Notes under the pieces: model-generated | The model's database searches: none | What the model was told of the DNA's origin: nothing | The model's input: the letters and a program-made list of their open reading frames with translations, nothing else | Origin: a virus | Virus record (IMG/VR): IMGVR_UViG_3300026533_000013 | Location: 1-32,452 of that record | DNA: 32,452 nucleotides | Direction: 5' to 3' (one strand) | In this document: positions 1-32,452 of the stretch, one piece after another | Position numbering within the stretch: the stretch's first letter is position 1 | Layout: every line of letters begins with the position of its first letter | Position numbers and translations under genes: made by a program

Positions 1-85
1 TACTCCGGCTATTCCGGTGTCGCCTTTAGGTCCGGCTACTGTTGAGTCTGAACCGGTGTCGCCTTTCGCTCCGGTTGCTCCGGTT
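1..85. repeat. Terminal copy A of an 85-nt repeat shared with the window end
   Basis: Bases 1-63 are identical to 32368-32430, and the following 22 bases differ at three positions. A third copy starts at 115, because the collagen gene has an internal unit of about 114 bp. The match is therefore either the overlap of a circular or terminally redundant molecule or a collapsed collagen repeat. Using it to close the circle preserves reading frame (1455 + 261 = 1716 nt, a multiple of three). Confidence 0.8.
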
Positions 86-1455
86 GGTCCGGTTGGTCCG
101 GTTTCGCCTTGTACTCCGGCTATTCCGGTGTCGCCTTTAGGTCCGGCTACTGTTGAGTCTGAACCGGTGTCGCCTTTCGCTCCGTCCGGTCCTATAGGTC
201 CTACTGAACCCGTATCGCCTTTTGGTCCGGCTACAACACTATCTTTTCCGGTGTCGCCGGTGTCGCCTTTAGGTCCGGTTGTTCCGGTTGCTCCGGTGTC
301 GCCTTTAGGTCCTTGTACCCCTATAGGTCCTTCTACTGTGCTATCCGCTCCGGTTGCTCCCGTGTCTCCGGTTATACCCGTGTCACCTTTAAGACCTTTT
401 TCGCCTTGCGGTCCGGTTGCTCCCGTGTCTCCTTGCGGTCCGGCTACGGTGCTATCTTCGCCCGTTGGTCCTTGCGGTCCTTCGCTTCCGGTTGCTCCGG
501 TTGGTCCGGTGTCTCCGGTTAAACCGGTGTCGCCCGTTGTTCCGGTTGGTCCGGTTGGTCCGGTGTCGCCCGTTGGTCCTTGCGGTCCTTCTACGACGCT
601 ATCCGCTCCGGTGTCGCCTTTATCGCCTTTTGGTCCAATAGGTCCGGCTACGGTGCTATCATTTCCGGTGTCGCCTTTAGGTCCGGTTAAACCGGTGTCG
701 CCTTTAGGTCCGGCTATAACACTATCTTCGCCCGTGTCGCCTTTTGGTCCTATAGGTCCTTCCGGTCCGTCCGGTCCAATAGGTCCGGCTACTGTTGAAT
801 CGTTTCCGGTATCCCCTTTAAGCCCTTGCGGTCCTATAGGTCCTTCCGGTCCTTCTACTGTTGAATCCTCTCCGGTGTCGCCTTGCGGTCCTTCCGGTCC
901 GTCCGGTCCGGTTAAACCGGTGTCGCCTTTCTCTCCGGTGTCGCCTTTCTCTCCGGCTACAATTACTATAGTTTTTTCATTTGTTCCGCCACTCATTCCG
1001 TAAGTTTTTCTTATGAATCGGCTTAAAATGATAGAAGCTTCTATAGATAAAAGACCTAATTCTTCGATTATTCTATTCGCTAATCCGCCTAAACTTCCGG
1101 TGTTTCTCTTTCCGTACTTAGTCGTAATATTCCCGATTTTTTCCTCAGTAATATTCGTATTTAAGCCCGTGTTAGTATTAAGCCCACCCGCTCCGGTTTG
1201 TGCCGTGTTTGCTTTCTCTATACTATTCGCTTCAAAACATACGGCTTTACAAACTTCATAGTTCCTACGTGTTTCTTCGCCTACACTATAACCGCGAAAT
1301 TCGCCGAAAATTATCTCTATTTTCATAAATGATAAATTTAAAAGTGATTTGATGTCGTCGTCTGAAGTTGTTGTTTGTGGAAAAAGTTGTTTGTAGAAGT
1401 TTATCGCTTCGGCTTCACTCCCGAATAAGTCTATATAAGTAGGTAAATAAAACAT
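1..1455 (-). CDS. Collagen-like protein in the head-tail adaptor position (N-terminal part, runs off window start)
   Basis: The ORF starts with ATG at 1455 ([12 protein letters not shown]) and stays open to base 1, giving 485 codons. Residues 1-165 are a non-repetitive, largely helical domain. From about residue 166 ([14 protein letters not shown]) it becomes G-X-Y collagen repeats rich in GDT, GPT, GPQ and GPK, broken at intervals by G-x-D-S-T/V-V/I-A/E-G-P units. The gene follows major capsid and a 56-aa gene and precedes stopper, neck and terminator genes. In PBSX-like phages that slot holds the head-tail adaptor (YqbG position), so I infer an adaptor fused to a collagen shaft, or a neck fibre. 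The last 115 codons lie at 32107-32452. Closing the circle through the 85-nt overlap gives about 571 aa. A separate tail-fibre role is possible. The collagen nature is certain; the adaptor role is inference. Confidence 0.85.
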
Positions 1456-1470
1456 TTGTTCCCTTTTGTA

Positions 1471-1488
1471 TAGGGCTTTAACGCCCTA
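1471..1488 (-). terminator. Intergenic hairpin before the collagen/adaptor gene
   Basis: TAGGGC (1471-1476) and GCCCTA (1483-1488) form a 6-bp stem between the 56-aa gene stop and the collagen gene start. No U-run follows, so it is more likely an mRNA processing, stability or attenuation hairpin than a full intrinsic terminator. Confidence 0.4.
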
Positions 1489-1492
1489 CTAT

Positions 1493-1663
1493 TTAGTCGT
1501 TAAAAGTAACTTCGTAAGATTTACCTTTAGCGATTAATCTTTTACCCTTATTTGATTTAAGAGAACCTTTTCCAATTACTATAGAATTTTCCGCTTTTAA
1601 TCTCGCTTCTTCTTCCGTAACTACTTCTTCGTTTGTTTCGTTTTCTTTTGTATCTTTTGACAT
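1493..1663 (-). CDS. Small protein after major capsid (56 aa, YqbF position)
   Basis: The ATG at 1663 follows AAAAGGTTACAAA, a variant of the phage's AAAAGG ribosome site. The 56-aa product has an acidic N-terminal third (KENETNEEVVTEEEAR) and a basic C-terminal half ending GKSYEVTFND. It lies between major capsid and the adaptor-position gene, where PBSX-like phages carry a small protein (YqbF) of unknown or accessory head role. A GTATATAC element sits 26 bases upstream, so it may have its own promoter. Function is not known; a small head or neck accessory protein is the positional guess. It is too compact for any confident domain call. Confidence 0.75.
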   Translation of the reverse strand: MSKDTKENETNEEVVTEEEARLKAENSIVIGKGSLKSNKGKRLIAKGKSYEVTFND

Positions 1664-1688
1664 TTTGTAACCTTTTTTTTAATTTTAA

Positions 1689-1696
1689 GTATATAC
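1689..1696 (-). promoter_or_regulatory. GTATATAC palindromic element upstream of the 56-aa gene
   Basis: On the coding strand it reads GGTATATACTTAAAA and overlaps the UUCG hairpin after major capsid. It matches the element in front of most gene groups here; TATACT could be a -10 hexamer. Confidence 0.55.
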
Positions 1697-1707
1697 CCCG
1701 AAGGGTA
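1694..1707 (-). terminator. UUCG tetraloop hairpin directly after major capsid
   Basis: On the coding strand TACCC-TTCG-GGGTA forms a stable tetraloop hairpin four bases past the capsid stop region. There is no U-run, so it may stabilise the capsid mRNA 3' end or terminate only partially. It overlaps the next GTATATAC element. Confidence 0.45.
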
Positions 1708-1711
1708 CGTT

Positions 1712-2524
1712 TTAAGCTTCGTCTATATCAAAAGCGATAATACGGTTTGATTTGTCCGTTTCTGTTTCGATAATGTCAATACCATAAGATAAAACACCTT
1801 GAACCGCTACACCAAAAAAGCTTGCGTCCGTCATATCACGTGTTTCGTCGTAGTTTTTAGCTAATACTAAAGCCGACATATCTAAACCGATACAGTTCGA
1901 AACTGTAGCCGTCTTTTTAATAGAGTTTGATTTAAAAACTTCAATACCCATATATTTGCCGATATAACCCTCGTAAACCATATTAGAAGCTTTTTCACCT
2001 TGAAGTGCCGAACCTTGAAGTTCTACCAAAGTATTGATTACTGAAGGGCTACCAATACACGCACGGTCGTTCATTCCAACGTTAGCTAAATCGAACGCCG
2101 TAGCTAAACCGCTAAACGCTTTATCAACTGTAGCGATTACACCCGTTACCGTTACTTTTGCTTTTGAAGCTAAAGCCACTAAAGAAGCGTCTACGTCTAA
2201 AGCTAAACCTTTACCGGCTTCTTTTGTTACGTGACTTTTTAAGTTCGTTGGCGCTGTTGCAATATCTTTTACACCGTCAAGTTTAACCGAATAAAATGGC
2301 GCGTGTGAAATTTGAACTTTTTGGTTCGTACCGTCTAAATTTTGGTGTGTAATAGTTCCCGAATATTGACCGATTGTTACGGCTTCAGTTCCTAAAATGT
2401 CGATTGCTCCACCGCGTACGATTTGACCGTTATATAGTCCACGCGCTACCGACGGAACTACTGATTTTTCGATAAGGTTTGTTTCTACTAAATCCGTGAA
2501 GATTGTTATTTGTGCGTTAGTCAT
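1712..2524 (-). CDS. Major capsid protein (HK97-fold type)
   Basis: The 270-aa product starts MTNAQITIFTDL and ends IIAFDIDEA. It has the look of short HK97-fold capsid proteins without an N-terminal delta domain: an N-terminal arm with V-P-S-V-A-R-G, a central region with DVDASLVALASKAKV, then SPSVINTLVELQG and a beta-rich C-terminus with VQGVLSYGIDII. It lies directly downstream of the coiled-coil scaffold, the usual scaffold-capsid pair (XkdG position in PBSX). No separate head protease gene is present, in line with a separate scaffold and no cleaved arm. The call rests on pattern and synteny together. Confidence 0.87.
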   Translation of the reverse strand: MTNAQITIFTDLVETNLIEKSVVPSVARGLYNGQIVRGGAIDILGTEAVTIGQYSGTITHQNLDGTNQKVQISHAPFYSVKLDGVKDIATAPTNLKSHVTKEAGKGLALDVDASLVALASKAKVTVTGVIATVDKAFSGLATAFDLANVGMNDRACIGSPSVINTLVELQGSALQGEKASNMVYEGYIGKYMGIEVFKSNSIKKTATVSNCIGLDMSALVLAKNYDETRDMTDASFFGVAVQGVLSYGIDIIETETDKSNRIIAFDIDEA

Positions 2525-2546
2525 AGTTTTAATTCTCTCTTATGAT

Positions 2547-3098
2547 TTATAATAAAGCTAATTTGTCGGCGGTGCTAACTTTAGCCCGTTCTTCCGTACT
2601 CATAGCTTCGTATTTTTCCGCCGTTAAGCCCTCTTTTTGTTGTTCGTTGTTCTTTGTGTGTTGTTGGCGTTGTTGTTGCTGATTGTTTTCGCCTTGCTTA
2701 GTGAAAACAATATCTTCGCCGTACTTCTTAACGAAGTCTTCACTTTTGAAGTCTTCAGAACCTAACGACGCTAAGTCGTCTTCGTCGATTAACTTCATAG
2801 CTTTTTTAGGGTTCTTAATTCCTAAATCTCTAAGCGCCGATTGACGGCTAAAAGCCGTGTCGCGGTCTGCTAAAAGTTTGTCTACGTCTTCTTTTGAAAC
2901 ATAACCGTTTTTTTTGTCTTCTTCCGAAGCGTTTTTAGCTTTGTCGAATCCCTTATTATAAGAAACTTGTAACGCTTTGTCGCTTTCTTCTTTAGCTTTT
3001 TTAAGTGCTTCAGTAAGCGCCGTTTTGTTAGTGTCTGCTACTTTTGTAGCTTCGCCCTTTAGTCTTGCGATTTCTGCTAATGCTTGTTCTAAATCCAT
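2547..3098 (-). CDS. Capsid scaffolding protein
   Basis: The 183-aa product is highly charged and helical. Residues 1-80 look like a coiled coil rich in A, K and E (DLEQALAEIARLKGE), the middle (KNPKKAMKLIDEDDLASL) is typical of phage scaffolds, and a Q/N-rich linker (QQQQRQQHTKNNEQQ) precedes a short C-terminal helix that would bind capsid. Its place immediately before major capsid is the standard one for scaffolds. The start follows AACAAAAGGGTTTAGA, a variant of the phage's extended SD box, and a good sigma70-like promoter lies at 3157-3184, so this promoter probably drives the scaffold-capsid mRNA. Confidence 0.82.
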   Translation of the reverse strand: MDLEQALAEIARLKGEATKVADTNKTALTEALKKAKEESDKALQVSYNKGFDKAKNASEEDKKNGYVSKEDVDKLLADRDTAFSRQSALRDLGIKNPKKAMKLIDEDDLASLGSEDFKSEDFVKKYGEDIVFTKQGENNQQQQRQQHTKNNEQQKEGLTAEKYEAMSTEERAKVSTADKLALL

Positions 3099-3156
3099 TC
3101 TAAACCCTTTTGTTCCTATTTGTCCCGACGATTAACTCCCCGCGATTATTACGAAA

Positions 3157-3184
3157 ATTATAGCATAATCGTTTAAGGTTTCAA
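3157..3184 (-). promoter_or_regulatory. Sigma70-type promoter for scaffold and major capsid
   Basis: On the minus strand TTGAAA (3184-3179) is followed after 16 nt by TATAAT (3162-3157), itself preceded by an extended -10 TGc. Transcription would start near 3150, about 50 nt before the scaffold ATG. It is the best classical promoter match I see in the window. Confidence 0.75.
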
Positions 3185-3221
3185 AATAATATAAGATAAT
3201 ATAGTTTTTTACATATTGAAA

Positions 3222-3229
3222 GTATATAC
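3222..3229 (-). promoter_or_regulatory. GTATATAC element in the pre-scaffold intergenic region
   Basis: Reads AAAGGTATATACTTTCAA on the coding strand, 38 bases upstream of the sigma70-type promoter. It could be an operator or a second promoter for the capsid genes. Confidence 0.5.
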
Positions 3230-3314
3230 CTTTAACCCCGTCGTGCGTGGATTTGCCCTAAACTATTTCTAAAGGTCTTCTTTATCGCTAAACGTGTTTA
3301 ATCGCTTTAAGGGG

Positions 3315-3352
3315 CTTTAAAATGACTTTAAAGGTATATACCTATATTTAAG
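3315..3352 (-). repeat. 38-bp regulatory repeat, copy 1 (twin at 17046-17083)
   Basis: This segment carries AGGTATATACCT in its middle and GTCATTTTAAAG at its coding-strand 3' end. It is nearly identical to 17046-17083. Both copies have the same orientation and stand at the head of a gene block (capsid; recombination). The GTATATAC core is at 3334-3341. A shared promoter or operator is the simplest reading. Confidence 0.6.
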
Positions 3353-3360
3353 TTTCGGGG

Positions 3361-3549
3361 CTAATAAATCACGTCTTTTTCATAAATTCCGTCTATAATT
3401 ATTTCGGGTTTACCCTTTTCTATCGCGTCATAAATTGCGTCTATAAATTCTATACTCGAATAATCGTCGTCGGCTAACTCATTAAATAAAGGAATTTGTT
3501 TCCTAAATTTTAAAAAATACGCTTCTTTAGCTTCTTCTAATTCTTTCAT
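3361..3549 (-). CDS. Small acidic protein coupled to the MuF gene (possible immunity partner)
   Basis: The 62-aa acidic product has the pattern KF-x-x-x-I-P then DDDYSSIEFIDAIYDAIEKG and KPEIII. That resembles a family of small phage proteins often found just after MuF/portal genes. Its ATG overlaps the MuF stop (ATGA), so the two are translationally coupled. Because the MuF protein carries a metallopeptidase-like C-terminal domain, this gene also sits exactly where polymorphic MuF toxins keep an immunity gene. An acidic helical protein fits an inhibitor, but this is positional inference. The alternative is an ordinary head accessory protein. Confidence 0.8.
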   Translation of the reverse strand: MKELEEAKEAYFLKFRKQIPLFNELADDDYSSIEFIDAIYDAIEKGKPEIIIDGIYEKDVIY

Positions 3550-5903
3550 TTTGTAGCCCTTTTTATATCTGTTATATACTGCTTTGTCATAACCGGAATA
3601 AAAGCTTCTAATAGTTTTCCATTAATTCCGGTATCGTCGAAGCCTAAAAGTTGAGTAATGTTTGCGAAGATTTCAGTTTGTGGCATACCTCTTTCGCGTA
3701 AGTAACTCGTAGTGTGTCCGGCTATTCCATAATTTCCACCAACTCCCGCGATATTATTCATTGTCGCACTTCCTATAATATCACTAAGCGCACCCGTGCT
3801 ATATTTGCTTTTTACTGAACGCATAAATTTAGAATTAGCCATTAATTCCGCGTACTGCGTATATTCGTTATAATCGCTAAACGTTGAGAACCTGAAGAAA
3901 TTCATAGCGTCGCCGTCGTCCATAGCTTGAAGTAAATGTAGCTTTCTTTCGTAGTCGCGTCCGTATGCTTCAGTCACTCCCATATTGTCGGCGTACCACT
4001 TTTTAAAGTCTTTCTCTTTTATGCCTAAGCTTTTATATAATTCGTTTTCGATTTTAGCCATTTCGGCGTGATTACTCGCTACGTTTAAATCTTGAATATG
4101 ATTATGTTTTTTATTAAGTGCTTCTTTAATCGCCTTTTGTGCTTTTGAACTTCTACCTTTTCCGGAATTAGTCATAATTGTTTTTCTATCTAAAGCCATA
4201 GCGTCCGTAAAATCTTTTCTTCCTGAATAAAATAATGTTCTCGAAATTTGTTCCCCACCTATACCGTCGCGCCCTAAGTGGTCGTCTAAAAAATGCCCTT
4301 TTTCGTGTCTATATATTGCTATGCCTTTTTCGTTTGTAAACTTTCTTTTACCCATATTGATAGCACCGTAATTATCATAATAAGCCCCGCTTTTAGGATT
4401 ATGTAATATTCCGGCATAACTACCGTCGTATTTGTCGTTTAGGGCTTTAATGTAGTCCGGTGTGTGTTTAGTGAAGGAATTAGTTTCCCACGAAATAACC
4501 TCTTCGGCATTTAATGACCTTGCTTCTTTAATCTTTGCTAAACGCTTCTTTTCTGCTACTGCTTTTATATTTGCTATAAAATCATCATCTTTCTTTTTTT
4601 GTTGTTCCGGTGTTAGCTTGGAAAACTCTTTATAGCGTTTGTCAAGTGGTGCGAATTTCTCGTAATACTTTCGGCTATCTAAAGTATCTAAGTCATTTAA
4701 GACTTCTATTTCGGCTTCTATAGCCTTCTTCTTTTTATAATATGCGTCTTTGTTCTTAGTATATTCGTCGCTACCGATAACAGTCTTCCCGCGAACTTTT
4801 CTATAATCCGTTTTGACTACTTCTAATTCATCATATTTACCGTCTATATTTTTACGATAAATATCCCTTCTTTTGTCCTCTTCTTTTTGTAGGTCGCTTA
4901 TCTCTTTTTCGACTTCCGTTTTATTCATATCTTTAAGGGGCTTTTTCTTCGGTTTCGGTTTCGGTTTCGGCGGAATAATTTCTTCGCCTATATCTTCATA
5001 AGGTACGGTCGTACTTCTACAGTAGACGTGTAGGGGCGGGGCGTTTACTCCTACTTGAAGGTCCTTCAATAAATAAACGTTGTCGTCGTGGTCTTTGCAT
5101 ATCTGCGAAGTTCTTTCGTCCCCGACTGCGATATATTGATACTTATCAAAACCGGCTTCGCTAAAACTGCTTTGTTTTGCTATTGAATTAATTCGGGCGG
5201 TTTCTGTAATAAGTAGACGTCTAGCTTCGTAGTCCGTCGCACCAAAAGACCGTTTTAAATCCGACTTTAAAGCGTTCCAATTATTCCCCTCTAAAAAGTT
5301 ATTCGTTAAGGTCTTGAAAAGCTTATCCGATAAGTTGCTTCTTTGAGTCCATACTCTCGAACTAAATCGGCGACCCTGAAATTCTGAATTTATAACCGCT
5401 CTTATTTTGCTTTGTGATGTTTGTTTAAAGTTGGTTTGGAATTGATTTTTTACCGCTTTTTCGGTTTCGCTATAGTTTTCTTCTAAGCTTTGTTCACTAA
5501 CACTTTTTTGTGCCTTCTTTAAATCGCTTATATTCGCTTTAAGTTCCACTTGTAACCGTTGGTATCTATCTATCTTAGATACTCCCGTCATTCGCTCCAT
5601 AGAAGCCATAAAAGCCACGTCGTCCGAATACCTTCCCGATTTTATATAGTAACGAAGCTTCTTATTAAATTCTCTAAACTCTTTAGGTGTTAAGAGGGCT
5701 TTCGCTTCGTCCATACCTAAACCGTTTTTAGTTGCGTATTCTGAATAAAATCTTTCTAGTTGAGATTGAACTACTTTCATTTTCGCACGGTAAAGTTTAT
5801 CTAACTTTAAAGCGTCTCTATCTACCTTTAAATCTAAACGGTTCGCTTCTTGAAGCCAATATTCGGCACTTCTATTTTGTGAAGCTTTCGTTACTTTAGG
5901 CAT
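3546..5903 (-). CDS. MuF minor head protein with C-terminal zincin-like metallopeptidase domain
   Basis: At 785 aa this is far longer than a plain MuF protein. Residues about 150-302 carry the phage Mu gpF head-morphogenesis domain: ETARINSIAKQ, then GDERTSQICKDHDD, then APPLHVYCRSTTVPY. A Pro/Lys linker (PPKPKPKPKKK, 311-321) and a charged coiled-coil stretch (to about 460) lead to a C-terminal domain of about 325 residues. That domain has IYRHEKGHFLDDH at 530-542, an HExxH zinc-binding motif (H533, E534, H537), and a possible third ligand in YAELMAN (E686). MuF proteins sit inside the head with portal and may be injected. Temperate-phage MuF proteins are known to carry C-terminal toxin or effector domains. 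The zinc ligands beyond HEKGH are my guess. It lies between portal and scaffold. Confidence 0.85.
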   Translation of the reverse strand: MPKVTKASQNRSAEYWLQEANRLDLKVDRDALKLDKLYRAKMKVVQSQLERFYSEYATKNGLGMDEAKALLTPKEFREFNKKLRYYIKSGRYSDDVAFMASMERMTGVSKIDRYQRLQVELKANISDLKKAQKSVSEQSLEENYSETEKAVKNQFQTNFKQTSQSKIRAVINSEFQGRRFSSRVWTQRSNLSDKLFKTLTNNFLEGNNWNALKSDLKRSFGATDYEARRLLITETARINSIAKQSSFSEAGFDKYQYIAVGDERTSQICKDHDDNVYLLKDLQVGVNAPPLHVYCRSTTVPYEDIGEEIIPPKPKPKPKKKPLKDMNKTEVEKEISDLQKEEDKRRDIYRKNIDGKYDELEVVKTDYRKVRGKTVIGSDEYTKNKDAYYKKKKAIEAEIEVLNDLDTLDSRKYYEKFAPLDKRYKEFSKLTPEQQKKKDDDFIANIKAVAEKKRLAKIKEARSLNAEEVISWETNSFTKHTPDYIKALNDKYDGSYAGILHNPKSGAYYDNYGAINMGKRKFTNEKGIAIYRHEKGHFLDDHLGRDGIGGEQISRTLFYSGRKDFTDAMALDRKTIMTNSGKGRSSKAQKAIKEALNKKHNHIQDLNVASNHAEMAKIENELYKSLGIKEKDFKKWYADNMGVTEAYGRDYERKLHLLQAMDDGDAMNFFRFSTFSDYNEYTQYAELMANSKFMRSVKSKYSTGALSDIIGSATMNNIAGVGGNYGIAGHTTSYLRERGMPQTEIFANITQLLGFDDTGINGKLLEAFIPVMTKQYITDIKRATK

Positions 5904-5907
5904 TTAT

Positions 5908-7254
5908 TTAATTCTCGAATTCTTCGTATAGTCCCGTAACGGCTTCTTTAGCTTCTTTTTGAATCTGTGTATAATCTTCTTCGTTACCTATTCGTTTCGT
6001 CGCTTCTTGTATGCTCATAAAGCCACCGTCTACCGCCGTCTTCGTTGTTATCACGTCTTCTTTAAAGTTTTCGCCTATAGGGTCGCTAAACTCTATATCT
6101 ATATCTAAAAGTTGCTTGAAGGTCTTCGCAATATTATTTCTTTTTTCTGTAACTCTCGAAGACGTATTACTTAACATTCTTTCGATAGCTATCCCCGAAA
6201 GATTTCCGTCCCCGCCAATTCCTAAAGCTATAGGATTAACCGCTAAAGAACTGAAGATTTGACTTTCTAAGTTTGCGCGGTGTTGGTCGCTTTGTTCTAT
6301 ACGGCTTTCTAAACTGATTTGTTCGGGCTTCATACCACCGTCGCGAATAATTACTACACGGTCGCGAAGATTTACCGAAGCGTTACCGTTTTCGTCATAC
6401 TCTAAAGCTTCTTCCGGAAGTGCTAAAAGCGGGTTTGATATTTTGTCAAAAGTTTGTGAATTGATTGTATTTGTTACAACTATTTCGCGAAGTAGTGCTA
6501 TGTTATCATCTGTATAATCACTCTTCCCGCCGAAGACTAAATTAGTCACTTCGGCTACTATAGGCTTCGATACTACTTCATAACTTACGATAACACCGTG
6601 TTCGCCTTCTTTGTGTAGTAAGCCTTCGATTTCCGTGTCTATATACTCACGTTTAAGCTTCTTTTCGCCGTTCTCTTCGAAAGTAGTTTGTTTGATTTTT
6701 TCGTAAACTATTTCGTTCTCTTTGTGTACTTCCAAAAGGTAAACTTCTACACCGTTATCTTCTTGAATCAGATTAAAAATAGTATAGCTTTCGTTAATGT
6801 CTTGAATAAATTCGTTTTGTGTAGCATAGTACGAAATTGAATTATAGATATTAATATATGGTTGCCCGTTGTGTTCTACAATTTTGACTAAGCACGAACC
6901 GCCGATAGATTGCTCTTTAATCATATTCTTAACTTTTTGCGACATATATTCGCTTTCTTCGCCGTTAAATGTTACCCGTCCATTTGTAGCAAAAGAGATA
7001 TAAGTCGAAGTTACCGAACTTAAAAGGTTCGACGGCACTACTAAGTCGTCTATACTTGAATAAGAAGCGTTACTTCCATCGTAACCCGTCATTACGTTGT
7101 TGCCCTGAACGATAGCACCCGAACCCATAAGTTCTAATTTAATACGGCTATTAACTGAAGCACGGAAAATACCCGCGCTTTGTTCCTCGAAGATTTCTCT
7201 ATTTCGTGAGTAGTTTTTATATTTTGAACTAAGTAGGTATTCGAATAAATACAT
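5908..7254 (-). CDS. Portal protein (SPP1 gp6 / PBSX XkdE-like)
   Basis: The 448-aa product begins MYLFEYLLSSKYKNYSRNRE. It shows a wing/clip-like middle section (SNPLLALPEEALEYDENG) and the typical portal stem segment QSDQHRANLESQIFSSLAVNP followed by GGDGNLSGIAIERM and SSRVTEKRNNIAKTFKQLLD. This fits the dodecameric portal through which DNA is packaged. It lies between the large terminase and MuF genes, as expected. The start follows AGAGG 6 nt upstream, and a TATAAT hexamer lies at 7286-7291. Confidence 0.9.
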   Translation of the reverse strand: MYLFEYLLSSKYKNYSRNREIFEEQSAGIFRASVNSRIKLELMGSGAIVQGNNVMTGYDGSNASYSSIDDLVVPSNLLSSVTSTYISFATNGRVTFNGEESEYMSQKVKNMIKEQSIGGSCLVKIVEHNGQPYINIYNSISYYATQNEFIQDINESYTIFNLIQEDNGVEVYLLEVHKENEIVYEKIKQTTFEENGEKKLKREYIDTEIEGLLHKEGEHGVIVSYEVVSKPIVAEVTNLVFGGKSDYTDDNIALLREIVVTNTINSQTFDKISNPLLALPEEALEYDENGNASVNLRDRVVIIRDGGMKPEQISLESRIEQSDQHRANLESQIFSSLAVNPIALGIGGDGNLSGIAIERMLSNTSSRVTEKRNNIAKTFKQLLDIDIEFSDPIGENFKEDVITTKTAVDGGFMSIQEATKRIGNEEDYTQIQKEAKEAVTGLYEEFEN

Positions 7255-7285
7255 TTTTTTCCTCTTTTTGCGAAAAGTTTTTAGT

Positions 7286-7291
7286 ATTATA
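7286..7291 (-). promoter_or_regulatory. Possible -10 element upstream of portal
   Basis: GATATAATACT on the coding strand, about 32 nt before the portal ATG. No convincing -35 hexamer; it could be a weak internal promoter of the head operon. Confidence 0.35.
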
Positions 7292-7296
7292 TCATT

Positions 7297-8559
7297 TTAT
7301 AAACCGGACGGCTTTTTAACGCCCCCACTCCTACCTCTTCGGGTCTGAAGCTTTTCGGTACTATATCTAAGTGAATCTATAAAGTGATTGTAGTCGTCTA
7401 TAGGTTTACCGGTTTGTCTTCCGTTTCTATCTTTCGCCCAACTGTAGTTTAAAAACTCTTTTTCTTGTTCGATTAAATGCGCATTAATAATAATCTCATA
7501 ATCTAGTAAAAAATCTATACCGGCGTTTATACTATCCGCCCCTTTTTTAGCCCCTTTTATTCGTGGGACTCCTTTAGCCTTAATACTTGCGATTGATTTC
7601 GGTTCGCTACTATCTGCGACTATTTCGTGCTTGTGTACCTTTAAATCTATAAGCTTCGTCGCTATTTGACTATTGCTCATTCCGGTATTGTAGAACCCAT
7701 CATAAACGTATATCTTTTTTTCTTTGTGGTTAATGAAGTTTTGACAAAATGCCGTAGGGTCTACAGAATAACCGAAGTCAAGCCCGTAAAACCCTTCTAA
7801 GCCTTTAATCTCTTCTTCGCGTATTAATCGCCTACTAAAATTTCCGAATACTAAGCCGTCCGCCGTTCCCCATTCTGCTAAAGCATAGATTTTATAATAG
7901 CGTGGATTTGTTAGCTTCTTCGCGTCCAAAACGTCTTTATATTCGGCGTCTATAAACTGATTGTCTAAGTAAGTAGTCTTTAAAATAAATACGTTTTTCA
8001 TTCCGCTATCGAAGAAAACTTTTTTAACCCAATTTTCGGCACTTATCGGATTGAAAGTAACTATGATTTGTTTAAAAGTTCCGGTTTCTCCACGTACTCT
8101 TAAATCTAGTTGTTCGAAGTCTTCTTGCATTAATTCGGTCGCTTCTTCTATCCAAACGCCCGTTATACCTTCGATTGATTTAAGCCGTTCTACGTCATCT
8201 AAACCCGTAAAAAGGAACTGCGACCCCGTAGGCTTATAAGTCATTGTCTTATCGGTTAAATTTATTGTAAAGTCGCTATATAAGCCCCACTTAACGATTA
8301 TATTCTTCATAAGTTCGAAGACGGAACGCTTTATAGTTCTATCGACCTTTCGGACGATTAAAAATTTATGATTAACGTGTTTCTCGTAAAGAAGACGATA
8401 CAAAAGCTTTCTAGCGACTATATGGCTTTTACCGCTACCACTTCCACCGTAAACAACTTCGTATCTTAATTCGTTATTGAATAGGGGTATATAAACGGGG
8501 CTATACTTGCGGGTATAATCTCTAAATTCTGCGAAGTCGAAAGAAGGGGCTTTACTCAT
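7297..8559 (-). CDS. terL: Terminase large subunit
   Basis: This 420-aa packaging motor ATPase/nuclease is of the PBSX/SPP1 type. The ATPase half has Walker A GGSGSGKS (38-45), Walker B VWIEEA (135-140) and the coupling motif TFNP (168-171). The nuclease half has acidic residues in GLDFGYSVDP (D261), VADSSEP (D316) and NHFIDSLRY (D395), which would bind the two metals. The N-terminus FDFAEFRDYTRKYSPVYIPL is normal and the length is full. The ATG overlaps the stop of the preceding 66-aa gene. Confidence 0.96.
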   Translation of the reverse strand: MSKAPSFDFAEFRDYTRKYSPVYIPLFNNELRYEVVYGGSGSGKSHIVARKLLYRLLYEKHVNHKFLIVRKVDRTIKRSVFELMKNIIVKWGLYSDFTINLTDKTMTYKPTGSQFLFTGLDDVERLKSIEGITGVWIEEATELMQEDFEQLDLRVRGETGTFKQIIVTFNPISAENWVKKVFFDSGMKNVFILKTTYLDNQFIDAEYKDVLDAKKLTNPRYYKIYALAEWGTADGLVFGNFSRRLIREEEIKGLEGFYGLDFGYSVDPTAFCQNFINHKEKKIYVYDGFYNTGMSNSQIATKLIDLKVHKHEIVADSSEPKSIASIKAKGVPRIKGAKKGADSINAGIDFLLDYEIIINAHLIEQEKEFLNYSWAKDRNGRQTGKPIDDYNHFIDSLRYSTEKLQTRRGRSGGVKKPSGL

Positions 8560-8752
8560 TGTCGTATTTATCTCTTATTTCTTCGGGTAGATTATCCCAT
8601 TTTTCGGCTTTATCCAATATTCTAATAAGCGCCCCGTCTTGAAAGTGTATACTTATAATCGAAGCATTTTTTATATCTGTTTTTTTTCCTTCCATTACTT
8701 CGCCTATATCTATTTCGTTTTCGTCCATTTTTATATTTATTGTTAGTTCCAT
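8552..8752 (-). CDS. Small protein between terminase subunits (66 aa)
   Basis: The 66-aa acidic product (MELTINIKMDENEIDIGEV, later HFQDGALIRILDKAEKWDNLP) has no recognisable domain. It starts 2 nt after the terminase small-subunit stop and overlaps the large-subunit ATG, so all three are co-translated. Position suggests a packaging accessory role or passive hitch-hiking; neither can be shown. Confidence 0.75.
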   Translation of the reverse strand: MELTINIKMDENEIDIGEVMEGKKTDIKNASIISIHFQDGALIRILDKAEKWDNLPEEIRDKYDNE

Positions 8753-8754
8753 TT

Positions 8755-9390
8755 TTAAAACTTCCCCTTAAAATCTTCGTCGCTATCTTTTAAAACAATA
8801 GTATTATTTATATTGTCGGTCTTCGGGGCGTGTCGTGGTGCTTCCCCTTTCGTTATCATAGCTTTGTCGTTTGCTTCTACTCCCTTCTTCATTTCGTCAT
8901 AGTCGCCAATTATTGATAAGTATTCTCTATGCTTGAATTCTACTCTTAAACGTGCGTCTAAGTCTTCCCCCGCTTCTTTTAAATCTCTCGCTTTCATAAG
9001 TATAAGAATTTCTATCGCGTCGGCGTCTGCTTTTTGTCTAAGTTCGATAATGTTTTGAAAGTTGGAAGCTAAACGGTGTGTCTTTTTTGCTTCGCTAAGT
9101 TGTTGTTGAAGGTCTGAAGCATAAACTTTTTTCGCTTCGGGTGTTTCTAAAAGTGTTTCCTTTTTTCGCAAAATCGTTTCTTTTGCTTCTAAAAGTTCGT
9201 CTTCTATTATAAGTAAGCCCACCTCTTCGCTAAGTGTTTCCTTCGTGGTTTCCTTTTGCCACCCTTTAGCCTTACTCTTCTTTGATATTTGCCCTTTAGA
9301 TATACCCGTAGCCGTTACGATTTCGCTTAAAGGTTTACCCGCTTCAAATAGTGCTTTAGCTTTCGCCCAAACTGAAGGTTTAATAGCCAT
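8755..9390 (-). CDS. terS: Terminase small subunit
   Basis: The 211-aa product opens with a helix-turn-helix of the small-terminase kind: WAKAKALFEAGKPLSEIVTA followed by TGISKGQISKKSKAKGW. The middle is a long charged helical region with ASDLQQQLSEAKKTHRLAS that could oligomerise. The C-terminus (NTIVLKDSDEDFKGKF) would contact the large subunit. It recognises phage DNA for packaging. The ATG overlaps the stop of a 29-aa ORF (TAATG). The PBSX XtmA family has this arrangement. Confidence 0.8.
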   Translation of the reverse strand: MAIKPSVWAKAKALFEAGKPLSEIVTATGISKGQISKKSKAKGWQKETTKETLSEEVGLLIIEDELLEAKETILRKKETLLETPEAKKVYASDLQQQLSEAKKTHRLASNFQNIIELRQKADADAIEILILMKARDLKEAGEDLDARLRVEFKHREYLSIIGDYDEMKKGVEANDKAMITKGEAPRHAPKTDNINNTIVLKDSDEDFKGKF

Positions 9391-9479
9391 TACTTCCCGC
9401 TTTTATTAAAGGGTATCGTGTATATTAAACGGGCTACTAAATAACCCGCTTCGTTTATACTAAATATATATTTTCTCAT
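9390..9479 (-). CDS. Tiny coupled ORF (29 aa) before terminase small subunit
   Basis: It reads MRKYIFSINEAGYLVARLIY and ends NKSGK. It starts in an ATGA overlap with the 49-aa ORF and ends in a TAATG overlap with terS. Its main value may be to carry ribosomes into terS. No domain is visible. Confidence 0.45.
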   Translation of the reverse strand: MRKYIFSINEAGYLVARLIYTIPFNKSGK

Positions 9480-9625
9480 TTTGCCCCCTTGAAGTATTCT
9501 CTAAACGTGTTTCGCCACTTTACGGATAAAATTACTCTCGCACTCTCATAGCCTAAGCCCTTGCGTATTGCTAAAGTCATTAAGGGCGAACGACGAACAC
9601 CCTTTTCCATATTGTTTTTAATCAT
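9476..9625 (-). CDS. Small basic protein (49 aa) after the cytosine methyltransferase
   Basis: The ATG at 9625 overlaps the methyltransferase stop (TAATG), and the TGA overlaps the next ATG. The basic product (MIKNNMEKGVRRSPLMTLAI, then RKGLGYESARVILSVKWRNT) has a helix-turn-helix-like spacing, RKGLGYESARVILSVKW, that could bind DNA. That is a guess from pattern alone. The overlap chain strongly supports translation. Confidence 0.6.
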   Translation of the reverse strand: MIKNNMEKGVRRSPLMTLAIRKGLGYESARVILSVKWRNTFREYFKGAK

Positions 9626-10602
9626 TATATAGCCCTTCTACAACACGGACATACTTTAACACCTATAGACTTTATTAAGTGGGCTATAACGTCTATAGTG
9701 AAGCCATTCCCTAACATTCTGAATCGTTGCGTATTACTTACCCCTTCCGTGTACCCTTCCGGCACGGTCTGAAGTCGTTCCCATTCCGTAGGCGTTAATC
9801 TTCTAATAGTTCCGCCCTTCATTCCTAAAGTAAAAGAGTTTCCCGCCCGAAGGGTCGGCGATTTTTTTAGCCCTACTTTGTTGTCTTGAAAACCGCTCGT
9901 ACATTCACAAACGAATATCTTCTTATCTGAAGTAATTATTCTATCGTAGTCCCGAACTATGTTTTTTCGTACGCACTCTTTAAACGGCTCTATATGCTCT
10001 TTATACTCTAAGTCGTCCATTATGTCGGGTAAACTGATTTCTTTGTCTTTAAGGCTATCCCCTTGCGGTATATTCGTCCAAAACATACGGGCGCGGTTTT
10101 GTCCGCTAACTAAGTCACTATTTATCTCTATAGGTTCGACCCCTATAGCTTCAGAAAGAATATCTTTCCACTTTTTAGCCATTTTGACATTTTCTAAAAG
10201 GAAGTATTCGGGCTTCACTTCTTTTAATATTCGTATATACTCCCAAAAGAGATAAGATTGTCCTTTAAACTCGAATCCTTCCGCTTTTAGTTCTAAATAC
10301 TGCTTTAGTGTCGTTATCTCTATTTCGCACGTCGAAGTCATTCCCTTACGTGTACCGCCGAAGCTGAAGTTTTGGCACGGGCTACCGCCTATAAGTAAAT
10401 CTATTTGTTCGGGGATTTCTTCGTGTCCTATTTCTGTAACACTTCCTAAGCGGTGCGGGGTGTCTTGCGGGTAGTTCTTATCTGCTATTTTAATCGCATA
10501 TTTATCTATCTCGCTACTGTAATATCTATCTACCTTCAGTTCGGCACGGTCTAGCGCAATACGTGCGCCACTCATACCGTCGAATAAGCTTAATACATTC
10601 AT
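9625..10602 (-). CDS. DNA (cytosine-5-)-methyltransferase
   Basis: The 325-aa product carries the ordered motifs of C5 methyltransferases: motif I LSLFDGMSGARIAL (4-17), catalytic SPCQNFSF with Cys76, ENV (137-139), QNRARMFW (168-175), and near the C-terminus RRLTPTEWERLQ and GNGFTIDVIAHL. It ends in CPCCRRAI, a possible metal-binding tail. No cognate restriction enzyme is next to it, so it is an orphan phage enzyme, probably marking phage DNA against host restriction or regulating packaging. It has its own GTATATAC element and AAACAAAAGGTT ribosome box upstream. The target sequence cannot be read from the gene. Confidence 0.95.
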   Translation of the reverse strand: MNVLSLFDGMSGARIALDRAELKVDRYYSSEIDKYAIKIADKNYPQDTPHRLGSVTEIGHEEIPEQIDLLIGGSPCQNFSFGGTRKGMTSTCEIEITTLKQYLELKAEGFEFKGQSYLFWEYIRILKEVKPEYFLLENVKMAKKWKDILSEAIGVEPIEINSDLVSGQNRARMFWTNIPQGDSLKDKEISLPDIMDDLEYKEHIEPFKECVRKNIVRDYDRIITSDKKIFVCECTSGFQDNKVGLKKSPTLRAGNSFTLGMKGGTIRRLTPTEWERLQTVPEGYTEGVSNTQRFRMLGNGFTIDVIAHLIKSIGVKVCPCCRRAI

Positions 10603-10630
10603 TTTATAACCTTTTGTTTAATGTTTGTAA

Positions 10631-10638
10631 GTATATAC
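10631..10638 (-). promoter_or_regulatory. GTATATAC element upstream of the methyltransferase
   Basis: AAAGTATATACTTACA on the coding strand, 28 bases from the ATG. TATACT would be the -10, placing the mRNA start just before the AAACAAAAGGTT ribosome box. Confidence 0.6.
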
Positions 10639-10647
10639 TTTTATCAC

Positions 10648-11163
10648 TTAAAACGGAATTTCGTCTTCGTCTATATCTATTTCCGGAACACTATTCGGGG
10701 GCGGTGTTGGTCTTCCGTTTTTGTCTTTGTAGACGGTCGGGGCTTGTTGTCCATAAGTTCCCGTCGATTGTCTATCGTTGCGGGATTGATACTGTTGCGG
10801 TTCGTTTTGTTGTGCCGGTTGTTGTTGTCCTTGATTATCGCCTTTCGTGTCTAGCATTTGCATAGACTCGACCGCTACACTATGTTTACTTCTTTTTTGT
10901 CCGTTATTATCTACCCATTGTTCGAAGACTATACGCCCTTCTACTAAAACCTTACTTCCTTTTCGAAGATACTGATTTGCTACTTCGCCACTTCTTCCGA
11001 AGAAAGTTATATCTATAAAACAAACTTCCTCTTTCTTTTCGCCGTTGCTTGTAAACTTTCTCGAAGTCGCTATAGCCGTCTTTGCGATAGCCGTTCCGCC
11101 TTGCGTGTATCTTAGTTCTATATCGCGGGTTAAATTCCCGACTAAAATTACTTTATTGAACAT
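10648..11163 (-). CDS. ssb: Single-stranded DNA-binding protein
   Basis: I start this at MFNKVILVGNLTRDIELRY (ATG 11163), not at an upstream in-frame ATG at 11205. It has a strong AAGGA site, and bacterial SSBs begin this way. The 171-aa product has the OB fold (residues 1 to about 105, with VCFIDITFFGRSGE and YLRKGSKVLVEGRI), then a Q/N-rich linker, and ends EIDIDEDEIPF, the acidic tip that docks partner repair proteins. It protects single strands during replication and recombination with the exonuclease and Bet protein upstream in the same block. Confidence 0.95.
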   Translation of the reverse strand: MFNKVILVGNLTRDIELRYTQGGTAIAKTAIATSRKFTSNGEKKEEVCFIDITFFGRSGEVANQYLRKGSKVLVEGRIVFEQWVDNNGQKRSKHSVAVESMQMLDTKGDNQGQQQPAQQNEPQQYQSRNDRQSTGTYGQQAPTVYKDKNGRPTPPPNSVPEIDIDEDEIPF

Positions 11164-11350
11164 TGTCTTCCTTTTCCTTAAGGTCTTCTTTTTTAATCGT
11201 ATCATTTACAATTAACAATATACGTAAATACTTCTTTTCGCTTTCTACGTATCTATTCCATAGTCTATTATATTCTCGACCTATTAAAACCAAAGATATA
11301 AACATAAAGACGTTACTTATGGCTATAGCCGTTAAAATGCTTTCTACCAT
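11153..11350 (-). CDS. Small single-pass membrane protein (65 aa)
   Basis: The product has one hydrophobic segment, residues about 5-24 (ILTAIAISNVFMFISLVLIG), then a charged helix EYNRLWNRYVESEKKYLR and a K/E-rich tail. It overlaps the ATG of ssb by 11 nt and the stop of the preceding gene. No lysis gene is recognisable elsewhere, so this is one candidate for a holin-like function. The location among DNA-recombination genes argues against that. Function unknown. Confidence 0.75.
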   Translation of the reverse strand: MVESILTAIAISNVFMFISLVLIGREYNRLWNRYVESEKKYLRILLIVNDTIKKEDLKEKEDNVQ

Positions 11351-11580
11351 TAATTAGCCCTTACTATATGCTTATTGTTTACTAGAAGCTTTTTAACTTC
11401 CTTCAGTATATTAGCCTTATCTACTCCGGTTTGTTCGCTTAGTTTGCTCACTAAAGCCCCTATAGCTATAATCATATCTTCGGCGTATATATTCGGGTTT
11501 GCGAAGTCGATATTAATCGTTTCGCTTTCGCCCCGTTGGTCTACTTTTGTGACCCATTCTAAAACTATTGCTTTTTTCAT
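11350..11580 (-). CDS. Unknown phage protein (76 aa)
   Basis: I choose the ATG at 11580 (MKKAIVLEWVTKVDQRGES) because GGAGGTTATAAA stands directly upstream and the ATG overlaps the previous stop (ATGA). An upstream in-frame ATG at 11637 would overlap the preceding gene by 60 nt. The C-terminal half, LSEQTGVDKANILKEVKKLL, looks like a helix-turn-helix or winged-helix fragment. No family recognised. Confidence 0.7.
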   Translation of the reverse strand: MKKAIVLEWVTKVDQRGESETINIDFANPNIYAEDMIIAIGALVSKLSEQTGVDKANILKEVKKLLVNNKHIVRAN

Positions 11581-11819
11581 TTTATAACCTCCATAATTTC
11601 CCACTCTAAAGATAAATCTAAAGTATTCGTTATCCACGTTTTACCGTCTTCAAAACTCATAAAATCGCGTAGATATTTAGTATCGTTTTTCTTGTTTTTG
11701 ATAAGATACTTTTTCATCTTTAAAACTTCTTCCGCTTCGCTAACCGGTAGGCGTCCGCCGTTCCGATTGTAAGCACGTTCTAAGCTATCGTTTGACTTTA
11801 AACCGCTGAAGTCTTCCAT
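11577..11819 (-). CDS. Unknown phage protein (80 aa)
   Basis: The 80-aa charged product begins MEDFSGLKSNDSLERAYNRN and contains WITNTLDLSLEWEIMEVIK at its end. Start and stop both touch neighbours (stop of this gene overlaps the next ATG), which supports it as part of one polycistronic mRNA. No domain is recognisable. Confidence 0.7.
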   Translation of the reverse strand: MEDFSGLKSNDSLERAYNRNGGRLPVSEAEEVLKMKKYLIKNKKNDTKYLRDFMSFEDGKTWITNTLDLSLEWEIMEVIK

Positions 11820-12056
11820 CTACTCCCCTTTATCTAAATAGTGCGCATAGTTGCGACGTGGTGTTACACCGTCGCCGTTTACTGCTGAATTCCCCGTTAC
11901 ATAAACTAAACCATCTTGAAGAAGTCGAACCGCCGAACGGTGTGTTTCGTGTATCTTTTGGAAGTTTGTTTTAAACGTGCTTATGTCGCTTTCGTCGAAG
12001 CCGTGTATAACTTGTGTCACATAAGGAACACCGGCTTTTAATTCGTATATTAACAT
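11820..12056 (-). CDS. Unknown phage protein (78 aa)
   Basis: The 78-aa product (MLIYELKAGVPYVTQVIHGF, later LQDGLVYVTGNSAVNG) appears beta-rich in its C-terminal half. The ATG follows the stop of the 41-aa ORF without a gap, and the stop abuts the next gene, so it is co-translated with both. No family recognised. Confidence 0.7.
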   Translation of the reverse strand: MLIYELKAGVPYVTQVIHGFDESDISTFKTNFQKIHETHRSAVRLLQDGLVYVTGNSAVNGDGVTPRRNYAHYLDKGE

Positions 12057-12182
12057 TTATACTACCGCCTTTAAAGCTATTTTGATTTCGCGCACTATTT
12101 GCGCCCCTTGCGATACTGTTAAAGAAGGGTTTTTAAGTAAAACTAATTGAATTATTTTCCATACCGTCCCGCCGTAAATCAT
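12057..12182 (-). CDS. Small protein (41 aa) in the recombination block
   Basis: The ATG at 12182 overlaps the preceding TAA (TAATG), and the stop is immediately followed by the next ATG. The product (MIYGGTVWKIIQLVLLKNPS, then LTVSQGAQIVREIKIALKAV) has two short helices with SLTVSQGAQIVREIK resembling a DNA-binding helix pair. No known family. Confidence 0.55.
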   Translation of the reverse strand: MIYGGTVWKIIQLVLLKNPSLTVSQGAQIVREIKIALKAVV

Positions 12183-12517
12183 TACTTCGCACCGTTGCAA
12201 TAGTTATATAAATTAATATACGGTTTACTGTTTGTGTCTGAATAGCATTTAACCGTATATTCGCCGTTATCGTGCATAAACATAACTAAGATTAAATCAA
12301 GTGATAAAGGGCGAAGAATAAAGCCTACTTCTATCCCGCTTTCTATTGCATAGTCGCTTTTTGGAATAAATTTATCGTTTTGTGTTTTTTGTACTTCGTC
12401 GATAATCTTTCTTCCTTCCATAGTTGAAAGTTTTAAGTCTGCTAAGTCTAACATTACCTCGATAACGTCACCTTCTATAGCTAAGTCCGTTCTACTGTTT
12501 GCGATTGATACTTTCAT
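12182..12517 (-). CDS. Unknown phage protein (111 aa), first of a sub-operon
   Basis: The 111-aa product begins MKVSIANSRTDLAIEGDVIE and ends NLYNYCNGAK. It mixes helices and strands and has no recognisable motif. It has its own GTATATAC element 28 bases upstream of the ATG and an AAACAAAAGGTT ribosome box, so it heads a small transcription unit leading to ssb. Confidence 0.75.
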   Translation of the reverse strand: MKVSIANSRTDLAIEGDVIEVMLDLADLKLSTMEGRKIIDEVQKTQNDKFIPKSDYAIESGIEVGFILRPLSLDLILVMFMHDNGEYTVKCYSDTNSKPYINLYNYCNGAK

Positions 12518-12544
12518 AATAAACCTTTTGTTTGATGTTTAAAA

Positions 12545-12552
12545 GTATATAC
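12545..12552 (-). promoter_or_regulatory. GTATATAC element upstream of the 111-aa gene
   Basis: AAAGGTATATACTTTTAA on the coding strand. Farther upstream (12575-12600) is the AT-rich ATAAGATAATATAAGA pattern also seen ahead of the Bet gene. Confidence 0.6.
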
Positions 12553-12600
12553 CTTTATATATTAAAAGAAGCTTTAATCTTATATTATCTTATAATATCT

Positions 12601-12819
12601 TTAGTCTATAAGTTTACCTTGCTTTTTGTGAAGTCGTGGTTTTCTTCTTTGTTCTTTTATGTAACCTAAGACGGCTATCTCTAAGAAGTCGTTAAAACTC
12701 TTAACTTCCGTATCTTCGGCGATAAACTTCATAGCTTCCGCCTTTACTGAAGGACGCATTTTGTAGCTTCCTAAAACCTTCTTTTCTTTTACGTTTGATT
12801 TTCTTGTTTTCTTATCCAT
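12601..12819 (-). CDS. Probable ribbon-helix-helix DNA-binding protein (72 aa)
   Basis: The small basic product has the layout of a ribbon-helix-helix regulator: a basic tail (MDKKTRKSNVKEKK), a strand VLGSYKMRP, helix SVKAEAMKFIAED, turn, then helix SFNDFLEIAVLGYIKEQ and a basic end. Dimers of such proteins bind palindromic operators. The GTATATAC palindrome that recurs here is an attractive target, but nothing in the sequence proves it. The ATG abuts the stop of the DUF1351 gene upstream. The alternative is a partition-like accessory protein. Confidence 0.65.
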   Translation of the reverse strand: MDKKTRKSNVKEKKVLGSYKMRPSVKAEAMKFIAEDTEVKSFNDFLEIAVLGYIKEQRRKPRLHKKQGKLID

Positions 12820-12820
12820 C

Positions 12821-13696
12821 TTATCCCCTTATCGTTATTTTGCTTAGTTCCGGAATACCGGCGTTTGATAATAGTTCTCTCATTTTCAAAAGAACCTTAT
12901 CTTCTTGCGCACTTTCTCGCACTAAGATATTAAAGCTTATATCTATCGTTAAAAGCTTCTTTCCTTCCGGTGTGGGTATTTTATCTTCTATAGGTGCTTC
13001 TTGCTCTTTAAGCGGTGTTTCTGTTGGTCTTGTAAAGCTATCTATTAACTCACCTACGAAGCTTTCTTTAGCTTCGTCTATCTTCTTATCGGCTTCGGCT
13101 CTTATGTCTCTTTCGCGTTGTTCTGCTACTCTTTTATTTACTTCAGCTTCTAACCGTAGGGCTTCTTTTTCGGCGTCGGCTTCGTCTAACTTTTGTTTTT
13201 GCTTTGCACTCGCGACACGGGCTACTATTTCGTCGTTTACTTTCTTAGTTAATGCCCCGCTTTTAGTAACACTTCCTAAGAGGATTAAATCACTAAAGTT
13301 TACACCGTAATAGTCTTCGCTTAAATCTTGAATTATATATTCGTCTAACTCTTTGACTACGATAAGGTCGTTAATGTCTTGAAGAACTTCATCTTCGAAG
13401 ATTTTCACTTGCGAAAGTATCTTCGTTCGTCCGCCTTGAACTATGTCGTTTAGTTCTGCGATTTGTCTTTTAAACTCTTTCGCCGGTGCTTCAAGTATTG
13501 CTAATTGCTTTTTCTTGATGTCATTAATTCCCTTCGATACTGAATTAAGTTCGGTCGCTAACTTCTTCGCGTCTTTAACCTTTTCTTCGGTTACTTTTAT
13601 GTCGTACTTCGATACTTCGATACTTAAATAAGCGTGAAGGTCTTCGAAGTTCGCCGTTACTGTTGCGGGGGTTATGTTTACTATTAAATCTTTCAT
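12821..13696 (-). CDS. DUF1351 family recombination-associated protein
   Basis: The 291-aa product starts MKDLIVNITPATVTANFEDL and runs through ELNSVSKGINDIKKKQLAIL, features of DUF1351 proteins that sit beside phage annealing proteins. Residues about 175-220 form a long charged coiled coil (AKQKQKLDEADAEKEALRLE). The C-terminal 50 residues, with LLTIDISFNILVRESAQEDK, look like a separate small fold. It lies directly between Bet/RecT and the ribbon-helix-helix gene. The role in recombination is not known for the family. Confidence 0.82.
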   Translation of the reverse strand: MKDLIVNITPATVTANFEDLHAYLSIEVSKYDIKVTEEKVKDAKKLATELNSVSKGINDIKKKQLAILEAPAKEFKRQIAELNDIVQGGRTKILSQVKIFEDEVLQDINDLIVVKELDEYIIQDLSEDYYGVNFSDLILLGSVTKSGALTKKVNDEIVARVASAKQKQKLDEADAEKEALRLEAEVNKRVAEQRERDIRAEADKKIDEAKESFVGELIDSFTRPTETPLKEQEAPIEDKIPTPEGKKLLTIDISFNILVRESAQEDKVLLKMRELLSNAGIPELSKITIRG

Positions 13697-13706
13697 TGTT
13701 TAGCCT

Positions 13707-14468
13707 TTATACGTCTATTTCTAAAACGCCTTGATTAACGTTTTCGGGTTGGTCTTCCGGTTCTAAATAAGCCGGTGCTTCCACGTCTACATTTTCTAAA
13801 AGGTCGTCCGTAACCTCTCCCGTTACGATATTAACGTTTTGGTTGCTCATATCTTTAGTAATTAAAGCCGTCACGTCGTCGCTATGCTCTTTTTGTGGTT
13901 CGGGTGTGTCTATTGTCGGGTTTATGTCGTTTAACTCTTCTTCGGCATATATACCGCTTACGTTAAAGGCTTTTCTTAGTGCTTGACTTTCTGCGACCTT
14001 CTTTAACATTGTCGCGCCCTTTTCCTTCCAAAACTTAGTAAGTTCGCCTTGATTTGTTTTTCCGGCGTATTCTTTAAAGGCTACCTCAACTATAAAGGGT
14101 CTTTCGGTGTCCGTTCTAAATACGCTACAGATAGCCACTAAATCACGTTCTTCTATCCATTCCCCACCCTTGAAGGTTGGAACTTGCTTAATAGTCGTCT
14201 TTGTTTCTATCCCGCCGAATTTACCGCTTTTGTGTGCGATTGTTAAGAAGCCGTCACGCCCTACCATCGGACTAACTTTTTCTATCCATTGATTATTGAC
14301 TTTCGCTTTTCTACCTACAAAATAAATCTGATTTAGTAGGGGGTTTAATCCGAATTGATTAGCTATAGACATGCAAAAGCGCATATCTTCCGTACTTGCA
14401 TTTTGTGGAAAAAAGTTGTTCTTAATAACCTTCTTTTCGTTTTCTGTTAATTGTAGTTCGTTAGCCAT
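13707..14468 (-). CDS. bet: Single-strand annealing recombinase, Bet/RecT family
   Basis: The 253-aa product shows the Bet signature: NASTEDMRFCMSIANQFGLN, then PLLNQIYFVGRK, SPMVGRDGFLTIAHKSG, ERDLVAICSVFR and FWKEKGATMLKKVAESQALR followed by KAFNVSGIYAEEE. The last 70 residues are acidic and disordered. It anneals complementary single strands made by a 5'-3' exonuclease, here the PDDEXK gene at 15984-16805, and works with the SSB. It has its own GTATATAC element and AAACAAAAGGTT box, so it is probably transcribed separately from the small genes before it. Confidence 0.93.
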   Translation of the reverse strand: MANELQLTENEKKVIKNNFFPQNASTEDMRFCMSIANQFGLNPLLNQIYFVGRKAKVNNQWIEKVSPMVGRDGFLTIAHKSGKFGGIETKTTIKQVPTFKGGEWIEERDLVAICSVFRTDTERPFIVEVAFKEYAGKTNQGELTKFWKEKGATMLKKVAESQALRKAFNVSGIYAEEELNDINPTIDTPEPQKEHSDDVTALITKDMSNQNVNIVTGEVTDDLLENVDVEAPAYLEPEDQPENVNQGVLEIDV

Positions 14469-14495
14469 TTTAAAACCTTTTGTTTATTTTTGTAA

Positions 14496-14503
14496 GTATA
14501 TAC
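14496..14503 (-). promoter_or_regulatory. GTATATAC element upstream of Bet/RecT
   Basis: AGAAAGTATATACTTACA on the coding strand, 27 bases from the ATG, with TTTAAGCTT and ATAAGATAATATAAGA blocks farther upstream. Confidence 0.6.
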
Positions 14504-14546
14504 TTTCTAAGCTTAAATTGTCTTATATTATCTTATAAGATAGAAG

Positions 14547-14564
14547 AAGCGGTTCGAACCGCTT
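14547..14564 (-). terminator. 18-bp perfect palindrome after the 72-aa gene
   Basis: AAGCGGTTCGAACCGCTT starts inside the stop region of the preceding gene and is followed on the coding strand by CTTCTATCTT. The stem is strong but the U-run is poor. It separates the small-gene group from the Bet transcription unit, so a terminator is likely, though a protein-binding site is also possible. Confidence 0.5.
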
Positions 14565-14781
14565 ATACTTTTTTGAATATATATATTTTCTTTAAAGCGT
14601 CCATAGCGTCGTTAATCCCTTGAAGGTATAAGTCGGCTTCTTTGCTTCCTTGAAAAGTTTCTTCGTCCCCGTCGTTTATCATTATTGCTATAGGGTTTCT
14701 TCTATTAACTTCATAAACTTTGATTTGAACGCCTTCGGTTTGGATTGCTCTCGCTCTTTTTTTTAAGTAGTTGATATTCAT
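14563..14781 (-). CDS. Unknown phage protein (72 aa)
   Basis: I use the ATG at 14781 (MNINYLKKRARAIQTEG), which overlaps the preceding stop as TAATG and has AAAGGGT upstream. A start at 14823 would overlap that gene by 43 nt. The product is mixed alpha/beta (VQIKVYEVNRRNPIAIMIND, later GINDAMDALKKIYIF). No family recognised. A palindromic hairpin follows its stop. Confidence 0.7.
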   Translation of the reverse strand: MNINYLKKRARAIQTEGVQIKVYEVNRRNPIAIMINDGDEETFQGSKEADLYLQGINDAMDALKKIYIFKKV

Positions 14782-15026
14782 TACATACCCTTTATAGATT
14801 GTATTGCACCGTAAGGGGGACAAAGTTTGTCGAAGCCGTTACTATCTTTTTCAAGTCCGAAAAAGCTACCGTCGCTAAGTCTTACTACCATTTGAAATTT
14901 ACCGTCTTCAGTATCATAAAGTAAACCGTCGAAGTCTAAAACTTCTTTTCTTAGTGAAGGCGTTTTAAGTGAAGTAAAAACTTTTCGCATACCGTTGTCG
15001 ATTTGTTGTTTAGTGTAAGTTTTCAT
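14781..15026 (-). CDS. Unknown phage protein (81 aa)
   Basis: Starts MKTYTKQQIDNGMRKVFTSL and contains VVRLSDGSFFGLEKDSNGFD. It ends in a TAATG overlap with the 72-aa gene and starts 2 nt after the 88-aa gene. A helical N-terminus and beta C-terminus are plausible; no domain is recognised. Confidence 0.7.
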   Translation of the reverse strand: MKTYTKQQIDNGMRKVFTSLKTPSLRKEVLDFDGLLYDTEDGKFQMVVRLSDGSFFGLEKDSNGFDKLCPPYGAIQSIKGM

Positions 15027-15028
15027 AA

Positions 15029-15295
15029 TTAAATAACCTCCATTTTAGAAAGTATCTCTATTTTATTTTCTTTAACTTCTTTTAGCGTATTTAAAAGTAA
15101 TTCGTCCGAAGCTTCTAAATACCATTCAATAGAAGCCACCCCGTAACTACTTGTATTTAATATTTCTCTAAAGAAGTGAAAGTAAGTTTCATTTTTTCCA
15201 CATTCTGCACGTTCTTCGTGAATTTTAATCGCTTTAACTTCTTTCGCCGTTAAGATTGTTTTTGATAATCTTGTAATTCTTTTTAAATCTTTCAT
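15029..15295 (-). CDS. Unknown phage protein (88 aa), first of a sub-operon
   Basis: Mostly helical and charged (MKDLKRITRLSKTILTAKEV, ending ENKIEILSKMEVI). It heads a three-gene unit with an AAACAAAAGGTT ribosome box and two GTATATAC elements upstream at 15329 and 15365. No recognisable family. Confidence 0.72.
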   Translation of the reverse strand: MKDLKRITRLSKTILTAKEVKAIKIHEERAECGKNETYFHFFREILNTSSYGVASIEWYLEASDELLLNTLKEVKENKIEILSKMEVI

Positions 15296-15328
15296 TTGTT
15301 AAACCTTTTGTTTCTTTATTGATTAAAA

Positions 15329-15336
15329 GTATATAC
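15329..15336 (-). promoter_or_regulatory. GTATATAC element, proximal copy, upstream of the 88-aa gene
   Basis: AAAGGTATATACTTTTAA on the coding strand. The preceding bases CTTATGTTAA recur before the exonuclease gene element at 16833, so the conserved unit is longer than the palindrome. Confidence 0.6.
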
Positions 15337-15364
15337 CTTTTAACATAAGAGTAAGCTTAAATAA

Positions 15365-15372
15365 GTATATAC
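15365..15372 (-). promoter_or_regulatory. GTATATAC element, distal copy, upstream of the 88-aa gene
   Basis: AATAGGTATATACTTATTT on the coding strand, abutting the stop of the upstream gene. It lies 36 bp from the proximal copy, between three and four helical turns, a spacing compatible with cooperative binding of one regulator. Confidence 0.5.
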
Positions 15373-15963
15373 CTATTCGTAATAAAACTCCATAGTTTCT
15401 TTTTTTCTCCAACTATCCATAAAAGAATTTTTATTTTTTCGGTTAATTTGTAAATGAAAACTATCGTCTAAATATCGCATATTGTCCCAATTTCCCCCGC
15501 TTGTATTGTTCCATATATCGAAATAAATAACGTCATATTTCTGCGAAGGCTCAAAGGTATTTATATCCGATATTACTATCTTTACTTTATAGTTTAAGTG
15601 TTCTTCTAATTCTTCTAAAATGAAGTCTTTTAATTCTTCGCTTATCTCTACTATTGTTATGCTTTTAACTTCGGGTTTGTCTTGTATTGCTAATATAATA
15701 AGCCCTAAGCCTAAACCCGCTATTAATACGTCGCCGTTAGCACGTGTTACGAAGTCGGTGTTCGTTCTTTTTTCCATAACTGAATTTGACATAATTATTT
15801 CGTCTCTACTTGTATCTGTTAAAACCGTTATTTTGTCGCCGTCTATCTGTCCGTTAAATTCGGGGTTTCCCATAGTAAAAAAATCACTCCTAAAAACCTT
15901 CTTTTCTATCTTATAGTTTTCGCTTTGTCTTTCTGTAAATATTCCGTTTATATCTTTATACAT
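15373..15963 (-). CDS. SAM-dependent methyltransferase-like protein (spermidine-synthase-type fold)
   Basis: The 196-aa product has a Rossmann methyltransferase core: GDVLIAGLGLGLIILAI (SAM-binding glycine loop), SITIVEISEELKDFI (acidic end of strand 2), VKIVISDINTFEP, and YDVIYFDIWNNTSGG at the active-site strand. The glycine loop and YFDIW resemble spermidine-synthase-like and class I methyltransferases. No DNA-methyltransferase catalytic motif (NPPY or PCQ) is present. It lies between the exonuclease and small unknown genes, with an AAACAAAAGGTTAATAAA ribosome box but no promoter of its own, so it is co-transcribed with the exonuclease. Substrate unknown. Confidence 0.72.
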   Translation of the reverse strand: MYKDINGIFTERQSENYKIEKKVFRSDFFTMGNPEFNGQIDGDKITVLTDTSRDEIIMSNSVMEKRTNTDFVTRANGDVLIAGLGLGLIILAIQDKPEVKSITIVEISEELKDFILEELEEHLNYKVKIVISDINTFEPSQKYDVIYFDIWNNTSGGNWDNMRYLDDSFHLQINRKNKNSFMDSWRKKETMEFYYE

Positions 15964-15983
15964 TTTATTAACCTTTTGTTTTT

Positions 15984-16805
15984 TTATTCCACGTAACCGT
16001 ATTTTTTTAACTCATTATAAGAAGGGTCTAAATCTATAAAGGCGTCGTCTATAATTCCTTCCTTTTCATACTTCATAATCTTTTCGTAAGCCTTCCCATA
16101 CTTCGCCCGTCCTATTTCTAAGAAGAAGTTCGAAGGACGATACAATAAAGCCCTATAGTCTGCTTTACTGCTAAAGAGTAACCCGAAGCCGGACACGTCG
16201 CCACCCGCGCCTTTAATAACGTCGTAGTACCACGCCCCCGAAGTGTCATAACCGTACTTCGCCGAAATATATCTAACATTATCTAAGTGTATTTCTTCAG
16301 CACTACTTTTTAAGTCGAACATATTACCCGTAGCTTCGTCGTAAATGTCTACTTTACAATTTCTTTTAATACCGTTTTCGTCCGTATAGCTAAAGACTAT
16401 TTCTTTCTTCGCACGTTCTATAATCTTCCCGTATCTATTCATAACGACGCTTTTCATTTTGTGGGCTAAAGAGTGGTCTTCAGCGGTTATTATAGTTCGG
16501 TCGATATTCTCTAAGGCGTAAAGCTTTTTCGCGTCCTTATAAGCCGTAGTGTTCTTATTTAGCCCTATTATTTCGGGGTACTCCATTTCTAGCGGTAAAG
16601 CGTATTCGTCGGCTACTGTTTCTTCTTCCAAAACTAACTTATGGAAATATATACCGAAGTCTAAAGCTACACCACCGCGCTTAATACCTTCGGGTTTTAA
16701 GTAGTCAAACATTCCGTACTTTATAATGTTCTTTATTCCCGTACTTCTATACCCGCCTATATTGTTATATTCTTCGTCGCTTAGTTCTAAATATGGTTTA
16801 CTCAT
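15984..16805 (-). CDS. PDDEXK exonuclease (RecE/exodeoxyribonuclease VIII-like)
   Basis: The 273-aa product resembles the nuclease domain of RecE-type 5'-3' exonucleases. It has the substrate-gating N-terminus SDEEYNNIGGYRSTGIKNI, GVALDFGIYFHKLVLEE, then the catalytic core: E in KKEIVFSYTDENG, D in NCKVDIYDEA, and D-x-K in NMFDLKSSAEE, followed by GYDTSGAWYYDVI. It would resect double-stranded ends to feed the Bet annealing protein 1.5 kb downstream. It is first in its unit, with a GTATATAC element at 16833 and the AAACAAAAGGTT box. Confidence 0.92.
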   Translation of the reverse strand: MSKPYLELSDEEYNNIGGYRSTGIKNIIKYGMFDYLKPEGIKRGGVALDFGIYFHKLVLEEETVADEYALPLEMEYPEIIGLNKNTTAYKDAKKLYALENIDRTIITAEDHSLAHKMKSVVMNRYGKIIERAKKEIVFSYTDENGIKRNCKVDIYDEATGNMFDLKSSAEEIHLDNVRYISAKYGYDTSGAWYYDVIKGAGGDVSGFGLLFSSKADYRALLYRPSNFFLEIGRAKYGKAYEKIMKYEKEGIIDDAFIDLDPSYNELKKYGYVE

Positions 16806-16832
16806 AATTTAACCTTTTGTTTGTTTTCGAAA

Positions 16833-16840
16833 GTATATAC
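16833..16840 (-). promoter_or_regulatory. GTATATAC element upstream of the exonuclease gene
   Basis: AATAGGTATATACTTTCG on the coding strand, 28 bases from the ATG; a second, longer copy lies 230 bp upstream at 17046-17083. Confidence 0.6.
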
Positions 16841-16868
16841 CTATTAACATAAGATAAAACTTAATAAA

Positions 16869-16895
16869 TCTTATCTTATCTTATCTTATCTTATA
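16869..16895. repeat. TTATC pentamer tandem repeat
   Basis: Four exact TTATC units in a row with partial units at both ends, reading GATAA repeats on the coding strand. It is an expanded version of the ATAAGATAA block found upstream of other GTATATAC elements. It could be a binding array, an easily melted region, or a slippage-prone spacer upstream of the exonuclease promoter. Confidence 0.65.
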
Positions 16896-16916
16896 ATATC
16901 TTTTAAGGTTTCTTTA

Positions 16917-17054
16917 TTATTTGGAAAATAGCGCCATTTTCCCGCCGTCGGTAACTTGCTCGAAAGTCCCGCCCACGTGGAAGAACTCGAAACGGCACGT
17001 TAAACGATTAATCGTACGGGTGAAGGCTACTTTTCCTTCTACCCCCTTTAAAAT
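16917..17054 (-). pseudogene. Coding-like reading frame without a normal start (about 45 codons)
   Basis: Between the twin regulatory repeat and the exonuclease promoter one frame is open from ATT at 17054 to TAA at 16917. It reads like protein (VAFTRTINRLTCRFEFFHVG, then GTFEQVTDGGKMALFSK). A strong AAAGGGGG lies in front but no ATG, GTG or TTG follows at a proper distance. It may be a decayed gene, a gene using a non-standard start, or coincidence. Confidence 0.3.
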
Positions 17055-17083
17055 GACTCTAAAGGTATATACCTTTATTTAAG
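17046..17083 (-). repeat. 38-bp regulatory repeat, copy 2 (twin at 3315-3352)
   Basis: It contains GTATATAC at 17065-17072 and the GTCATTTTAAAG tail shared with copy 1. It follows the stop of the 172-aa gene and would control the exonuclease unit. Confidence 0.6.
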
Positions 17084-17095
17084 GTTAGAAGCCTT

Positions 17096-17614
17096 TTATC
17101 TCTTTAATTTCTCTATACATTCGTAAGATAAAAGGAACATTTCGGTTTCTTTATCATCTGAAAGTAGTTCCCCGATTAGTTCGGCATTATCATCTAAATA
17201 ATTTTCGCTCTTTGTGAAGTATAAATAATCTTCGTGTAAAGTCTGATTTTGTCTTTCGTTGGGGTCGAAATTTACGAACAAAATATTAAGCGCTAATAGT
17301 TCTAAGTTTAAATCTATATTCATACTCTCGAACCAATAAAGAAGAACCCCTACATTCTTTAATCTCTTCTTCGCGTAGGCTTCGTCGTTTTCGTCGCATT
17401 GATAACCTATACCGGTTAAAACTTCTTTCGTCTTTTCTCGAAGTGTTTTAATCCGTCTATCTATCCGTTTATTTAACTTGTAGTTCTTATTGTCTGAATT
17501 ACGTCTTATCGCGTCTTTGTTTTCGTGTAGGCTTACTTCTAAAAGCGCCCCCGCGAAGTTTAATACCGCGAAGTCTTTAAGAACTCCACGACTTATCTTT
17601 TTCGTTGTCTTCAT
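17096..17614 (-). CDS. Unknown helical phage protein (172 aa)
   Basis: The charged helical product begins MKTTKKISRGVLKDFAVLNF and contains NKRIDRRIKTLREKTKEVL and ERQNQTLHEDYLYFTKSENY. The N-terminus is basic and the C-terminal third acidic. No nuclease, helicase or initiator motif is visible. As the largest unknown gene of the early block near a candidate origin, it could be a replication or regulatory factor, but that is only positional. The start has the AAACAAAAGGTTAAT box and overlaps the previous gene by 38 nt. Confidence 0.72.
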   Translation of the reverse strand: MKTTKKISRGVLKDFAVLNFAGALLEVSLHENKDAIRRNSDNKNYKLNKRIDRRIKTLREKTKEVLTGIGYQCDENDEAYAKKRLKNVGVLLYWFESMNIDLNLELLALNILFVNFDPNERQNQTLHEDYLYFTKSENYLDDNAELIGELLSDDKETEMFLLSYECIEKLKR

Positions 17615-17777
17615 AATTAACCTTTTGTTTTTCGTGTATTGTATTTATATTTTGAAAGTGCTTATTTAATGCTTTTCTTAGTTTGGGATTTTCTTCATTA
17701 AGTAATTGCTTTCTAGTTCGTATTAATTCATTCATAACCATAAAAGCGAAAGAAGCCCCTTCCGTTATCTTATCCAT
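17577..17777 (-). CDS. Unknown small helical protein (66 aa)
   Basis: A helical, basic product (MDKITEGASFAFMVMNELIR, then KALNKHFQNINTIHEKQKV). The ATG overlaps the stop of the 45-aa membrane protein (TAATG), and its end overlaps the 172-aa gene by 38 nt, a tight early operon. No domain recognised. Confidence 0.65.
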   Translation of the reverse strand: MDKITEGASFAFMVMNELIRTRKQLLNEENPKLRKALNKHFQNINTIHEKQKVNYEDNEKDKSWSS

Positions 17778-17914
17778 TACATAAAAGTAAGCGAATAATC
17801 GTTATCTTTAATCGCCTTCTTCTTCCTATAGTGCCGTCTAACTCTCGAAGCCGTCCAAAGTATCAAACTATAGATTAAAAGACCGCCTACCCCTATAGCT
17901 ATTAAATCTATCAT
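17777..17914 (-). CDS. Tiny membrane protein (45 aa)
   Basis: The product has one transmembrane segment at residues about 2-22 (IDLIAIGVGGLLIYSLILW) followed by a basic stretch SRVRRHYRKKKAIK, the positive-inside signature of a cytoplasmic tail. Its ATG lies 6 nt after the previous stop and its TAA overlaps the next ATG. It could alter the host membrane (exclusion or holin-like), but no family is recognised. Confidence 0.65.
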   Translation of the reverse strand: MIDLIAIGVGGLLIYSLILWTASRVRRHYRKKKAIKDNDYSLTFM

Positions 17915-17919
17915 TGTAT

Positions 17920-18129
17920 CTACTCCTTATAGTCTTGAACTCTTATGTTTCTATAAACTACTCCACCTTCGAAGCTATAAAAGTCTTTCCTACTTCCCTC
18001 TATTACGTGGATAGCCTTTAAAGCGCTTTCCTCTTCGTCGAAGCCTTGCGCCACTATTGAACCGTCTTTAATGACCCTAAGACTATTTCCACTTCTTGCG
18101 AACTCGTAGTTCGTTTTTTCTTTTAGCAT
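17920..18129 (-). CDS. Unknown small protein (69 aa)
   Basis: An alpha/beta product with NSLRVIKDGSIVAQGFDEEE, an acidic helix (SALKAIHVIEGSRKD) and a beta tail. It has a partial SD box (AAAAAGGTTTAAT) before ATG 18129. Third in the early operon. No family recognised. Confidence 0.7.
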   Translation of the reverse strand: MLKEKTNYEFARSGNSLRVIKDGSIVAQGFDEEESALKAIHVIEGSRKDFYSFEGGVVYRNIRVQDYKE

Positions 18130-18156
18130 ATTAAACCTTTTTACTATTATAGCTTT

Positions 18157-18387
18157 TTATAAGCACGGCATTTCTACTATAGGAATTTCCACCGAAGGGG
18201 GTTTTTTTTCATCTTCTTCTTTTTTTAACTCGTAATATTCATTTATTCGTAAACTTAAAGCGTCTATGTCATATTTATAAATTCTTTCGCCCATAAATAA
18301 ATCTTTTGACAACTGATTTATAATACTTGTTATATTCATATAATTCGCGTCTTGTTTTTCTTCTAATGTTAATTCTAATTTAATCAT
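18157..18387 (-). CDS. Unknown small acidic protein (76 aa)
   Basis: A helical acidic product (MIKLELTLEEKQDANYMNIT) ending in a Pro-rich tail (KKPPSVEIPIVEMPCL). The ATG lies 3 nt after the stop of the 37-aa ORF, with AAAGG provided by that ORF's end, so the two are coupled. No known family; an early host-takeover protein would fit its size and place. Confidence 0.7.
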   Translation of the reverse strand: MIKLELTLEEKQDANYMNITSIINQLSKDLFMGERIYKYDIDALSLRINEYYELKKEEDEKKPPSVEIPIVEMPCL

Positions 18388-18390
18388 AAT

Positions 18391-18504
18391 CTAAGCCTTT
18401 AAGCTATTAATATATTTAAAATACTTATGTTTTCTTATTCTGTTTTTATTCTGTATCTTTTCTAATCTCTTTTGTTTATATCTTGTATTAATAGTAATAG
18501 TCAT
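18391..18504 (-). CDS. Tiny basic protein (37 aa) at the head of the early operon
   Basis: The ATG at 18504 is preceded by AAAGGCTATAT. The product (MTITINTRYKQKRLEKIQNK, then NRIRKHKYFKYINSLKA) is very basic and helical, suited to nucleic-acid binding. It is the first ORF after the structured non-coding region and ends 3 nt before the next ATG. It could be a real regulator or a leader peptide. Length limits confidence. Confidence 0.5.
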   Translation of the reverse strand: MTITINTRYKQKRLEKIQNKNRIRKHKYFKYINSLKA

Positions 18505-18569
18505 ATATAGCCTTTATATATATTAACTTTATCTCTTATAGTAGTTATGACTTTGGAAGGAAGTGAAGC

Positions 18570-18630
18570 GAAGCATACTAAGACCTTATGAAAAAGCCGT
18601 TTAAAGCTAATTCGGTTAAAAGTATGCTTC
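18570..18630. ncRNA. Large stem-loop with 10-bp closing stem
   Basis: GAAGCATACT (18570-18579) is the exact complement of AGTATGCTTC (18621-18630). An inner AGCCG/CGGTT pairing (18595-18599 with 18613-18617) is possible. It could be part of a structured RNA or of an origin; the transcribed strand is unknown. Confidence 0.5.
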
Positions 18631-18672
18631 ATAAAATATGACTTCGGAGCCGTACGTTACGCTACACTATAC

Positions 18673-18704
18673 CCCCGTTAAGGGCGATTATACATTTAAC
18701 GGGG
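18673..18704. ncRNA. Hairpin with 9-bp CCCCGTTAA stem
   Basis: CCCCGTTAA (18673-18681) pairs perfectly with TTAACGGGG (18696-18704) around a 14-nt loop. It is unusually GC-rich for the region, which suggests selection for the stem. Confidence 0.5.
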
Positions 18705-18799
18705 CGGACGCTATTCCCCCGTATTATCTACGCCTACACTACTTAAAGTCGTATCGTTTAGAAGTATAAAAGTTTTCTTCGCTTACAGATAAGCCGTCG

Positions 18800-18858
18800 G
18801 TATGTGGATACTAGAAAACCACTCCATACGATAATATTTCTATTATCAAAGTTTTTTT
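18800..18858 (+). terminator. Paired hairpins ending in a T7 run (plus-strand sense)
   Basis: GTATG-TGG (18800-18807) pairs with CCA and CATAC (819-821 and 825-829 of the 18 kb block). A second hairpin, GATAAT/ATTATC (18830-18847), follows, then AAAG and seven Ts. It could end a plus-strand transcript, but the stem is AT-rich and the T-run is offset by 4 nt. Confidence 0.35.
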
Positions 18859-18926
18859 ATTAATAAGATTTAAAGTCGGTTAAATTGAAGTGAATATTTT
18901 AAAGTGTGGGAATTTCAGAATAAAGA

Positions 18927-19015
18927 GTTGCACCCTACCAAAAGAGCAACTAATTATTCTCTAATAGTCCTACACTCGAAAGTGTAGTCTATCGCTCTTT
19001 TGGTAGGGCTATTAG
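18927..19015 (-). ncRNA. Pseudoknot-forming structured leader or RNA
   Basis: GCTCTTTTGGTAGGG (18994-19008) is the perfect 15-bp complement of 18933-18947. Inside lies CTACACT-TTCG-AGTGTAG, a 7-bp UUCG hairpin in minus-strand sense (18970-18987). CTAATAG (19015-19009, coding strand) can pair with CTATTAG (18967-18961), interleaving with the long stem as a pseudoknot. GTTGC/GCAAC (18927-18950) offers a third, exclusive pairing. About 50 nt downstream of an extended -10 promoter, it looks like the leader of the early transcript. A DNA cruciform or centromere is the alternative. Confidence 0.6.
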
Positions 19016-19046
19016 AAAATATTAACAAAACTAAATTTAAGAACAT

Positions 19047-19064
19047 ATCTAAAACGATTTAGAT
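19047..19064. promoter_or_regulatory. Palindromic operator candidate ATCTAAA-N4-TTTAGAT
   Basis: Seven-base arms around ACGA, placed at about +1 to +18 of the promoter at 19071-19079. A repressor bound here would block the start of transcription. It differs from the GTATATAC element. Confidence 0.55.
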
Positions 19065-19070
19065 AGCGAA

Positions 19071-19079
19071 AGTATATCA
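19071..19079 (-). promoter_or_regulatory. Extended -10 promoter for the early leader transcript
   Basis: TGATATACT on the minus strand, preceded by a T-rich run (TTTTATATTTTTG). No clear -35, as is usual for extended -10 promoters. Predicted start near 19064 reads into the pseudoknot and the early genes. Confidence 0.55.
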
Positions 19080-19111
19080 CAAAAATATAAAATTTATCTT
19101 ATATTATAAAT

Positions 19112-19147
19112 CGCCCCCGAAACAAAAGGTTAATAAAGAACGGGGCG
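19112..19147. ncRNA. Hairpin whose loop carries the SD-box sequence or its complement
   Basis: CGCCCCCG (19112-19119) pairs with CGGGGCG (19141-19147), 7 bp with one bulged C. The 21-nt loop on the plus strand begins AAACAAAAGGTTAATAAAG, identical over 18 nt to the ribosome-binding region of the gene starting at 15963. It matches AAACAAAAGGTT at eight other genes. Transcribed on the minus strand, the loop is the exact antisense of those ribosome sites; on the plus strand it is a ribosome site with no start codon behind it. Confidence 0.6.
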
Positions 19148-19169
19148 CGAAGTCGAAATTATAACGTAA

Positions 19170-19337
19170 CTATAAGCCTTTAATGTCTAAATGCTTTTGC
19201 CTTTTTTCTATATCAAACTTCATTTGTACCGTGCATTTACTACAATTTACGTCATACGAAGAAACATTACCGTTTTTTAATTGACTACACCCCGTTAAGA
19301 GTGTCGCAATACTAAGCGTAAGTATAAGTAGCTTCAT
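19170..19337 (-). CDS. Small lipoprotein (55 aa)
   Basis: I choose ATG 19337 (MKLLILTLSIATLLTGCSQL), which gives a perfect lipoprotein signal with lipobox L-T-G-C. An upstream in-frame ATG at 19373 would add 12 residues that spoil the signal. The mature part is about 38 residues, with C-S-K-C and KFDIEKRQKHLDIKG. It overlaps the end of the 223-aa gene. A small phage lipoprotein may serve in superinfection exclusion or as an outer-membrane spanin, but no inner spanin or other lysis gene is near. Confidence 0.75.
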   Translation of the reverse strand: MKLLILTLSIATLLTGCSQLKNGNVSSYDVNCSKCTVQMKFDIEKRQKHLDIKGL

Positions 19338-19983
19338 TTTTAACCCATTGACTATAGGCGTCTTTACCTTCATAAATAACTTCTGAAGGGTAAACGAAAC
19401 GTGTATATGTTGATAAGTGCTTATCGTGATAATTTTCTAACCCTCTTACGGTTTGGTTTACTAAGATAATAGTATCGCTTTCGTTTCCGATAAGCTTTAC
19501 TTTCACTTCAATAGTCTTATACTCCGTTTGGTCTGTTACTTCATAAATAGCGTGTCGAAGTTCTATACTTGTATTCGTGTAGCCCTTACCGTCTTTAGTT
19601 AGTTCGTAAGTGTCCCCGTCTATCTCTACTTCTATTTTAGCGACCCATTTAATGCCATCATCTAAAATCATAGTCGTATCGTGATACGTTGCGTCTAAAG
19701 TTCTAAAAGAAAAAATATCTTCTTTATTACTTGAAATACCGCCGTAAGAAATACCCGTTGTTTGTGTACTCTTGTATCCGTAAGCTACGTTTCCGTCGCT
19801 TCCTACTTCCATAGTGAAAGAAACTATCTTGTTTCGTATTGCTTCGCGTTTTACTATTTCGTTAGTGAAAAGCCCCGCCGAAATACCTTTAGGCGTTCCC
19901 GTTACACCGTCTTCGAAATAAGAAGTCCCGTTTTCCGTAATATCGTCTAAGCTTCCCGTCTTTATAAGTGGAATATCTGCCAT
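19312..19983 (-). CDS. Unknown protein (223 aa), possibly virion- or tail-associated
   Basis: The product starts MADIPLIKTGSLDDITENGT and is beta-rich and hydrophilic, with long stretches such as VSFTMEVGSDGNVAYGYKST, KIEVEIDGDTYELTKDG and EVKVKLIGNESDTIILVNQT. There is no signal peptide or membrane segment. It looks more like a structural or adhesin-type protein than an enzyme. It lies after the partition and nuclease genes and before a lipoprotein. No family is recognised. Confidence 0.75.
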   Translation of the reverse strand: MADIPLIKTGSLDDITENGTSYFEDGVTGTPKGISAGLFTNEIVKREAIRNKIVSFTMEVGSDGNVAYGYKSTQTTGISYGGISSNKEDIFSFRTLDATYHDTTMILDDGIKWVAKIEVEIDGDTYELTKDGKGYTNTSIELRHAIYEVTDQTEYKTIEVKVKLIGNESDTIILVNQTVRGLENYHDKHLSTYTRFVYPSEVIYEGKDAYSQWVKNEATYTYA

Positions 19984-20017
19984 TGTTTACCCTTTTTAAT
20001 TAGATTTTAAAAGGTAA

Positions 20018-20524
20018 TTATAGCATAGCCGATTGAATAAACTTTATCGCCATATCTGCCCCGTAGCAAACTTTAGCCATAGAATAATGGTATTCGTTAG
20101 CCCGTGCGACAAAAGCCTTTTGTGCGTCCGTTGTTGTGGTGTGTGAAACGGATAATTTACCGCTACGAAGTTTTACCGGTCTTCTTTTCATTTCGATAAA
20201 TAGAATCACTTTAGGAAGGAATACGACATAATCGGAAACACCTTCTAAAATGCCTTCTTTCTTTGCGTTACGTTGTGCGGTCTTTCCACGTTTTCCGGCA
20301 TTTGGAACGGCGAAGGATAAATAGCCCATAGCTTCGCAATAATCGACTAAAGTCTTTTGTTCTTCGATTTCTAACGGGGTTTCGAATTTGTTTACCCCTT
20401 TCTTAGTGATAATCTTAGTTTTGAGGGTACTTTTAGCCCTTTTTTTCATCTTCGCCGATACTTTATCGTCTAGCGAAGGATAATCGCCTAAAGGGTTATT
20501 AAATGACTTCGTTTTTATATTCAT
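20018..20524 (-). CDS. VRR-NUC domain nuclease
   Basis: The 168-aa product has a basic N-terminal tail (about 50 residues) and then a VRR-NUC core: EIEEQKTLVDYCEAMGYLSF, VPNAGKRGKTAQRNAKKEG, and the catalytic GVSDYVVFLPKVILFIEMKR with D and E-x-K. The end, DAQKAFVARANEYHYSMAKV, is the typical final helix. VRR-NUC proteins are PD-(D/E)XK-fold nucleases often found in phages, some acting on branched DNA. It overlaps the ParG-like gene by 26 nt. A role in resolving recombination or replication intermediates is inferred. Confidence 0.88.
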   Translation of the reverse strand: MNIKTKSFNNPLGDYPSLDDKVSAKMKKRAKSTLKTKIITKKGVNKFETPLEIEEQKTLVDYCEAMGYLSFAVPNAGKRGKTAQRNAKKEGILEGVSDYVVFLPKVILFIEMKRRPVKLRSGKLSVSHTTTTDAQKAFVARANEYHYSMAKVCYGADMAIKFIQSAML

Positions 20525-20738
20525 CTAAAAGACCTTTTTTATCCGCTAAAAGTAAGGCGGTCTTAACTGCTTTAGATAATGCCCCCTTCTTGAAGCTACC
20601 GATTAAATCTACAATATCTTCCGTTATACTAAAAGATTGATTTTGACGAATAAGCTTCGCCGTTGGAATATCTTTCTTTACTCTTTTAAGTGGTGCTTTC
20701 TGTGAAGCCTTTTTAATTAAATCTAATTTGTTATTCAT
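20499..20738 (-). CDS. ParG-like ribbon-helix-helix partition protein
   Basis: The 79-aa product has a flexible basic N-terminal tail (KKASQKAPLKRVKKDIPTAK) and a ribbon-helix-helix end: strand NQSFSITED, helix IVDLIGSF, then KGALSKAVKTALLLADKKG. This size and layout, immediately after a small ParA, is that of ParG in type Ib (ParF-ParG) partition cassettes. It would bind the centromere and repress the pair. Its ATG lies 2 nt after the parA stop. A plain transcription repressor is the alternative. Confidence 0.75.
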   Translation of the reverse strand: MNNKLDLIKKASQKAPLKRVKKDIPTAKLIRQNQSFSITEDIVDLIGSFKKGALSKAVKTALLLADKKGLLDEYKNEVI

Positions 20739-20739
20739 T

Positions 20740-21390
20740 CTATACCCTTTTTGATATTTCTTCTACTAAATAGAAGATTTCTTTTCCGGCTTTTATGTCG
20801 CCATATTCTAAAGCACTCTTTCCGACTTCCGCGCTATCCGTGTAACTGTTACGGGTCTTTATTCCGCTACCGAATTTAAACCCACTTTCTATAAGTGGTT
20901 TTAGCTTGTTTTTAACTTTGCTTACGTGTGCATTTGCATAAATATAGTTTGGAACTAAGAAGCTTTCTATTGTCGAACCTCTTCCGTTTGCTTTGTTTAT
21001 TGACTCTATAAATAACCCTAAAGCTTTTAAGTCCTTGCTACTCATTCTAAAAGGAATAAATAAAAGGTCCGTAATTGCTACCGAACTTTCTGTAACTTCC
21101 GTACTCATTCCGGCATTGTCTATAATTGCTATATTTTTATCCGAAGCATTTACGAAGGATATAACCTCTTCCAACTCTTCGGGGTGTTCTATAACCGAAC
21201 ATTTTATAGACGGGATTATCATACGTTCCTCGAAGAAGTCCATAGACGCCGTAAGTTCTACGTCGGTATCGAATACCCTTATGTTTAAGTCCGGACGGTT
21301 TCTCGCTAAGTCTACCGCTATATTTGTCGCTATTGTAGATTTACCTACCCCGCCTTTTTGATTAAGTCCTACTGTTATAATTTTTCCCAT
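20740..21390 (-). CDS. parA: ParA/ParF-type partition ATPase
   Basis: The 216-aa product carries the deviant Walker A box QKGGVGKST (11-19) with both signature lysines (K12 and K17), Walker A-prime RVFDTDVELTA, and Walker B NIAIIDNAG, followed by LLFIPFRMSSKDLKALGLF. It lacks the N-terminal DNA-binding domain of the long P1-type ParA, so it is the short type Ib form. It would segregate the genome as a plasmid by dynamic binding to the nucleoid. It has the AAACAAAAGGTT box, a TATAAT at 21421, and a strong terminator upstream insulating it from the tail operon. Confidence 0.93.
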   Translation of the reverse strand: MGKIITVGLNQKGGVGKSTIATNIAVDLARNRPDLNIRVFDTDVELTASMDFFEERMIIPSIKCSVIEHPEELEEVISFVNASDKNIAIIDNAGMSTEVTESSVAITDLLFIPFRMSSKDLKALGLFIESINKANGRGSTIESFLVPNYIYANAHVSKVKNKLKPLIESGFKFGSGIKTRNSYTDSAEVGKSALEYGDIKAGKEIFYLVEEISKRV

Positions 21391-21420
21391 TGTTTAACCT
21401 TTTGTTTTAATTGAAAATGT

Positions 21421-21440
21421 ATTATATCTTATTTTATAAT
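21421..21440 (-). promoter_or_regulatory. Promoter and possible operator of the partition operon
   Basis: TATAAT (coding strand, 21426-21421) would start transcription just before the AAACAAAAGGTT box of parA. The inverted ATTATA/TATAAT arms at 21421-21426 and 21435-21440 could bind the ParG-like repressor. No repeat array typical of a centromere is evident. Confidence 0.45.
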
Positions 21441-21460
21441 ATAGGATATTGAAAGACTTT

Positions 21461-21501
21461 AAAAAAGGCTATAGAAGGAAAATCCCCCTATAGCTATTTT
21501 T
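21461..21501. terminator. Strong bidirectional intrinsic terminator
   Basis: GCTATAG (21468-21474) pairs with CTATAGC (21488-21494), extended inward by AAGGA/TCCCC pairs including G-U wobbles, with a short loop. A6 and a T-rich run flank it, so it works in both directions. It ends the tail operon immediately after the last tail gene and isolates parA. Confidence 0.85.
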
Positions 21502-21931
21502 TTGGTTCTTCTTCTATTATCGAAAGACGGGCTTCGGCTCGTTTGTCTAAAATATTTTTAGGGATTACTTTTCCCGTTTCTGAAAATCGAACTATATAAA
21601 AGTCTGTTTCGTTTAGATATTGACGTGCTTTGTTGTTTTTAACTTCTTGCTTTTGCTTTTCGTTCGGGTTGCCTTCTTGTCCTAAAGCTTGAACCCATTC
21701 TTTCGCGATTGCTTTTACTTCTTGAACTTCTTGTTCCGTCATTACTCTTTTTGTATTATTTAGTGTAACACTATCGTATATTTCAAAAACTTCACTCATT
21801 TGCATTGAGTCAAATTCAAACGACAATTTCGGCTTGAATTCTGCACCGTTAAATAATGCTCCTTTTGTATATTTACTATTAAATATAATTCCGTTTGTTT
21901 GATTTCCGTCATAGTTTAAATGTAATTTCAT
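21494..21931 (-). CDS. Probable tail fibre assembly/accessory protein (145 aa)
   Basis: The product ends with ARQYLNETDFYIVRFSETGK and VIPKNILDKRAEARLSI. This is the pattern of small fibre-accessory and assembly proteins (YL-x-x-TDxY-x-x-R-x-x-ETG, then KRAEAR). The N-terminal 75 residues are beta-rich and variable. Last gene of the tail operon, after the fibre-tip gene, which agrees with the role. The stop lies within the terminator. Confidence 0.6.
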   Translation of the reverse strand: MKLHLNYDGNQTNGIIFNSKYTKGALFNGAEFKPKLSFEFDSMQMSEVFEIYDSVTLNNTKRVMTEQEVQEVKAIAKEWVQALGQEGNPNEKQKQEVKNNKARQYLNETDFYIVRFSETGKVIPKNILDKRAEARLSIIEEEPKK

Positions 21932-21946
21932 TTTGTTTTTTCCTTT

Positions 21947-22474
21947 TTAATTTAATGTTATCCACGCGCCTTTTGATGATCCGTGTGAGACTCTTAATTG
22001 TCCCGTTGAAACTTCTAAACTCGAAGGGTCTGACCCTGTTTTAGTGAACCCTACTCCAATAGTATAGCTAACCGTTGAAACACCGGTTAGCGACCAATTT
22101 GGTTTCCCTGAATTATTCGTTCCGCACGCCGTCAAATATGTTGAATTTGGCGAACCGTTAAAAGTTCCCGAACCTACTGCAAAGCCCGTATATTGAGCAA
22201 GTCCGGTATCTGAAGACCCATTCGTAAAAGTACCATCAGTAAAAGCCGATAACCACCCCGAACTACTTGCTTTTGCTTTAAAATTACTTCCCGATACTAA
22301 AAGCCCTTCACTCCCCGAATTAACGAGCGAACTTCCACTCCATACGGCAAAAAATAAAGATTGCTTCCAAACCTCGACCCCGTTAAAAATAACCGTTTCT
22401 ATATCCGTACCGTTGAACTTTAAAGCATTAGCGACGTCTTCGGGTATTGTTACCCCGTTAAATATTAAAGGCAT
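21947..22474 (-). CDS. Tail fibre tip / receptor-binding candidate (175 aa)
   Basis: The product starts MPLIFNGVTIPEDVANALKF and NGTDIETVIFNGVEVWKQS, a phrase common in phage tail proteins. It then switches to a glycine/serine/threonine-rich beta domain (SGSSLVNSGSEGLLVSGSNF, later LRVSHGSSKGAWITLN) as in fibre tips. It contains the only GATC I found in the window, hinting at a different recent history. It follows the 166-aa fibre gene. Function as the receptor-binding tip is inferred from place and composition. Confidence 0.65.
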   Translation of the reverse strand: MPLIFNGVTIPEDVANALKFNGTDIETVIFNGVEVWKQSLFFAVWSGSSLVNSGSEGLLVSGSNFKAKASSSGWLSAFTDGTFTNGSSDTGLAQYTGFAVGSGTFNGSPNSTYLTACGTNNSGKPNWSLTGVSTVSYTIGVGFTKTGSDPSSLEVSTGQLRVSHGSSKGAWITLN

Positions 22475-22483
22475 ATAATCCCC

Positions 22484-22984
22484 CTAAGTCGTTGTAATTG
22501 TTAAGGTGCTACCGCTTACACTCATTTTAGCGTGTCCGTAAGCCGTAGAAGAACTTTTTACACCGGCGTGTGTATTAACTTTCGCTTGCGCTCCGGTTGG
22601 TGTTTCTTTTCCGGCTATAGTTGAGTTTTGCGCATTGTTCGCACTATCGACTTCCGTTTTCGTGTAGGTTGTCGCTTGATTTGCTTTAAGACCTATAGAA
22701 GTGTCCAATTCTGTTTTAGTGTAGGTCGTCGCCTTATCCGCTTTTAAATCTAAAGCCGTTTGATTTGTTGCTTTATTTGCATAACGTGCGTCGCCGGTTG
22801 CAATATTAACGGCGTCTTCGTTTGCCGTTGAAGATTTAACCTTGAAGACTCTCGCGGTGCTTCCGGCTTTAGCGTCCGTTATTTCGTTGTCGATTATGTC
22901 GCTATTCGCGTTAAAGATTGCTATGTCGTAGAATTCCGCCGGTGCGGGTTTTTCTAATCCGATATTTGGGGTTTGTGTACTCAT
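22484..22984 (-). CDS. Tail fibre protein (166 aa)
   Basis: It starts TPNIGLEKPAPAEFYDIAIF and NANSDIIDNEITDAKAG, a widespread N-terminal motif of myophage tail fibres that attaches to the baseplate. A repeated shaft of TTYTKTELDTSIGLKA units follows (TYTKTE occurs twice, plus ATGDARYANKATN). The end is STTYGHAK-like (SSTAYGHAKMSVSGSTLTI). It lies right after the DUF2313-like gene, the XkdV position. The fibre is short and presumably completed by the 175-aa protein. Confidence 0.83.
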   Translation of the reverse strand: MSTQTPNIGLEKPAPAEFYDIAIFNANSDIIDNEITDAKAGSTARVFKVKSSTANEDAVNIATGDARYANKATNQTALDLKADKATTYTKTELDTSIGLKANQATTYTKTEVDSANNAQNSTIAGKETPTGAQAKVNTHAGVKSSSTAYGHAKMSVSGSTLTITTT

Positions 22985-23005
22985 TTTATACCTTCCTTTT
23001 TTTAT

Positions 23006-23620
23006 TTAACCGTGCTTATAAACTGTTAAGTTTCCGTTTGTTATCGTGTGTAGTGTTTCGTGTTCAAAAGCCGATAAGTTTGCGTCTAGCCTTACAAAAA
23101 AGTCTAAATCCGCTTGTAATATGCTTTCGATTGCTTCCCTAAAAATGTCTATATCTGAAGGGATTATTTTCATTTGAGTAAAGAAAATTGTTAAAGTATA
23201 ATCCGCTTCGACTTCACTAATATATGGGACTTCGTTCGGGTAAAAAGTCATAGCTATTTCTAACACCTTTTGAAGTGTTGTCGCTTTCGGAAGGTACTTC
23301 GCTAAAAGTCTTCCTCTTCTTTGTTCTAAAGTTAAAGCGCTACCGTCGGGAATAAAAAATATTTCTTCTAAATACGATAATTGTTCTTCATTCGCTAAAG
23401 CAAAAATAAACCCGTTTCTAAACTGTGCCGAAGCTTCTTCCCATAAGTAAGTCGTAGCGTCAAAAGCTACCCCTAAATCCTTCCACGTCCCCGCCGTCTT
23501 ATTGTAGTAGTTCGGAAGATAATTTATTAAGCTTGTACCCTTTTGAAACTCGTTTATAGTAGAAATTGTCGGTTCGGGTTGCGAATCCGTTGTTATGAAT
23601 TTAAAGGGTTCTCTTTTCAT
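23006..23620 (-). CDS. Baseplate wedge-tail protein, XkdU/DUF2313-like
   Basis: The 204-aa product has GTSLINYLPNYYNKTAGTWK, then the helical DDLYLEIE-like stretch LGVAFDATTYLWEEASAQFR, EEQLSYLEEIFFIPDGSALT, and LEQRRGRLLAKYLPKATTLQ. That matches DUF2313 proteins which cap the baseplate and link baseplate J to fibres (P2 gpI role). Start and stop fit between baseplate J (1-nt overlap) and the fibre gene. Confidence 0.85.
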   Translation of the reverse strand: MKREPFKFITTDSQPEPTISTINEFQKGTSLINYLPNYYNKTAGTWKDLGVAFDATTYLWEEASAQFRNGFIFALANEEQLSYLEEIFFIPDGSALTLEQRRGRLLAKYLPKATTLQKVLEIAMTFYPNEVPYISEVEADYTLTIFFTQMKIIPSDIDIFREAIESILQADLDFFVRLDANLSAFEHETLHTITNGNLTVYKHG

Positions 23621-24675
23621 TATGCGACCGCCGTTATCGTGTCCGCTTTTGGAAGGTCGTTCCCCGTAATAGGAATACTATCCGTCCCGCCGTTTACTGA
23701 AACATTTTCATAATTCGCGACCCCTAAAGTATTAACCACGACGCGAACAATACCGGCATAAGCGACTTCTATAGTATCTACACTAAAATCGTTTACGTGT
23801 TCCGTTAAGTTGCTTATAATATTGTTTAATACGTCCGCTAAGTCTAAGCCCGAAGAACTATCCAAAGTTACACCGGTAACGGCTATATCTATATCTAAAA
23901 CCGTGATACTTACTACTTCCAAAGTTCCCGACGTTGCCGGTCTTTTAAGTCTTATATTCATTTCTACATCATCTAAAAGCGTTTGCGGTGCTACTTCGTT
24001 TAAGTCGTTAGAAACTGCTATTCTCATACTTCCCGCGCCCGTAGGCTTGACGATAACTCGCGCACCGCCGACCCCTTCTACTTCCCGCGCCCATAAGTAA
24101 TAATTATTAACGTTTCCACTTGTAGCGGGGTATCTAATCGCATATTCTACACGTTCGCGAAGGTCTTCGTCGCTTTCTTCGTCTGCCCCGTTTGAAAATG
24201 CTAGAACGTTCGTTACTGAAGTAACACCGGACAAAGAAATAGGGATTTTAACTATTGTATTCTCTATTGTATTACTCGAAAGTCCTTCTATCGTCGAAGT
24301 AACATTAACTTTAACCGAACCACCTGAAGGAATTAATATCGAATAATCAGTAGAGTAGGTCGTCGTATCATTCGCAAATATAAAACCTTTTGGAATTGTT
24401 ACCCCTGAATTTCCGATTACTGTTACTTCACCCGAAGAAGGTATAGCCGTAAGCCTAAATATTCCGAAGTTTGTCGATATTGTTGTCAAGTCGTCGCCGG
24501 TTGCTACTCTATAATCTAAAGAATCTTCTACACGCTCCCACTCTAAATAAAAGTATTCGTTACTTACTGCGTTCGCCGTTGCTAAATCTACTATAACCGA
24601 ACCTTCGGTTTTGTCGTACGTGTCCGGTAATGCGTCTAAAAACTTCTTTTTTTGTCTTTCTATAATATCGCTCAT
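23620..24675 (-). CDS. Baseplate J-like protein (XkdT/P2 gpJ)
   Basis: The 351-aa product has the baseplate J pattern: ERQKKKFLDALPDTYDKTEG, VIVDLATANAVSNEYFYLEW, a beta domain with TVIGNSGVTIPKGFIFANDT, then ADEESDEDLRERVEYAIRYP and ATSGNVNNYYLWAREVEGVG, and GGARVIVKPTGAGSMRIAVS. It forms the baseplate wedge around the hub and triggers sheath contraction. Full length; coupled by overlap to the DUF2313 gene. Confidence 0.94.
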   Translation of the reverse strand: MSDIIERQKKKFLDALPDTYDKTEGSVIVDLATANAVSNEYFYLEWERVEDSLDYRVATGDDLTTISTNFGIFRLTAIPSSGEVTVIGNSGVTIPKGFIFANDTTTYSTDYSILIPSGGSVKVNVTSTIEGLSSNTIENTIVKIPISLSGVTSVTNVLAFSNGADEESDEDLRERVEYAIRYPATSGNVNNYYLWAREVEGVGGARVIVKPTGAGSMRIAVSNDLNEVAPQTLLDDVEMNIRLKRPATSGTLEVVSITVLDIDIAVTGVTLDSSSGLDLADVLNNIISNLTEHVNDFSVDTIEVAYAGIVRVVVNTLGVANYENVSVNGGTDSIPITGNDLPKADTITAVA

Positions 24676-24678
24676 ACT

Positions 24679-25161
24679 TTAAACCCCTTTTTGATATAAG
24701 TCATAATTTAAGTCTAAGACTTCTTTTATCTCTATATCTTCGTATATTGTTTTTATATATATGCCTAAAAGTAGCTTATCTTCTACCGGTTGAATCGTGA
24801 AGCTTTCGACATTTAAAACACCTTTTACCGCTAATATATATTTCGTTATCTCTTTAACATATTTAGATAAGACTACGGTCGTGAAAGTATGCCCGATTGT
24901 TTCATAAAGAGTTGTTCCGTATATTTCGTTTTCTGAATTGTTTTCCGGATTATATATTACGAAAGAACCGGCTTCAGTCTTTAGGTATTTTAGAATCTTT
25001 TGTAATATTGCTTCTACTTCGTCGATTTTTCTTAAATCACGGTTCGCCATAATAGCCCCGCCGTTTCTGAAGTCTATCCCTAAAACAAAACGCCCACTAT
25101 CTAAAGAAGAACCGTTTTCGCCGTCTATTTCAAGTTCGTCTAAATAGTCATAATTGAACAT
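24679..25161 (-). CDS. Baseplate wedge protein, XkdS/DUF2634-like (gp25 role)
   Basis: The 160-aa product contains MANRDLRKIDEVEAILQKIL, then the gp25/gpW-type segment TLYETIGHTFTTVVLSKYVK, and ends in an alternating strand region FTIQPVEDKLLLGIYIKTIY. These are features of small baseplate proteins that start sheath assembly. The place between the DUF2577-like gene and baseplate J is the XkdS place. Confidence 0.78.
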   Translation of the reverse strand: MFNYDYLDELEIDGENGSSLDSGRFVLGIDFRNGGAIMANRDLRKIDEVEAILQKILKYLKTEAGSFVIYNPENNSENEIYGTTLYETIGHTFTTVVLSKYVKEITKYILAVKGVLNVESFTIQPVEDKLLLGIYIKTIYEDIEIKEVLDLNYDLYQKGV

Positions 25162-25198
25162 TTTTTAAGACCTTTATTTTTTATTCTCATATTATACC

Positions 25199-25714
25199 CT
25201 ATTCAAAAGATAGAACTTTATCCATTACATAAAATAATTGATTGCTATCCGAAGCGATTATAGCCACTAAATCCCCCGCTATTAATTCGTTTGTAAGTGT
25301 GATTTTACCCGTACTTTTGAAGTCCGTCGCGTTTTGGTCGAAGTCCGTCGCGTTTGCTTCATAAGCCGTTGTCGCTCCACCTTCCGGAACACTAACAACG
25401 GGTCGCGGTGTTGCCGAAGCCCCTACACTATCCAAAACGAAGCCCGAAGGTGCGGTAGCGCTAAAGTCCATTCCCGAACTATCCAACTTATCGCCTTTAA
25501 GTTGTGCGTCGGTACTTTCTATTTTGTATTCTCTTTCGTAGTCTTTAAGCATAGAAGCCGAAAAGATAAGGTCGTCTTTATCTAAAAATATATCCCCGTG
25601 AATCTTTATACTAATATTTGGAAGCGGTTCTATAACTTCGCCGATTAATAATCCAAACTTCGAAGGGTTTTTTAATGCCCTAAATATTTCTACTAATTTA
25701 TTATTGTTTGTCAT
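25199..25714 (-). CDS. Baseplate protein, XkdR/DUF2577-like
   Basis: The 171-aa product begins NKLVEIFRALKNPSKFGLLI and GEVIEPLPNISIKIHGDIFL, then DKDDLIFSASMLKDYEREYK, and ends ELIAGDLVAIIASDSNQLFY, VMDKVLSF. The OB-fold-like strand pattern and DLIFSA.ML match DUF2577. The central insert (about residues 70-135) is Ala/Ser/Thr-rich and repetitive (ANATDFDQNATDF), longer than usual. It may act as hub spike or central plug. It overlaps the hub gene by 14 nt. Confidence 0.8.
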   Translation of the reverse strand: MTNNNKLVEIFRALKNPSKFGLLIGEVIEPLPNISIKIHGDIFLDKDDLIFSASMLKDYEREYKIESTDAQLKGDKLDSSGMDFSATAPSGFVLDSVGASATPRPVVSVPEGGATTAYEANATDFDQNATDFKSTGKITLTNELIAGDLVAIIASDSNQLFYVMDKVLSFE

Positions 25715-26621
25715 ATTGTAAAACCTCGACTTTCATAAGATGAATTTCATCGTCTATAGTGTGCTTTAAACCGCTTATAATATATCGTTGGTCTTCTAAC
25801 ATTACCTTCGACCCTATACGGGCGTTATAGTCCCCTAGCATATCAAAAGACCCCGTTCTTTTTTCCGAACCGTACGCGGTTAATATATTTTTAGCTATAA
25901 GTTCGGCTTGATTTTTTTCTTTCGCTTTTATTTTGTGTACTTTCTGAATAAGTCCGGCTTTTTCTACCATACTTTTATTTTCTGCTTCTTCGATAACACT
26001 TACTTTTTTCTTCTCTTCGGTATATACCTTCACTTTCGTTTTTATGTCTTCGCCATTGTAAGAAAGTTTAAGGTTTGATATTCTCGCTTTAAGTTCTACT
26101 TCGTACGGCTTCGGGTCGGTAAAGATATAAAGAACGTTATTTTCGAAAGTCCTATAAATTCGTTGTCCTATATTTCCTTCGTGTTGGGAAATAATATCGT
26201 CTATTATCGAAATAATAGTATCGTTTTTGTAGAACTGTGTGATTTTTGTTCCCATATTAAAGCCGTCTACCGTTATGCTTCCGTCGTAGTATGATAGAAC
26301 TTTTTCTATAGCTTCAGTAGCCGAAATTTTATTTATTTTAAACATTTCTTCATAAGATGAAAGACCGAATTCGTTACTTACTATCGTTAAATTTACTCTT
26401 TGAACGTTGTCTACTTCGGTATTTATAATTTTACCTTTAAATTCAAAAGCACCGCCACCGCTCGAAGCTTCTACTTTACTAAATACCGTTATTCTTTTAT
26501 CTACGTAATACTTAAAAGGAAGTGAGAATTTTACAGTAGAAAATACATCATCTAAAGAGGTTTCAAAACTGAACTTTGCGACGTATTTAGTGACGTCGTT
26601 CCCGTTAATAGATATTATCAT
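25701..26621 (-). CDS. Baseplate hub protein, XkdQ-like (gp27/gpD role)
   Basis: The 306-aa product starts MIISINGNDVTKYVAKFSFE with SLDDVFSTVKFSLPF, followed by a beta domain (FEFKGKIINTEVDNVQRVNL) and helix-strand segments SATEAIEKVLSYYDGSITVD and IISIIDDIISQHEGNIGQRI. The end GDYNARIGSKVMLEDQRYII is the typical hub C-terminus. It would form the trimeric ring that connects tube and spike. A GTATATAC copy (26020-26027) lies inside the gene and is probably chance. Confidence 0.87.
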   Translation of the reverse strand: MIISINGNDVTKYVAKFSFETSLDDVFSTVKFSLPFKYYVDKRITVFSKVEASSGGGAFEFKGKIINTEVDNVQRVNLTIVSNEFGLSSYEEMFKINKISATEAIEKVLSYYDGSITVDGFNMGTKITQFYKNDTIISIIDDIISQHEGNIGQRIYRTFENNVLYIFTDPKPYEVELKARISNLKLSYNGEDIKTKVKVYTEEKKKVSVIEEAENKSMVEKAGLIQKVHKIKAKEKNQAELIAKNILTAYGSEKRTGSFDMLGDYNARIGSKVMLEDQRYIISGLKHTIDDEIHLMKVEVLQYDKQ

Positions 26622-27102
26622 CTTCGTTCGCTTCTAGTAGTTCGGCTTGTACGTATATATCACGGACGCCCCTATAAGTTACTCTTAACATTTCTATAGT
26701 CACGTTATAAGAAACATCAATTTCGCTTACTGAAAAATCGACGGCTTTATGCGCTTTTTTTAATGCTTCTAAATCTGCTACGTGTTGCTTCATTTCTTGC
26801 ATATTCCCGCCGACCTCTTCGGGCTTATACTCTATAATAAAATTAAGTATAAGGGTCTTCGGTTTTCGCTTCCCTTTAAGTGTGTATATGTCCCCGTAAG
26901 TAGTTTCGTAAGTGATTGACTTTCTTCCGTCCGTAAAGTCTAAATCGCCGAAGGCTTTAACTATTTTTCCGTCTAAAGTTACTTCGTACGGTTTAAGCTT
27001 ATCTTGTTTTCTTGCGTTCCATTTTTGGAACTGCTCGATTACTTCGGGGTCGGGAATAAGCCCTAAAAGTTCCTCGAACGTTGCGTTTTGATAAAATGCC
27101 AT
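26605..27102 (-). CDS. Tail tube-baseplate connector, XkdP-position protein (165 aa)
   Basis: The product (MAFYQNATFEELLGLIPDPE, then TLDGKIVKAFGDLDFTDGRK, and beta-rich TLILNFIIEYKPEEVGG) occupies the slot of XkdP between tape measure and hub, but no LysM domain is visible, so it is a short form. The beta-strand layout with a helical insert resembles proteins that extend the tail tube into the baseplate. The name is inferred from position. Start overlaps nothing; it ends 17 nt into the hub gene. Confidence 0.6.
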   Translation of the reverse strand: MAFYQNATFEELLGLIPDPEVIEQFQKWNARKQDKLKPYEVTLDGKIVKAFGDLDFTDGRKSITYETTYGDIYTLKGKRKPKTLILNFIIEYKPEEVGGNMQEMKQHVADLEALKKAHKAVDFSVSEIDVSYNVTIEMLRVTYRGVRDIYVQAELLEANEDDNIY

Positions 27103-27113
27103 TTATAGCCCCT

Positions 27114-28670
27114 TTATATTACACCGGCTAATTTACCGGCTATACTGAATTCGTTCGCTATTCTTATCGTAAGTCTATCTATTAAAGCGTCGTTATTTTC
27201 GCCCGAAGCTTGATTTATTGTTATGTTAATATTTCCCGTGTTTAGTGTACCATTTCCGCCACTTTTTGAAGAACTTCCTTTACTGAAAGTTTGAAAGAAA
27301 GAATCGCTATCATCTGAACCACTTCCCGCGCCCCTTGAAGCACCTTTTCCACCTATTGAACCGTTTCCACTCGCTAAAGGGTTTTTAGCCCCCGAAGCGT
27401 CCGCGACGTGCATTTTAGCTTTTGCGATTTTGTCTATTTCGTCTAAGCCTTTAATATGAGTTAATACGATTAAGTCAATAGGCTTTCTTCCTACTGTTTC
27501 GGCTATATAATTATAAACGCTTATAATCCCGTTTACTTGCGTCTTAAACACGTTCACGAAGACGGCTATAGCGTTCTTCATAACTTCCCACCCGTAAACA
27601 AAAGCATATCTTACTTTCTCGTTTGTGTTCCAAAGATAATATAAAGCGCCGATTAAAGCGCCGACCGCCGTTACTACTAATCCTATAGGGTTCGCTCGTA
27701 GTGCTATATTAAAAAGATTTTGCGCGATTGTCATAGCTTTTAGAGTTAATAACGCCCGTAGTTGCCACATTTGATAAAGCTTTAAGGCTACTATTTGACC
27801 GTAATAAGCCGTAGCAACTGAAGCCACCGCGACCGCTACACTTTCTAAAATTACCGCGTTATCTGCTAAGTATCGAATTATGTCATTAATGACGCTTATC
27901 GTAGCCGTTACCGCCGGAAGTAGTGTTTCCCCGAAGGCTAACCCCACCCGTTCGATTAACGTGTTAAACACTCGCATTTGACCGACATAACTATTTATAC
28001 TTCTTTTACTATCATCTACGGCGTTTTTCGATTGCATTAAGATAGCGTGGTATCTAATTTGAATCTTTGTGTTTTCGTCCATAGTGTTACTATATTCGCC
28101 ATAACCGGCGTCTAGTGAAGCGACTTTTAGTTGTGTTTCAAGTATCGAAGCCCCTAAGCCTTTCGCACTCTCGCTTTCCCCCATTAAAGCCGACATCATT
28201 CGACGTTGTGCGTCTTCGGTCGATAGATTATTAAATGAAGCTAAATCGTTTGTAAGCTTTAGAACTTCGGTCGAAAAGTTTCGGGCTTCATCTGCGCCCA
28301 TACCGAAGCCGGTAAATAGATTTCCCGCGTCTGCTATAAAGTTCTTCGTTTGTAAGACACTCATTCCTAAGCTATCGCGGTACTCTTTAGCGAAGGCGTT
28401 AATCTGTGCTTGACCTTTAGCACCAAAAACCGCGTTAAGCTTGTTTTCGGCTTCTTCTAAGTTTGAAGCGAATCCTATAGTCTTTTTAGCTATCGAAGTA
28501 ATTCCCGCGACTATAGCTATACCGCCTAAGATAGAACCCATCTTAGAAAATAAAGTATTATTCTTCGTTTGTTGCTTTTCTGTGCGCTTTAATTTGTTGT
28601 TGATTTTGTCGATTGAATTTAAGGCTTTTTTGTCGTTAGCTCTTATGTCTAATATAACGTTTTCAGTCAC
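27114..28670 (-). CDS. Tail tape measure protein
   Basis: At 518 aa this is the longest tail gene. It starts with GTG at 28670 (AAGGGG upstream). The N-terminus NVILDIRANDKKALNSIDKI and KRTEKQQTKNNTLFSKMG is followed by hydrophobic segments at about 47-65, 265-300 and 320-350, which may insert into the host membrane on injection. QTKNFIADAGNLFTGFGMGA is typical of tape measure proteins. At about 1.5 angstrom per residue the tail would be near 75-80 nm. A Gly/Ser-rich linker lies near the C-terminus. No peptidase or muralytic domain is fused. Confidence 0.94.
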   Translation of the reverse strand: MTENVILDIRANDKKALNSIDKINNKLKRTEKQQTKNNTLFSKMGSILGGIAIVAGITSIAKKTIGFASNLEEAENKLNAVFGAKGQAQINAFAKEYRDSLGMSVLQTKNFIADAGNLFTGFGMGADEARNFSTEVLKLTNDLASFNNLSTEDAQRRMMSALMGESESAKGLGASILETQLKVASLDAGYGEYSNTMDENTKIQIRYHAILMQSKNAVDDSKRSINSYVGQMRVFNTLIERVGLAFGETLLPAVTATISVINDIIRYLADNAVILESVAVAVASVATAYYGQIVALKLYQMWQLRALLTLKAMTIAQNLFNIALRANPIGLVVTAVGALIGALYYLWNTNEKVRYAFVYGWEVMKNAIAVFVNVFKTQVNGIISVYNYIAETVGRKPIDLIVLTHIKGLDEIDKIAKAKMHVADASGAKNPLASGNGSIGGKGASRGAGSGSDDSDSFFQTFSKGSSSKSGGNGTLNTGNINITINQASGENNDALIDRLTIRIANEFSIAGKLAGVI

Positions 28671-28671
28671 T

Positions 28672-28827
28672 TTATGCCCCTTTTTGTTTCGCTTCGGTTT
28701 CTACTTGTAAAATCATACTTTCTATAAAAAAGCTTTTTTCTAATGCGGTTAAATTTATAATATAATCCGGCTTAAAGCCTTTTTGTAAATAGTAGTGTAT
28801 TAAGAAAAGACTATTGTCTTCCCTTAT
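28672..28827 (-). CDS. -1 frameshift extension of the tail assembly chaperone
   Basis: This frame has no start of its own. It is entered from the 127-aa chaperone gene by slipping back one base on the A10 run at 28827-28836. It adds about 51 residues (REDNSLFLIHYYLQKGFKPD, YIINLTALEKSFFIESMILQ) that resemble the second half of two-part tail chaperones. The frame ends 1 nt before the tape measure start. Frameshifted chaperones are a conserved feature of long-tailed phages, so the assignment is strong although nothing has been measured. Confidence 0.85.
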   Translation of the reverse strand: MREDNSLFLIHYYLQKGFKPDYIINLTALEKSFFIESMILQVETEAKQKGA

Positions 28828-29207
28828 TTTTTTTTTATAGTTATTCCGTTATCTTCTAAGTGTTCAACTAAAGAAGCGAATACTATAGTTATTTCGTCTT
28901 CGTCGAAGATTTTTTTAACTGCGCCTAACTGATTTTCGACCTTTAAAGCTTTAAGCATATCGTCGTCGATTTTAGTTATTAAACTTAAACTTACGGCTTC
29001 ATAAACTGCGTCTAAATTAGTCTTTCCGTCCTTGCTTACTGTAGAAGTCAAGTCCGATAAATTAAGCGTTAAAAAAGTAAAGGTAGAATTTAATCTTTTG
29101 TGTTCTATCGTTACTTCTTTATCTTCTTTCTTTTTACCTATTTCGTCCATATTCGCCAAAAGGCTATCTAAACTAAACTCTTTTAACTCTTCTTTTTTCT
29201 TTGCCAT
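28824..29207 (-). CDS. Tail assembly chaperone (XkdN-like)
   Basis: The 127-aa product, placed between tube and tape measure, is helical and charged (MAKKKEELKEFSLDSLLANM, AVYEAVSLSLITKIDDDMLK), ending NGITIKKK over a run of ten As. Its partner is the -1 product at 28672-28827. The two forms wrap the tape measure before the tube polymerises. The AAACAAAAGGTT box precedes the ATG. Confidence 0.85.
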   Translation of the reverse strand: MAKKKEELKEFSLDSLLANMDEIGKKKEDKEVTIEHKRLNSTFTFLTLNLSDLTSTVSKDGKTNLDAVYEAVSLSLITKIDDDMLKALKVENQLGAVKKIFDEDEITIVFASLVEHLEDNGITIKKK

Positions 29208-29235
29208 TTTTTAACCTTTTGTTTTGTGTTTGTTA

Positions 29236-29676
29236 CTAAGCTACTACAACGTCTACCGGAACGACATTCGTAGGATTAAACCCGAAAGAAACCGTTTCTT
29301 CTACAGTTGAACCCATTTCGAATTTAAAGAGGTCGAAGTCGTTAAACCATACGTCGGTAATAGAAATAGTTTCTTTACCTTTTCCGTCGGGGTCGTCTAT
29401 AGAAACGATAATTACCGTCTTAAAGTCTTTTCCCGAAATAATAGACGGAATTTGTCTAGCTACTACACGGCTATCGACTTTTCTAAAAGTCATAGTTCCT
29501 GAACCCGAAGAACTTAATAGTTTGCTATCTATTCCCATATTACCGCTAAATTGCATTTCTTCGCGGTTGTTTGTGATTTTTGACTCGAAAGTAGAAATAT
29601 TCGCATATTCTATTCCATCTATTCGAAGCGTTCCGTAAGTTCCATTCATTACATTTTTAGCGTTTACTTTAGCCAT
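29236..29676 (-). CDS. Tail tube protein (XkdM-like)
   Basis: The 146-aa product is typical of XkdM-type tube proteins: an N-terminal KNVMNGTYGTLRIDGIEYAN, ISTFESKITNNREEMQFSGN, SSGSGTMTFRKVDSRVVARQ, VIIVSIDDPDGKGKETISIT, and WFNDFDLFKFEMGSTVEETV. It polymerises into the inner tube inside the sheath. It lies directly after the sheath gene. Confidence 0.92.
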   Translation of the reverse strand: MAKVNAKNVMNGTYGTLRIDGIEYANISTFESKITNNREEMQFSGNMGIDSKLLSSSGSGTMTFRKVDSRVVARQIPSIISGKDFKTVIIVSIDDPDGKGKETISITDVWFNDFDLFKFEMGSTVEETVSFGFNPTNVVPVDVVVA

Positions 29677-29691
29677 TTTAAGCCCCTTTTT

Positions 29692-30747
29692 TTATAAATA
29701 AACTTTTATAGTCACGTCTTCTATTGTGTCTAAAAGTCTACAGTTAATAATTAAATAAAGATTGTCGCCCGTGTCGATTTTCTTGATTTCCGTTTCATTG
29801 AATCCCGTCGTATCTACACCGTTTCTTTCTGCATAATCTAAATGCTCTTGAAGGTCTAAAATACATTCATTATTAAATGAAGGGTTTAAGTAGTTGTTGT
29901 CGGCTAAAGTCTTTAAATACTGATTAATAGCAACTAAAACTAAATTTTTGTTATCTAAACTATTCGTGTATTTACCTACATAATCATCTTCTACAACTCT
30001 TCGAACACTATAGCGAATTTCGTCCATAGTCTCGACGTTTTTAATCTTAGAAAATAGTTCGCCTTTTTCCGGTGTAAATGAAGTGAAACTATTTACCCCT
30101 CTCGCGATTTTAACTTTAGAACCGTCGTTTAAGTAAACTAAATGACCCGTGTCGATTTCCGCGTCTATGTCTACGTGTGCTTCCGTTTCTACTACTTCCG
30201 GAATAACGAAGTAAGTAGCACTTCTTGAAGGACTAAGACCGGCTAGAATTCCGCCTACTCTCGCGTCTTGATTGCTTAAAGAGTTGCCGTTAATATCTTT
30301 GCATCCGCTAACTTTAATATCTACGATATATTCTAAGTCGCTTCCCGTTGTTCCAAAAACACCCTTAACTTTAGCACCCGTAGAACGTGCCGTAGTAATA
30401 AAGCTAATCATAGCCGTAAAATCTGCGGAAAATTCCGGTGCCACCATATAATCGACGTCCGGTGTTCCTTGAAGGACTAAAGCTTGAATAGCTGAAAAGT
30501 CTTCCGCTTCCGTTGCCGTTACAACTTTAACCCTAAGCGGACTTCCTTTAAATACTTCTTCGATAATTAAATAACTATCCGCGTCGTATTCGCTCGCGTT
30601 TACTTCCGCTAAGTTCTTAAAGACTTTAACCGTCCCACTCGAAGCCGTCGCGTCTTTAAGTAATAAGGCTACTAAGCCCTTTCCCGCTAATCCTATTTCG
30701 CCTATAGCGCTCGTTTGAAAACTTATATCAAATTTTGGTAAACCCAT
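29692..30747 (-). CDS. Tail sheath protein (XkdK-like)
   Basis: The 351-aa product has the start MGLPKFDISFQTSAIGEIGL and AGKGLVALLLKD seen in XkdK, the middle EFSADFTAMISFITTARSTG and GILAGLSPSRSATYFVIPEV, and the C-terminal domain with FTSFTPEKGELFSKIKNVET and INQYLKTLADNNYLNP. This is the contractile sheath, which makes the phage a myovirus. It is shorter than T4-type sheaths, like PBSX. Confidence 0.95.
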   Translation of the reverse strand: MGLPKFDISFQTSAIGEIGLAGKGLVALLLKDATASSGTVKVFKNLAEVNASEYDADSYLIIEEVFKGSPLRVKVVTATEAEDFSAIQALVLQGTPDVDYMVAPEFSADFTAMISFITTARSTGAKVKGVFGTTGSDLEYIVDIKVSGCKDINGNSLSNQDARVGGILAGLSPSRSATYFVIPEVVETEAHVDIDAEIDTGHLVYLNDGSKVKIARGVNSFTSFTPEKGELFSKIKNVETMDEIRYSVRRVVEDDYVGKYTNSLDNKNLVLVAINQYLKTLADNNYLNPSFNNECILDLQEHLDYAERNGVDTTGFNETEIKKIDTGDNLYLIINCRLLDTIEDVTIKVYL

Positions 30748-30748
30748 T

Positions 30749-31201
30749 TTAACACCCTTTTAAATTTAGTGTACCCATTAAGTCGGGTACGAAGTTATTT
30801 ACTACTACGTCGTCCACGAAGTCCGTCGTAATTTTTAAAGATAAAATATCGTCTAAAAGAACCATAGTCGAAGCTTTTATTAAGAGGTATTTTACCACGT
30901 TTTTATTTATATCTATAATCGGAATAGAGTTAATAAAAATCTCACTTACTAAAGCGTCTCTCACGTCGTTTAAATTCTCATTGAATTTAATTCGGTCGGT
31001 CTTAAAGTATTGAATAATTATATCTAAGTCTTTTCTTTGAAAGTCTTTGAATTCCATAGTCCCGTTAAGTTCTACTTGAACTACAAAAACTTCCGCGTCG
31101 TCTTTTGTTTGTGTAGCGTTTCTTCTAAATATATGCGAATTTGGATATTTCGCAATTAATAAAGAAATAACGCTATTTTCTATCATTGTAGTAGTTATCA
31201 T
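30749..31201 (-). CDS. Tail terminator protein (YqbJ/DUF6838 position)
   Basis: The 150-aa product (ENSVISLLIAKYPNSHIFRR, FVVQVELNGTMEFKDFQRKD, LDIIIQYF, YLLIKASTMVLLDDIL) is alpha/beta with the pattern of tail terminators that cap the tube at the head side. It sits between the HK97-gp10-like gene and the sheath, as in PBSX-like phages, and overlaps the gp10-like gene by 4 nt. Confidence 0.68.
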   Translation of the reverse strand: MITTTMIENSVISLLIAKYPNSHIFRRNATQTKDDAEVFVVQVELNGTMEFKDFQRKDLDIIIQYFKTDRIKFNENLNDVRDALVSEIFINSIPIIDINKNVVKYLLIKASTMVLLDDILSLKITTDFVDDVVVNNFVPDLMGTLNLKGC

Positions 31202-31563
31202 ATCCCGCCTTTTCTCGTAGCTGTTAAGCCGAACTTTTTAAGGTTTTTGTCTACTGCTTTGCTCATAAGATATTCGCCTTTTAAAATACCGCCACCGCGC
31301 AAACGGTGTCCGTACTCGTAATAAATGGCGTATTTCACTTCGTTAAGTATCATATATCCCCGTGAAGCCTTTTTTATGTCCCACCCGTCCCGTAAAGTAC
31401 CGGTGCGACGATAAGCCCCTGAAGCGCTCATAGTGTCTTTTTGAGGACTACTTTTAACTATGTCTTTAAATACTGAAGCACTAAAAGCCTTTACGACATT
31501 TTGACCGTGTTGCTTTACTGCTTTTCTAAGTCTAGCTTCGTCGAAAATTACACTTCCATTCAT
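31198..31563 (-). CDS. HK97 gp10-like neck/tail completion protein
   Basis: The 121-aa product has KAVKQHGQNVVKAFSASVFK, SPQKDTMSASGAYRRTGTLR, DGWDIKKAS and VKYAIYYEYGHRLRGGGILK, typical of HK97-gp10-like proteins in the neck. It lies between the stopper and the terminator, the YqbI position. Confidence 0.83.
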   Translation of the reverse strand: MNGSVIFDEARLRKAVKQHGQNVVKAFSASVFKDIVKSSPQKDTMSASGAYRRTGTLRDGWDIKKASRGYMILNEVKYAIYYEYGHRLRGGGILKGEYLMSKAVDKNLKKFGLTATRKGGI

Positions 31564-31573
31564 TTAAAAGCCT

Positions 31574-31903
31574 TTAAGAAGCACTTTCGCCCCATTTGTC
31601 GATAAACTTTACACTATATTCGACGTGCGACGGGTGCTTATCGAAGTCTATAACTTGAAGCTTCCCGTCTAGTATATCGCCGGTCGAAAGAATTACGTCG
31701 GGGTCCGTAAACAATATCCCACCGCTACGGGTTTCCGGAATTCCATTCCCTAAGTCTCGCGTCGTTGTTGTACTCTTTGAAAAATATCCCCGAATAATCT
31801 TAGAACTTTTACCAACTACTACACCCCCGAAGGTGTCCGTAGTATTTGTCGAAGTTTCTAAACTGAAGTCCGAAAAATATTTATGATAATTTCGTATATT
31901 CAT
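31574..31903 (-). CDS. Head-tail stopper (head closure) protein
   Basis: The 109-aa product shows RNYHKYFSDFSLETSTNTTD, a SIRGYFSKSTTTTRDLGNGI-like segment and GGILFTDPDVILSTGDILDG with KLQVIDFDKHPSHVEYSVKF. This beta-barrel pattern is typical of stoppers that close the portal after packaging. The position after the adaptor-slot gene and before the gp10-like gene is that of YqbH. Confidence 0.65.
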   Translation of the reverse strand: MNIRNYHKYFSDFSLETSTNTTDTFGGVVVGKSSKIIRGYFSKSTTTTRDLGNGIPETRSGGILFTDPDVILSTGDILDGKLQVIDFDKHPSHVEYSVKFIDKWGESAS

Positions 31904-31912
31904 TTCTTAACC

Positions 31913-32452
<540 letters not shown>

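Follow-up and report, generated by a model that had tools for sequence, protein, structure and literature searches.

The phage genome and its probable host

The window analyzed here is the entire IMG/VR record IMGVR_UViG_3300026533_000013 (32,452 bp) and is the genome of a phage with a contractile tail. Structural genes for TerL, a portal-like protein, the major head protein, sheath, tape measure and baseplate are present along with genes for a RecT/Bet-like protein, an exonuclease VIII-like protein, ssb, a DNA methyltransferase and a ParA-like protein, and nearly all genes are carried on the minus strand. Among plasmid records, the ssb product is nearest to Campylobacterota (58% for Campylobacter iguaniorum, followed by Sulfurovum, Malaciobacter and Caminibacter), and Nitratiruptor phages are the only phage records matching the exonuclease; both results make a member of the Campylobacterota the probable host. 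No lysogeny gene was identified in the window, which also contains no tRNA or tmRNA, and no nucleotide neighbors were found in the phage collection. The contig ends (1-1003 and 32112-32452, plus strand) are collagen-like, highly repetitive coding DNA with GGTCCG/GTGTCGCCT repeats, on the strand that almost none of the other genes use. The record is possibly circular, with its junction inside the collagen-like repeat.

A 12-nt box at nine gene starts

The word AAACAAAAGGTT has exactly ten exact copies in the window, nine on the minus strand and one on the plus strand. Each minus-strand copy lies 4-6 nt upstream of an ATG, and the nine gene starts and orientations listed in an earlier note on this DNA, made from the sequence alone, are correct:

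10608..10619, minus strand: box of the Dcm-type DNA methyltransferase gene (start 10602)
12522..12533, minus strand: box of a 111-aa ORF (start 12517)
14474..14485, minus strand: box of the RecT/Bet-like annealing protein gene (start 14468), whose orthologue in the related phage G001 has a changed box
15302..15313, minus strand: box of an 88-aa ORF (start 15295)
15970..15981, minus strand: box of a methyltransferase-like gene (start 15963), with an 18-nt match to the hairpin loop
16811..16822, minus strand: box of the exonuclease VIII-like gene (start 16805)
17619..17630, minus strand: box of a 172-aa ORF (start 17614)
21396..21407, minus strand: box of the ParA-like ATPase gene (start 21390)
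29213..29224, minus strand: box of a small gene between the tail tube-like and tape measure genes (start 29207), with a G001 orthologue that has a changed box

Alignment of the nine boxed leaders gives exactly 12 invariant columns, with conservation dropping on both flanks. The box contains the Shine-Dalgarno (SD) core AAAAGG, yet boxed leaders pair no better than other leaders with an anti-SD of assumed host type, CCTCCTTTCT (averages of -4.0 and -5.2, respectively), so that greater SD strength does not account for the length of the box. As the earlier note had remarked, the box is longer than an SD needs. Single copies of AAACAAAAGGTT precede ATGs in at least 120 other viral contigs. None of the other viral loci examined holds two copies, so a single box is simply a plausible ribosome-binding site (RBS).

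A hairpin with the antisense of the box in its loop

The one plus-strand copy of AAACAAAAGGTT (19120-19131) lies inside the loop of a G+C-rich hairpin in an intergenic gap; the earlier note had likewise described the only other copy as lying in a hairpin loop and opposite in orientation to the genes. The hairpin is neighbored by a lipoprotein ORF and small ORFs. The features of this region are as follows:

19112..19147, minus strand: hairpin, the proposed core of a small RNA (sRNA), with G+C stem CGCCCC(G)..(C)GGGGGCG and a loop of about 21 nt (from sequence and RNAfold; conserved in G001)
19120..19131, minus strand: loop core 5'-AACCTTTTGTTT, the reverse complement of the gene box (predicted unpaired, probability 0.74-0.99)
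19158..19163, minus strand: TATAAT, putative -10 of an sRNA promoter, 10 nt upstream of the stem
19079..19105, minus strand: A+U-only inverted repeat followed by TTTTT, a possible sRNA 3' end (from the inverted repeat and fold)
19086..19163, minus strand: 78-nt block kept in both phages (best local alignment), comprising TATAAT, hairpin and A+T-rich tail

The description of the structure as a 7-bp hairpin was close: the stem has six contiguous G-C pairs with further pairs past a one-base bulge, and RNAfold predicts nine pairs with one bulge on the minus strand (-14.6 kcal/mol). In a census of uninterrupted stems across the whole window (at least 6 pairs, 12-26 nt loop), no other long-loop stem has as many G-C pairs. 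A minus-strand RNA would present in its loop an exact 12-nt complement to all nine leaders, as had been claimed. For the 15963 leader the match reaches 18 nt (19120-19137); this sequence, AAACAAAAGGTTAATAAA, is exact and has exactly two copies in the record, again in keeping with the earlier description.

Rfam returned no match at gathering score for the hairpin, and weak matches to microRNA, SAM-III and rhtB families at the E-value threshold are implausible and were rejected as chance. An intrinsic terminator was also considered and rejected: the loop is 21 nt long, the stem is followed directly by AUUUAUAAU instead of a U-run, and the terminator scan called none.

Boxes and loop have changed together in a related phage

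Relatives were sought in viral contigs by protein scans with the product of the 19983 gene, the sheath, TerL and the exonuclease. The TerL scan yielded one close relative, IMGVR_UViG_3300033143_001691 (G001; loci L003, L127 and L128), in which TerL, RecT and the exonuclease are 80%, 78% and 81% identical to those of the window and gene order is the same. No further close relative was found in viral contigs, in genome contigs searched with TerL and RecT, or in plasmid records searched with TerL.

In G001 the box is GAAAAGGTT, replacing the window's CAAAAGGTT. It stands at seven ORF starts (3672, RecT; 3866; 6294; 7142; 19320, the tail gene; 28933; and 31222), and nine of ten copies, some within other reading frames, are followed 4-6 nt on by an ATG. 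One further copy, in antisense, is found in a hairpin of 10 bp whose position corresponds to that in the window. CAAAAGGTT is absent from all of G001, and GAAAAGGTT is absent from every gene start of the window.

L127:8852-8887, minus strand: G001 hairpin GCCCGUAGCU-UUUAAUUAACCUUUUC-GGUUACGGGC, in the intergenic gap directly past the last gene before the early region
L127:8897-8902, minus strand: G001 TATAAT, 9 nt upstream of the stem

The G001 loop carries AACCTTTTC instead of the window's AACCTTTTG, and as a whole (AACCUUUUC vs AACCUUUUG) it is antisense to G001's own box, not to that of the window, with a core match of 9-11 nt. The boxed orthologues common to the two phages are RecT and the tail gene, and both have the switched box. 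Because these two orthologues and the loop have all switched, the scattered boxes and the loop changed together, as expected of a base-pairing regulator acting in trans; the covariation between pairing region and targets consists of one position (C/G) within the 9-12 nt match in two genomes. Pairing of the stem is also kept despite sequence change (GCCCCG/CGGGGGC in the window vs GCCCGUAGCU/GGUUACGGGC in G001). The relative thus has both of the things that the earlier note had looked to related phages for, compensatory stem changes and a loop that fits its own altered box, and the outcome that would have told against the idea, a relative with boxes and without the matching hairpin loop, was not encountered.

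When the two intergenic regions are aligned locally, the best-scoring stretch is the 78-nt block, which begins with TATAATTT in both phages. Its score is 44; shuffled sequences averaged 22 with a maximum of 36, and none of 500 reached the observed score.

A 172-aa boxed gene occupies the same place in both phages (17096-17614 in the window and L127:6624-7142 in G001). Orthology of the two was rejected because the proteins show no similarity; the gene has been replaced and the box retained. A perfect box also precedes an ORF of about 11 codons in G001 (L127 ~1771-1792, minus strand), possibly a leader peptide under the same control.

Other elements of the intergenic region

The gap at 18633-19169, about 500 nt without convincing genes, is long for a tightly packed genome. 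A second, larger structured element lies downstream of the hairpin (18933-19008, minus strand; L127 ~8735-8800 in G001). It has a 15-16 bp stem (CCCTACCAAAAGAGC/GCTCTTTTGGTAGGG; GCTACCAAGCGACTTC/GAAGTCGTTTGGTAGC) enclosing an inner hairpin, and its arms differ between the phages and still pair. The 3' arm has alternative pairings with downstream sequence, in the manner of an attenuator, and no Rfam family was found for the element. The gap also holds CCCCGTTAA/TTAACGGGG (18673-18704).

In each phage several boxes are preceded, at a distance of about 15 nt, by a palindrome, AAGTATATACTT, which is probably an early-promoter or operator motif overlapping a -10. Positions of GTATATAC in the window are 10631, 12545, 14496, 15329, 15365, 16833, 17065, 3222, 3334 and 1689; the palindrome positions in G001 are 3895, 6326 and 8825. 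One of the G001 copies lies next to a promoter, TTTACA-17-TATAAT, in the interval that separates the hairpin from the second element.

Origin of the putative RNA and the active strand

The stem is preceded in each phage by a TATAAT 9-10 nt away, and transcription could start just ahead of the hairpin. No sigma-70-type -35 was found by scan, and Campylobacterota promoters often lack a clear -35. The scan called no standard terminator either, the A+U repeat at 19079-19105 included, and no equivalent of that A+U hairpin is evident in G001. Since the scans found neither a -35 nor a standard terminator, the ends of the putative RNA are uncertain, and a late transcript could be its source.

That last origin leads to the most serious alternative, in which the late/lysis transcript carries the hairpin in its 3'-UTR and releases it by processing. 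Antisense would then be present only with late transcription and would turn early genes off late in infection. This is a variant of the antisense reading, with the same pairing mechanism and a different origin and timing. In both phages the hairpin stands about 20 nt past the last gene before the early region, which together with the missing -35 suits such an origin, and sRNAs derived from 3'-UTRs are common. Against this, the spacing between TATAAT and stem is shared by the two phages, which suggests a promoter of the RNA's own, and one boxed gene, the tail gene starting at 29207, sits within the late block. We give this origin a minority share of the probability, as a possible variant that is less likely than an independently transcribed RNA.

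An RNA read from the minus strand is nonetheless not the only way to use the hairpin. The earlier note had offered a choice between an antisense RNA and a decoy ribosome site, and the plus strand, as RNA or DNA, would indeed show the box itself in the loop and could act as a decoy, drawing off the ribosome or a phage protein that recognizes the box. If a single binder used both loop and boxes, their covariation would be just as expected; the box, at 12 nt, goes beyond an SD in length and sharpness, and the window's plus-strand fold is also stable (-14.1 kcal/mol). In G001, however, two of the ten stem pairs form as G-U on the minus strand, whereas the plus strand would have A-C mismatches there, and the minus strand folds as a simple ten-pair hairpin at -15.6 kcal/mol vs -13.4 for the plus strand. 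The conserved upstream TATAAT is likewise present on the minus strand only, the nearby genes are all on the minus strand with no plus-strand ORF following, and nothing about a decoy would require both phages to have it at this place and in reverse orientation. Because the G-U pairs are possible on the minus strand only and TATAAT precedes the stem by 9-10 nt in both phages, we prefer the antisense part of that choice and consider the decoy unlikely.

Predicted pairing of loop and leaders

For the antisense RNA that we favor, folding predictions leave the loop core mostly unpaired and the boxes moderately open. On the boxed leaders of the window, the mean duplex energy was -16.6 kcal/mol for the window loop vs -10.9 for the G001 loop, and on G001 leaders it was -13.9 kcal/mol for the G001 loop vs -12.0 for the window loop, a modest difference; these energies are partly circular, as the boxed leaders were selected by their box. 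Composition-shuffled loops reached the own-loop mean in 0/500 trials for the window and 1/500 for G001. Some unboxed leaders pair well with the loop too, because the SD core is shared.

Positive regulation by sRNAs exists, and the RNA might instead activate translation of the target set, for instance through the unfolding of a leader structure or protection of the mRNA. The SD itself would lie within the duplex, however, and the window leaders are predicted to be mostly open already (box unpaired at 0.55-0.78), so that there would be nothing to open; we regard activation as improbable.

The specificity of the arrangement was assessed by a blind search for 8-10 nt words repeated before ORF starts with their reverse complement elsewhere in a G+C-rich stem loop. 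In the two phages the search recovered the 19112-19147 hairpin and its G001 counterpart and nothing else, and 777 kb of other viral loci gave no match. Across 2.9 million viral contigs, a first hairpin pattern matched G001 only; a second, looser pattern gave nine matches, among which only G001 has such a hairpin with boxes nearby. Coincidence of a purine-rich SD-like word with its complement in an unrelated terminator-like hairpin is therefore a very remote prospect: SD-like words are common in this genome and the hairpin follows a gene, where terminators occur, but an order-3 Markov model predicts 0.0045 plus-strand copies of the 12-mer (0.00001 of the 18-mer), the hairpin is kept and matched in G001, the control loci are empty, and the long loop without a U-run directly past the stem is unlike a terminator.

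A proposed translational regulon

Our model has its basis in what the two genomes display, namely the boxes, the hairpin, their exact complementarity and uniqueness, the synteny, the matched C-to-G change and the kept stem; to these it adds transcription, promoter use, pairing in trans, repression and timing as predictions. We think it likely that a minus-strand sRNA pairs through its loop with the RBSs of seven to nine genes and blocks their translation. The intergenic gap between the lysis/late end and the early genes would encode this RNA, which would probably start at ~19150 from the TATAAT promoter, form the hairpin with its ~21-nt loop, and end about 70 nt on or past the next structure. 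The loop, 5'-AUUAACCUUUUGUUU, would offer the exact antisense of the 12-nt box holding the SD core of nine genes encoded elsewhere (complementarity of 12-18 nt). Pairing would begin at the loop and extend over 12-18 bp, so that the duplex would cover the SD and spacer and, in the best targets, reach the start codon region. Ribosome binding would be prevented and translation of the whole set lowered. The predicted targets are RecT, the exonuclease, the methyltransferases, ParA, small early ORFs and one tail gene. As for the role, our guess is that the RNA either keeps the phage in a state resembling a prophage or carrier or turns early genes off later.

A broader and more tentative reading, to which we assign somewhat less than an even chance, is that the shared 12-nt box is the address of a translational regulon read by one hairpin RNA, and that sister phages use different, matched codes. 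If so, one RNA that uses a repeated RBS box to reach a gene set would do for translation what a repressor with multiple operators does for transcription. Such a regulator would be easily retargeted, which would explain the co-evolution of box and regulator, and would confer RNA-based immunity against a phage's own kind and not between sister phages. The search rule gained here, a word repeated at gene starts with its antisense in a hairpin loop, is applicable to all phage genomes, and few phage regulators have been characterized in the Campylobacterota, the likely host phylum.

Comparison with known regulatory RNAs

Known phage antisense RNAs each act on one or a few genes, and P4 CI RNA is among the regulatory RNAs of phages. 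Others are lambda OOP, P22 sar, VpdS of VP882, PreS and 24B_1 (PMC12197685). All of these are phage-encoded RNAs that set phage expression by pairing, as proposed here; in contrast to the window hairpin, OOP and sar are cis-encoded to one target, and VpdS and PreS depend on Hfq. For none of them does that review describe an RBS box that is common to the targets and marks them as a regulon (PMC12197685).

In the likely host phylum, CJnc190 of Campylobacter jejuni and RepG of Helicobacter pylori use a C/U-rich loop to pair with an mRNA leader or RBS and repress translation, and C. jejuni lacks Hfq and ProQ (PMC8687705). The C/U-rich sRNA loop is a likeness to the element described here. These RNAs differ from it in being chromosomal and in reaching host mRNAs through G-rich stretches, not through a repeated phage box.

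The closest precedent is c4 RNA of P1/P7, a phage antisense RNA that binds around the RBS of a phage mRNA, with the complementary stretches likely in loops, and that determines heteroimmunity between sister phages (PMC12197685). Antisense directed at an RBS through loops is common to both, and the window and G001 carry different matched loop/box codes. The c4 RNA has one target (ant), whereas the window loop matches the box before seven to nine separately placed genes. Membership of the hairpin in the c4 kind was rejected on context: no ant-like gene adjoins it, there is no antirepressor operon and hence no ant target in the same transcript, and Rfam gave no match. The earlier note knew of no phage regulator of this design; the principle of a loop directed at an RBS is in fact known from c4, while the one-to-many design was not found in the literature searched, most subscription papers being outside its reach. 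The novelty lies in the one-to-many address: many genes share a box that a single loop would read, in a lineage-specific code.
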